DNA of 41,735 nt from a virus. The position numbers and the translations under genes were made by a program. Shown piece by piece: positions 1 to 41,735 of the stretch; position 1 is the stretch's first letter; each line of letters begins with the position of its first letter. The notes beneath the pieces were generated by a model, which was given only the letters and a program-made list of their open reading frames with translations, had not been told where the DNA came from and did not search any database. The stretch covers positions 1-41,735 of the IMG/VR virus record IMGVR_UViG_3300045999_007115; one strand, 5' to 3'.

Positions 1-236
1 AGATCGAAAAGACATTCAACGCATACGGCGTAGGCGTCCGGGCGGGTGCAATCACGGCGCAAATGGCAGATGAGCAATTTTTCCGACAGCTTGCAAGCCT
101 CCCGGAAATGGGCACAGAGGTGCAAGAGGTATGGGCTGACGAAGGCGTAAGGCGTCCTATCACATTGAAATCCACCGAGGAACGGGCGGCAGAACTCGAA
201 CAAACGACAAGCGATGGCACTAATACAAGCGAGTGA
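1..236 (+). CDS. Portal protein, C-terminal end (continues from 40346-41735 across the window ends)
   Basis: The frame is open from the first base and stops at TGA 234-236. The last base of the window is the first base of a codon completed by bases 1-2, so the frame joins exactly to the portal frame ending at 41735 (reading LDLTETG, K, IEKTFNAYG). The joined gene would encode about 541 residues, a normal portal length. This part has the charged, helical tail typical of portal C-termini (TAQMADEQFFRQLASLPEM). The next gene starts inside it at 214, which suits a head-gene operon. The join is an inference from frame and content. Confidence 0.8.
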   Translation, partial: IEKTFNAYGVGVRAGAITAQMADEQFFRQLASLPEMGTEVQEVWADEGVRRPITLKSTEERAAELEQTTSDGTNTSE

Positions 237-741
237 AATAACCCAAGGCGGGATAGCAAGGAGCGGGCCGACGGACATCCGCTTCGATAATGCCCTGCTT
301 TCCCCCCATATCCAGGCAGCTGAATGGGCCTGGGTGGAACCCGTACTGGGTAGTGCGTTCTACGATGCACTCCAGGCCGAAAAAGGCAACAGTACGGCGT
401 TCACCACGTCGGCGTACCAATCGCTCTGGACAGCGCACCTAAAGAACCTGTGCGCGAACGCCTCGATATACGAGGCTGTGCCGTTCGTAGCGATGCAGCT
501 TGGTAGTAATGGGCTATACCTTAACCAGCAGGACTATGGTACGAATGTAGGCGCTGAAGGGGTGCGCTTCTATCAGGATACCCTGCGCACACGGCTAAAC
601 CGTCAGCAGGAAAAAATGAAGTCATGGCTGTGTACCTGCGCTGCCAACCTCCCGGCGTTCGATGCAAGCGCGGCGGGCTGTCCGGTGGACTGCGAGGATA
701 CGACACATTCGATATACAATAATCTTGGCCTGGTAATATGA
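214..741 (+). CDS. Putative head-tail connector protein
   Basis: This 175-residue protein starts 23 bases before the portal stop and its own stop overlaps the next start (ATGA at 738). Position directly after the portal is where siphoviruses keep head-completion or adaptor proteins. The sequence is mostly helical (AAEWAWVEPVLGSAFYDAL, then a helix with LRTRLNRQQEKMKSW) and resembles the small connector-like proteins (DUF6712 type) common in Bacteroidetes phages, recalled from family knowledge. Several Cys lie near the C-terminus (WLCTCA, GCPVDCED), which could bind a metal or form disulfides. Function is inferred from place. Confidence 0.55.
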   Translation: MALIQASEITQGGIARSGPTDIRFDNALLSPHIQAAEWAWVEPVLGSAFYDALQAEKGNSTAFTTSAYQSLWTAHLKNLCANASIYEAVPFVAMQLGSNGLYLNQQDYGTNVGAEGVRFYQDTLRTRLNRQQEKMKSWLCTCAANLPAFDASAAGCPVDCEDTTHSIYNNLGLVI

Positions 742-3700
742 AACACATACTGCTTTTCGGGCTTATGCTCGCTTCTTTCTTTTCTTACTCCCAATACCCT
801 GCATCCGGTGTGAAACAGCGCCTCGGCTGGCAGACCACAGGCGATGGCCTTGTGTACCGGGGCGCGATCGCCGACACGGCAACAATTAACCCAGGCGGGC
901 TGAACAACGCCTGGATGTTGCTCGATACCGTAAACGGCAATCTGTACGCATACCGCGAGCATTGGTGGCAACTGGTATCCGGTGGCGGTGGCGGCGGTAT
1001 ATCCATGCCCTTCGACTCCGTTACCTTCAACATCAACGAGGGCGACGCATCTGAACAAGAACTTAAATACAGCGCGGAGAAAGGATATCTCCAATACGGC
1101 GGGCTGGACAGCGTGCAAATACCGTTACTCCCCGGCATCTGGTACGTCCGCAACGATACATCCGTAACGATACCGAAAGGCACGGTGGTACGCGCAACTG
1201 GTACGCTGGGTGCATCCGGGCGTATCAAGGTGAAACACATGATAGCCAACGGCTCAATACCCGCCATGTACGTCTTAGGCATCGCCATGAAGGACATTGC
1301 CGTAGGTGCCGACGGCTACGTAATGACACAAGGGAAAATCCGAAAGGTGAACACCACGGCATACAGCAATGGTGCGGTACTGTATGCGGATGTGGATACG
1401 TTAGGCGGGCTGACACAGACAGAGCCGGGAAACGGCTATCTAAAACTACCCATTGCCTTTGTGGTGCATTCAGCGAGCAATGGCACGTTGGCCGTGCGCG
1501 TGAACCCCGGCTCATCCTTGTATGACTTACACGACGTGGATACGACGGGGCGCGTGAATGGCAGCGTACTCCGCTACGATTCAGCATTGAAGTACTGGAA
1601 GGCCAGTACCACGGCGGGGATAGTTGCGGGGGATACGTCCGTCTTTGCCCGCGATTTTCAGATAAGCGGCACATCTGGACAGGTTACGTACTTCAACGGC
1701 AGCAACACCGTTACAGGCGACGCGAATCTCACTTGGAGCGCCGCAAACCGGACGCTTGGGATTAACACCACAACGACAAGCGGGGCGAACATCATTATCA
1801 AGAACACGCAGGAGCCTGTACGGAATGCGGCGTGGCTGCCTAACCAAACCTTCGGAGCAGATACAACGAACTGGACACGGGGCACAGGCTGGACATTTAA
1901 CGGTACACAGGCAGTGGCTACGGCTGCCACGGGTGCGCTGACATATACGACGCTACCGGATACGATTATATCAGGACGGGCTTATGAGGTAACGTACACG
2001 CTTGCGAGTTACAGCGCGGGAAGCGTAACGGTTGCGGTTGGGAACGCAACATTTGCACTTCCGGCGCATAACGTTACGGCTAATGTTGTATTGCTTACTC
2101 CTACCAGCGCAACGGGTGGATTTCGGTTTACGACTTCGACATTCACAGGCAACTTGGATAACGTTGCGGTGGTTGAAGTGCGCAACCCTGCTCCTACGCT
2201 AATAGCTGGACAGGACGATGGGTCGGCGACGTTATATGCTGAAACAGTTACACCGAATAGCACATCTTATGCGGTAGGTGGCGGGGGAAAGTGGACTACA
2301 CAGGTGCAAAATTTCTTTTTAGGCTCAAACGCGGGCCTATATAATACTACTGGGTTTTCTAATTCTTTCATTGGATTCAATGCGGGATCAAGTAATACCA
2401 CTGGATATTCTAACTTTTTCATGGGAAGCCGTGCCGGAGAAAGTAATACCATTGGCCTGCAAAATACATTTCTTGGCGATCAGGCGGGGCGTTTTTCAAC
2501 AACGGGCAGTAATAACGTATACATAGGTCGTCAATCCGGCTTTAATGCTACAACTGCATCCGATAATATTTTTATGGGGTTTCAAACAGGTCTAAATAAC
2601 AATGCATCTTCTAATATTTTTATCGGAAGCCAATCGGGAACAAACAACACAACTGGAACACAAAATGTATACATAGGAAGCACTTCCGGAATATTCAACA
2701 CTACTTCGAGTTTCGGAGTCAATATAGGAAGTAACGCAGGCAGGGAAAACACAACAGGAAACTCCAATGTAAATATAGGGATAAGCGCAGGTAGAACTAA
2801 TAGAGTGGGCGCACAGAATATCATGGTCGGTGAAAACGCAGGAAACTCTAATAAAGGCTCCCTGAATATATTTTTTGGACAAAACACGGGTAATAATGGC
2901 ACTACTGCCGACACGTTAGTAGGTTCAAGCAATGTTTTAATAGGGGAAAACGCTGCACGAAATATTGCTACGTCGGCATCCGGCAACCTCGTCTTAGGCA
3001 ACTCCGTCAACCTCCCCACAGGCAACGGCTCCAACCAAGTGGTAATCAAAAACCTCATCTTTGGCACAGGCGCAAGCGGCACAGGCACAACCATACAAAC
3101 CACGGCCAAAGCAGGCATAAACGTCAACAACCCGCAAAGCACCCTCGATGTAGAGGGCAACATGGCCATAGGCGCAACCTACTCCGGGACGACTGCTGCC
3201 CCTACTAATGGCTTGATAGTCGAAGGCAACACGGGCATAGGCACAAGCAGCCCTCAGCGACGGCTGCACATCACGGGCACGGTGCGCGTGGATACCCTTA
3301 CCCGCGATGTACCGACACGCATTGTCGGCGCGGATGCAGATGGGGATTTGGCGGCGGTTACGTTGGGGACGGGGTTGAGTATTGCGTCGGGGACGCTCAA
3401 GACGTCGGCCATACTGCCAGCGGATACGAGTGTGTTTGCGCGGGATTGGCAGATAAACGGCACGGGTGGATATGTACCGAAATTCACCACGAGTAGCACA
3501 ATAGCGAATAGCGCACTATACAACCCGTCAGGCAATAAAATAATGTTGGGGCATACGTCGGGCAACTCGCTAACGAATAACCTTGAGATACATTCAGCAA
3601 GTAATGATGCAATAGCGCAACCATCGCTTGACATTTATCTTGGCAATAATAATTTTGACGATTATACTCCGTACGTTCAGTTATATCGAAATCGTTCTAC

Positions 3701-4442
3701 GACATTGGGAGGTGTAACAAAAGTAAATAATGGCGATTGGTTAGGCCGTTTAACGTTTCAGGGGGCTGACGGTACGACCTACATAAGAGGAGCGCAGATA
3801 TACGCAATTACAGATGGCACGATAAACACTAATTCAATGCCTACCGCCCTACGCTTTGCAACCAATCCGGGCGATCAGATACAACCACTTAACCGCATGA
3901 GCATCACAAGCACAGGCCGCGTAGGCATCGGCACAACCTCCCCTGCCCGCACCCTACACGTCGAAGGCGAAGCGCGCATCTCCGACTTAACCACAGATAC
4001 CCCTACCCGCATAGTAGGAGCCGACGCCGACGGGGATTTAGGCGCAATCACATTGGGCACAGGGCTAAGTATCTCATCCGGTACGCTTAACGCATCAGGC
4101 ATTACGAGCGTGTATATCCCGATTAACCTATTTTCACCGGGGGACACGGTTACGAACACAACCAACGCCAAAAACTTCTTTCTTGTCCATTCAGGACTGA
4201 ACGGGTATTGCATAGATAGTTATACCGTGAAAGCCATTGCGGGCACAGGTACGGCGGATATTCAACTGGATAAGAATGGCACAGGGGGCAACCTGCAGGC
4301 CATATCGGGCACAACCGTGTACACGAAGGACACGAACATAGCGCTTGTTACGGGCGACTATATCCGGGGACAGGTATTCGACATATCCGGGACGCTCATA
4401 GGCTTAGGGCTAACCCTCGAAATTAAAGCAACTTGCAACTAA
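738..4442 (+). CDS. Large tail fibre or adhesin with signal peptide and YadA-like head repeats
   Basis: The 1,234-residue protein begins with a clear Sec-type signal (MKHILLFGLMLASFFSYSQ: Lys, hydrophobic core, SYSQ end). A Gly-rich stretch follows near residue 90. Residues about 525-760 hold some fourteen repeats of about 17 residues with the pattern (N/S)xF(I/L/M)GxxAGxxNTTG, the left-handed beta-roll repeat of trimeric adhesin heads. Two near-copies of PTRIVGADADGDL and two of ADTSVFARD(F/W)QI show internal duplication, and NTGIGTSSPQRRLHI-type phrases are typical of Bacteroidetes fibre proteins. It probably binds the host surface. The signal peptide is odd for a virion protein, which folds in the cytoplasm. 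The repeat region is AT-richer than its flanks, suggesting a transferred segment. Confidence 0.75.
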   Translation: MKHILLFGLMLASFFSYSQYPASGVKQRLGWQTTGDGLVYRGAIADTATINPGGLNNAWMLLDTVNGNLYAYREHWWQLVSGGGGGGISMPFDSVTFNINEGDASEQELKYSAEKGYLQYGGLDSVQIPLLPGIWYVRNDTSVTIPKGTVVRATGTLGASGRIKVKHMIANGSIPAMYVLGIAMKDIAVGADGYVMTQGKIRKVNTTAYSNGAVLYADVDTLGGLTQTEPGNGYLKLPIAFVVHSASNGTLAVRVNPGSSLYDLHDVDTTGRVNGSVLRYDSALKYWKASTTAGIVAGDTSVFARDFQISGTSGQVTYFNGSNTVTGDANLTWSAANRTLGINTTTTSGANIIIKNTQEPVRNAAWLPNQTFGADTTNWTRGTGWTFNGTQAVATAATGALTYTTLPDTIISGRAYEVTYTLASYSAGSVTVAVGNATFALPAHNVTANVVLLTPTSATGGFRFTTSTFTGNLDNVAVVEVRNPAPTLIAGQDDGSATLYAETVTPNSTSYAVGGGGKWTTQVQNFFLGSNAGLYNTTGFSNSFIGFNAGSSNTTGYSNFFMGSRAGESNTIGLQNTFLGDQAGRFSTTGSNNVYIGRQSGFNATTASDNIFMGFQTGLNNNASSNIFIGSQSGTNNTTGTQNVYIGSTSGIFNTTSSFGVNIGSNAGRENTTGNSNVNIGISAGRTNRVGAQNIMVGENAGNSNKGSLNIFFGQNTGNNGTTADTLVGSSNVLIGENAARNIATSASGNLVLGNSVNLPTGNGSNQVVIKNLIFGTGASGTGTTIQTTAKAGINVNNPQSTLDVEGNMAIGATYSGTTAAPTNGLIVEGNTGIGTSSPQRRLHITGTVRVDTLTRDVPTRIVGADADGDLAAVTLGTGLSIASGTLKTSAILPADTSVFARDWQINGTGGYVPKFTTSSTIANSALYNPSGNKIMLGHTSGNSLTNNLEIHSASNDAIAQPSLDIYLGNNNFDDYTPYVQLYRNRSTTLGGVTKVNNGDWLGRLTFQGADGTTYIRGAQIYAITDGTINTNSMPTALRFATNPGDQIQPLNRMSITSTGRVGIGTTSPARTLHVEGEARISDLTTDTPTRIVGADADGDLGAITLGTGLSISSGTLNASGITSVYIPINLFSPGDTVTNTTNAKNFFLVHSGLNGYCIDSYTVKAIAGTGTADIQLDKNGTGGNLQAISGTTVYTKDTNIALVTGDYIRGQVFDISGTLIGLGLTLEIKATCN
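2311..3010 (+). repeat. Adhesin-head repeat tract inside the fibre gene
   Basis: About fourteen degenerate repeats of about 17 codons encode (V/I/F)xIGxxAGxxNTTGxxN units. The units differ at the DNA level, so they are old rather than fresh duplications. Base composition is visibly AT-richer than the coding DNA on either side (compare 1000-2200 and 3010-3400), with many AAT and ATT codons. Confidence 0.75.
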
Positions 4443-4446
4443 AAAA

Positions 4447-5061
4447 ATGAACAACATGAAACGGATTCTTTTCTTTTTCGCACTCCTACCCTACTTAGCC
4501 ACAGCGCAAAGCGGTGATACCACGAAAGACAGCGTATCTATCTCGCTGGGCGCTGATAGCGTGTACTACGTTAACCGCTGGGTGGCCTATGAGGATGGGT
4601 ATGAATTGGCTTCGAAGCAGCCCATAGGCGACAGCGCACAGCTTGTCAGCTACCTTACCGGGAAGGAGGTAGACGCTATACGTCAGCACACGTACCACGC
4701 GGTGCAAGCGATGCAGAAAGGTAAGGTGGTTACTGAATGGCAGGATGTGAACACGGCGCTTAAGGCGGTGCAATTGCCGGGGTTAGATACGCTTATGCAG
4801 GCATTGTTCGAGGGGCAATTTTTAGGCGATGCACAAGTGAAAATCGGTACGGCTGCCTTTGTCCCGGCGGACGTGGTGAAGAACTCCCTGGGTAATATCA
4901 GGCTACTTTTTGGGAGCGGTGGATACCGCGTAATCTTGTACGCCGATACCATGCTCCGAGTTGTGGGCTATCCAGCCACAGGACAGAATACAGACTTGTA
5001 CAAGGTGCGGGAGCGGGTATTCCGCAATATGGACAATACTTTCACGCTAAGGTTAAAATAA
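4447..5061 (+). CDS. Signal-peptide protein of unknown function, downstream of the fibre
   Basis: The 204-residue protein has a Bacteroidetes-style signal peptide (MKRILFFFALLPYLATAQ) preceded by MNN; ATG 4456 is an alternative start. The A-rich stretch before ATG 4447 is usual for this host group. The mature part is mixed alpha/beta with no family I recognise and no transmembrane segment after the signal. It lies 4 bases after the fibre gene, so the two are likely co-transcribed. A role as partner, chaperone or surface anchor of the exported fibre is a guess from position and the shared signal. Confidence 0.6.
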   Translation: MNNMKRILFFFALLPYLATAQSGDTTKDSVSISLGADSVYYVNRWVAYEDGYELASKQPIGDSAQLVSYLTGKEVDAIRQHTYHAVQAMQKGKVVTEWQDVNTALKAVQLPGLDTLMQALFEGQFLGDAQVKIGTAAFVPADVVKNSLGNIRLLFGSGGYRVILYADTMLRVVGYPATGQNTDLYKVRERVFRNMDNTFTLRLK

Positions 5062-5067
5062 AGCGCC

Positions 5068-5520
5068 ATGATAGAACTTAAGCACTTCGCCCTATCGGAG
5101 TTCGATGCAGCAGGTGAACCCGGCACAGGGCAGCTAATGCGGGTATCTACGCTGATTAAGCTGGACAAAATGCGGGAGGCGTACGGTAAGGCTATTACTA
5201 TCCGTCATGCATTCAGGACGAAAACCGCTGCCTTTCGCATCCAAAAGGCGCATCCCGGCGCGGTGAAAAACAGCGCCCACGAACACGGCTATGCGGTGGA
5301 CTGTGCCCCGTCGGCTGGCTTCAAGAACTACGGCGATTGGCTGGACTTCATGGATGCAGCCTGGGAAGCGGGCTTTCGACGGTTCGGGGTAATGGCCAAT
5401 ACTATCCACCTCGATGACGATCCGAATCGCGCAACGCCTGCCTGCTGGAAGTACGCCACTACCCTACCCGGTATCTGGGAGGCTGTATCCGGCTGGTACG
5501 CGAAAAAGACAGGGAAATGA
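5068..5520 (+). CDS. Endolysin: M15-family peptidase
   Basis: The 150-residue protein has the zinc-peptidase pattern of the M15 (D-Ala-D-Ala carboxypeptidase-like) family: SAHEHGYAVD at 69-78 supplies H71 and D78, and NTIHLDDD at 111-118 supplies the third ligand H114. The upstream HAFRTKTAAF segment matches the usual substrate-side strand. It would cut cross-links of peptidoglycan peptides to lyse the host. No signal peptide or membrane segment is seen, so it depends on a holin, and a holin-like gene lies 91 bases on. Its stop overlaps the next start (ATGA). Confidence 0.85.
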   Translation: MIELKHFALSEFDAAGEPGTGQLMRVSTLIKLDKMREAYGKAITIRHAFRTKTAAFRIQKAHPGAVKNSAHEHGYAVDCAPSAGFKNYGDWLDFMDAAWEAGFRRFGVMANTIHLDDDPNRATPACWKYATTLPGIWEAVSGWYAKKTGK

Positions 5521-5609
5521 GCCTCTACGAGTTCATACTGATATACACGGCGCTGCTACTGGCAGTGTTCGGGAGTGCTATCTATTATACCAACGAGAAA
5601 AGAAAATAG
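5517..5609 (+). CDS. Small one-helix membrane protein in the lysis cassette
   Basis: A 30-residue peptide starts at ATG 5517, overlapping the endolysin stop by ATGA. It has one hydrophobic span (FILIYTALLLAVFGSAIYY) followed by a charged NEKRK tail, so N-out/C-in is likely. Lysis cassettes often carry such short membrane peptides as pinholin, antiholin or spanin-related pieces; which of these applies cannot be told from sequence. Confidence 0.6.
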   Translation: MSLYEFILIYTALLLAVFGSAIYYTNEKRK

Positions 5610-5611
5610 CG

Positions 5612-5956
5612 ATGGAGCTGAAAGATGTGGCCGACAAGGTGGACACTATTGACGTCCTGGCATCCGGTGCAATCGGGGGTATCCTGTCCTGGATGTTGGG
5701 CGAAAAGAAGCGCTCCCCCTGGGAGGCGCTAGCAATAATTATTGGCGGTGCATTCGCCGCTGAATACCTTACCGACGCCGTGTTATATTTCAGCGGGTGG
5801 CAATTGCCTGACCGAGCCGTTGGCTTCATGCTGGGTGTGCTGGGTATGCGGGCGCTCGACGTGATTATCAGTATGCTCGAACGGTTCGCTGCCGATCCCC
5901 GCGAACTTATCAATATTGTAATTCAATTTTTCACAAGCAAAATAAAACGTAAATGA
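5612..5956 (+). CDS. Holin-like membrane protein
   Basis: From ATG 5612, two bases after the previous stop, this encodes 114 residues with about three hydrophobic segments (roughly 14-30, 38-60 and 69-88) and a basic C-terminal tail (TSKIKRK). Size, topology and place directly after the endolysin fit a holin that forms inner-membrane holes. An upstream in-frame ATG at 5414 would lie inside the endolysin gene in another frame and was rejected. The stop overlaps the next start (ATGA at 5953). Confidence 0.65.
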   Translation: MELKDVADKVDTIDVLASGAIGGILSWMLGEKKRSPWEALAIIIGGAFAAEYLTDAVLYFSGWQLPDRAVGFMLGVLGMRALDVIISMLERFAADPRELINIVIQFFTSKIKRK

Positions 5957-6492
5957 GCAAGAAAGTAAAGGTAATCTCTGACCTATTCGCCTCTATCGCG
6001 AAGCTGGGGCTGAATTTTACGGAAGGCCAAATCGAAAAGAAGGTGCCCAACGAAATCGCACAGCGCGGCGCGCTGCTATTTCTGAAACCCTCGCGGGATA
6101 TTGTCGTAGCGCTGAACGACGATAACCCCGCCAACGCCGACCAGGTGCGCACGGTGGTGCTGAACTGGGTGCATGACGACTTGGCCGACTACCTGGAGGA
6201 CGTGTTCGCGCTGTATGGCGGTAAGGTATCCGACCCGTCGAAGCGGGCTTTGCTGCTCTTCCTGGCACAGGTGGCCGTGGATGTGCTGCAACTCATGAGC
6301 GACCACGAAAACGACAATGGCGAGCAGTTGGAGGCGTACTTCGAGGGCTTGCTCAAGAACCCCGATACCCGCCAATTCCTGAAAGACGCTTTCCTCTCCC
6401 CTGTCCTGAAAAAGGCGGGTGCATCGGATGAAATCGTTAAGCTGGTAGGCAGCGCGGTGGATGTGCTGTTTGACGCCCTGGATAAGAAGTAA
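5953..6492 (+). CDS. Helical protein of unknown function
   Basis: A 179-residue protein, predicted almost entirely helical (VRTVVLNWVHDDLADYLEDVFALYG, LKNPDTRQFLKDAFLSPVLKKAG). It has no signal peptide or strong membrane span. It is translationally coupled to the holin-like gene by a 4-base overlap and sits between lysis and phosphoesterase genes. I do not recognise the family. Confidence 0.6.
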   Translation: MSKKVKVISDLFASIAKLGLNFTEGQIEKKVPNEIAQRGALLFLKPSRDIVVALNDDNPANADQVRTVVLNWVHDDLADYLEDVFALYGGKVSDPSKRALLLFLAQVAVDVLQLMSDHENDNGEQLEAYFEGLLKNPDTRQFLKDAFLSPVLKKAGASDEIVKLVGSAVDVLFDALDKK

Positions 6493-6496
6493 CAAC

Positions 6497-7336
6497 ATGC
6501 TTACTGAAAGACTGACGCCGTACACACACAAGGTTACTTTTCGCCTGGACAAGCAACATCGGCGCTCATTCTTTCTGTTAAGCGACCTGCACTGGGATAA
6601 TCCGCATTGCGACCGCGAACTACTGAAAAAACACCTCGACGCCGCCGTAAAACGCGACGCCGGGGTGTTTATTTTCGGCGATCTGTTTTGCGCCATGCAA
6701 GGTAAATACGACCCACGGGGCAATAAGGAAGGCATACGCCCCGAACACAATGTCGCTAACTACCTGGATGCAATCATAGACGATTGCGCGGCGTTTTTCC
6801 AGCCATACCGGAAACACTTGCTCATGGTAACACCGGGCAACCATGAAACCAGCATACTGAAAAGAGCGGAGACTGACTTGATAGGCCGCTTCGCATCTGC
6901 CGTCGGCTGCCAGGCTGGAGCGTATGCGGGCTGGGTAATCCTGCGAAGCGAGCGCAACACTAAGAAGTACCTGAACACCCTACTCTCCTACCATCACGGG
7001 TACGGAGGCGGTGGCCCTGTGACGAAGGACGTAATACAAGCAAGCCGCAAGGCGGTGTACCTCCCGGACGCTGATATAGTGGTATCAGGGCACACCCATG
7101 ATAGAAACATCTTTCCTATCCAACGGACGCACCTAAATCAGAATAACGGAAAGCAGACGCTCCGCGAACAACTGCATATCAAGCTGGGAACATATAAGGA
7201 TGAGTACACCGCTGGCAGCGGGTGGGCTATCGAGCGCGGCATGCCGCCAAAGAGCCTGGGAGGTGTTGCCATTACGGTACACCGGGCGAAGGGTGACACG
7301 TTCGAGCGTAATGATGTGTATGCCGAACTGCTGTAA
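6497..7336 (+). CDS. Calcineurin-like metallophosphoesterase
   Basis: The 279-residue protein shows the metallophosphoesterase signature in order: SDLH at 29-32 (D30, H32), GD at 61-62, GNHE at 114-117, SYHHG around H166-H167 and GHTH at 198-201. These residues bind two metal ions and cut phosphoester bonds; the substrate could be nucleic acid, a nucleotide or a phosphoprotein. ATG 6497 is chosen because an earlier in-frame ATG (6461) lies within the previous gene. It is the last rightward gene before a two-way terminator. Confidence 0.85.
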   Translation: MLTERLTPYTHKVTFRLDKQHRRSFFLLSDLHWDNPHCDRELLKKHLDAAVKRDAGVFIFGDLFCAMQGKYDPRGNKEGIRPEHNVANYLDAIIDDCAAFFQPYRKHLLMVTPGNHETSILKRAETDLIGRFASAVGCQAGAYAGWVILRSERNTKKYLNTLLSYHHGYGGGGPVTKDVIQASRKAVYLPDADIVVSGHTHDRNIFPIQRTHLNQNNGKQTLREQLHIKLGTYKDEYTAGSGWAIERGMPPKSLGGVAITVHRAKGDTFERNDVYAELL

Positions 7337-7340
7337 AAGA

Positions 7341-7376
7341 AAAACCCCGCTTGATAAGTCAGGCGGGGTTTTTTCG
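7341..7376 (+). terminator. Two-way intrinsic terminator
   Basis: The stem AACCCCGC (7343-7350) pairs with GCGGGGTT (7363-7370), with a 12-base loop. An A-tract precedes it and a T-tract follows, so it can stop transcription from both sides. It lies between the convergent metallophosphoesterase gene and the leftward gene at 7382. Confidence 0.85.
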
Positions 7377-7381
7377 TGGGG

Positions 7382-7669
7382 CTATCTTGGCCTGTGGCTA
7401 CCTAACAATATAGCCAACACCTCAGGCAGTATCTCGAACTCCTCATAGTCTGGTATGGACGCGGTATCCTTAACTTTTTGCGCTAACTCTTCTATGCTTG
7501 TGGTTGGCTCGAAAAGGGCGTCAATTTTTTCCTTGGACATTTCCATTGCTTGTTGTTCGGTACTGCCATAGCCCCGTGTATTCGATATGTGCTGAACACT
7601 TACGGAGTGGTAGTACCCGTTTGGAACCTTCGATACCTCGAAGGAGAAACCTTTGTATTTGAATATCAT
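7382..7669 (-). CDS. Small protein of unknown function
   Basis: A 95-residue protein at the far end of the leftward block. The N-terminal half looks beta-rich (MIFKYKGFSFEVSKVPNGYYHSVSV) and the C-terminal half helical and acidic. No motif is recognised. A terminator hairpin lies just before it in the transcription direction (7694-7731), so expression may need read-through or a promoter I cannot see. Confidence 0.55.
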   Translation of the reverse strand: MIFKYKGFSFEVSKVPNGYYHSVSVQHISNTRGYGSTEQQAMEMSKEKIDALFEPTTSIEELAQKVKDTASIPDYEEFEILPEVLAILLGSHRPR

Positions 7670-7693
7670 TTTTGTGGATTTTTTGATTTGAAG

Positions 7694-7731
7694 AAAAACC
7701 CCGCCGGGTTGATGTGCCGGGCGGGGTTTTT
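7694..7731 (-). terminator. Intrinsic terminator between leftward genes
   Basis: A GC-rich stem (CCCCGCC at 7699-7705 with GGCGGGG at 7720-7726, one bulge) is flanked by A5 on the left and T5 on the right, so it works on either strand. It would end the leftward transcript of the 7733-8236 gene. Confidence 0.8.
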
Positions 7732-7732
7732 A

Positions 7733-8236
7733 CTACAAGGAAATATCGTCATTCCTTGTAATGTCGGGATTAACTCCGAGTTTTACGGTATTAACAATGT
7801 ACTCATCCCAAAATGGGTCGTACTTTTTTAGCCCCCAGCGGGCTACGCCGGGGCGAAGGAAAAATCCGCACCGCACTTCTTTTAGGGTCTGTTTTGTCTC
7901 ATAGACCGGCGTCTTTTGTAGCCAGTCTGTATATCCGTTAGAATTTTCCTCTACTTTCCATCCAATAAGGATGACTTGCAGGTTGTTGTAAGTTCCATCC
8001 CCTTTTTCTAAGAGGCGGTTGTATGCAATATCCTCGTAAATATGGACAGTTACATCTACATTTGCCCGTAAAATCCCACCTAACCGGGAGAAATCTTGGC
8101 CGTAGATACGGCCATCGCGAACGTATCCGGAAATATTCATTTGCTCCGGCTTAGCTGCCGGGATAAATTGGCCTTCAACGAGGGAAGAGCTGCGGGACAT
8201 ATTAGCGGCAAATGCAGCTTGAAAATCTTTATTCAT
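7733..8236 (-). CDS. Protein of unknown function
   Basis: A 167-residue protein, mixed beta, with no signal peptide or membrane segment (YGQDFSRLGGILRANVDVTVHIYEDIAY; GFFLRPGVARWGL). I do not recognise it. Its start codon overlaps a TGA that ends an open stretch continuing from the preceding leftward gene (see 8233-8361). Confidence 0.6.
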   Translation of the reverse strand: MNKDFQAAFAANMSRSSSLVEGQFIPAAKPEQMNISGYVRDGRIYGQDFSRLGGILRANVDVTVHIYEDIAYNRLLEKGDGTYNNLQVILIGWKVEENSNGYTDWLQKTPVYETKQTLKEVRCGFFLRPGVARWGLKKYDPFWDEYIVNTVKLGVNPDITRNDDISL

Positions 8237-8361
8237 ATTATTTCACCCATGCCCTTGGGACTTTTTCCGGCAACTGGCACGCCGGGAATGTTTGTATTTT
8301 GGCCTTGTTCACGCGGTTGGCCTGCCGCGCTATTTCGTGGAGTGGTTACTTTGGGCGCGGG
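8233..8361 (-). other. Open in-frame extension beyond the stop of the 8362-8643 gene
   Basis: After the TAA stop at 8364-8362 the same leftward frame stays open for 42 codons (Pro/Ser/Thr/Gly-rich, e.g. KVTTPRNSAAGQPREQGQN) and ends at TGA 8235-8233, overlapping the start of the next gene as ATGA. It has no good start codon of its own. It may be a disrupted C-terminal tail, a read-through extension, or chance. Confidence 0.35.
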
Positions 8362-8643
8362 TTAGAGCGGCTGCAGTTCGCCGCTGGCTGCGAGGGTTGC
8401 GAGGTCGTTCAGGCAGGCCGCTACATCGCGGCTGAGGATTACCTCGGAGCCTGAACGGCTGTTATCCCCGGTGTAATCGCAGGGCGACCAGTATATGCTG
8501 CCTTCTTCATTTTCGTCTATGCGGATGTGGTCGAGCGTGATACCGTACCCGTCGAAATCCCAGCCTAACCGCTCCAGGGCGACGCGGGTGGTGATGAAGC
8601 TGCTTGCGCCTGCGAAGATGTTGGTGGTGGTTGCTACTTGCAT
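8362..8643 (-). CDS. Small protein of unknown function
   Basis: ATG at 8643 gives 93 residues starting MQVATTTNIFAGASSF. A longer upstream start (8745) would run across the promoter and was rejected. The middle is acidic (YGITLDHIRIDENEEGSIYWSPCDY) and the C-terminal half helical. The leftward promoter at 8675-8682 has a leader of only about 25 bases. No family recognised. Confidence 0.6.
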   Translation of the reverse strand: MQVATTTNIFAGASSFITTRVALERLGWDFDGYGITLDHIRIDENEEGSIYWSPCDYTGDNSRSGSEVILSRDVAACLNDLATLAASGELQPL

Positions 8644-8674
8644 GATGTTTTTGTTTTGTGCGTTATTGATAGTA

Positions 8675-8706
8675 CAAATATAATACGCTTTATTATACTT
8701 GTCAAG
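8675..8706 (-). promoter_or_regulatory. Leftward promoter with 27-base dyad (operator copy 1)
   Basis: Read leftward, TATATTTG (8682-8675) is a Bacteroidetes -7 element, and CTTG (8706-8703) sits 20 bases upstream in the -33 position. The same bases form the dyad CAAATATAA, 9 bases, TTATACTTG (8675-8701, one mismatch). It matches the 9859-9885 copy at 24 of 27 positions, including the spacer core. Confidence 0.7.
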
Positions 8707-8743
8707 CATTTTGCAAAATATTTTCAAAAAAAATTCGCGCAAC

Positions 8744-8772
8744 AAAAAAGCCCGGCCAAAATGTGCCGGGCT
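8744..8772 (-). terminator. Intrinsic terminator of the leftward membrane-protein gene
   Basis: AGCCCGGC (8749-8756) pairs with GCCGGGCT (8765-8772) around an 8-base loop. Read leftward, the stem is followed by a run of six T. It ends the transcript of the 8809-9669 gene before the next leftward promoter. Confidence 0.85.
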
Positions 8773-8808
8773 GTAAGTCTCATGAAGTGTTATATGTCGT
8801 TGTTGCGC

Positions 8809-9669
8809 CTACAAGAACGACTGGTAGTAATTGATTTTCGCCTCTGCGTTTTGTATCGCTGCAACCTGGGTGCTTGTGTCGCTTACGCCCTTCTTTTCTT
8901 TGTCGGCGATACGCTGCTTGTTCGTTCGGATGGTGCTGCGTTGCCGCTGAATCATTACCGATAGCAACACGGCGCGTTCCTGTGGCGACATGGATTTTAT
9001 TTCGTCCTCCAGCCCCTCAAACGCTGTGTGTACAACGGTTTTGGGTTCTTCGTGTTGCGCAGGGGCTTGTTGCGGGGCTTGTTGCGCTTCCTGGCGTTCG
9101 CGTAACTCTTGCATTATCTCTGGCCTTTTCTTTTCAGCCGTAACAAGTGCAGGTTGCGCGTTACGTTGCGGGTTAATAGGGCGGCTTTGCGGCGTAACTT
9201 CTACGCTGACGTTACGCTTATACGTTTTCATGCCATAAGCTTCTACGCCCTTAGCAATGAAATTCAGTTCCAGGATGTACCCGAAGCCGATGAGCATTGC
9301 CCCGAACAAGTACACGCTCCAGTAACGGGCTGCGCTCCATGCTGATTCCTCGGCAATATCCTGGACGCTAAAGCCCAATTCTACCAGGGCCACGACGGTG
9401 GCCACGGTGGCGATCACCGGTGGATACTTAGACCTATACCCAGTAGGGTTCAAGAAGTCCATGAACACGACCGCAAAGCGGCCGAATTGAATCATGGCTG
9501 CAGCCGGCACGGCGATGTAAGCGGGTAGGGGAATGATATGAACGTTCAGGGCAGCCGTCACGATGTACGTAATGACGATGCCGAAAAACATAAGCGCGGG
9601 AATGTTGCGCGTGATTCCTTCCATAAGTTCGCGGAAGGTATCAGATTGAAAATTGTGTTGCTGGTTCAT
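8809..9669 (-). CDS. Four-helix membrane protein with charged C-terminal domain
   Basis: The 286-residue protein has four predicted membrane spans (about residues 23-42, 48-70, 83-100 and 113-135). A cytoplasmic Pro/Gln-rich linker (QQAPQQAPAQ) and a coiled-coil-like end follow (RAVLLSVMIQRQRSTIRTNKQRIADKE style). It is the second gene of a leftward operon behind a ribbon-helix-helix regulator. No family is recognised; early expression at the membrane could mean a role in superinfection control or host takeover, but nothing in the sequence proves it. Confidence 0.65.
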   Translation of the reverse strand: MNQQHNFQSDTFRELMEGITRNIPALMFFGIVITYIVTAALNVHIIPLPAYIAVPAAAMIQFGRFAVVFMDFLNPTGYRSKYPPVIATVATVVALVELGFSVQDIAEESAWSAARYWSVYLFGAMLIGFGYILELNFIAKGVEAYGMKTYKRNVSVEVTPQSRPINPQRNAQPALVTAEKKRPEIMQELRERQEAQQAPQQAPAQHEEPKTVVHTAFEGLEDEIKSMSPQERAVLLSVMIQRQRSTIRTNKQRIADKEKKGVSDTSTQVAAIQNAEAKINYYQSFL

Positions 9670-9692
9670 GTTTGTTGGTTTTTTGTGATGAC

Positions 9693-9836
9693 TTAAAGTG
9701 ATTCGATGTACTCCAGGAGCAACTGCGTCATACTGACGCGATAGCCCCTTTCTTGGGAAGTTTTACGCGCTGCCTCTTTAAGGCGATTTCTCGCGCTCAT
9801 GGGCATCTTAAAAAACACTGCTACTACTTTTTCCAT
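9693..9836 (-). CDS. Ribbon-helix-helix (CopG/Arc-like) DNA-binding protein
   Basis: This 47-residue protein fits the fold: an N-terminal beta-strand (KVVAVFFKMP), helix A (SARNRLKEAARKTSQERG) and helix B beginning VSMTQLLLEYIESL. The strand of a dimer would enter the major groove. It is the first leftward gene, about 23 bases from the -7 element at 9859-9866, and lies beside a perfect 9-bp inverted repeat. It is therefore a good candidate to bind that dyad and repress its own and the recT promoter; this is inference. Confidence 0.75.
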   Translation of the reverse strand: MEKVVAVFFKMPMSARNRLKEAARKTSQERGYRVSMTQLLLEYIESL

Positions 9837-9854
9837 AAGTTTTTTCTGTTTTGT

Positions 9855-9885
9855 TTTGCAAATATAATAGGCTTTCTTATATTTG
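9855..9885 (+). promoter_or_regulatory. Divergent overlapping promoters with perfect dyad (operator copy 2)
   Basis: Rightward: TTTG (9855-9858), 19 bases, TATATTTG (9878-9885), matching the Bacteroidetes TTTG/TAnnTTTG spacing, for recT at 9916. Leftward: TATATTTG (9866-9859) for the ribbon-helix-helix operon. The two -7 elements are the arms of a perfect inverted repeat, CAAATATAA, 9 bases, TTATATTTG (9859-9885). The leftward -7 touches the rightward -33, so both promoters can hardly be occupied at once. Confidence 0.8.
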
Positions 9886-9915
9886 TGCTATTATTCAACC
9901 AAAATATTTTTCACC

Positions 9916-10752
9916 ATGCAAGTTCAAAGTATCGCGGGCATTACCCCCGCACAAATCGAAACCCTGGCGCAAGCCGGGGTAATCCCATCAGGCACACCTG
10001 CCGCTCAGGTTGAAGTATTTGCGGAGGCCTGCCGCCAACACGGGCTTTCTCCTTTCAGAAAGGAGATTTACCTGGTACGGTATGGGTCAACCTTTCATAC
10101 CATTGTCGGTATCGAAGGGTTGCAACAGAAAGCAGCCAGGACAGGCCGCTTTGCCGGGGTAGATTCAGAGCAGTACGACCTCAAGTCTGACGGCTCGTTC
10201 TTAACCGCTGCCGAGGTCAAAGCACAAGGGCGACGCCCTGTGTCGTGTACCGTAACCATTTACGCTATCATTAGCGGTATCCGGTGCCCGTTCACAGCTA
10301 CGGCGTTGTTCGATGAGTTCTACCCGAACCCAACAAACAAGGCGGCGTCTATGCCCTTCAACATGATTGCCAAGTGCGCCCGCGCAAAAGCCCTTAAAAT
10401 GGCTTTCAGCGACGAGCTTAGCGGGCTGCATATTGAAGAAGAGGCCGCTGCCTTCGAGGATAAGACTATCGCGGCTGTCCAGGTAAACCCCGCTAAAGGG
10501 GTGGACGTCGAGCAACTTCAACAAGACATAAACATGTGCGGCAACAAAAACAGCCTGCTGCTCTTGTACAAAAGCAACCCCGAATACCGCCACCACGCCG
10601 CATTGTTCACCGCTCGCCGCGAAGAGATAGAGGCTTTAGAAGCGGAGGAAATGAAAATGCCCGACGCGAAAGAAATTAAGCGCATGATTGACACGATTGA
10701 GAATGTGCTGGATACTGACTTAGTCGGCAAAACGGAGGGCGAAGATGAGTAA
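9916..10752 (+). CDS. recT: RecT-family single-strand annealing protein
   Basis: The 278-residue protein carries the RecT/Bet core: SPFRKEIYLVRYGSTF then HTIVGIEGLQQKAARTGRFAG at about 45-81, and later FNMIAKCARAKALKMAF with an acidic helix. It anneals complementary single strands during phage recombination or replication. ATG 9916 is chosen, since the earlier ATG 9883 lies inside the -7 element. It overlaps the next gene, a RecE-like nuclease, by 8 bases, giving a classic recombinase pair. Confidence 0.9.
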   Translation: MQVQSIAGITPAQIETLAQAGVIPSGTPAAQVEVFAEACRQHGLSPFRKEIYLVRYGSTFHTIVGIEGLQQKAARTGRFAGVDSEQYDLKSDGSFLTAAEVKAQGRRPVSCTVTIYAIISGIRCPFTATALFDEFYPNPTNKAASMPFNMIAKCARAKALKMAFSDELSGLHIEEEAAAFEDKTIAAVQVNPAKGVDVEQLQQDINMCGNKNSLLLLYKSNPEYRHHAALFTARREEIEALEAEEMKMPDAKEIKRMIDTIENVLDTDLVGKTEGEDE

Positions 10753-11548
10753 GAATATCACACACCTCTCATTTAGCCGCTTGAAAGCCCTAGCGCACTC
10801 CCCGCTGGCGCTTCAACGCTACATCGAGCAAACCCGCTCCGCCACGAAGGCGATGGACGAGGGTACGCTCCTGGACGTGCTTTTGTTTACGCCAGATAAG
10901 TTCGATGAGGTGTTTTACCTCATGCCCGACGTGAAAAAGCCCACGGCCGCCCAGGTGAACGCGAAAAAGCCAAGCGATGAAACGCTGGCACAGATCGCCG
11001 CCTGGGAGGCCATGATTGCCGAAAAGGGCACCCGCATAGGTATCAGCGCGGAGCAGCTTCTCGAAGCCCGCATCCTGGAGCAAGCTATCCGCAATAATTC
11101 TACCGTTGCCTTTCAAGGGCTTTTGCATCCCGAAAACTTTAAGTTTCAGGTGCCCGTCGAGTTCTTTTACAAGGGCTTTAAGCACCGGGGGATAAAGGAC
11201 GCCGAAGGCAGAGACCGCAACGGCAACCGCGTGGTTTGGGACCTAAAGCGGATGGGCGGTAGGAGCGGGGAGGCGTTGGTGCGGGCACAGATACGGGCTA
11301 ATCTATATCACTTACAAGGGGCTATCTACTGCCATGAGGCCGACCTGGCAGGCGAGCCGCTGAAGTATTACATTATCGCCGTGGACAATGAAGGGTATGT
11401 TACTCCCTTTGAAATCGGCCGCGATGCCCGTGAAAAAGCGCGTTACCTTTGGCATAAGTTAATCTCCGCCGCGCACCGCGTGAACCTTGAAGGCATGGAC
11501 ATGGGGTGCGAGTTCTGGGGGGACAGCGAAGGGTTTTTTCAGTTCTGA
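10745..11548 (+). CDS. RecE-like exonuclease (PD-(D/E)XK fold)
   Basis: The 267-residue protein resembles exodeoxyribonuclease VIII-like phage nucleases. It opens SFSRLKALAHSPLALQRY, followed by DEGTLLDVLLFTPDKFDE at 38-55. Nuclease residues lie at D152 (HRGIKDA) and D166/K168 (VWDLKR), and the YHLQGAIY motif holds Q191. It would resect duplex ends to give single strands for the RecT partner encoded just upstream. A strong terminator follows. Confidence 0.85.
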   Translation: MSKNITHLSFSRLKALAHSPLALQRYIEQTRSATKAMDEGTLLDVLLFTPDKFDEVFYLMPDVKKPTAAQVNAKKPSDETLAQIAAWEAMIAEKGTRIGISAEQLLEARILEQAIRNNSTVAFQGLLHPENFKFQVPVEFFYKGFKHRGIKDAEGRDRNGNRVVWDLKRMGGRSGEALVRAQIRANLYHLQGAIYCHEADLAGEPLKYYIIAVDNEGYVTPFEIGRDAREKARYLWHKLISAAHRVNLEGMDMGCEFWGDSEGFFQF

Positions 11549-11579
11549 TAGTGAGTTTAGAGTTTTTCATACGCATTGG

Positions 11580-11606
11580 CCGGGGGCACCTTCGCCCCCG
11601 GTTTTT
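11580..11606 (+). terminator. Intrinsic terminator after recT-recE
   Basis: CCGGGGGC (11580-11587) pairs with GCCCCCGG (11594-11601) around a 6-base loop, followed by T5. It separates the recombination pair from the small genes that follow. Confidence 0.9.
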
Positions 11607-11620
11607 CAAAACCAAAAAAC

Positions 11621-11899
11621 ATGAGCAAAGAAAGAAACGATTGCTACAAGTGCCCGCACCGTCGGGAGGTGCCTGGGAGTGCGCACAGCGAGTGCGCGTT
11701 AGGCATGCCGATTAAATTGCGCTTCATGCGGGCACACGCAGAAGGTAACCTGCCTCTTACTTTCACGAATAAGGAGACCGGAGACCTCATGCTGAAATTC
11801 GACCCGCAAGGGGTAAAAATGGGGTGGTGTACCTGGCCTGTGAACTTCGACCCGGTTTGGGTCGAGTGTTACCTGCCCATTGAGAAAACCAACGAATAA
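11621..11899 (+). CDS. Small cysteine-containing protein
   Basis: Starting at ATG 11621, after the terminator and an A-rich leader, this encodes 92 residues. The N-terminus has CYKCPHRR and a further Cys (SECALG), then a Cys near WCTWPV; four Cys could form a zinc site. An earlier in-frame ATG (11576) lies within the terminator. No family is recognised. A second terminator follows at 11919. Confidence 0.6.
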   Translation: MSKERNDCYKCPHRREVPGSAHSECALGMPIKLRFMRAHAEGNLPLTFTNKETGDLMLKFDPQGVKMGWCTWPVNFDPVWVECYLPIEKTNE

Positions 11900-11918
11900 T
11901 TATTTGCATGACCTTCGG

Positions 11919-11951
11919 CACCCCGTTGACTTCAACGGGGTGTTTTTTTTT
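11919..11951 (+). terminator. Intrinsic terminator
   Basis: CACCCCGTTG (11919-11928) pairs with CAACGGGGTG (11933-11942) around a 4-base loop, followed by T8. It ends only 13 bases before the next start codon, so the downstream gene needs read-through or its own weak promoter. Confidence 0.9.
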
Positions 11952-11964
11952 CAATCAACAAGAC

Positions 11965-12246
11965 ATGAAAATTAAAGACACATTCGACTTGCAAGACTTG
12001 GTTAAGCATGGCTTTTTTCGCGTAACAAAAGAGAAGTGCGAACAAGAAAATATTGACCATGACGATTTTGGCTATTGGCATTGGATGAAAATCATAGACT
12101 ACTCGCGGAGAGGGCAATTCTATTGCTACCTGCTTCACGAATCCACGCGCAATATCCACCTCATTGCTACCAATCCGAACGGCGGGGGGTCGGCAATCCT
12201 GATGGATGATACATTGATTCAACTTAAAGAAGCAGGGGCGATATGA
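11965..12246 (+). CDS. Small protein of unknown function
   Basis: Starting at MKIKDTF (ATG 11965), this encodes 93 residues, probably alpha/beta (FGYWHWMKIIDYSRRGQFYCYLL; STRNIHLIATNPNGGGSAIL). An earlier ATG at 11908 lies in the terminator. Its stop overlaps the next start (ATGA at 12243). No family recognised. Confidence 0.6.
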   Translation: MKIKDTFDLQDLVKHGFFRVTKEKCEQENIDHDDFGYWHWMKIIDYSRRGQFYCYLLHESTRNIHLIATNPNGGGSAILMDDTLIQLKEAGAI

Positions 12247-12428
12247 ATGAACAAAAATTCAACCCAGGCGACCACGTTGTAAAGGTATCCGGCTACCGCT
12301 ATCCCGGTATTGTCGTGGCCGCATTTCAGAACCTGGCAGGCCAATGGCGGTATGTCGTGGAGTGCACCGTGCCGGAGGTGGCCGGGATGCTGCATATCTA
12401 CAACGGGGGGCAATTAGAGAAAAGGTAA
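12243..12428 (+). CDS. Small SH3-like beta protein
   Basis: The 61-residue protein has the pattern FNPGDHVVKVSGYRYPGIVVAAF, then WRYVVECTVPE and LHIYNGGQLE. This is a compact beta-barrel pattern widespread in small phage proteins that carry no assigned function. It is coupled to the previous gene by a 4-base overlap. A second in-frame ATG (12247) could also start it. Confidence 0.6.
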   Translation: MNEQKFNPGDHVVKVSGYRYPGIVVAAFQNLAGQWRYVVECTVPEVAGMLHIYNGGQLEKR

Positions 12429-12446
12429 AAAAACTTTCACCACTAT

Positions 12447-12477
12447 TTGAAAATATAAAAAACCTTATTATATTTGC
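12447..12477 (+). promoter_or_regulatory. Promoter of leader RNA 1, with dyad (operator copy 3)
   Basis: TTTG (12447-12450), 19 bases, TATATTTG (12470-12477): an exact Bacteroidetes promoter. Bases 12451-12477 also form the dyad AAAATATAA, 9 bases, TTATATTTG, differing from the perfect operator by one arm base. Transcription should begin near 12483, at the foot of the first hairpin of the leader RNA. Confidence 0.75.
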
Positions 12478-12481
12478 TAAA

Positions 12482-12572
12482 GCATTTCACAGGGGTAGGA
12501 GCCTCTGAAATGCAGGCTTAAAAAACCTGTTTGCCCCTGGTATACTCCTACATGCCAGGGGCTTATTTTTTT
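12482..12572 (+). ncRNA. Kissing-loop leader RNA, copy 1
   Basis: P1: GCATTTCA (12482-12489) pairs with TGAAATGC (12506-12513); a 1x1 mismatch and 3 inner pairs close the 8-base loop GGTAGGAG (12494-12501). P2: a small AGG/CCT hairpin (12514-12528). P3: an 11-bp stem from 12533 to 12562 with 8-base loop ACTCCTAC (12544-12551), followed by a T-rich tract to 12572. Loop bases 2-8 (GTAGGAG and CTCCTAC) are perfectly complementary. P3 looks like an intrinsic terminator 21 bases before the ParB-like gene, so it may gate that gene. I do not recognise the RNA class. Confidence 0.75.
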
Positions 12573-12593
12573 CATCACTTAAATTTTTCAATC

Positions 12594-13385
12594 ATGACAG
12601 TCACGCAACCAATGGCGCAAGTAGTAGGCCACGTATGCCAGACGATGGATTACAGTCTTTTTAAAACATTGAAAGGCAACCGCACTATTAACCAGGCGCA
12701 CCTGTACCGCCTAACCAAAAGCATAGGGGAGCAATACCTGCTTTCGCCTATCGTGGTGAATGATCGCTTTGAAATCATTGACGGGCAACACCGCTTCAAC
12801 GCTGCAAAGGCCAACAACCTGCCTATTAACTACATCATTGCCCCTGGGTACGGGTTGAAGGAGGTTCAAGTGTTGAACACTAATTCCAGCAACTGGAGGA
12901 ATGAGGACTACCTTAAAGCTTATTGCGATATGGGTTTTGAGCCATACATCAAGTTCAGGAGTTTTATGAAGCGTTGGCCTGATTTCAAGTTTGCCGCTGC
13001 TTTTGCGATTGCATGCCAAAGGAGTTCTTACTCGGTGCCAGGCAGCAACAAGGCATTAAGGAGTGAAACCAACAAAAAAGGCTCTATCCACAAGAATATT
13101 TTTTCAAGTGGCGAACTGACGTTAGCCGATCCCGCAATTATCGAAAAGACGGCCAAGCAAATCACCGACTTCAAACCGTACTACGCAGACTATAACCGGG
13201 TTATTTTCGTACAAGCTATGTTGGGCGTTTTTTCCCTGGAGCAATACGACCATGAGAAAATGATTCAAAAGCTGAAGCTGCAACCAAACGCCATGGTAAA
13301 CTGCGTTTCAATCAAGCAATACCGCCAACTCCTTACCGAAATCTACAACTATCGCAGCCGCGATAAAGTATCGTTAGAATTTTAG
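12594..13385 (+). CDS. ParB/sulfiredoxin-fold nuclease-like protein
   Basis: The 263-residue protein has a ParB-N/Srx-like core at about 50-71 (LSPIVVNDRFEII then DGQHRFNAA, with GQHRF at 64-68), preceded by a helical recognition segment. The remainder is helical and unassigned. Phage proteins of this fold act as nucleases, partition-like DNA binders or regulators; I cannot choose. It is preceded by leader RNA 1 and followed by a terminator, so it is a one-gene transcription unit. The earlier ATG (12531) lies in the leader hairpin. Confidence 0.65.
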   Translation: MTVTQPMAQVVGHVCQTMDYSLFKTLKGNRTINQAHLYRLTKSIGEQYLLSPIVVNDRFEIIDGQHRFNAAKANNLPINYIIAPGYGLKEVQVLNTNSSNWRNEDYLKAYCDMGFEPYIKFRSFMKRWPDFKFAAAFAIACQRSSYSVPGSNKALRSETNKKGSIHKNIFSSGELTLADPAIIEKTAKQITDFKPYYADYNRVIFVQAMLGVFSLEQYDHEKMIQKLKLQPNAMVNCVSIKQYRQLLTEIYNYRSRDKVSLEF

Positions 13386-13406
13386 GGTTTTCATTAGTAA
13401 CTTTTT

Positions 13407-13442
13407 CACCCCCGGCAATGCGTTACTTGTCGGGGGTTTTTT
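13407..13442 (+). terminator. Intrinsic terminator after the ParB-like gene
   Basis: ACCCCCG (13408-13414) pairs with CGGGGGT (13431-13437), extended inward by CAA/TTG, followed by T6. It has an 8-base loop like the leader RNAs, but no complementary partner loop was found upstream. Confidence 0.85.
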
Positions 13443-13472
13443 CTACCTTGACCATCCCGTTGACGCCACCAA

Positions 13473-13547
13473 CATGGTTCTACTAAACCCCGCCCAATTG
13501 TTCACCTTAGAAGAAAAATTACACGTATGCAAAACGAACACGGACTA
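13473..13547 (+). CDS. Possible 24-residue peptide
   Basis: ATG 13473 opens a short frame (MVLLNPAQLFTLEEKLHV...) that overlaps the next gene's start by 21 bases. The spacing and overlap suit a leader peptide or coupled small gene, but it is short and may be chance. Confidence 0.25.
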
Positions 13548-13757
13548 ACGCCACCCATCGCATGGAAAAAAACAGCCTGGAATTGGCAGGCCATTGACGC
13601 CGATGGCAGCGTTTACACCTTCAAAGAAAAGCCAATCCAGGCGGCTGACGGCTGGCAATCGCAGAACCCCGCATTGTGTATGGAGTGGGGGAAAAGGAAA
13701 CCGCCAAAAGATTTTACCAAATGCCTCTGGGAGAGGCCAAAATTCAACAACCAATGA
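13527..13757 (+). CDS. Small protein of unknown function
   Basis: A 76-residue, Trp- and Lys-rich protein (IAWKKTAWNWQAIDADGSVYTF). It ends with a TGATG overlap onto the next gene, which supports real translation. No family recognised. Confidence 0.5.
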   Translation: MQNEHGLTPPIAWKKTAWNWQAIDADGSVYTFKEKPIQAADGWQSQNPALCMEWGKRKPPKDFTKCLWERPKFNNQ

Positions 13758-14053
13758 TGTACCAACTCAACAAATACTCCTTCGCTATCGAAGAAACCCC
13801 CAACGCGCACCCCGTTTCAAAGCACTTCGTAATGATAGGGAAGCACAAGCGGGCTAAGGATAGTTCGTTCACCTACTACGCCGAAACCCTGCAAGAAGCC
13901 CAGGCCAAAGTAGCCGAACTGAAAGCGGACAAAATCAAGGACCTGGAGCGCGCTATCCAATACCACGAAGACCAGGCACTATACAACCGTGGCAGGTTGG
14001 CGGCTATCCTGAAAGAACACCATCCCGACGCCGGGAAGGTGATAAAAGACTAA
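13757..14053 (+). CDS. Small helical protein of unknown function
   Basis: ATG 13757 sits in a TGATG overlap with the previous stop and gives 98 residues. The N-terminal part looks beta (YQLNKYSFAIEETPN); the C-terminal half is a long helix (AETLQEAQAKVAELKADKI) ending with a basic tail. It lies two bases before the methyltransferase gene, in the same operon. Confidence 0.55.
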   Translation: MYQLNKYSFAIEETPNAHPVSKHFVMIGKHKRAKDSSFTYYAETLQEAQAKVAELKADKIKDLERAIQYHEDQALYNRGRLAAILKEHHPDAGKVIKD

Positions 14054-14055
14054 CC

Positions 14056-14832
14056 ATGCTTACACTAACGAATGAGGATTGTATGCAGATGATGGCGCGG
14101 TATCCTGATGGGTATTTCGACCTGTGCATAATTGACCCGCCATACGGTACAATGCACTGCGCTTGGGATGACGCTGCCGACTTGGAAAAGTGGATAGCGG
14201 AAATATACCGCGTCTTAAAGGCAGACGGTACGCTTATCTGTTTCGGCCAGCAGCCTATGTTTAGCCGCGTTGTGGGCATTATGGGGGATAGGTTCAGCCA
14301 CGAACTGATATGGGAGAAAACCATGAAAGGGGGGTTTTTAAACGCTAACCGGATGCCCCTCCGCGAACATGAAAATATAGCCGTGTCGAAGGTGAAAAAG
14401 GCGGTGTACTATAAGCGGAACGATGTATGGAAGGATAATAAAAAAACAGGCCACAAAGTCAGGGTAAACGATAAAGACGTTGACGCAAAGCTATATGGCC
14501 AACAAAAAAACAGGCCAAACTATGTGCATACCGGATACTATGCCCCGGGCAGCATCGTTCGTGTGAGCAATTGGAACGGGGCAATTTTCGGGGATAACTC
14601 TAATGCCTCTATTCATCCAACACAGAAGCCTGTGGAAATATACCGTTGGCTGCTCGCTCACTATGCCCGCCCCGGTGCGCAGGTATTGGATTGCTTCTTA
14701 GGCAGCGCATCCATCGCCATTGCCTGCCACGACTACGGCTATGACTTGACAGGCTGCGAACTTGACCCGGAGTACTTCGCCGCTGCGATGAAAAGGGTAG
14801 AAGCACACACCGCCCAGCAAAAACTTTTCTGA
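14056..14832 (+). CDS. DNA methyltransferase, beta-type (N6-adenine or N4-cytosine)
   Basis: The 258-residue protein has catalytic motif IV DPPYG at 27-31, then a middle region likely holding target recognition. HPTQKP (187-192) and the SAM-binding motif I DCFLGSAS (212-219) follow. The IV-then-I order marks the beta class. No restriction endonuclease lies nearby, so it is an orphan enzyme, probably protecting phage DNA from host restriction or marking it for regulation. Target sequence cannot be read from the protein. Confidence 0.9.
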   Translation: MLTLTNEDCMQMMARYPDGYFDLCIIDPPYGTMHCAWDDAADLEKWIAEIYRVLKADGTLICFGQQPMFSRVVGIMGDRFSHELIWEKTMKGGFLNANRMPLREHENIAVSKVKKAVYYKRNDVWKDNKKTGHKVRVNDKDVDAKLYGQQKNRPNYVHTGYYAPGSIVRVSNWNGAIFGDNSNASIHPTQKPVEIYRWLLAHYARPGAQVLDCFLGSASIAIACHDYGYDLTGCELDPEYFAAAMKRVEAHTAQQKLF

Positions 14833-14859
14833 AAAGTAGCGCGGTATTGGATAGTTTCT

Positions 14860-14867
14860 TATATTTG
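14860..14867 (+). promoter_or_regulatory. Promoter -7 element for leader RNA 2
   Basis: TATATTTG (14860-14867) matches the Bacteroidetes -7 consensus and stands 4 bases before the outer stem of the second leader RNA. No convincing -33 TTTG is present at the usual distance. The right dyad arm is present, but the left arm is not. Confidence 0.6.
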
Positions 14868-14870
14868 TGA

Positions 14871-14959
14871 TGCGATAACGCGAGCCTGCTACCTGGCGTT
14901 ACTGCATGGTGTAATCACCTCAATGGGGCAATGTGTAGCAGCGTTGCCCCTTTTCTTTT
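14871..14959 (+). ncRNA. Kissing-loop leader RNA, copy 2
   Basis: P1: TAACGC (14876-14881) pairs with GCGTTA (14896-14901), extended below by TGC/GCA; a 1x1 G-G mismatch and 2 pairs close the 8-base loop CCTGCTAC (14885-14892). P2: GGTG/CACC (14908-14919). P3: a 9-bp stem from 14925 to 14950 with 8-base loop TGTAGCAG (14934-14941), then a T-rich tract. Loop bases 2-8 (CTGCTAC and GTAGCAG) are perfectly complementary. The layout equals copy 1 while the sequence differs. The next start codon is 11 bases beyond the T-tract. Confidence 0.75.
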
Positions 14960-14970
14960 ATCCTAACATC

Positions 14971-15153
14971 ATGAGCGAGCAATCAAAATACCCTAACGAC
15001 CACAGTTGGGCTACGAATTGGGAACCGAGCAAAAACCGATGCCCCGACTGTGGGGCGCTATTGTGGGAAGCGCCGCAATATGTAGAACCCGACGATGAAG
15101 AAGAGCGCAAAAAATTGTGCTGTGGGGATTGCGGTTTTTCAGATGAAATATAG
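14971..15153 (+). CDS. Small zinc-ribbon protein
   Basis: Starting at ATG 14971, just after leader RNA 2, this encodes 60 residues with two Cys pairs: CPDC (24-27) and CCGDC near the C-terminus, separated by an acidic stretch. This fits a four-Cys zinc ribbon that could bind nucleic acid or protein. Upstream ATG 14923 lies within the leader hairpin. Confidence 0.65.
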   Translation: MSEQSKYPNDHSWATNWEPSKNRCPDCGALLWEAPQYVEPDDEEERKKLCCGDCGFSDEI

Positions 15154-15161
15154 TATCTTTA
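15154..15161 (+). promoter_or_regulatory. Weak promoter element for leader RNA 3
   Basis: TATCTTTA (15154-15161) matches TAnnTTTG except for the last base and lies 5 bases before the P1 stem of leader RNA 3. It overlaps the last codon region of the zinc-ribbon gene. Support is moderate only. Confidence 0.4.
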
Positions 15162-15166
15162 TGAGG

Positions 15167-15260
15167 CATTAGCGCACGCCCACAACCGGGCGCTAATGAA
15201 TGGGATTCTTACCCTAACATGGGGGATAGTGTGTTGTGGCCTATCCCCCTTTTCTTTTTT
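15167..15260 (+). ncRNA. Kissing-loop leader RNA, copy 3
   Basis: P1: CATTAGCGC (15167-15175) pairs with GCGCTAATG (15190-15198); a 1x1 A-G mismatch and 2 pairs close the 8-base loop CCCACAAC (15179-15186). P2: GGG/CCC (15202-15214). P3: a stem from 15221 to 15249 with one bulge and 8-base loop TGTTGTGG (15232-15239), then a T-rich tract to 15260. Loop bases 2-8 (CCACAAC and GTTGTGG) are perfectly complementary. The start codon of the next gene is only 4 bases after the T-tract. Confidence 0.75.
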
Positions 15261-15264
15261 CAGT

Positions 15265-15753
15265 ATGAAACATAAGAAAAAGCAAGTTTTGAAAGCCATT
15301 GTTGACGGTTTCAAGAATGGGCAATTTGATGTTAGTTTTTCTTTTCAAGGTAGGATGGATGCACCTACTATAATCGTTATCGTTGAGCCACAATTTAGCG
15401 GAAACATCGCACAGGCAATACTTGAGGAACGTGAACGCGTTAACGCATCGCTTCGTAAGTATGTCGAAGAAATGCCTACCAAGTCAAAAGGCAGCACTCC
15501 GCTAAGGAACGTGTACCTTATGCGTAACAATGCCACAGGAAAGCATAAGATAGGCCGTTCTAAAACGCCTAAGTACCGAGAGAATACCCTTCAAAGCCAG
15601 GAACCGGATGTTGAACTATTGTTTTCGTGCCATGAATCAATCATAAGTGAAAAGCGATTGCATGAAATGTACGCACACAAGCGAATAAGAGGGGAGTGGT
15701 TCGACCTGGACAAAAAAGACATTTCTAACATTCGTAAACTCATGCAAGCATAG
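15265..15753 (+). CDS. GIY-YIG-superfamily protein (T5orf172/MUG113-like)
   Basis: The 162-residue protein has a C-terminal half like the GIY-YIG nuclease variants found in phages: NVYLMRN (82-88) for the first strand, KIGRSK (95-100) with the key Arg region, SEKRLHEMYAHKR with Glu129, and RGEWFDL (142-148). The N-terminal 75 residues are helical and unassigned. It may be a structure-specific nuclease or a homing-type enzyme. It starts 4 bases after the T-tract of leader RNA 3, so its expression should depend on read-through. Confidence 0.75.
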   Translation: MKHKKKQVLKAIVDGFKNGQFDVSFSFQGRMDAPTIIVIVEPQFSGNIAQAILEERERVNASLRKYVEEMPTKSKGSTPLRNVYLMRNNATGKHKIGRSKTPKYRENTLQSQEPDVELLFSCHESIISEKRLHEMYAHKRIRGEWFDLDKKDISNIRKLMQA

Positions 15754-15757
15754 CCCT

Positions 15758-16702
15758 ATGAAATACACCATCCTAATAGACCAGGTAAAGAGCCTTGAAT
15801 GGGAATTGAGCCTAAGCGAAGCGGCTATGTTCGCGTTCGTTTACAACCTATCCTCATGGGCTGAACCCATTTATGTGAACGGCCAAACATGGTACTTTGG
15901 CAGTCGCAACAAGGCAGTTGAGGAAGTGCCTATTGTTACCGATAAACCGGATACCGTGTACCGCTTGTACAAGTCGCTCCAGGCGAAGGGGCTTATCGAA
16001 TGGCAGAAGTTCGGGGAAAAGGATTGCATAAGGCTTACCGACATTGGTAGGCAATGGAATACGGTTTCTGAAACAACCGACGGAAAAAAATCCGAGCCAA
16101 CTCGGAAAAAAATCCGAGTTAAGACGGAAAAAAATCCGACATATAATAGAACAAAGGATAATAGAACAAATGATAACTCTTCTTTTTCTAACGAAAAAGG
16201 GTTTCCTGAAAATTCAACTGAAAATATAGGCGACGTGGCCGCCGAGTTCGAAGCATTCGGCGAACCCTCCCCGGTAAAAGCCGAAAAGAAAAAAACCCCC
16301 CCCAAGTTGCGCGAAGCCCCCCCCGCCGCGAAGGAGCCGACGGAGACTTACCTCATGTATGAGGCATGGGCGCAATTCGTAGAAAGCAAGGGGATAGCCG
16401 TATCCAAGTCCAAGACGGGCAATTCGTATGTGTTCGCACCGAAAGACGGCGCGGCTATCAAGAAGTGGCGCGAATGGTGCGCCGGGCTACCCAACGCATC
16501 CGGTTCCCTGGATGACTGGCACGTGTTCCTCCAGGCAGCCTGGGAACATGGGGGGAAATGGTATCAGAGCAATTTCACGCCGTGCATCCTGAACAGCAAG
16601 CGGCAGGAGCTGATGGCGGCATTCGCGCAGTACAAGGCGAAGAATGAACCTGATATGTCAATGGTAGGGATGAGCATTGACGAAATTTTGCAAAAATATT
16701 AG
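15758..16702 (+). CDS. Replication initiator or helicase-loader-like protein, winged helix plus DnaD-like C-terminus
   Basis: The 314-residue protein starts with a winged-helix-like region (LSLSEAAMFAFVYNLSSW; SLQAKGLIEWQKFGEKDCIRLT). A low-complexity Lys/Asn/Thr linker (about 105-190) follows, then a C-terminal helical domain (AIKKWREWCAGL; DDWHVFLQAAWEHGGKW). This layout is that of phage replication organisers and lambda O. The linker DNA holds iterons (16081-16139), as in lambda where ori lies within gene O. No helicase or DNA polymerase is encoded, so the phage presumably loads host replication proteins. Confidence 0.65.
   Translation: MKYTILIDQVKSLEWELSLSEAAMFAFVYNLSSWAEPIYVNGQTWYFGSRNKAVEEVPIVTDKPDTVYRLYKSLQAKGLIEWQKFGEKDCIRLTDIGRQWNTVSETTDGKKSEPTRKKIRVKTEKNPTYNRTKDNRTNDNSSFSNEKGFPENSTENIGDVAAEFEAFGEPSPVKAEKKKTPPKLREAPPAAKEPTETYLMYEAWAQFVESKGIAVSKSKTGNSYVFAPKDGAAIKKWREWCAGLPNASGSLDDWHVFLQAAWEHGGKWYQSNFTPCILNSKRQELMAAFAQYKAKNEPDMSMVGMSIDEILQKY
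16081..16139. repeat. Three iterons, candidate replication origin
   Basis: CGGAAAAAAATCCGA occurs three times without error at 16081, 16103 and 16125, an exact 22-bp period. Each copy is itself an inverted repeat (CGGA and TCCG around A6). The copies lie in three different codon phases of the replication gene, so the conservation is in DNA, not protein. An AT-rich tract (16140-16235) follows and could be the unwinding element. Confidence 0.75.
16143..16170. repeat. Tandem ATAATAGAACAAA repeat in the AT-rich tract
   Basis: ATAATAGAACAAA occurs at 16143 and 16158 (15-bp period, in phase with the codons, coding NRTKD/NRTND). It adjoins the iterons and may be part of the melting region, but it could equally be a protein repeat. 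Confidence 0.5.
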
Positions 16703-16732
16703 TGAAAGCTTGCACAGTATAATATAGCATCT

Positions 16733-16740
16733 TATATTTG
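16733..16740 (+). promoter_or_regulatory. Promoter -7 element for the 16762 operon
   Basis: TATATTTG (16733-16740) is an exact -7 match, with TTG (16710-16712) 20 bases upstream in the -33 position. A degenerate dyad left arm (TATAA at 16718-16722) keeps the same spacing as the operators at 8675, 9859 and 12451. It drives the next gene, which starts 21 bases later. Confidence 0.7.
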
Positions 16741-16761
16741 TAGCAACAAAACAACACACAC

Positions 16762-17043
16762 ATGGACGCGCAAAAAACCTTCATCCTGCTTACCCTCGTA
16801 GCTCCAGCCCAGGAGATAATCGAACGATTAGAAGCTCGCTTCTATAGCGAGAAGGATATTCCCTGGCTCAACGAAAAGTTGCGCCAAATGGCCTCCGTTG
16901 CGTCCCGCATGATGCGCAAAGGCAAACACATGGCCGCATCCCCGGTGCCAGAGGGCGCACCGCTGAATGAATACCACATTGAGAAGTACCTGGGTTACTT
17001 CCGTACCCTGGAGAGGTTTTTCAGGTACCACATGGAGAATTAA
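16762..17043 (+). CDS. Small helical protein of unknown function
   Basis: A 93-residue, mostly helical protein (APAQEIIERLEARFYSEKD; LNEKLRQMASVASRMMRKG) with a basic middle. It is first in a transcription unit with a good promoter, leading the recombination-associated genes. No family recognised. Confidence 0.6.
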   Translation: MDAQKTFILLTLVAPAQEIIERLEARFYSEKDIPWLNEKLRQMASVASRMMRKGKHMAASPVPEGAPLNEYHIEKYLGYFRTLERFFRYHMEN

Positions 17044-17060
17044 AACCAAAACACACCACT

Positions 17061-17429
17061 ATGAAGTATCCATCAATCTCCTTCTTTATCCGTACTGGTA
17101 ACGTACATATTACCGTTTTCGATGAGGACGCAAACCTTGTCGAGACTACGATGAACGTTGAGCGCTTTAAGCGCTTGATTATTCACCCCGAAGGGCCGTT
17201 TAACTGGGTAGACTGCCCAGGGATTGTGGACATCGGCCCCAATTTTTTAAACCTTGCTCGTATCTGCTCCCAGGAGTTTGCCGATGCCCTGGCAGCGCAC
17301 CCCAGCGAGGTTGAGCGCGTGTTTAAGCGCTGCTTCATTAACGTCTTACCTGAATTACACGGAGCCGAAATCAAGGACGTTGAAATCAGGGTATTTTACC
17401 CCTCAACCCAGGACGCCGATGCCGAGTAA
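17061..17429 (+). CDS. Protein of unknown function
   Basis: A 122-residue alpha/beta protein: an N-terminal beta-hairpin (SISFFIRTGNVHITVFDED), then helices, ending with an acidic tail. It overlaps the next gene by 11 bases. No motif recognised. Confidence 0.55.
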   Translation: MKYPSISFFIRTGNVHITVFDEDANLVETTMNVERFKRLIIHPEGPFNWVDCPGIVDIGPNFLNLARICSQEFADALAAHPSEVERVFKRCFINVLPELHGAEIKDVEIRVFYPSTQDADAE

Positions 17430-17874
17430 AAGGCTTCAATACCTCGGACGTGTGCTTGACGACGGCACTATAAAGCTACCTAAGCGCTTCAAAGCCGAAG
17501 TCGCCGCCATGTTCCGGGGTAAGGAGTTTACCCTCACCGTAAAGCCCGAAATGCGGACAAAGACTAATCCGCAACTGGGTTACTATTTCGGGGTTGTGTT
17601 GCCTTACATCCTCCAGGGCTTCCAGGAGGTGGGCAACAACATCCCGGATACGAAGGAGGGCATACAGCTTGTCCATACCCTTATGAAGCGCCGATTCCTG
17701 GAGCCTGTCTGCATCGCCGACGCGAACGGCGAAATACACGAGGTTGAACCGTCCTTAGAGGATGCCTCGAAGCAGGAGACGGGGGAATATATTGATAAGT
17801 GCATCGAATTCGCAAAGGAATACCTTAATGTTCACATCCCTGCTCCGAACGAGCAGGCCGAAATCAACTTCTAA
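17419..17874 (+). CDS. Possible NinB/Orf-like recombination accessory protein
   Basis: The 151-residue protein has the phrase RTKTNPQLGYYFGVVLPYILQGF, followed by EGIQLVHTLMKRRFL. The K/R-T-x-x-Q-x-GYYxGVV pattern is shared by small phage proteins sometimes annotated NinB or lambda Orf-like, which help load recombinases on single strands. The match is from memory and weak. Start 17419 is chosen as it overlaps the previous stop, as neighbouring genes do, and its own stop overlaps the next start. Confidence 0.45.
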   Translation: MPSKRLQYLGRVLDDGTIKLPKRFKAEVAAMFRGKEFTLTVKPEMRTKTNPQLGYYFGVVLPYILQGFQEVGNNIPDTKEGIQLVHTLMKRRFLEPVCIADANGEIHEVEPSLEDASKQETGEYIDKCIEFAKEYLNVHIPAPNEQAEINF

Positions 17875-18473
17875 TGGACAACCTAGAACAATATACCGCC
17901 GACCTACGCAAGATGCTTTCTAGGGCCCTTGCAAGGCGCAAGAACCTACTCACCTACGCCCGCCATGTTGCCCCGACGCTCCCGGATAAGGAGCAAGCGG
18001 CCAAGACGTTGGCAAGGCATGCAACCGAACTTAACGTCCTAAACGCCCATATTAAAGGCATGCAGGATGAAATGAAGGCCCTAAAGCGGCAACTCTCGGA
18101 CAAGGGTGTGAACTTCACTTTAAAGGAGGTGAAGCCCGTGCAACCACGAAAACGCCCCGAAAAAAACCCATACGTGGCCAACGGGAAAATGGCGTTCACT
18201 ATTGACGGCCAGGTCAGCGAAGAAGAGGCGCAAGAAAAAACACCCCAAGAGATAGAACAGATAGCCGCTGATAGGGCAATGGTTAAGGCGTTCAAGTTCA
18301 TCGCAGACTTGAAGAAGCGCGGCTACAAGTTTCACGGGAAGCCCGGAAAAAGCCCTATAGTACGCAACGTGGATTTTCACGGCATTCAATGGTGCGACAC
18401 ATACGAGGGCAAACTGTTTTTCTACACGACGCGCCGGAATGTATACCGGACGTATAGCGCATCATCGAAATGA
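17874..18473 (+). CDS. Coiled-coil protein of unknown function
   Basis: The 199-residue protein has a long N-terminal helical coiled-coil region (about 1-80, ending MQDEMKALKRQLSDKG), a basic linker (QPRKRPEKNPY), and a C-terminal alpha/beta part ending in YEGKLFFYTTRRNVYRTY. It is joined by overlaps to genes on both sides. No family recognised. Confidence 0.6.
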   Translation: MDNLEQYTADLRKMLSRALARRKNLLTYARHVAPTLPDKEQAAKTLARHATELNVLNAHIKGMQDEMKALKRQLSDKGVNFTLKEVKPVQPRKRPEKNPYVANGKMAFTIDGQVSEEEAQEKTPQEIEQIAADRAMVKAFKFIADLKKRGYKFHGKPGKSPIVRNVDFHGIQWCDTYEGKLFFYTTRRNVYRTYSASSK

Positions 18474-19183
18474 ACACACTGCCAGCTATCGTACAAGCCA
18501 CCAAGACGGGCCTCTCCGAGCCTATCCGACGGATGGACAGAGATGCCGCCACCGCTGCCATTGGCCGGGCAATAGGGCTATTTTGTCAGGCGTTCGGGTT
18601 AGAGCAGCCCGCCCCTGGTGCATTGGCTATCGCCGTGGACATGGTGCGCAACCGCTTCGCAGGGTTGGGGGTAGGGGAGATACTGACAGCCGCCCAACTC
18701 GCAGCCAGCGGCGAACTAGAAACGTCGGCTAAGTTCTACGGTAAGTTCGCGCTCCAGGGGTTCGGTGATATCCTCGCAGCGTATCAATTGGAGCGCAACG
18801 CAGCCCGCGCTGCTATTGAAAAGGAGCGGGAGGCAGCGGAGCGCGAAGCGGAGAAACAGCGCCGGGATATTGAAGGACAGACAAAGTACGAAGCCGAATT
18901 TCCGGCTAAGTTGGCCGGGTATCGGGGCACGATGGAGGACATACCCGTGCATTGGTACGATACGGCTATCCGGTTAGGCTTGCTTGTTCATACCGAGGAT
19001 GAAAAGAAAGAGGCCTGGATTCAGGCAGCCGAACTTGCACGCGCTGAAATGGCCCGACGGGCTGAAGAAGAAGAAAATATTTTCAATGCCCGCGCAATCC
19101 TTAAACGCATTGAGGCCAACGATTACGACGGGCTTAGGATAGCTTACGCGAAAAAGATACTCCTATGGGAAAAGACACGGTAA
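18470..19183 (+). CDS. Helical protein of unknown function
   Basis: The 237-residue protein has a globular helical N-terminal half (IGRAIGLFCQAFG; YGKFALQGFGDILAAYQLE). A highly charged Ala/Glu/Arg helix follows (AAIEKEREAAEREAEKQRR), probably a coiled coil. It overlaps the RuvC-like gene by 19 bases. Similar proteins occur beside recombination genes in Bacteroidetes phages as far as I recall, without known function. Confidence 0.55.
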   Translation: MNTLPAIVQATKTGLSEPIRRMDRDAATAAIGRAIGLFCQAFGLEQPAPGALAIAVDMVRNRFAGLGVGEILTAAQLAASGELETSAKFYGKFALQGFGDILAAYQLERNAARAAIEKEREAAEREAEKQRRDIEGQTKYEAEFPAKLAGYRGTMEDIPVHWYDTAIRLGLLVHTEDEKKEAWIQAAELARAEMARRAEEEENIFNARAILKRIEANDYDGLRIAYAKKILLWEKTR

Positions 19184-19689
19184 TTATTGGCCTCGACCCC
19201 GCATTCCGGGAGGGTGGATTTGGGGCTGCGATAATCGAACAAGGCATTGTTACGTTTGGCACCATTAAGAACTTTGCAGACTTCTTGAAGTACTGTGATT
19301 ATGTTGAGTATTTATGGCTTGACAAAGTGCTTTGGTGTGTTGAAAACAGCAACCTTGACGATACGACATACCAATACCTCCGGGGCGGGAACACCCGCAC
19401 CCTAATGGCGAAGTCCAGGGACGTTGGGAAGAACCAGGCGATTAGTCAGGTAGTATGCGACTACCTGGTTAAGAAGTTTGGAGCGGAGCGGGTAACAGCG
19501 ATCAGCCCCCGACAGAAGGGCGCAAAGTGGGGCGTATTCAATGGGAAGCGCAATATGTCAATAGCCCGCGAAATTGCCCGTACCGTCGGGGAGCAATCGG
19601 GGCTGAAGTCTATCGGCTGGCAGACGGCTACACCGGATGAGGTGGACGCCTTTCAAGTGGCGATGTATCTTTATCACCGTACAAAATAG
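19165..19689 (+). CDS. RuvC-like Holliday junction resolvase
   Basis: The 174-residue protein has an RNase H-like fold signature: first strand IIGLDPA with D11, CVENSN with E60, and the C-terminal ATPDEVDAF with D158/D161. These acidic residues bind the metals that cut branched DNA. It would resolve recombination or replication junctions before packaging, fitting the RecT/RecE pair and terminase. The small size and diverged middle set it apart from cellular RuvC. Confidence 0.7.
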   Translation: MGKDTVIIGLDPAFREGGFGAAIIEQGIVTFGTIKNFADFLKYCDYVEYLWLDKVLWCVENSNLDDTTYQYLRGGNTRTLMAKSRDVGKNQAISQVVCDYLVKKFGAERVTAISPRQKGAKWGVFNGKRNMSIAREIARTVGEQSGLKSIGWQTATPDEVDAFQVAMYLYHRTK

Positions 19690-19708
19690 GATTTTTAAAA
19701 ATAGTTCG

Positions 19709-19716
19709 TAAATTTG
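19709..19716 (+). promoter_or_regulatory. Promoter -7 element
   Basis: TAAATTTG (19709-19716) matches TAnnTTTG and lies 17 bases before the next start codon. No clear -33 element is present. Confidence 0.5.
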
Positions 19717-19732
19717 TAAAAACCAAACACAT

Positions 19733-20029
19733 ATGAAAACCATTCTTCTACTCGCTGCCTTTCTTGCAGCATCCGAGCCGCCCACCACGGAGGCGGTGAT
19801 TCGGCAATCCGAACGCATCGCACTACGCCTCCAGGGTATTGGTGGGGATGGGTATTACCGCACAACCGCCGCCGACGCCAATGGCAACACGTACCGCCTG
19901 CTCCTCCCGTCTGAAGCGCAACCCCGTGCCGGCCAAAAGGTAACTATCGTTCACGACGGATTGCCCTTTGTGCTGATTGCCGGGGCGAAGTTCTACGATT
20001 ACTCCACCGCTAAACCCGTAAAGCTATGA
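19733..20029 (+). CDS. Small protein with N-terminal hydrophobic segment
   Basis: The 98-residue protein starts MKTILLLAAFLAASEPP, a short signal peptide or anchor, then a beta-type domain (YRTTAADANGNTYRLLLP; AGQKVTIVHDGLPFVLIAG). It is probably exported or tethered to the membrane. Its stop overlaps the next start. Function unknown. Confidence 0.55.
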   Translation: MKTILLLAAFLAASEPPTTEAVIRQSERIALRLQGIGGDGYYRTTAADANGNTYRLLLPSEAQPRAGQKVTIVHDGLPFVLIAGAKFYDYSTAKPVKL

Positions 20030-20325
20030 GCGCCGCGTACACGCCCCTTTTCCCGTTGCCGCAATTGTCGGCGCGAGATGCACACGCCAAAGCCGAACAC
20101 TACGACAGCCAATACAACAAGGACACGAAATACCTTCAATACAACTATTGGGGGAAGATTTACAAGAACCTGCATCCGGTTCACACGCAACCCGGAACGC
20201 ACGAACGCGCCCGATGCCTCAACGTCTTGAAAAAGGCGTTAGAATGGCACTTGGACAATACAATCAACGGGGATGAGCGCACTAAGATAATGGCCGCTCA
20301 GCGCGAAATAGCTAAATACTCATGA
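20026..20325 (+). CDS. Small protein of unknown function
   Basis: A 99-residue, Tyr/Lys/His-rich protein (YDSQYNKDTKYLQYNYWGKI) with a helical C-terminal half. It overlaps the genes on both sides by 4 bases (ATGA). No family recognised. Confidence 0.55.
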   Translation: MSAAYTPLFPLPQLSARDAHAKAEHYDSQYNKDTKYLQYNYWGKIYKNLHPVHTQPGTHERARCLNVLKKALEWHLDNTINGDERTKIMAAQREIAKYS

Positions 20326-20447
20326 TAGGGAAGGTAATCGCCGCCCTCTTTTTCGGGCTTATATTCGCCTTCGCAGCCGTCGGGATGCTGGCCATGTACC
20401 TGGCAGCCAACCCGCGAAAGCGGAAGGACTTCGACGATACCGAGTAA
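20322..20447 (+). CDS. Small single-pass membrane protein
   Basis: ATG 20322 overlaps the previous stop (ATGA) and gives 41 residues. It has one hydrophobic span (VIAALFFGLIFAFAAVGMLA) followed by a basic then acidic tail (NPRKRKDFDDTE). The overlap and clean topology support a real gene. It may work with the exported protein two genes upstream. Confidence 0.6.
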   Translation: MIGKVIAALFFGLIFAFAAVGMLAMYLAANPRKRKDFDDTE

Positions 20448-20455
20448 TAAGATAC

Positions 20456-20555
20456 AGCCCGCCCTGCAGACCGCGCATACCTGCTTTTTTAATCGTTGTT
20501 ACGGGAAAATTAGCGACCTTATGCAGCAGGTAGGGGACAGCGGATAGGGCGGGCT
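20456..20555. other. Long nested inverted repeats, probable structured RNA or DNA element
   Basis: AGCCCGCCCT (20456-20465) pairs perfectly with AGGGCGGGCT (20546-20555). Inside, TACCTGCT (20478-20485) pairs with AGCAGGTA (20525-20532). The enclosed 39 bases are AT-richer and include T6. No open frame of note crosses it. It could be a structured RNA, a processing stem for the RNA locus, or a DNA site. Confidence 0.5.
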
Positions 20556-20596
20556 TACAAGCAAGGTTTTTGGGATTTGTATAGGACTGATTTACA

Positions 20597-20627
20597 TGCC
20601 CCGGCCAAAAGAGGTCGGGGCAATTTT
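20597..20627 (+). terminator. Hairpin with T-tract (possible terminator)
   Basis: TGCCCCGGCC pairs with GGTCGGGGCA (one wobble) around the loop AAAAGA, followed by AATTTT. It lies between the structured element and the tRNA-like segment. The T-tract is short, so it might instead be a processing hairpin. Confidence 0.5.
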
Positions 20628-20723
20628 CACCCGAGGCAGGCAGCTACGCACGGCGAGAGTGTGTGCAGCTCAACCATAAACGAGAGCCTTGTGCGTCCGG
20701 GTTCGATTCCCGGCTCGGTGGCA
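20628..20723 (+). other. tRNA-like element with intact T-arm and acceptor but abnormal body
   Basis: The 3' part has a perfect T-arm (CCGGG, loop TTCGATT, CCCGG at 20697-20713) and acceptor strand CTCGGTG (20714-20720). The 5' partner CACCCGAG (20628-20635) would be CACCGAG, a perfect match, but for one extra C. The roughly 60 bases between contain no standard D-arm or anticodon loop with T33; hairpins AGCT/AGCT plus GCAC/GTGC and GCTC/GAGC are seen instead. It may be a decayed tRNA, a tRNA mimic, or a diverged long-variable-arm tRNA. Confidence 0.45.
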
Positions 20724-20726
20724 AAT

Positions 20727-20799
20727 TGCGGGGTGGAGCGGTTGGTAGCTTAACGGGCTCATAACCCGGAGGCCGCAGGTTCGAGTCCTGCCCCCGCGA
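20727..20799 (+). tRNA. tRNA-Met (CAT), initiator type
   Basis: All arms fold: acceptor TGCGGGG with CCCCGCG (first pair T1-G72, a wobble), D stem GAGC/GCTT, anticodon loop CTCATAA (20758-20764) and T-arm GCAGG/CCTGC. The three G-C pairs next to the anticodon loop (GGG/CCC), the A11-T24 pair and the weak first pair are features of bacterial initiator tRNA. The sequence is close to E. coli tRNA-fMet as recalled. The 3' end is ACTA, so CCA must be added by an enzyme. Confidence 0.9.
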
Positions 20800-20814
20800 C
20801 TAAAAACCAATTAC

Positions 20815-21372
20815 ATGATATTGACTAAACAAAACCTTATTGACGCCCTCAACCAGGGCGACATTGTTGTAAAGCCCATTTTCGGGGACAGCGTGGGGAC
20901 AAACAGCATTGACGTGCATTTGTCCCCGCACCTGTGCGTCTACGAGCCGGACGGCCACTTCTTGGACGCGAAGAAGCCCTGCAATGTCAGGCATTTTGAA
21001 ATACCGGACGAGGGCTTTGTGCTGCTCCCTGGTAACTTGTATTTGGCCTCTACGCTCGAATACACCGAGACGCTCCGATATGTACCCGTCTTGCACGGCA
21101 AAAGCGGGGTAGGGCGGCTGGGTATCAACATCCACGCCACCGCCGGGTTTGGCGATGTTGGCTTTCGCGGCCATTGGACTTTGGAGATTTTTGTAGTACA
21201 ACCTGTTAAGGTGTACGCCGGGATGCCCATAGGCCAAATATCGTACCACGTTCCTAAGAGCATGCCCGAAGTTGGGTACATGCAGCGGCAACAGAGTAGC
21301 TACACCGATGCCCACGACCCTAAGCCGCAACCGTCGCGGCTGTATCGAAAATTGACAGCACTGACTTCATAG
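20815..21372 (+). CDS. dcd: dCTP deaminase / dUTPase-fold enzyme
   Basis: The 185-residue protein matches the trimeric dCTP deaminase family: NSIDVHLSP near 30-38, HGKSGVGRLG (94-103, substrate-binding Lys/Ser/Arg), HATAGFGDVGFRGHWTLEI (107-125) with E124 in the place of the catalytic Glu. It would make dUTP (or dUMP) from dCTP to feed thymidine nucleotide synthesis. A plain dUTPase of the same fold is the alternative. A MazG-like gene follows, making a small nucleotide-pool module. Confidence 0.8.
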   Translation: MILTKQNLIDALNQGDIVVKPIFGDSVGTNSIDVHLSPHLCVYEPDGHFLDAKKPCNVRHFEIPDEGFVLLPGNLYLASTLEYTETLRYVPVLHGKSGVGRLGINIHATAGFGDVGFRGHWTLEIFVVQPVKVYAGMPIGQISYHVPKSMPEVGYMQRQQSSYTDAHDPKPQPSRLYRKLTALTS

Positions 21373-21403
21373 GGCTTTTGCGATTATAGATGTTTTTGGT
21401 TTT

Positions 21404-21433
21404 CCCTCCCGGCTATCCGCTGGGAGGGTTTTT
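21404..21433 (+). terminator. Intrinsic terminator
   Basis: CCCTCCC (21404-21410) pairs with GGGAGGG (21422-21428), followed by T5. It separates the dCTP deaminase gene from the next unit. Confidence 0.85.
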
Positions 21434-21445
21434 AAAAAAAAAGCG

Positions 21446-21748
21446 ATGCAGGTTAACGCCACCTTATATTTTACCCTCGCCCACATGCTCGACGTCGAAC
21501 CCGAACACGTCAGCAAGATAATGCAGCTCATCCGCGAACGCCAACAGGTAGGGGAGCAGAAGTATGGGCACACGATGGACAGGACAGACTTAGACGAAGC
21601 GCAATTTCGTATGCACCTACTCGAAGAACTGCTGGACGGTGCGCAATACGCTGTTAGGGCGGGTATGGAGTGCCAGGGACTTGTAACCGAACTATTGGAC
21701 ATTGCTGCGCGTCTGATTGAGTACATGGAAGAAAAAAAGGAGATATGA
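21446..21748 (+). CDS. MazG-like all-alpha nucleotide pyrophosphohydrolase
   Basis: The 100-residue helical protein has the phrase GEQKYGHTMDRTDLDEAQF, then HLLEELLDGAQYAVRAG. The EExxD-type metal-binding helix and the KYG helix before it are typical of small phage MazG-like enzymes that hydrolyse (d)NTPs. It may clean nucleotide pools or counter alarmone signalling. Its stop overlaps the next start (ATGA). Confidence 0.6.
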   Translation: MQVNATLYFTLAHMLDVEPEHVSKIMQLIRERQQVGEQKYGHTMDRTDLDEAQFRMHLLEELLDGAQYAVRAGMECQGLVTELLDIAARLIEYMEEKKEI

Positions 21749-21987
21749 AGATAGCCACCGCAACCATCCGCCTACCCCTGCCCGGCATGGAGCGCACCCC
21801 GCACATGGTTAAGGCGTTCGGCGTAGAAGCCCCCTGGAAGGTAGCAGGGTGGGGCATACGGAGCGCACGGCATACGAAGACGGGCGACGTCCTGGTAGTG
21901 ATTGAAAAGGTGTGCCAGGATGCTGACAGCGAGATAGCGGAGTTGAGGAAGCACTACTTATTGGAAGCAACAACTATAATTGAATAA
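21745..21987 (+). CDS. Small protein of unknown function
   Basis: An 80-residue protein, beta-rich at the start (KIATATIRLPLPGMERTPH) with a C-terminal helix. It is coupled to the MazG-like gene by a 4-base overlap. No family recognised. Confidence 0.5.
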   Translation: MKIATATIRLPLPGMERTPHMVKAFGVEAPWKVAGWGIRSARHTKTGDVLVVIEKVCQDADSEIAELRKHYLLEATTIIE

Positions 21988-21996
21988 AAAAACACT

Positions 21997-22209
21997 ATGC
22001 AACAAAGTATAAACATTAAAATCAAGTTCGTGGGCAAAAATAGGACTATTGCGCTCACATGGGAAGCCGGCGATCAGGAAACAAGGCTTAGTATCCCCGA
22101 CGAGGCAATCCCGGCGCTAATCCACGACCTTGCTCTGGCATTGGTCGAAAAGCAAGCGAAACAATCTAAAAAAACAAAACAGCCCCATGCAGATACTTAT
22201 TCTTGCTAA
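21997..22209 (+). CDS. Small protein of unknown function
   Basis: A 70-residue protein with an N-terminal beta-hairpin (INIKIKFVGKNRTIALTWEA), a helix (AIPALIHDLALALVEKQ) and a Lys-rich tail. It overlaps the glycosyltransferase gene by 23 bases. No family recognised. Confidence 0.5.
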   Translation: MQQSINIKIKFVGKNRTIALTWEAGDQETRLSIPDEAIPALIHDLALALVEKQAKQSKKTKQPHADTYSC

Positions 22210-23176
22210 CCCAACCAGCGCCGCTACCGACTACTACCGCACCATTGGCCCGTTCGGACGCCTGGCAGAAGTAGACAAAAGCATTAGCCTGGAAATCCAA
22301 TACCCGCAAAACTGCAAGTGGCACCACATGTACACGTCGGATGTGATGGTGGTGCAACGCCCCAACGGCGATGAAACGCTGAACTTCATAGCAGAAGCGA
22401 AGCGGATGGGCAAAAAGATACTGCTTGACATTGACGACTTATTGCATGGGCTAACCGACGCCAACCCCGCATCGAAGCACTTCAACAGCCCACAGGTAAA
22501 ACAGACGATGGACGCAGCCCTTAGTATGGGCGACGCGCTAATAGTCAGCACCCCGTTCCTGGCAGAGTTCTACGCTCAATTGTTCGAGCGGGAAATCTAC
22601 GTCGTACCTAATTGCCCGAACATGCAAAGCACCCCATACGGCGAAATTGTACCACAGCACAACCCATTGCGCGTGTTCTGGAGGGGTAGTACCACGCACC
22701 TGGATGACTTGTGGACAATTGAAAAGGTATGGCGTATGCTCGGAGACGATCCCGCAACGTCGCTCATGTTCATCGGTATCGAAAAGTTCCTACTGCCTTG
22801 GTTCAAAGGGAAAGCCAACTTCATCCCCTGGCAGACGATGTATCAGCTATTCGAGGGTATGCGCAATAGTGGCATAGACTGGGGGCTTTATCCTCTCACC
22901 CTGGACGATTTCAACGCCGCGAAGTCCAACATATTTGCAATGGAGGTCCTCACCTCTGGGGGCGCTGTGCTTGCACCGGAAGGACTGGCAGAATGGGAAC
23001 ACCCTGGGGTGGTGCGCTATAAGAATCCCATGCACTTGCAAGTGCTGTTAAGTGAAATAAGGAGCGGGAAGATTGACAAGCAAGAAACCGTGAAAGCAGG
23101 CCGGGCATGGATGGAAGAACACCGGAACCTGGACGCATGGAATTTAATCCGAAAATCAATACTGGAAAGCCTATGA
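22187..23176 (+). CDS. Glycosyltransferase, GT-B type
   Basis: The 329-residue protein starts MQILILANPTSAATDYYR, a Rossmann strand and loop. KKILLDIDDLLHGL (about 76-89) and IYVVPNCPNM (137-146, the V-P-N motif of GT4-type enzymes) follow, then WRGSTTHLDD and a C-terminal domain with the donor-side acidic region. It would move a sugar from a nucleotide-sugar donor. Start 22187 is chosen over 22130, which lies inside the previous gene. It begins a four-gene overlapping cassette. Confidence 0.75.
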   Translation: MQILILANPTSAATDYYRTIGPFGRLAEVDKSISLEIQYPQNCKWHHMYTSDVMVVQRPNGDETLNFIAEAKRMGKKILLDIDDLLHGLTDANPASKHFNSPQVKQTMDAALSMGDALIVSTPFLAEFYAQLFEREIYVVPNCPNMQSTPYGEIVPQHNPLRVFWRGSTTHLDDLWTIEKVWRMLGDDPATSLMFIGIEKFLLPWFKGKANFIPWQTMYQLFEGMRNSGIDWGLYPLTLDDFNAAKSNIFAMEVLTSGGAVLAPEGLAEWEHPGVVRYKNPMHLQVLLSEIRSGKIDKQETVKAGRAWMEEHRNLDAWNLIRKSILESL

Positions 23177-24168
23177 AAAAGAAAATTGCGGTAATCATTC
23201 CGACTATCCGGCCCGAACTATTCGATACCGAGTTTTTTCCCGCCTGGGAACCATTGTTCCGGCTGCATCAGTGCGCCGTGTACCGCGTCCTGGACGGGGA
23301 AACGCCGCGTGTGCAACGCTGGAAGCACAATAGCGACACGTATACGCCGACGTATAAGACGGTTCTATCCCCTATTGCATGGCTGGACATTGCTATCGAG
23401 ATACCGGACTGCATCTACAATTTTACCGACGCCGTCCGCAACCTGGGTTTTCTCGCAGCGAAGCGCAACGATGACCCGGACATATACATCTCCCTGGATG
23501 ACGATGTGCTGCCTATTGAGGGCTTCGACCCCATTAAAGAGCATGTATGGGCATTATTGCGTAGCGTACAATTAGACTGGGTGGACACCGCCAAAGGGTT
23601 CGTAAACATGCGAGGCGTACCATACAACCTGCCACAATACCCCGTACTATTATCCCACGGCATGTGGCGCAATGTACCAGACCTGGATGCAATCCAACAA
23701 CTCCAATGGCCTGACCTTCGCAATGTGGAGTTCAACCATTTTCACATTCCCTGCCATGCCTTTTTTCCGGTGTGCGCCATGAACTTCGCATTCCGAAAAG
23801 AACTGCTACCCTACGCCTATCAGGCTCCAATGGGCAGAAAACTACTCCAGGACGGACTGGAGGTATTCGACCGCTTCGCCGATATATGGGCGGGCTTGGT
23901 GATGAAATATGCAATTGACAATGTGCTGAACGGTGCCGCCGTATCCGGTTACTCCGTTGTAGAACACCGCCGCGCGTCTAACGTATGGGCTAACCTGCGA
24001 AAAGAAGCGCCAGGGATGGAACTCAACGAGACGATGTACAAAAAAGTTGCCCAAATATTGAAACACGGCGACCATTGGCGCAACATTATGCCACCGTCTA
24101 AAGACGAACATCCGTACATAACCCTTTATCGCCAACGCCTTGACGAATGGCACATATTAACCAAGTAA
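23173..24168 (+). CDS. GT75-like glycosyltransferase or mutase (reversibly glycosylated polypeptide family)
   Basis: This 331-residue protein aligns by eye over most of its length with plant RGP/UDP-arabinopyranose mutase proteins: AVIIPTIR (6-13), ISLDDDVLP (106-114, the DxD motif), MRGVPYNL (146-153, the plant RGYPFSL site whose Arg is glycosylated), LSHGMWRNVPDLDA (160-173), FPVCAMNFAFRKEL (198-211), FDRFADIWAG (232-241) and HRRASNVWANLRKE (265-278). This is from memory of the plant sequences. It may interconvert a UDP-pentose or act as a sugar transferase. The ATGA overlap at 23173 sets the start. Confidence 0.7.
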   Translation: MKKKIAVIIPTIRPELFDTEFFPAWEPLFRLHQCAVYRVLDGETPRVQRWKHNSDTYTPTYKTVLSPIAWLDIAIEIPDCIYNFTDAVRNLGFLAAKRNDDPDIYISLDDDVLPIEGFDPIKEHVWALLRSVQLDWVDTAKGFVNMRGVPYNLPQYPVLLSHGMWRNVPDLDAIQQLQWPDLRNVEFNHFHIPCHAFFPVCAMNFAFRKELLPYAYQAPMGRKLLQDGLEVFDRFADIWAGLVMKYAIDNVLNGAAVSGYSVVEHRRASNVWANLRKEAPGMELNETMYKKVAQILKHGDHWRNIMPPSKDEHPYITLYRQRLDEWHILTK

Positions 24169-24169
24169 C

Positions 24170-25057
24170 ATGCTATACACCGAAAAGAACGCCAACCTAC
24201 AATACCGATGCGCCGTCGTGATGGGCACGTACAACCGCGCACACCTGCTCAAAAACTCCCTGGTATGGTACCACCGCACCATGAAAGACGATACATGCCT
24301 CATCGTCATTGACGATGCCAGTACCGATCACACGGAGCAGGTAGTGCGCGATTGGGCCGAGGTGATGGATATTCACTACTTCCGACTTGAAAAGCCCGAC
24401 GGCCAATGGCGGGACAGCGCACAGTTTTTGAACGAAGGTATCAGCTACGCGCTCTATGGCCTGCATTGTGAAACAGTGTTCGCTACGCACCCGGAGGTAA
24501 TGCCAGGAAAGCGCACCATAGAGCAAGCCCGCGAGACGTGCGCGGTGTACAATACGCCGCTATGGATTTCCTGCAAGGGCTACTACCTTACCCCTGCGCA
24601 GCAAGAATACATGCAGGACAACTGGCACGCCCTAAAAATGGGCTACGACTTGACGAATGTCCGCAACATACCAGACTTCTACGATGTGCCAGGAACTGCC
24701 ATAGAAGGCCCTGCAGCCGACTATGTACACGCTGCAATGGATAGGCATGTCGTATGGCACTCATGGATATGGGGAGGGGGAAACCGCGCAACCTGGGAAG
24801 CTCTGGGAGGCTTGAACGAATCCCCGGTATGGGGTGTAGTAGATGTGGACTTATTGAACCGTCGCAGCGCACTTGCTATCCCTACGATTACGCCTTATGA
24901 CGAATCCGCAATGGTGATACACCAGAACCACGACGACCCGGCTAAGAACACCGTTACGCCCCGCAACATGGAGCAGGTGTTCGCCAATTTACCGCAACGA
25001 ACGCGCGAAAACAGCCGATTAGACAACCTAAACCCCGAACGATGGGCAACAAGATAG
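24170..25057 (+). CDS. Glycosyltransferase family 2-like
   Basis: The 295-residue protein has a GT-A N-terminus: CAVVMGTYNRAHLLKNSL (14-31), CLIVIDDASTDHTEQV (43-58), then VFATHPEVMPGKRTI. The end holds GGLNESPVWGVVDVDLLNRRS and HQNHDDP, matching the acidic catalytic region and C-terminal His of GT2 enzymes. It follows the GT75-like gene by one base and overlaps the methyltransferase gene by 16, so all are translated together. Target glycan unknown. Confidence 0.8.
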   Translation: MLYTEKNANLQYRCAVVMGTYNRAHLLKNSLVWYHRTMKDDTCLIVIDDASTDHTEQVVRDWAEVMDIHYFRLEKPDGQWRDSAQFLNEGISYALYGLHCETVFATHPEVMPGKRTIEQARETCAVYNTPLWISCKGYYLTPAQQEYMQDNWHALKMGYDLTNVRNIPDFYDVPGTAIEGPAADYVHAAMDRHVVWHSWIWGGGNRATWEALGGLNESPVWGVVDVDLLNRRSALAIPTITPYDESAMVIHQNHDDPAKNTVTPRNMEQVFANLPQRTRENSRLDNLNPERWATR

Positions 25058-25665
25058 GAGAGGGCGTCTTTCCCATACCATACAGCGATGACGCTTTCCC
25101 GATGGCGCAGGGCTGGAATAGCGAACACCCGATATTTCAGCGCATCGTCAGCAAGTACGTAGCGCCCACGATTATCGAAGTGGGAACCTGGCACGGTGCA
25201 AGCGCCATACAGATGGCCCGCAACCTACCGAACGGCATGGGCCGCATCTACTGCGTGGATACCTGGTTGGGTGCATTGGAGTTTTGGACTACGCACAAGG
25301 ATACCCCAGAACGCGACTTAATGCTAAAACACGGCTACCCACAGGTGTACTACCATTTCCTGCGATGTGTCCAAGCAGCAGGCGTAGAACGCTATATCAC
25401 GCCTATCCCCATGCCTTCCCTTATGGCAGCGCGGTATTTAAGTAGCGAAAAGGTCCAAGCTGACGTCATATATATAGACGGTAGCCACGAATACGATGAC
25501 GTTAAGGCCGACATAGCCGCATACATGCCCCTGCTAAGAACAGGCGGAACAATGTTCGGCGATGACTTTAGTGCGTTCGAGGGCGTTGCCAGGGCGGTAG
25601 AAGAAACGTTCGGGCGTACGTTCGCGTTAGAGGATAAGAACTTTTGGATAATCGAAAAACGCTGA
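25042..25665 (+). CDS. Class I SAM-dependent methyltransferase
   Basis: The 207-residue protein has IIEVGTWHGASAIQMA (44-59, SAM-binding motif I), IYCVDTW (69-75), VIYIDGSHEYDDVKADI (142-158) and GGTMFGDDF (168-176). This is the Methyltransf_24-type used on sugars and small molecules. Placed at the end of three glycosyltransferase genes, it probably methylates the sugar added by them, either on virion protein, DNA or a host glycan. Confidence 0.8.
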   Translation: MGNKIGEGVFPIPYSDDAFPMAQGWNSEHPIFQRIVSKYVAPTIIEVGTWHGASAIQMARNLPNGMGRIYCVDTWLGALEFWTTHKDTPERDLMLKHGYPQVYYHFLRCVQAAGVERYITPIPMPSLMAARYLSSEKVQADVIYIDGSHEYDDVKADIAAYMPLLRTGGTMFGDDFSAFEGVARAVEETFGRTFALEDKNFWIIEKR

Positions 25666-25667
25666 TT

Positions 25668-25847
25668 ATGCCGATACCGCAACCGCAACCGGGCGAACCG
25701 GAAGAAGATTTTACCCGCCGATGCATGGCAGACGATACTATGAGGCAGGAATACCCGGATTTGAGGCAGCGGTTAGCCGTTTGTTCCGCTCAAACAGCCG
25801 AAAAACAGCCAACGAATGAAAAAGGAAAACCCGATACCGAACAATAA
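25668..25847 (+). CDS. Small conserved phage protein upstream of terminase
   Basis: A 59-residue protein with DFTRRCMADDTMRQEYPDLRQRLAVC. The pattern RCM-D-eyPD-QR-AVC is known from short segments near phage packaging and portal genes. The role is unknown; two Cys could bind a metal. It overlaps the next gene by 32 bases. Confidence 0.55.
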   Translation: MPIPQPQPGEPEEDFTRRCMADDTMRQEYPDLRQRLAVCSAQTAEKQPTNEKGKPDTEQ

Positions 25848-26136
25848 GCCGTTTAAGAAGGGAGTTTCAGGGAATCCGAAGGGACGCCCCAAGCTGCCTG
25901 ACCTGAAAGGCGCAATGGCTGAACTACTCGCAGACGAAAAGAATGGGAAAACCGCGCTTCAAGCCGTACTCATGCGCCTGCGACAAATGGCCATAGACGG
26001 CAACCTAAAGGCCGCTGATATGCTACTGGCATACGGCTACGGACGCCCTAAGCAGCAGATAGATCACACCACAGGCGGCAACGAGATAAAAGCCCCTGCG
26101 GCCATTGTATTCATTAAGGATGCAGATACAGATTAA
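25816..26136 (+). CDS. Terminase small subunit-like protein (DUF5681 type)
   Basis: The 106-residue protein begins with a basic segment PFKKGVSGNPKGRPK (12-26), the mark of DUF5681 proteins, followed by helices (LKGAMAELLADEKNGKTALQ; LKAADMLLAYGYGRPKQ). These precede large terminase genes and are thought to bind DNA as the small subunit. It overlaps the terminase start by 17 bases. Confidence 0.65.
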   Translation: MKKENPIPNNKPFKKGVSGNPKGRPKLPDLKGAMAELLADEKNGKTALQAVLMRLRQMAIDGNLKAADMLLAYGYGRPKQQIDHTTGGNEIKAPAAIVFIKDADTD

Positions 26137-27346
26137 CAGCGCATATCAGCCGCTTTGGCTGCCCAAGACACGGTACATCCTACTGACAGGCGGGAGGGCT
26201 TCCTCTAAGTCCTTTAGCATGGCATTGTGGGCCTGCGATGCACTCTCCAGGCATCCGGGGTGGCGTATCCTATACACCCGCTACACGATGACAGCTGCCG
26301 AAATATCCATCATCCCGGAATTCCAGGACAAGCTAACCCTGCTGGGTATAGATGGCGATGTCGAAGTAACGCGCACCAACATACGGCACAAGGTAACGGG
26401 TACGGATATACTGTTTTCCGGTATCAAGACGAGCAGCGGGAACCAGACGGCACGGCTAAAGTCTATCCCGAAACTAAACGTGTTCATAGTGGACGAGGCA
26501 GAGGAGTTCACAGATGAGGCAGCCTTCGACACCATAGACGAAAGTATACGCCGGGAGGATGCCCCGAACATCGTACTGATAGCGATGAACCCACAGACCA
26601 CAGACCACTGGGTATATCGCCGCTGGTTCGAGGGTCATACGAAATACCGCGACATAGACGGGCACCAGGTACCGATCAGCACACACCCGCAATTGACGCA
26701 CATACATACTACCTGGCATGTATCTAAAGAGCACCTATCCGCTGACTACCTGGACAAGATAGCGCACCTACGCGATACGCAGCCCGCTAAGTATGCGCAC
26801 CGCTTCCTCGGCCAATGGTTGGAGCGCAGCGAGGGCGCTGTGTATCAGAACTGGATAGAGGGCGCGTTCGATGAATCCCTACCCTCTGCATATGGCCTGG
26901 ACTTCGGTTTCTTCCCGGACCCGCTGGCATTGGTAGAAGTGGCGATAGACAAGAAGCTGAAACGGGTGTACGTCAGGCAGCACCTATACGCAACCAACCT
27001 AAGTACATCGAGTGTACGGGGCGACGTAGCAAGGCGCACAGGCAGAAAGCCCGTGATATGCGACACGTCGGAGCCGCGACTGATTGCCGAACTGCAGGAG
27101 GCAGGCGTGAACGCACAGAAGGCTGACAAGGGTCCTGATAGCATCCTCAATGGCATACGGGCGCTCCAGGACTTCACTATCGTAGTCAGCCAGGAAAGCC
27201 ACGACATTAAGCGCGAACTGCGCCTATATTCGTGGAACGACAAGAAGCACAGCGTACCCATAGACGCGCACCAGCACGCCCTGGACGCCCTAAGATATTG
27301 TTTCACCTTCCTGAATGCTGGGAGTTCATTCGTGGCAGGCAGGTAA
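26120..27346 (+). CDS. terL: Terminase large subunit
   Basis: The 408-residue protein has the packaging ATPase motifs: Walker A GGRASSKS (24-31), Walker B VFIVDEAEE (121-129) and IAMNPQTTDHW (154-164, coupling motif). The C-terminal nuclease acidic residues are at D261 (GLDFGFFPDP), D315 (VICDTSEP) and D389 (HALDALRY). It cuts concatemers and pumps DNA into the prohead. ATG 26120 is chosen over 26105, which lies deeper in the previous gene; both are possible. The circularly closed sequence suggests headful packaging. Confidence 0.92.
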   Translation: MQIQINSAYQPLWLPKTRYILLTGGRASSKSFSMALWACDALSRHPGWRILYTRYTMTAAEISIIPEFQDKLTLLGIDGDVEVTRTNIRHKVTGTDILFSGIKTSSGNQTARLKSIPKLNVFIVDEAEEFTDEAAFDTIDESIRREDAPNIVLIAMNPQTTDHWVYRRWFEGHTKYRDIDGHQVPISTHPQLTHIHTTWHVSKEHLSADYLDKIAHLRDTQPAKYAHRFLGQWLERSEGAVYQNWIEGAFDESLPSAYGLDFGFFPDPLALVEVAIDKKLKRVYVRQHLYATNLSTSSVRGDVARRTGRKPVICDTSEPRLIAELQEAGVNAQKADKGPDSILNGIRALQDFTIVVSQESHDIKRELRLYSWNDKKHSVPIDAHQHALDALRYCFTFLNAGSSFVAGR

Positions 27347-27355
27347 AAATCGAAC

Positions 27356-27682
27356 ATGAAAGACGAATTAAAGGCCATTATTGAGGCTGCATACAAGGAA
27401 GCCCGAAATGTAATGCAGGCACACAAAGGAAAATGGACAGCCAACGGGAAGCGGGCCAATCAAGCGTTCCGCGCCCTGGAGGTATCCTGTCGGAAATTGG
27501 GCATCCCTACCCCGCCCATATCGAAGCGCCCTAACAGCGCCGAACAGGTGTTCCGGTATGGCGAACCACAGGCGCAGGATACGCCCACGACGCAGGACAC
27601 AGCAGGCGACTACATTGCTAATAGCAAGACAGAAGAAGCCCCTGAAAAGGACGTATTACGCCCTAAAAGCCGCCGTAAATGA
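27356..27682 (+). CDS. Small basic protein of unknown function
   Basis: The 108-residue protein has a helical N-terminal half (MKDELKAIIEAAYKEARNV; ANQAFRALEVSCRKLG) and a disordered Pro/Thr/Lys-rich C-terminus ending RPKSRRK. It overlaps the next gene by 4 bases. No family recognised. Confidence 0.55.
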   Translation: MKDELKAIIEAAYKEARNVMQAHKGKWTANGKRANQAFRALEVSCRKLGIPTPPISKRPNSAEQVFRYGEPQAQDTPTTQDTAGDYIANSKTEEAPEKDVLRPKSRRK

Positions 27683-28524
27683 CGCTATTCGAGATTAAGG
27701 GCGAACGGTACACCTATCCGGACAGCTGGCACGACATCACCGCGACGCGCTACCTGGAATACCTGCGCGACATTGAACCGGGCTACCCGAAAGAAATCAG
27801 CGACTTGTCTAAGGCGCATACGATGCTGCAAGACGTAGAGCCTGATATCGAAAAGTGGGAGCGTAAAATAGGCATGACGCGCGCGCGTATCATGGAAACG
27901 ATACACGAAGGAACCGCGCCTAAGAAGTGCGCGCTGACGTTCCCGGAACTATACAGGCAGTGCATGGAGGCTAAGGCGATTATCGCCGACGTGGAAAGCC
28001 GTACGGGCGTCCTATGGCGGGCCAATACCTACTTTCCATACCTGGCACGGGTAGTGTCGCATTTCACGGGCGTACCGTATGAGGTATGCACGAACAATAT
28101 GGAGCTGGGTACGCTGGAGTTCCTCGCCTCTAAGGTGAATGCCGTGTTTACGCAACCCCCACCGGATGAGCAGAAAAGCACGTATCATATTGCCGGGGAG
28201 GTGTATTCCTTACCGGGCGACTTGATGAAGAAAAGCACCCTGATAGAGTTCGCGGAAGCGGCACAGTTCGAGCAGGACTTGCAATCGGTACGCAACGGCA
28301 ACGCAACGGCGATGCTGAACGTTACGGCGGTATTGTTACGCCCGTTAGGCGTTGCGTATAGCGAAGAGCAATATCAGCGCAACATGGCAACGTTCGCGCA
28401 ACACCTTACCATGTACGACTTATACCAGGTCGCTTTTTTTTTGCGCGGGTTAAGCATGAGATACGCACTCGCTTTCCTGACCTATACGGTGGAGGGGGAA
28501 ACAGTGCCGGGGATAGATACCTAA
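27679..28524 (+). CDS. Tail assembly chaperone-like protein (zero-frame product)
   Basis: The 281-residue protein is not recognised as a whole, but it sits between terminase and tail genes, upstream of the tape measure. Near its end, codons 252-255 read GCT TTT TTT TTG, a run of nine T. The -1 frame from this site is open for 85 codons and looks like genuine protein. That is the gpG/gpGT arrangement of siphovirus tail chaperones, where a small fraction of ribosomes shift. The size is larger than lambda gpG, so the parallel is one of layout. Confidence 0.6.
   Translation: MTLFEIKGERYTYPDSWHDITATRYLEYLRDIEPGYPKEISDLSKAHTMLQDVEPDIEKWERKIGMTRARIMETIHEGTAPKKCALTFPELYRQCMEAKAIIADVESRTGVLWRANTYFPYLARVVSHFTGVPYEVCTNNMELGTLEFLASKVNAVFTQPPPDEQKSTYHIAGEVYSLPGDLMKKSTLIEFAEAAQFEQDLQSVRNGNATAMLNVTAVLLRPLGVAYSEEQYQRNMATFAQHLTMYDLYQVAFFLRGLSMRYALAFLTYTVEGETVPGIDT
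28434..28442 (+). promoter_or_regulatory. T9 slippery sequence for -1 frameshifting
   Basis: In the zero frame the run is read as GC T, TTT, TTT, TTG, satisfying the X XXY YYZ rule with identical re-pairing after a one-base slip. A GC-rich stretch follows directly. If the true run length were ten, the gene would simply be continuous. Confidence 0.6.
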
Positions 28525-28697
28525 GCGAGCGGTTTGGCTGGTACATGACTATCAAGGCTGTCGCAGAATCGGGTATCTTCAACCTGCCAGGCTATACCCC
28601 GCTGCATAGCGCCGAACGCGCCAACCTATACGAAGCGTTCCATTATCTCGCAGCGAAGGCAGCGGAAAGCAAGGCACAAGCAGCGGATAGAAAATAA
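28440..28697 (+). CDS. -1 frameshift extension of the tail chaperone-like gene
   Basis: After a slip on T TTT TTT at 28434-28440 the -1 frame reads FARVKHEIRTRFPDLYGGGG, then SERFGWYMTIKAVAESGIF and LHSAERANLYEAFHYLAAKA to TAA at 28697. The fusion would be about 339 residues. A separate gene from ATG 28545 (50 residues) is the alternative, but the sequence before that ATG (LSERFGWY) also looks like protein, favouring fusion. Confidence 0.65.
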   Translation, partial: FARVKHEIRTRFPDLYGGGGNSAGDRYLSERFGWYMTIKAVAESGIFNLPGYTPLHSAERANLYEAFHYLAAKAAESKAQAADRK

Positions 28698-28747
28698 CAC
28701 CATCACTTTCTAAAAACCACGGCTGAAACGCTCGTAAATTCGCAGGT

Positions 28748-29212
28748 ATGGACATAAAAGGCATTCACGACATATTCCGCGACGTATCGGAAAGCGTGCC
28801 AGGGCTTAACAGCTTCGCGTTTGGTTGGCCGTTCGATAGGACGCGCGGTGCTGATCCGCAGACCGGACAGGAGGCAACCTATCCGCGCGTGTTTTTCGCC
28901 GTGCCCACCGCTACACAGGACACGATACGCCAACAGGATACCTATGCTATTACGCTGTTTTTCGATGACCTAGAAGGGTACGACAATCAGGGCGAATACG
29001 TAGGCGACACGCAACTGGAGCAATGGGCGAACCTGCAGGGGCTTGCCTCTGAATGGGTGCAAGAACTGAAGGGCAGACGCCTGGAGCGCGAACCGGACGG
29101 CATGGCGATTACGGGCAATATAACGCAGGGCTTCGACAGTTTCGGTGGTACGCAACGCCTCGTAACTGTTACGCTCACATTTTCCATTATTGTAACCGCA
29201 TCTTGTTCATGA
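28748..29212 (+). CDS. Tail completion or terminator-like protein
   Basis: The 154-residue protein (FAFGWPFDRTRGADPQTGQ; YPRVFFAVPTATQDTIRQ; YAITLFFDDLEGYD) has alternating beta segments like tail terminator/neck proteins, and sits among tail genes. The family is not firmly recognised. The next gene starts within its last codon pair. Confidence 0.5.
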   Translation: MDIKGIHDIFRDVSESVPGLNSFAFGWPFDRTRGADPQTGQEATYPRVFFAVPTATQDTIRQQDTYAITLFFDDLEGYDNQGEYVGDTQLEQWANLQGLASEWVQELKGRRLEREPDGMAITGNITQGFDSFGGTQRLVTVTLTFSIIVTASCS

Positions 29213-29724
29213 GTGCATTAGGGGATAGGGTGAAGCAGATAGCATTGCAGGGCATTGCAATCGAATGGAAGAAGCAGGGCCACGAACTAAGCGGACAGGC
29301 TGTGCGCAACATGGACGCAATAGAACTACCTATCTCCCTGGGTATCCGCATAGAGGGCTACCTAGCTGATTACATGGCCTACCTGAATGCAGGTATCCCA
29401 GGACCCCGTATCCCCTATTCCCCTGGCAGCGGTGCAAGGCATAGCAAGTACATTGAAGGGCTGAAACAATACGCGAAAGCCCGCATGAACGCAAGCGATA
29501 AGGAAGCCCTCGGCATTGCCTTCGCTATCGCATCGAAGCACAAGCGCGAAGGTATGCCCACGCGCTCAAGTGCGCGGTTCAGTCAGACGGGAAAGCGCAC
29601 GGGGTTCATAGAGACAGCGCTCGACGCCCTGACGCCACAGATAGCACAGGCAATAGAGGAGGAGGTAGAAAGGATATGGAATGTCCAAGTGGATGTAATG
29701 TTCAAGTCAATTCTCAATAGATGA
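29209..29724 (+). CDS. Putative virion morphogenesis / tail-completion protein
   Basis: ATG 29209 overlaps the previous stop and gives 171 residues, helical and basic (KHKREGMPTRSSARFSQTGKRTGF). The basic loop and long C-terminal helix recall head-tail joining proteins of the gp10 type. Assignment rests on position. Confidence 0.45.
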   Translation: MSALGDRVKQIALQGIAIEWKKQGHELSGQAVRNMDAIELPISLGIRIEGYLADYMAYLNAGIPGPRIPYSPGSGARHSKYIEGLKQYAKARMNASDKEALGIAFAIASKHKREGMPTRSSARFSQTGKRTGFIETALDALTPQIAQAIEEEVERIWNVQVDVMFKSILNR

Positions 29725-30944
29725 GCTTCACGATATACCCCGACACGGTCAGCACCCCGCAACGCCCGCAATACTTCCGCAACAACCGTTCAACCACGGC
29801 TGACGCGGAAAACGTCGTATGCACCCTATACGCCAACAGCACAGCCGTGGGCACATGGCGAAAATCGTGGGGTACGTCAGCCGTCGGGTACGACTTCGAC
29901 ATAGATGTGCGCTCGTTCACGGAAAGGAGCGTCGCCCCATACCTGGGGGAAAAGACGTCGTTTTTCGGGGAGACTGGCAGTAGGGGCTTCATAGCCAACC
30001 CGGACGCATTCACTCCGTACTATCTCTATACCGAACTGGAAGTGCGCAACAGTTCGGGCTTCCTGGACACGGTATCAGGCAGCGGGGAAACATCGAACAC
30101 GCTGTATTGCGTGAACGCCGTAACGCCGCTATCTTCCCCTTTCATGCGGCAGTACTACCAACCAAGCGCCACCGGGGATTTTCTTTTCTTGAACGCAGGA
30201 CCCACCGCGCAGGACGTCAGCACGTCGGATGCCTATTTCCTCACCTACCTGCAACGGGGAACCAATGCGGCTAACTTCATCTACTACAACGCAGCGGGGA
30301 GCGAAATCCGCAACGTCGTGGTGAACGCGGGCAATCAATCGAGCGCCGAGGGTATGCGCACCATCAAGTGTGGCCCCGCGCAGATGTTCGGCACGGGTTC
30401 CTGGAGCGTATTGTCCGGCACCCTTCCCTCTTCTATGACTTCTGTTTCTTACTATACCATAAGCGTAGGGCAATACGTCGGAAGCACATACACGCGAAGC
30501 AGTGAACTAAGGCGCTTCGACAAGGTAGAGGCGTGTTCCTGGCACCGCCGTATTTTCTGGTTCGGGAAGCTGGGAGGCGCGGAGCAATACACAATTAAGG
30601 GGCGTATCGAACAACGCCAACGAGATACCGGACAGATTGCGCAGTTTGCCCCGTTCTGGGATATTGACACCAATCCCCCTGTAGAAAGCTATTCGCGGGG
30701 CATCGCCAAAACGGAGGTATCTGGACAGGTGACGCTCGACGTAACCGAGCCATGCACCCCGGAAGTATCGGAGTGGTTGCGATACCTTCGCCGATCCCCG
30801 GAAGCGTACATCCTGGACAGCGCAGGGAATTACATACCCGTTACCGTGGAACCGTCGGAGGCTATTGTGGATATATCGCGCACGGGCACAGCAGAGGCTA
30901 AGTTCACGCTCATTTTAGGCGCCGAAAACTCCCAGGAAATATGA
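29721..30944 (+). CDS. Tail structural protein
   Basis: The 407-residue, beta-rich protein (Ser/Thr/Gly/Tyr-heavy) has no catalytic motif seen. It overlaps both neighbours by 4 bases and lies between tail-completion genes and a large tail protein. It may be a distal tail or baseplate component. Confidence 0.55.
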   Translation: MSFTIYPDTVSTPQRPQYFRNNRSTTADAENVVCTLYANSTAVGTWRKSWGTSAVGYDFDIDVRSFTERSVAPYLGEKTSFFGETGSRGFIANPDAFTPYYLYTELEVRNSSGFLDTVSGSGETSNTLYCVNAVTPLSSPFMRQYYQPSATGDFLFLNAGPTAQDVSTSDAYFLTYLQRGTNAANFIYYNAAGSEIRNVVVNAGNQSSAEGMRTIKCGPAQMFGTGSWSVLSGTLPSSMTSVSYYTISVGQYVGSTYTRSSELRRFDKVEACSWHRRIFWFGKLGGAEQYTIKGRIEQRQRDTGQIAQFAPFWDIDTNPPVESYSRGIAKTEVSGQVTLDVTEPCTPEVSEWLRYLRRSPEAYILDSAGNYIPVTVEPSEAIVDISRTGTAEAKFTLILGAENSQEI

Positions 30945-33355
30945 AAGAGGTAACGCTTTTCATAGCCGGGCAACGTGCCGACGTCGCACAGGGTGAAGAT
31001 TTAAGTATCAATATCGCCATAGAGGGCACACAGCCGGGAAGCATACAGGGTGCGCACTCATCGCGAACGTTCGCACTCCCTGCCACGAAAAGCAACCACG
31101 CCATATTTCAGCATCTGGACGAAGCCCGCAGCACATCTGACAAGCAGAAACAGCTGGACGCGGTAATAGAGGTGAACGGCGTTCCTGTCTCATCCGGGAA
31201 AGTGCAAGTGCAACAGGTAGAAATGGGGTTCGGCGAACACGGGCTAAAGGCCACCAAGTACCGGACTGCGTTCGTGGGCAACAATGCGGATTGGTTCCAG
31301 GCCATAGGCGGCACGCTGGTGCGCTCGCTATCGTGGGGTGACGTGGAACTGACTAAGGTGAACTACGACGCCCTATGTGATGCTAACCCCGCCACAGATG
31401 AAACCTGTTTTTCGCTTATCAAGTGGAAAGCCTGGGAGTTGGAGGATGCTGTGCAATACACCGAACTAACGCCCTGCCTATCCCTTCGACAGATATTTCT
31501 GAAAGGCTTTCAATCCATCGGCTATAAGTTCGTTTCCTGCTTCGATGAGCAACCTTTCAGCCGCCTCGTGGTACTCGTACCGCTCGCCCTGGACGGTGAT
31601 TACATTAAGCAGACGATAAACGCACAGGCGAGCCTTGCAAGCCTTACCGTTACAAGCCCGGTGTACACTACGGTTATTTTCGATGACGATAGTACCCCCC
31701 CGAACTACGACACGGGGAACAACTACGATACCACAACCGGGAAATACACCGCACCTAAAAAGGCACTATACAGCGTGATTGTATCCTGGACAGCGGATTT
31801 TGGTTCATTAAACCCAGGACAAAACGAGGTATACATCAAGGTGAATGGCACCGTAAAAGAAACGTATGTATTCGAGTACGTCGGTGTTCATTCTTTCGAA
31901 TGGCTGGGCGACCTGGAAGCAGGCGACGAGGTGGAAATCGAATGGTACCCGCAACAATATGGCGGGGTGGATCCGTTCGTCAGTACGTCGGACTGGCTTC
32001 TTACCATCGAAGCGGAAAAAGAGGGCTGGAGCATCGGGGAGACATTGGAATACGACTACATCATACCTGGAACATGGTTCGTCAAGGACTTCATTCAAGA
32101 CGTTACGCGGGTTTTCAACCTTGCTTGGGAGACAGACGTAACGGGGCGCACCGTCTATGCGTACCCCAAAGACCGTTACACGCTTTCTTACCGCAACGAC
32201 GGCGACGGAGCTGCAACAAGCGTAACGCGGGAGGGGTTCTTTCGTACATCAGGCGTAACAGACGTAACGCGGCGTGTTGACGTTACGCAGGGCGGCGAAT
32301 GGGCGTTCGATACATCGCAGGTACAAGACCAGGTACTTGCATGGGGAACGGGCGACGTAACGACCGAAAACCTGGAAAAGAAAAGCGCATCGAACTTGTA
32401 TAGTGCGCGGTACCGCTTCCCGGATGGGCGCTACCCAGCGGGGAGCAATTGGGCTTACACGACGTACTTCGCCAAGACCTTGCATATCCAGGACACGGCA
32501 ATCAGCAGCGGGGGGTTAGCGGTTCAAGTCCCCTTGCTGTATGGGGAAGATTACTATGAAAGCCCCGACGCGAAACCGGACTACACTATCAACCCTAAGC
32601 TGCTATATTTCGGGGGGCAACGTGGGGGCCAGGACGGATACGTTCGCGTCTATGACCCGGATACGTCGGCCAATGCACCATTCGCCCCGCCTATGGCCTT
32701 TCAGGTGAACTACAACGACGCAAGCGGGAGCGATTGGAGTCTTTCATTTTCGGATGAGGTGACGAATTTCGGCTATCCGGTGAAAGGGCTAATGAAAACA
32801 TTTCACCTGCAGACGCTAAAGCGCATGGAGGTAGGCAGAAAGCTAACCGCCTTCGCCCTGTGGAACGACGGGGAAATAGGCGGGCTATCCTTCCGCAACC
32901 CTATTTCGCTCAATGGCGACAGGTACCTGCTCCAGGCAATTGAGGGGTATAGCCTTGTGAACCGCCGAACAGCTAAGACTGTGCTATACCTGGACGCAGC
33001 ACCCACGACAGCGGACGCTTCCAACGTGATAGGACCCGTCCTGCTGGAAGGCGCAGCGCCTAACGGGCTAACGCAATTGGGGGCGATCACTGGGCAGATA
33101 GGCGCAGGGCAGACGATGACGCGCATCCGCTACCATGAGGTAATTGTGAGCGGTGTGTCCAACGTGTTCACCCTACCCGCATCCTCCGGGCTTTTGGCCG
33201 TCGCTAATATCAATGTGGCGCTTTTCGTTTTTCAGAACGGGCAGAAGAAAGTGCCAGGGCTGGAATACAGTACATCGGGATTAGTAGTCACGATAGACCC
33301 GGCAATTCACTATGAGGGCGCTATCTATGAGTTCATCGTTCAAGACTTCGTATAA
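30941..33355 (+). CDS. Large tail (baseplate-type) structural protein
   Basis: The 804-residue, beta-rich protein starts KEVTLFIAGQRADVAQGEDLS, a beta domain like distal-tail proteins, and ends with another beta module (YSTSGLVVTIDPAIHYEG). It directly precedes the tape measure gene with a TAATG overlap. This order is reversed from many siphoviruses, where the distal tail follows the tape measure. Confidence 0.55.
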   Translation: MKEVTLFIAGQRADVAQGEDLSINIAIEGTQPGSIQGAHSSRTFALPATKSNHAIFQHLDEARSTSDKQKQLDAVIEVNGVPVSSGKVQVQQVEMGFGEHGLKATKYRTAFVGNNADWFQAIGGTLVRSLSWGDVELTKVNYDALCDANPATDETCFSLIKWKAWELEDAVQYTELTPCLSLRQIFLKGFQSIGYKFVSCFDEQPFSRLVVLVPLALDGDYIKQTINAQASLASLTVTSPVYTTVIFDDDSTPPNYDTGNNYDTTTGKYTAPKKALYSVIVSWTADFGSLNPGQNEVYIKVNGTVKETYVFEYVGVHSFEWLGDLEAGDEVEIEWYPQQYGGVDPFVSTSDWLLTIEAEKEGWSIGETLEYDYIIPGTWFVKDFIQDVTRVFNLAWETDVTGRTVYAYPKDRYTLSYRNDGDGAATSVTREGFFRTSGVTDVTRRVDVTQGGEWAFDTSQVQDQVLAWGTGDVTTENLEKKSASNLYSARYRFPDGRYPAGSNWAYTTYFAKTLHIQDTAISSGGLAVQVPLLYGEDYYESPDAKPDYTINPKLLYFGGQRGGQDGYVRVYDPDTSANAPFAPPMAFQVNYNDASGSDWSLSFSDEVTNFGYPVKGLMKTFHLQTLKRMEVGRKLTAFALWNDGEIGGLSFRNPISLNGDRYLLQAIEGYSLVNRRTAKTVLYLDAAPTTADASNVIGPVLLEGAAPNGLTQLGAITGQIGAGQTMTRIRYHEVIVSGVSNVFTLPASSGLLAVANINVALFVFQNGQKKVPGLEYSTSGLVVTIDPAIHYEGAIYEFIVQDFV

Positions 33356-36300
33356 TGGAAAAGAAACTTGGGTTTTCTATCGAGATATTAGGCGCACAGT
33401 CCGCTGTCCAGGCAGCGGAAGAGCTGCGCCGTAAGATCACCGAGGTACAAAAAGAAATCAAGAAGGCCACCGACCCGGAAGAGTTCAAGAAGTTGCAGGC
33501 CGAACTGGTTGACCTACGGGCGAAGCAAGCCGAGGTAACAAAGGAAGTTCGCGAACAGGTGAAAGCCCGACAGCAGGAACTGGCAGTCAACAACAAGAAC
33601 GCATCCACGTACAAGGAACTAAGCGACCGCCTGAACGCATTGCGGGCTAGGTATAAGGATATGGCAGCCGCTGAACAAGACGCAACCCAGGAAGCGCGGG
33701 AATTGCGCGTGGAAATAGGGCAATTAGACAGGCGATTGAAGCAGATAGACGGCGATGTTGGGCAATTTCAACGCAATGTCGGCGACTATACCGGGGCGCT
33801 TTCGCAGTTCTTCCCCCGCATCGGTGGGGCGATCGGCGACATATCCGATTCATTGGGTTTTTTAGGCCAACAAAGCACGTTGGCAGGCAAGGGGATTGGA
33901 ACTATACTTTTGGCCATTGCTGGTTTTGATGCCATTTCTTCCTTTTTCGAGGCTATTAATGAGCAGATAGCCGAAACAAAGCAGCTACAACTTGAAATTA
34001 GCAACCTCACCGGACAGACGGGGGAGGCACTCCAGCAGGGCACGGCACAGGCTAAAGCAGTGGCCGCAACGTATGAGCAGAGCGCAACCGATATAGCCGT
34101 AGCCGCCAATACCGTAGCTAAGGAGTTCGGTATCAGTTTTACGGACGCCCTGGACATTGTGGAGGCGGGCTTCCGAAAAGGGGCAGACGCGCAAGGCGAG
34201 TTCCTGGACGTGGTGCGCGAATACCCCGCACAGTTCCGCGATGCAGGTGCAAGCGCCGAGGAGTTCCTCGCGGTATCCATCGCAGCCAGCCGCGAGGGCG
34301 TCTATAGCGACAAGGGTCTGGACGCGGTGAAAGAGTTCGGACTCCGCATACGGGAGCAGACGAAGGCAACACGGGACGCCCTTAACAACGCATTGGGGCC
34401 AGAGTTCACGCAGACGCTATTCGACGGCCTGAATAATGGCAGCGTTAGCAGCGTAAAGGCATTGGGACAGGTAACCGAGGCGCTGAAAGAAAACGGGGTA
34501 CAAGGCTCCGAACTGCAGACGGTGATTGCTGACGTGTTCGGAGGGCCGGGCGAAGATGTGGGGCAACGGTTCTTGTTTACATTGGGCGAAATCGTTACGG
34601 CGACGGATGACGTAACAGCAAGTACTAATAAGTACCAGGCGCAACAAGAAGAACTATTAGCAAGCAATCAGAAATTAGCTGAAAGCGAGACGGAGATAGC
34701 GGAACTGTTATTCAAGACGGGCAACGAAACGACGATACTAAGCAACACGTTTAAAATATTCCTCAACGATGTTGCTAAGCAGTTCCTAATTTTCTTCAAC
34801 CAACTACCCGCAACGCTGAAAGGCGCACAAAGCGCATTGGTTAGCGTAGTGAAATCCTTCGCAAGCCTAACGTCTTTCGGACTAATCGGGGAAGTAAGCA
34901 ACCCTTTCAAGGCGTATAACGAAGCCTTCAAGAAGGAAATCAGGACAATTAAGGAGCAAGACGAGCAGGCAATCCAGGAACGCGAAGAAACGAACCAGCG
35001 GCTACTGAAAACCGAGGCCGGGTTAGCCCAACGCCTGCAACAATTAAGACAGCGACGTGCAAGCCTTGAGATAGGTAGCGCCGAGTTCAAGGAGGTAGAT
35101 AAGCAGATTGCCGACATAGAGAAAAGGTTGCGGGGTGCATCCAGCACAGCGGGTAAGAGTGCGGGCAAGGTGTTGGGGGAAAGCTTCGTGGAAGGCAGCA
35201 TCGCAGCCCTCCAGGCCGAAAAAAGCAAGTACGAAAAAGCCCTGGAAAACACCATCGGCGAACCCGCGCAGCGTGTGCTGGTGGATAAGATAGCTGCTGT
35301 CGAGGCCGAAATAAACAAGCAGGTGGAAAATATCAACCGCCTACGCGCAGAGGCCGGGCGCGCACAGGATAGGGAACTTTTCGGGCAATTGTTCGGGGGC
35401 GGTACACTCGCAACAACCGGGCTTCCTGACGAAGTGACGCAGATCAGAACCAACGAAAAAGCGAAAACGGATGAGGTGTTCAAGGCGGTACAACAACGCG
35501 CGGCGATCCGTAGAAAGGACATCGAAAAGGAGCAGGAAGAAGAACAACGGCGAAAAGAGGCGGTAATCGCACAGATTCAAGACTATACCGGGGCTGCCTT
35601 CGACATCCTAAGCGCTTTCAGCCAACGCCGCAACGAACTGGAAAACCGACGCTTCGAGGAGGCAATTACGCAGACGGAAACGAACATCCAACAACTGGAA
35701 GCGAAGGCATCCCAGGCTACGGGCATCCGTCAGAGGCTACTGCAAAAGCAGGTGACACAGCAGCAGGAAGTTCTAAAGAAACAGCAAGCCGACGCAGAGG
35801 CAGCGCGTAAGAAGCAGGCCAAAGAGGAAAAGCGTATCGCGATAATCCAGTCCATCATCAACGGGGCATTGGCCGTACAACGGGCTTTGGCCGTTCCCCC
35901 TGGCCCACCTTTCACCATCCCATCAGCGATTGCAGCAGGTATATTCGCGGCTATCCAAACCGCTACCATTGCCGCGCAACCCCTCGCAACGGGTGGCATC
36001 GTGGGTATCAGCGGGCGACGGGTAACGGACAGGCAGAACATCCGCGCACGTTCCAACGGCGACAATGTCCTGGCAACGGTACGGCGCGGGGAAGTAGTGT
36101 TAAATGAACGCCAACAATCCGCCCTGGGTGGCGCGCGTACCTTCCGGGCTATCGGTGTTCCGGGCTTCGCAACAGGCGGGGCAATCGGTGCGCCCATATC
36201 TGCGCCTGCTATTCCGGCGCTAACAGGCGCACAGGGGGATTTTAGCAGCGCATTAGCAGCCCTGGACGCGAAAACCGATGCAATCAACGCACGGATAGAC

Positions 36301-36384
36301 CGTGTCAAGGTGTTCGTAGTAAGCGAGGAAATAGGCCGTGACCTGGCAGAGGCCGGGGCATTGAGGGCGGCAGCAACGTTGTAA
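33355..36384 (+). CDS. Tape measure protein
   Basis: The 1,009-residue protein has long coiled coils at the start (VQKEIKKATDPEEFKKLQAE) and in the middle (ENRRFEEAITQTETNIQQLE; RKKQAKEEKRIAII). Hydrophobic segments follow (IIQSIINGALAVQRALAV; IAAGIFAAIQTATIAAQ) and a Gly-rich end with LATGGIVGISG and PGFATGGAIG, a typical tape measure C-terminus. It would set tail length, at roughly 0.15 nm per residue a tail near 150 nm. Nothing resembling a lytic domain is seen. Confidence 0.9.
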   Translation: MEKKLGFSIEILGAQSAVQAAEELRRKITEVQKEIKKATDPEEFKKLQAELVDLRAKQAEVTKEVREQVKARQQELAVNNKNASTYKELSDRLNALRARYKDMAAAEQDATQEARELRVEIGQLDRRLKQIDGDVGQFQRNVGDYTGALSQFFPRIGGAIGDISDSLGFLGQQSTLAGKGIGTILLAIAGFDAISSFFEAINEQIAETKQLQLEISNLTGQTGEALQQGTAQAKAVAATYEQSATDIAVAANTVAKEFGISFTDALDIVEAGFRKGADAQGEFLDVVREYPAQFRDAGASAEEFLAVSIAASREGVYSDKGLDAVKEFGLRIREQTKATRDALNNALGPEFTQTLFDGLNNGSVSSVKALGQVTEALKENGVQGSELQTVIADVFGGPGEDVGQRFLFTLGEIVTATDDVTASTNKYQAQQEELLASNQKLAESETEIAELLFKTGNETTILSNTFKIFLNDVAKQFLIFFNQLPATLKGAQSALVSVVKSFASLTSFGLIGEVSNPFKAYNEAFKKEIRTIKEQDEQAIQEREETNQRLLKTEAGLAQRLQQLRQRRASLEIGSAEFKEVDKQIADIEKRLRGASSTAGKSAGKVLGESFVEGSIAALQAEKSKYEKALENTIGEPAQRVLVDKIAAVEAEINKQVENINRLRAEAGRAQDRELFGQLFGGGTLATTGLPDEVTQIRTNEKAKTDEVFKAVQQRAAIRRKDIEKEQEEEQRRKEAVIAQIQDYTGAAFDILSAFSQRRNELENRRFEEAITQTETNIQQLEAKASQATGIRQRLLQKQVTQQQEVLKKQQADAEAARKKQAKEEKRIAIIQSIINGALAVQRALAVPPGPPFTIPSAIAAGIFAAIQTATIAAQPLATGGIVGISGRRVTDRQNIRARSNGDNVLATVRRGEVVLNERQQSALGGARTFRAIGVPGFATGGAIGAPISAPAIPALTGAQGDFSSALAALDAKTDAINARIDRVKVFVVSEEIGRDLAEAGALRAAATL

Positions 36385-36397
36385 AAAACAGAAACCT

Positions 36398-36658
36398 ATG
36401 ATAGACCATTCGGAAATGATATACCAGCAATCGCTGGCTATCCCACAGGGCATCCGTCAGGACGTGGCCGACGTAATGAAGCGCAACACCACGGCAATAC
36501 ATTGGCCTATGCTGGATATTTCGTACTTATTCGAGGTGTGGAACCGCTACATGACGCGCGAACCGGAAGACATCGGGTGCGCTGGGTGCCGTAGCAAGGT
36601 AATCGGAAAGATGAGGCGTATTGTCGCAACATGGGAAAGTAGGGGGGAGACGGTATGA
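36398..36658 (+). CDS. Small protein with Cys pair, unknown function
   Basis: An 86-residue protein with helix LAIPQGIRQDVADVMKRN and a C-terminal GCAGCRSKVIGKMRRIV holding CxxC. Similar short proteins follow tape measure genes in Bacteroidetes phages as far as I recall. It overlaps the next gene by 4 bases. Confidence 0.5.
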   Translation: MIDHSEMIYQQSLAIPQGIRQDVADVMKRNTTAIHWPMLDISYLFEVWNRYMTREPEDIGCAGCRSKVIGKMRRIVATWESRGETV

Positions 36659-36957
36659 GCGAAGAGGAAAGCGATTGGACAGAGTGCGTAGAGCGCTACT
36701 GTGAAAGCACCTGTAAGGCGTTCGGGGAAGAAGGGAAGCTGGCTGTGATGAATCTCATAGCCCTGGGGCATATACCGCGCAACACCATCATTAAGCACCT
36801 GGCATTCGAGATGTACCCCGAAAAGCTAAGCGCGAACCGCAACCACATGGCCGCAATTGTGGACATATCCGTAACATTGGGCGTATCGGAGCGGACGGTA
36901 TGGGGCATACTGAACAAGCAAGGGGTATATAAGCGAAAAAAGAAACCGCTTTTCTGA
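36655..36957 (+). CDS. Helix-turn-helix protein
   Basis: The 100-residue protein has a probable HTH at about 68-88 (VDISVTLGVSERTVWGILNK) and a basic end (YKRKKKPLF). It is the last gene before a terminator and the head operon promoter region with an inverted repeat, so it may control late genes. This is an inference from position. Confidence 0.6.
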   Translation: MSEEESDWTECVERYCESTCKAFGEEGKLAVMNLIALGHIPRNTIIKHLAFEMYPEKLSANRNHMAAIVDISVTLGVSERTVWGILNKQGVYKRKKKPLF

Positions 36958-36987
36958 TTATAGTTTTCTGGGATTCTCTTCCATGAG

Positions 36988-37019
36988 GCCGGGCGCTTGC
37001 AAGTGTCCCGGCTTTTTTT
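36988..37019 (+). terminator. Intrinsic terminator after the tail operon
   Basis: GCCGGG (36988-36993) pairs with CCCGGC (37007-37012), followed by T7. It separates tail and head operons. Confidence 0.85.
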
Positions 37020-37037
37020 ATCCCCTTAACCTTCTAA

Positions 37038-37076
37038 ATTATTGCCCTACCCTGCCTGCATCTTTGGGGCAATAAT
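37038..37076. promoter_or_regulatory. Inverted repeat around a promoter-like element before the head operon
   Basis: ATTATTGCCC (37038-37047) pairs perfectly with GGGCAATAAT (37067-37076) across 19 bases. The loop ends in CATCTTTG (37059-37066), one base from TAnnTTTG. It may be an operator-promoter, or a hairpin just before the start codon of the protease gene at 37083. Confidence 0.5.
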
Positions 37077-37082
37077 CGAATT

Positions 37083-38054
37083 ATGCAGGAAATCAACATC
37101 AACGGCGAGATAGGGGAATGGGGCGTGAACGCCTCCGCGCTTGCTTATAGCTTCAGCGAAGCGGGCGGGCAGGACTTGCTCGTAGCGGTATCCTCCCCCG
37201 GTGGTTCTGTGCTGGAGGGCTTCGCCATTGCCGACGCTATCCGGGCATACCCCGGCAACGTAACGACGGAAGGGCGGGGCTATGTGGCCTCTATCGCTTC
37301 TATTATCCTACTGGCGGGAGACAAGGTACGCATGGCGGAAAACGCCTTCCTCATGATTCATAATCCCTGGAGCATGGCCGAGGGCGACGCTACCGACTTG
37401 CGGAAAACAGCCGACGTCCTGGAAAAGATGGAAATGCAGATTGCCGAGGTGTACGCACAGGCAATGATGAAAAGAAAAGGGATGAGGTACCAGGACGCCC
37501 TGGCAGCATCCCTGCAATACATGGCCGCTGAAACGTGGTTCACGGCCAAAGAGGCTCAAGATATTGGCCTGATTGATGAGGTGTTAACCGCACAAGCATA
37601 CGACATTGCCACGTTCGGGGCGCTGGGACGCTTCGCAGCCGTGCCGATGGCGCTATTGAATAATTACGAAATCGAAAAAAGAATGAACAAGACTTTTATC
37701 GAGCGCTTTGCAGCGCTTTTCAACGAGGGGGCCGAACCGACGCCCACCGCACCCGCAGCCGATCCGCTGGCAGATGCACGTAAGGCGCTGGAAGAAGCAG
37801 GCTACACCGTCCTGGCATCCGATGAGGCCGAGGCGCAGGAACTTGAAATGGAGGCCGTACTGAACCAGGCAGCCGAGAAAATCAAGGCGATGCAGGCCGA
37901 ACTGCAGGAAGCGAAGGCGCAACTGAAATCTGTCGCAGGCGCTCCCAGTGGTGGCGCTGAACCTACGAAAGGCGCGCAAGCGAAGCGTATGACGCCCGAC
38001 CGAGAAAAGGCATACGGCGCCCTGGCTGCCATGCTGAAGGACAACCGCAATTGA
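37083..38054 (+). CDS. ClpP-like prohead protease with C-terminal scaffold domain
   Basis: The 323-residue protein has a ClpP-type serine protease: SSPGGSV (37-43), GYVASIAS with probable catalytic S70, and MIHNP with H93. Residues about 200-323 are helical and charged (EMEAVLNQAAEKIKAMQAELQEAKAQL), like a scaffold. Met201 (ATG 37683) follows an A-rich stretch and could start a separate scaffold, as in lambda C/Nu3. It would mature the capsid and clear the scaffold. Confidence 0.85.
   Translation: MQEININGEIGEWGVNASALAYSFSEAGGQDLLVAVSSPGGSVLEGFAIADAIRAYPGNVTTEGRGYVASIASIILLAGDKVRMAENAFLMIHNPWSMAEGDATDLRKTADVLEKMEMQIAEVYAQAMMKRKGMRYQDALAASLQYMAAETWFTAKEAQDIGLIDEVLTAQAYDIATFGALGRFAAVPMALLNNYEIEKRMNKTFIERFAALFNEGAEPTPTAPAADPLADARKALEEAGYTVLASDEAEAQELEMEAVLNQAAEKIKAMQAELQEAKAQLKSVAGAPSGGAEPTKGAQAKRMTPDREKAYGALAAMLKDNRN
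37683..38054 (+). CDS. Possible nested scaffold protein (internal start)
   Basis: The in-frame ATG 37683 within the protease gene begins MNKTFIERFAALFNEG and would give 123 residues covering only the Ala/Glu-rich coiled-coil domain. The preceding bases are A-rich, as for other starts here. Direct evidence is lacking. Confidence 0.35.
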   Translation: MNKTFIERFAALFNEGAEPTPTAPAADPLADARKALEEAGYTVLASDEAEAQELEMEAVLNQAAEKIKAMQAELQEAKAQLKSVAGAPSGGAEPTKGAQAKRMTPDREKAYGALAAMLKDNRN

Positions 38055-38076
38055 TCACAACCGAAAAGAAAAAGCA

Positions 38077-38547
38077 ATGGCAACAGCGAACAGTAACAGC
38101 TATGTACAGGGGGCTTCCTACGTCACGCAGGAAAGCCTTTCCCGTACCAACCCTTATGCCGCCGACGGCAGCGACGCACAGGCGATGGAGCTATACGGTA
38201 TGTCCGTATATGGCACCCGCCACAGCATCGCGTTCACGTGGGCGGTATCCAGCGCCGGGCGGCGCGTAACGTTCACGCCTTCGACGGGCGCAACGACCGC
38301 AACGGACTACATTAAGTTCTACGTTACGGACGGACGAGGCAATGAAGCATACAGCACGGGCTTCCAGTCCAGCGCCGCAACGGCAGCACTCGCGGTAACG
38401 ACCAGCGCCCTCGACCCGCGCGAAGAGTGGACGATAACGTACCAGACGAGCAACAACGACGGGGCATCCAAGGTCGAATTCCTTTTCCGCATTGGCGAAG
38501 GGCAGATTTCTGCCAACAGCTCCGCGACGGTATCCTACAGTTTCTAA
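38077..38547 (+). CDS. Putative head decoration or accessory protein
   Basis: The 156-residue, beta-rich, Ser/Thr-rich protein (VTFTPSTGATTATDYIKFYV; EEWTITYQTSNNDGASKVEF) lies between the protease and major capsid genes, the usual place of decoration proteins. The family is not recognised. Confidence 0.5.
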   Translation: MATANSNSYVQGASYVTQESLSRTNPYAADGSDAQAMELYGMSVYGTRHSIAFTWAVSSAGRRVTFTPSTGATTATDYIKFYVTDGRGNEAYSTGFQSSAATAALAVTTSALDPREEWTITYQTSNNDGASKVEFLFRIGEGQISANSSATVSYSF

Positions 38548-38567
38548 CCGAAAAAAGACAATAAGCA

Positions 38568-39551
38568 ATGGCAACAACTGAATTAGGGCAATTCGCCGTA
38601 TCATATCGGGGCGACCTGGCCAATGAAATCATGCTGGAACCCGTGTTCTTCGACACGGAAATTCGCAGCACCTTCCGCGTAATGCCCAATGTTACGAACC
38701 GCAGAAAGATGCAGTTCGTGGACAAGCTGGAAAACATCGTGCGGAAATACACGGGCTGTGGCTTCGCACCCGTCGGGAACATGAACGTCTATGAGCGCGA
38801 AATCGAAGTCAACCGCATGAAGATTGACATGGAGATGTGCTGGGACGAGTTCAAGGACACGGTAGTGGAGGAACTTTTCAGCACAGGCACTCGCCTGCCT
38901 GACCTAACGCTCACTACCCTGGAAAGCATCCTGGTAACGCGCGTACAGCAGGCTATCCGTCAGGACCTGGAGCGACTCGCGTTTTTCGGAAACACCGCAT
39001 CGAACGACCCGGTATACGACCCGACGGACGGGCTTTGGACGGTACATTATCCGAACCTGGTGGCAGAAACACTCATCCCGCGCACCAACACGGGCAGCGG
39101 CAGCGACCTGACTGCGGGCGACGGTATCGAAATCCTGCGGGCGGTGTACGACCAGGCGCCCAACGAATTGAAAGCACTCCCGGCCAACCAAAAGGTATTC
39201 AACGTTACTTTCTCGGTGTACAACCAGTACCTGGTGGACATCGAAGAAGGTGGCGGCGGAGATTATGGCCTGCTGCAGCTCATCAACGGCGTCCAGACGC
39301 TGACGTTCCGGGGCATCCCCGTAATGCCGATGCACCGCTGGGACAGCATCCTGACGAGCCTTGGCACCACGAAGCCGCACTATGTCGAGTACACCACGCC
39401 GCTCAACCGCGTCCTGGCCACCGACATTACCGACCCCGGTACTGACCTTTCTATGTGGTACGACCAGAAAGACGAAAAAGTCTATGTGAAAGGCCGCTGG
39501 AAGATGGGCACCAATTACATCCACCATAGCCTGATCTCGGTCGGCTATTAA
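38568..39551 (+). CDS. Major capsid protein
   Basis: The 327-residue protein lies after the protease and putative decoration genes. Helical N-terminal and spine-like segments (ESILVTRVQQAIRQDLERLA) and a C-terminal domain with RGIPVMPMHRWDSIL and GTNYIHHSLISVGY fit an HK97-fold capsid protein. No N-terminal delta domain is evident, consistent with a separate or protease-fused scaffold. Confidence 0.75.
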   Translation: MATTELGQFAVSYRGDLANEIMLEPVFFDTEIRSTFRVMPNVTNRRKMQFVDKLENIVRKYTGCGFAPVGNMNVYEREIEVNRMKIDMEMCWDEFKDTVVEELFSTGTRLPDLTLTTLESILVTRVQQAIRQDLERLAFFGNTASNDPVYDPTDGLWTVHYPNLVAETLIPRTNTGSGSDLTAGDGIEILRAVYDQAPNELKALPANQKVFNVTFSVYNQYLVDIEEGGGGDYGLLQLINGVQTLTFRGIPVMPMHRWDSILTSLGTTKPHYVEYTTPLNRVLATDITDPGTDLSMWYDQKDEKVYVKGRWKMGTNYIHHSLISVGY

Positions 39552-39563
39552 ACCAAGCAGACT

Positions 39564-40109
39564 ATGGCAATTACACAAGGGCGGGCGAATACTTGCACCA
39601 CGGGGCTTTGTTCCGGTGGTGCGGGTACGCTATACCTCGCCAACGCAAACGAAGTTTCCAGCGTCACCACGAACGCATCCGGGGCGGCTACGGCTATCGT
39701 AATGACCAGCACGGCGGTAGACTTCTACGAGTTTGAGTTCAGGGACTTTTCCGCATCGTTCACCGAGACGGGAACCGTAGACCCGATCACGAAAGCGAAA
39801 TCCGTGGAACAGACGTTCACGGGCATCTGGACGTGCCGAAACCAGACCGACCGCAACATTATCGAGGAACTTGCCACGTCATCCTGCGGGCTTGTAGCGG
39901 TTCACGTCGAGAATACCGGGCGCTACTGGGTATGGGGCCATGTGCAGGTGGGCGGGAAAACCCTTTCCGCTACGCTGACGGGCTTCGAGGGGCAATCCGG
40001 TACGGTAATCACCGACCCGAACCAGGAAACGCTCACGCTGACTTGCTCTACTACCGTCAAGGCTATCGAGCTGATGAACGGCGCTACCGTAATGAACGCA
40101 CTGATATAG
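39564..40109 (+). CDS. Putative major tail tube protein
   Basis: The 181-residue, beta-rich protein includes KSVEQTFTGIWTCRNQTDRN and IEELATSSCGLVAVHVENTG, then RYWVWGHVQVGGK and LTGFEGQSGTVITD. The order of strands and the NGRYWxxG-type phrase resemble tail tube proteins of Bacteroidetes phages. It is placed among head genes rather than next to the chaperone, which is unusual but known. A head protein is the alternative. Confidence 0.5.
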   Translation: MAITQGRANTCTTGLCSGGAGTLYLANANEVSSVTTNASGAATAIVMTSTAVDFYEFEFRDFSASFTETGTVDPITKAKSVEQTFTGIWTCRNQTDRNIIEELATSSCGLVAVHVENTGRYWVWGHVQVGGKTLSATLTGFEGQSGTVITDPNQETLTLTCSTTVKAIELMNGATVMNALI

Positions 40110-40113
40110 TGCC

Positions 40114-40407
40114 ATGAAAGCGAAACCAGGCTTTGAGGGGCTGCGCTATTGTGGCGCAGACCCCACAGGCCGGGGTGGTATCCTGCGCATCGCCCTGGGG
40201 GATATGAGCCATGAACAATTGCGCGGGTGGCTGCGGATGGACTACGAAACCGCAAGCCGATATATTCAGGGAGCCGTCAGGCAGCCCGTAAAAGCAGAAA
40301 AAATAGACAACCAACCAGGCGCACCGCTGCCGAAAAAACCAACGTATGAGGCAGAAACCGACCGCGAAAAGGACAGCACCCGCAACAAGCCCAAAACCAC
40401 AAAATGA
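40114..40407 (+). CDS. Small protein of unknown function upstream of portal
   Basis: The 97-residue protein has a short folded half (LRIALGDMSHEQLRGWLRMDYETASRY) and a disordered, charged tail (TDREKDSTRNKPKTTK). Its 3' end overlaps the portal start by 62 bases in another frame. No family recognised. Confidence 0.5.
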   Translation: MKAKPGFEGLRYCGADPTGRGGILRIALGDMSHEQLRGWLRMDYETASRYIQGAVRQPVKAEKIDNQPGAPLPKKPTYEAETDREKDSTRNKPKTTK

Positions 40408-41735
40408 CTTCCTGGCATCGTCGGCTATCCTGCCAGGACAGACGGCAATCGCAGCTGATGACCTATATAACGAACCTATCCGAAAGCGTATTGACGCGGG
40501 GCTGCAGTGGATACGGTTCTTTGATGGCGATTCCAACTTCCTAAAGGAACTTATGGGGCTTGTCAATTACAGCCCTACCCTTCGCCGCATCATCAACGAC
40601 AAAACGGATATGGTAGTGGGCGACGGATTCATACCTACCCGCGAAAAGGCAGGGGTACAACTTACCGTGACCCGTGCATCTGATAGCCGCATCCCTACGA
40701 CTATCACCAGCCCCCTGGAGGAGTACTTGTCGAACATGAATCTACACGGCCAATCCCTATCCGATGTGCTGAAATCCGCTGCTTTCGAGTTCGACGCTTT
40801 CGGCAACGCGGTAATCGAACTGGTACGCGGGCGCGCAGCCGGGGAACCATTTTTCTATGCGTACCATGTACCCATGTGGATGGTAGGCGTCAGAAAGCCG
40901 GGCATAGATCAGGTAGTGCGCTCCCTGGGTATCTACGAAAGCTGGGAGGAAGTGCCGCTCACATCCGACGGCTCGGCGTTCTACTATAAGGGGTTCCGGG
41001 AAATGCCTATCTACCCGAATTGGACAGAAGCCGACGAGATGGGCACACAGCGCAGCGCAATCCATCTCAAGACCTACGCACCTGGCTTTCAGTACTACGG
41101 ACTACCCGAATGGATAGGCGCTAAGAAATGGGCTGAAATCGAGTACCGCATAGCGGCGTTCAACATCAACAGCATGGAAAACGGGTTCATGCCCTCCGTT
41201 TTCATGCAACTTTTCGGGAACGCAACACCGGATGAGGCCGAACAAATCCTGTCCGACATCGAACGGAAGTTCACCGGGAACGGGAACGAGCGTAAAATAT
41301 TCATGCAGATACTCCGCGACCCTACCTTAGCCGCGAACATCCAGACGTTCGATGCACGGAAAGAGGGCGAGTTCGTGGACTTGCAGGAAATGGCAGCTTC
41401 CGCTATCGTGGTGGCTAACCGCTGGAGCAAGAGCCTGGCCGGCTTCGCTACTACGGGGCAACTTGGAACGAATGAGCAGATGAGGCGGGAATTAGAATAC
41501 CTACAGAACACCGTGGTTAAGCAGCGGCAAAACATGTTCCTTTCCCGCTTCTTAAATCCATTCATGCGCGACAGCGCGGAATGGATGAGCGCACCCTGGG
41601 GAGGCATCTATCTTGGTATATCGAACAGCCTACCCGTATCCTTCTATGGTGATTTCAGCGTGGAAAACGCCCTCACACAGAACGAAAAACGGGAATTACT
41701 GGGCTATGCCCCGCTGGACTTGACTGAAACGGGCA
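40346..41735 (+). CDS. Portal protein, N-terminal part (continues at base 1)
   Basis: From ATG 40346 the frame is open to the window end (463 codons plus one base). It includes FFDGDSNFLKELMGL, TLRRIINDKTDMVVGDGFIP, then FEFDAFGNAVIELVRGRAAG and FYAYHVPMWMVGV, the portal core. The end part MRRELEYLQNTVVKQRQNMF and NEKRELLGYAPLD is like the C-terminal region of many portals. The frame passes into bases 1-236. The long overlap with the upstream gene suggests an alternative internal start, but none is better. Confidence 0.8.
   Translation, partial: MRQKPTAKRTAPATSPKPQNDFLASSAILPGQTAIAADDLYNEPIRKRIDAGLQWIRFFDGDSNFLKELMGLVNYSPTLRRIINDKTDMVVGDGFIPTREKAGVQLTVTRASDSRIPTTITSPLEEYLSNMNLHGQSLSDVLKSAAFEFDAFGNAVIELVRGRAAGEPFFYAYHVPMWMVGVRKPGIDQVVRSLGIYESWEEVPLTSDGSAFYYKGFREMPIYPNWTEADEMGTQRSAIHLKTYAPGFQYYGLPEWIGAKKWAEIEYRIAAFNINSMENGFMPSVFMQLFGNATPDEAEQILSDIERKFTGNGNERKIFMQILRDPTLAANIQTFDARKEGEFVDLQEMAASAIVVANRWSKSLAGFATTGQLGTNEQMRRELEYLQNTVVKQRQNMFLSRFLNPFMRDSAEWMSAPWGGIYLGISNSLPVSFYGDFSVENALTQNEKRELLGYAPLDLTETG

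Follow-up and report, generated by a model that had tools for sequence, protein, structure and literature searches.

The window, by which we mean the whole 41,735-nucleotide stretch of viral DNA analyzed here (IMG/VR record IMGVR_UViG_3300045999_007115), contains three leader elements, at 12482-12572, 14870-14959 and 15167-15259. Each runs from a Bacteroidetes-type promoter through a first hairpin (P1) and a second hairpin with a U-tract (P3) to the start codon of a gene, and an orphan P3 lies between the first two copies.

12446-12476, + strand: copy 1 promoter, with a -33-like TTTG and the -7 box TATATTTG at 12469-12476
12482-12513, + strand: copy 1 P1 hairpin, kissing-loop bases GTAGGAG at 12495-12501
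12514-12528, + strand: copy 1 P2, a weak small hairpin found by folding and absent from family alignment A1
12533-12562, + strand: copy 1 P3 terminator hairpin, kissing-loop bases CTCCTAC at 12545-12551
12563-12572, + strand: copy 1 U-tract, TTATTTTTTT, read from the sequence
12594-13385, + strand: gene behind copy 1, a ParB_N-like protein of 263 aa (weak Pfam ParB_N match, under the curated cut-off; homologues found)
13408-13437, + strand: orphan P3 terminator with loop TGCGTTACT, whose matching P1 (loop AGTAACGCA) is found in relative L289
14860-14867, + strand: copy 2 -7 box, TATATTTG, read from the sequence
14870-14907, + strand: copy 2 P1 hairpin, kissing loop CTGCTAC at 14886-14892, with compensatory changes in orthologues
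14908-14919, + strand: copy 2 P2 hairpin, GGTGTAATCACC, found by folding and no feature of the family
14925-14950, + strand: copy 2 P3 terminator hairpin, kissing loop GTAGCAG at 14935-14941, with compensatory changes in orthologues
14951-14959, + strand: copy 2 U-tract, read from the sequence
14971-15153, + strand: gene behind copy 2, a 60-aa protein with paired Cys motifs and no Pfam match
15154-15161, + strand: copy 3 -7 box, TATCTTTA, read from the sequence; the L289 orthologue has TATATTTG
15167-15198, + strand: copy 3 P1 hairpin, kissing-loop bases CCACAAC at 15180-15186
15202-15214, + strand: copy 3 P2, a GGG/CCC mini-hairpin found by folding and no feature of the family
15221-15249, + strand: copy 3 P3 terminator hairpin, kissing-loop bases GTTGTGG at 15233-15239
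15250-15259, + strand: copy 3 U-tract, read from the sequence
15265-15753, + strand: gene behind copy 3, a MUG113/T5orf172 (GIY-YIG-like) protein identified by domain search

The P1 of copy 1 consists of 8 bp, a C.C mismatch, the inner pairs AGG/CCT and an 8-nt loop, GGTAGGAG; its P3 has 11 bp and the loop ACTCCTAC, followed by TTATTTTTTT. In copy 2, P1 is built of TAACGC/GCGTTA, a G.G mismatch, AG/CT and the loop CCTGCTAC, with an extra outer helix, and P3 of GGGGCAATG/CGTTGCCCC with the loop TGTAGCAG and then TTTTCTTTT. Copy 3 combines a P1 of 9 bp, an A.G mismatch, CG/CG and the loop CCCACAAC with a P3 of GGGGGATAG/CTATCCCCC, the loop TGTTGTGG and TTTTCTTTTT. On the - strand, the promoter-like sites near copy 1 point away from it. 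A preliminary description of this DNA had reported a recurring three-copy architecture, and the sequence bears it out in the P1 mismatch, the 8-nt loops, P3 and the U-tract. Loop bases 2 to 8 of P1 and P3, claimed to be complementary while their sequences differ, are exactly so over 7 nt in all three copies. A -7 box does precede each copy and an AUG does follow it, at 21 nt (copy 1), 11 nt (copy 2) and 5 nt (copy 3), with the amendment that the box of copy 3 is weaker than that shared by copies 1 and 2. P2, which had been counted as part of the architecture, forms only weakly in copy 1 and is missing from most relatives, and we dropped it as a conserved part.

The strongest evidence for the structure comes from the comparison of related phages. 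At the copy 2 site alone, close relatives carry the loop pairs CTGCTAC/GTAGCAG, CTGCGAC/GTCGCAG and CTTCCAC/GTGGAAG, a compensatory series. Homologues with compensating changes, whose absence the preliminary description would have taken as a refutation, exist both among close relatives and across the wider family. In an alignment of 37 leaders the loop-loop helix is 97.3% paired, with double changes at 7/7 pairs; 50 double-change cells were observed against 10.9 in shuffles, none of 500 shuffles reached 50, and sliding the loop register lowers pairing to 66% or less. We also collected by pattern, without using the loops for selection, 60 complete distinct elements, and found loop complementarity of at least 6 nt in all 60 and of at least 7 nt in 56, compared with 21 and 6, respectively, of 274 chimeras. 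The complementary run is exactly 7 nt, the size of the loop, in 50 of the 60. All 36 distinct regions upstream of DUF6291 genes that carry the box and T-tract have complementary loops, a count in which four regions have two-letter loops that were filtered by the script and whose complementarity was judged by eye. One exception is element 1 of relative L288, which keeps GTAGGAG in P1 and has a P3 loop, TTCC-GT-TAC, that pairs only with a 2-nt bulge. Covariation thus strongly supports the predicted structure of P1, P3 and the loop-loop helix, and at the level of sequence it demonstrates the loop-loop pairing itself; seldom is the covariation of a tertiary contact as clear as in this leader family. 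G-U pairs are abundant in P3, which fixes the RNA strand.

This layout is found again in many contigs of Bacteroidetes phages and, among cultured phages, in lillamy, tooticki, elemo and 11b of Flavobacterium and Harreka_1 of Olleya; in lillamy9-1 the element spans 14098-14211 of NC_048835.1. A covariance model (R1) built from other phages recovers window positions 12469-12572 with an E value of 0.0075. A detector defined by a stem, a 1x1 mismatch, a 7- to 9-nt loop, a T-tract and complementarity gave 8 hits in 669 kb, the three window copies included, and 2 hits in one shuffled set; a detector with no promoter or T-tract constraint returned many low-scoring chance hits in AT-rich DNA, and we therefore used only high-scoring or positionally defined hits. 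The positions of box and T-tract are constant across the family: the -7 box lies 24 to 26 nt before the P1 kissing loop in most members, and the AUG follows the T-run at 0 nt in 29 and at 3 to 7 nt in 28 of 61 elements. The same leader precedes heterologous genes of several unrelated families, and this variety of downstream genes marks it as a general module. No relatives of the MUG113 gene were found in viral contigs, and none of three ParB-homologue loci in bacterial genomes has an element by the rule of box plus 7 nt. The sequence pattern of the main (Flavobacterium) subtype had no hit in 84,980 cellular genomes. Rfam 15 gave no match to the elements in the window, either at the gathering threshold or at an E value of 1 or less (its sole match is a tRNA at 20727), and no family above the gathering threshold at six homologous loci, where one chance miRNA match fell elsewhere (E = 0.58). 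Limited literature searches on kissing terminators and Bacteroidetes phage RNAs returned nothing on the leader element. The earlier remark that no RNA class with this layout is known stands against Rfam 15 and these searches, and the leader appears to be an unrecognized structured RNA family of many Bacteroidetes phages, including cultured ones.

We judge it rather probable that the element is a cis-acting transcription-attenuator leader, an interchangeable module placed before individual Bacteroidetes-phage genes. P3 has the G+C-rich stem and directly following U-run of an intrinsic (Rho-independent) terminator, and nearly all family members have a GCCC/GGGC-type P3 base and then T7. Minimum free energy z-scores are -3.9, -4.7 and -3.0 for copies 1, 2 and 3. 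Keeping both loops open costs only 0.8 to 2.6 kcal/mol, whereas the 7-bp duplex is worth about -9 kcal/mol, by a two-state estimate with no tertiary model. Even without the loop-loop contact the P3 fold is stable, and termination may therefore be independent of that contact; we found no antiterminator conformation competing with P3. In the course of events that we infer, including in vivo termination, which way the kissing helix acts, the block to translation and any trans factor or trigger, RNA polymerase would start at a TAnnTTTG promoter a few nucleotides 5' of P1. P1 would be the first to fold and would present its 7- to 8-nt loop; P3 would emerge about 25 to 50 nt later, and its apical loop would pair with that of P1 over 7 bp, tethering both hairpins. 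P3 and the U-tract would end most transcripts, yielding leader RNAs of ~90 nt. In read-through transcripts P3 would lie directly 5' of the start codon, where it should hamper ribosome entry, and it probably masks the start codon too. The kissing lock could set the read-through fraction and be the point at which a signal opens or closes expression, the simplest such signal being an RNA-binding protein that reads the structure and is blind to its sequence. We identified no ligand site or shared regulator gene.

Among the three readings offered by the preliminary description, the regulated terminator fits best. A stand-alone small RNA, such as a decoy or host-targeting RNA with the downstream gene a mere neighbor, agrees with a promoter and terminator of its own that bound an RNA of ~90 nt; this reading is nevertheless very unlikely, since the AUG stands a near-constant 0 to 7 nt past the U-tract before several unrelated gene families, which leaves no space for a second promoter and points to a leader that controls the gene. 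We give hardly any credence to an RNA like HK022 put that modifies RNA polymerase to read through downstream terminators: the leader is a compact two-hairpin RNA at the extreme 5' end of a phage transcript, but the only terminator identified between promoter and gene is P3 with its own U-tract, and there is little sequence conservation outside promoter, pairs and U-tract.

Two further explanations retain the kissing helix. Terminated leaders could kiss the nascent leaders of other phage genomes and alter their termination, a trans control of copy number or superinfection in which distinct loops would separate circuits, as in plasmid antisense systems or the P4/P1 immunity RNAs. In matrices for the window and relatives L289, G002 and L016, P1 loops do fit their own P3 best, with 6 to 9 pairs on the diagonal versus 2 to 6 off it, and among related phages one and the same gene can be preceded by different loops. 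We consider trans control unlikely all the same: intramolecular pairing is favored at the P1-P3 distances, drift also predicts different loops within one phage, a consensus scan found no antisense promoter over the element, and a search for diversifying selection on the loops saw none, the kissing pairs changing no faster than neighboring stem pairs (about 20% double-change cells versus 24 to 25%). The 7-bp helix might instead serve, whatever its sequence, as the binding site of a protein from phage or host that recognizes it, as Rop does, and that itself, rather than the RNA alone, causes antitermination or termination. Loop length and complementarity are fixed and loop sequence variable in the 37 leaders, and the leader is common to many unrelated genes, as such a platform would predict; no candidate protein was identified, and we take this quite unlikely reading to elaborate the attenuator rather than oppose it.

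Other candidates were dropped. A DNA cruciform or protein site is disfavored by the P3 G-U pairs and strand-specific U-tract, which favor RNA; a long alternative P1-P3 helix, by complementarity that stops at the loop borders; and a peptide-leader or ribosome-mediated attenuator, by inspection of alignment A1, in which no conserved ATG-initiated reading frame lies between box and U-tract. For a metabolite riboswitch, no invariant motif stands out in A1 outside promoter, pairs and U-tract.

Letters that clasp each other, differing almost everywhere yet still matching, suggest an undescribed gene switch. Our broader proposal is tentative and may well prove wrong: these leaders would form a class of phage regulatory RNA not yet described, whose intrinsic terminator is under the control of a kissing helix formed with a 5' hairpin of the same molecule. 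The loop code would be sequence-free, so that one phage could keep several copies insulated from each other; the leader would be portable, bringing unrelated genes under common regulation, and its reader would be a sequence-blind factor or RNA polymerase itself. If the leader gates termination, it would be a natural attenuator with a programmable loop-loop contact as control point, would account for the way in which phages bring new genes under regulation and would offer ready-made, insulated RNA switches for use in Bacteroidetes, a group with few regulatory parts.

Several known systems share parts of this design. The C4 antisense RNA (RF01695) and the P4 CI immunity RNA carry a regulator and its complement in one phage transcript and act in trans in lysogens, and are not known to work by a kiss with a terminator loop; the RF01695 covariance model matched neither the window nor six homologous loci, and the pattern of the main leader subtype is absent from the cellular genomes searched. 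HK022 put resembles the leader as a two-hairpin RNA at the 5' end of a phage transcript. Its sequence is conserved, and it is not known to have kissing loops or a terminator of its own, whereas the terminator is integral to the leader. ColE1 RNA I and RNA II pair through fully complementary 7-nt loops with Rop; theirs is an intermolecular plasmid antisense system, and no Rop-like protein was identified for the leader. The IncB/IncI-type repZ leader places a long-range loop pairing directly 5' of a replication-gene start codon, but there a pseudoknot activates translation, whereas the phage leader joins a hairpin-hairpin kiss to a terminator and heads many non-replication genes. In pT181-type antisense transcription attenuators, a 5' leader hairpin loop kisses to govern an intrinsic terminator (PMC3753616). 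They share with the leader an internal loop near the kissing loop, and orthogonal loop variants of them can be made (PMC3753616). Their partner loop belongs to a second RNA, an antisense transcript of the opposite strand; across the phage elements, a consensus scan found no promoter-like site reading antisense. In the phage leader, kissing is likewise linked to an intrinsic terminator but is intramolecular: the two loops share a transcript, and one is that of the terminator itself.

We found the three elements of the window, a virus record of 41,735 bases, as the preliminary description had presented them, and in all three copies loop bases 2-8 of the 5' hairpin, P1, are, as stated there, exact complements of those of the terminator hairpin, P3. 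Each copy combines a P1 bearing a 1x1 mismatch near an 8-nt loop with, 19-23 nt downstream, a G+C-rich P3 hairpin, also with an 8-nt loop, that runs into a T-tract. We estimate that two given loops of this size match over 7 nt with a chance on the order of 0.001 or below, and the window shows three such matches. Opening both loops is calculated to cost 0.8-2.6 kcal/mol in these copies, against about -9 kcal/mol gained from the 7-bp duplex. The small hairpin P2, originally listed as part of the layout, is not a defining part, since it is weak in copy 1 and absent from most relatives.

Leader elements and the orphan terminator in the window
12482-12572, copy 1, ahead of a ParB_N-like gene
13408-13437, orphan P3 terminator with loop TGCGTTACT, after the ParB-like gene, matching a P1 loop, AGTAACGCA, now left only in the related contig L289
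14870-14959, copy 2, ahead of a gene for a 60-aa protein
15167-15259, copy 3, ahead of a MUG113/T5orf172 gene

Two more TTTG/TATATTTG promoters resembling that of copy 1 lie at 9855-9885 and 16710-16740 (that at 9859-9885 appears divergent); scans with our detector, which requires loop complementarity, found no element at either, so the leader is not present on every promoter. Within the replication-protein ORF, at 16081-16146, a 22-nt unit (CGGAAAAAAATCCGA...) occurs three times in tandem.

The virus contigs L288 and L289, whose replication genes are strongly similar to the window's, carry elements at corresponding places. Homologues with compensating loop changes, which the preliminary description had named as the decisive test, occur in the orthologous copy-2 elements, where the loops read CTGCTAC/GTAGCAG (window), CTGCGAC/GTCGCAG (L288) and CTTCCAC/GTGGAAG (L289). 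At the copy-3 site, CCACAAC/GTTGTGG is common to the window and L289 on different stems. The sole clear exception to loop complementarity is the L288 element at the copy-1 site, in which the P1 loop GTAGGAG is kept and the P3 loop TTCC-GT-TAC pairs only with a two-base bulge. The genes behind the elements vary among these relatives (ParB-like, ParB-methyltransferase, helicase-like, 60-aa, MUG113 and replication proteins). L289 has a P1 with loop AGTAACGCA ahead of a P3 with loop TGCGTTACT; in the window that P3 persists as the orphan terminator, which looks like a relic of cassette insertion, and the cassette made up of copy 1 and the ParB-like gene sits ahead of it. Given the differing genes and this orphan P3 beside the cassette, the leader-plus-gene unit looks exchangeable.

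Homologues of the ParB-like protein on viral contigs revealed loci with the same architecture placed directly behind the ParB gene and ahead of a replication gene that we take to be DUF6291-like. Across an alignment of 37 leaders, the TA--TTTG box is invariant, P1 carries a bulge beneath a 7-nt loop, and P3 comprises 19 bp ending in GGGC-T7, followed by ATG. With the loop-loop helix included in an explicit structure, 91.8% of all cells are paired; for the helix by itself the figure is 97.3%, all seven of its pairs show double changes, and sliding its register lowers pairing to at most 66%. Directly upstream of this DUF6291 replication gene, L125 and L139 have other large terminator-like structures (ACGCTCC...GGAGCGT), which lack the P1/P3 arrangement and may represent another type of leader.

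Because the 37 leaders were partly picked by the complementarity-requiring detector, two tests were made without that bias; the family counts start from ParB-like and DUF6291 seed genes and from a single DNA pattern. That DNA pattern, specifying only the box, GTTAAC...GTTAA and CCC and leaving the loops free, matched 104 viral contigs and had no exact match among 84,980 cellular genomes. All 60 complete distinct pattern elements, with 17 loop sequences among them, have complementary loops (56 at 7 nt or more, 4 at 6 nt); in the chimera control, complementarity reached at least 6 nt in 21/274 and at least 7 nt in 6/274. Loops are likewise complementary in 36/36 distinct DUF6291 upstream regions having both box and T-tract, including 4 that the script's low-complexity filter scored as missing and that are complementary by eye.

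A covariance model built from the alignment without the loop-loop pairs recovers window copy 1 (E=0.0075). The search with such a model, called for in the preliminary description, located elements in the phages lillamy, tooticki, hemulen, elemo and Harreka_1 and, more weakly, in Cellulophaga phi19:3, and the loops of the cultured phages found in this way are again complementary.

Loop pairs in cultured phages
lillamy, GTGAGACG, complementary
elemo, TGAGAGC/GCTCTCA, complementary
Cellulophaga phi19:3, CTCTCACAA/TTGTGAGAG, complementary
Flavobacterium phage 11b, CGGGCAGG/CCTGCCCG, found by the detector and missed by the covariance model

The cultured Flavobacterium phages tooticki and hemulen have an HNH endonuclease gene at lillamy's ParB position. 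In tooticki an element stands in front of this gene, and lillamy has only a 60-nt gap there (compared at L170 3601-3685 versus L163 7899-7959). Genus-level hosts of the metagenomic contigs are presumed on the evidence of the Bacteroidetes-type promoter and of cultured relatives. A divergent variant (L019 1652-1772 and G001:13700-13828) has a short P1, CGG-TTYRAACG-CCG, and a P3 seemingly with an additional inner hairpin; pairing between its loops covers 6 nt and one G-U.

The element begins with its own promoter and ends in a terminator with an AUG directly behind, an anatomy that, read from sequence, is that of a putative attenuator. Of 61 pattern elements, 29 have the AUG immediately at the end of the T-run (0 nt) and 28 have it 3-7 nt beyond, and in the window copies the distance is 5-21 nt; there is no space for a second promoter, so the downstream gene would be expressed by RNA polymerase reading through P3, which would also occupy the ribosome landing site. 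G-U pairs are frequent in P3, which identifies the + strand RNA as the conserved molecule. Complementarity ends at the edges of the loops, which marks the contact as a kissing helix rather than an alternative P1/P3 stem. Since P3 is stable on its own, the kiss more likely tunes or gates the predicted termination than enables it. Viruses with several copies (the window, L289, G002 and L016) have different loops in each, and a copy's own P1/P3 pairs span 6-9 bp versus 2-6 bp for cross pairs. The loops might serve a trans immunity code or act structurally in cis; kissing pairs show double changes in about 20% of alignment cells versus 24-25% for stems, and this lack of faster evolution favours a cis structural role.

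Among known systems, HK022 put, Rop and repZ pseudoknots can be set beside the phage leader. No paper on this element was found in the literature searched, which is weak evidence as subscription journals lie mostly outside its coverage. C4 RNA, which appears in Weinberg et al. 2010 (PMC2864571), gave no Rfam match here. The nearest working counterpart is the pT181-type attenuator. There the leader hairpin makes its kissing contact with an antisense RNA, and functional loop-loop chimeras are reported to need an internal loop close to the kissing loop (PMC3753616). At the window elements, a consensus scan found no antisense promoter. The partner in that system is an antisense RNA, whereas in the phage leader both partners lie within one transcript.
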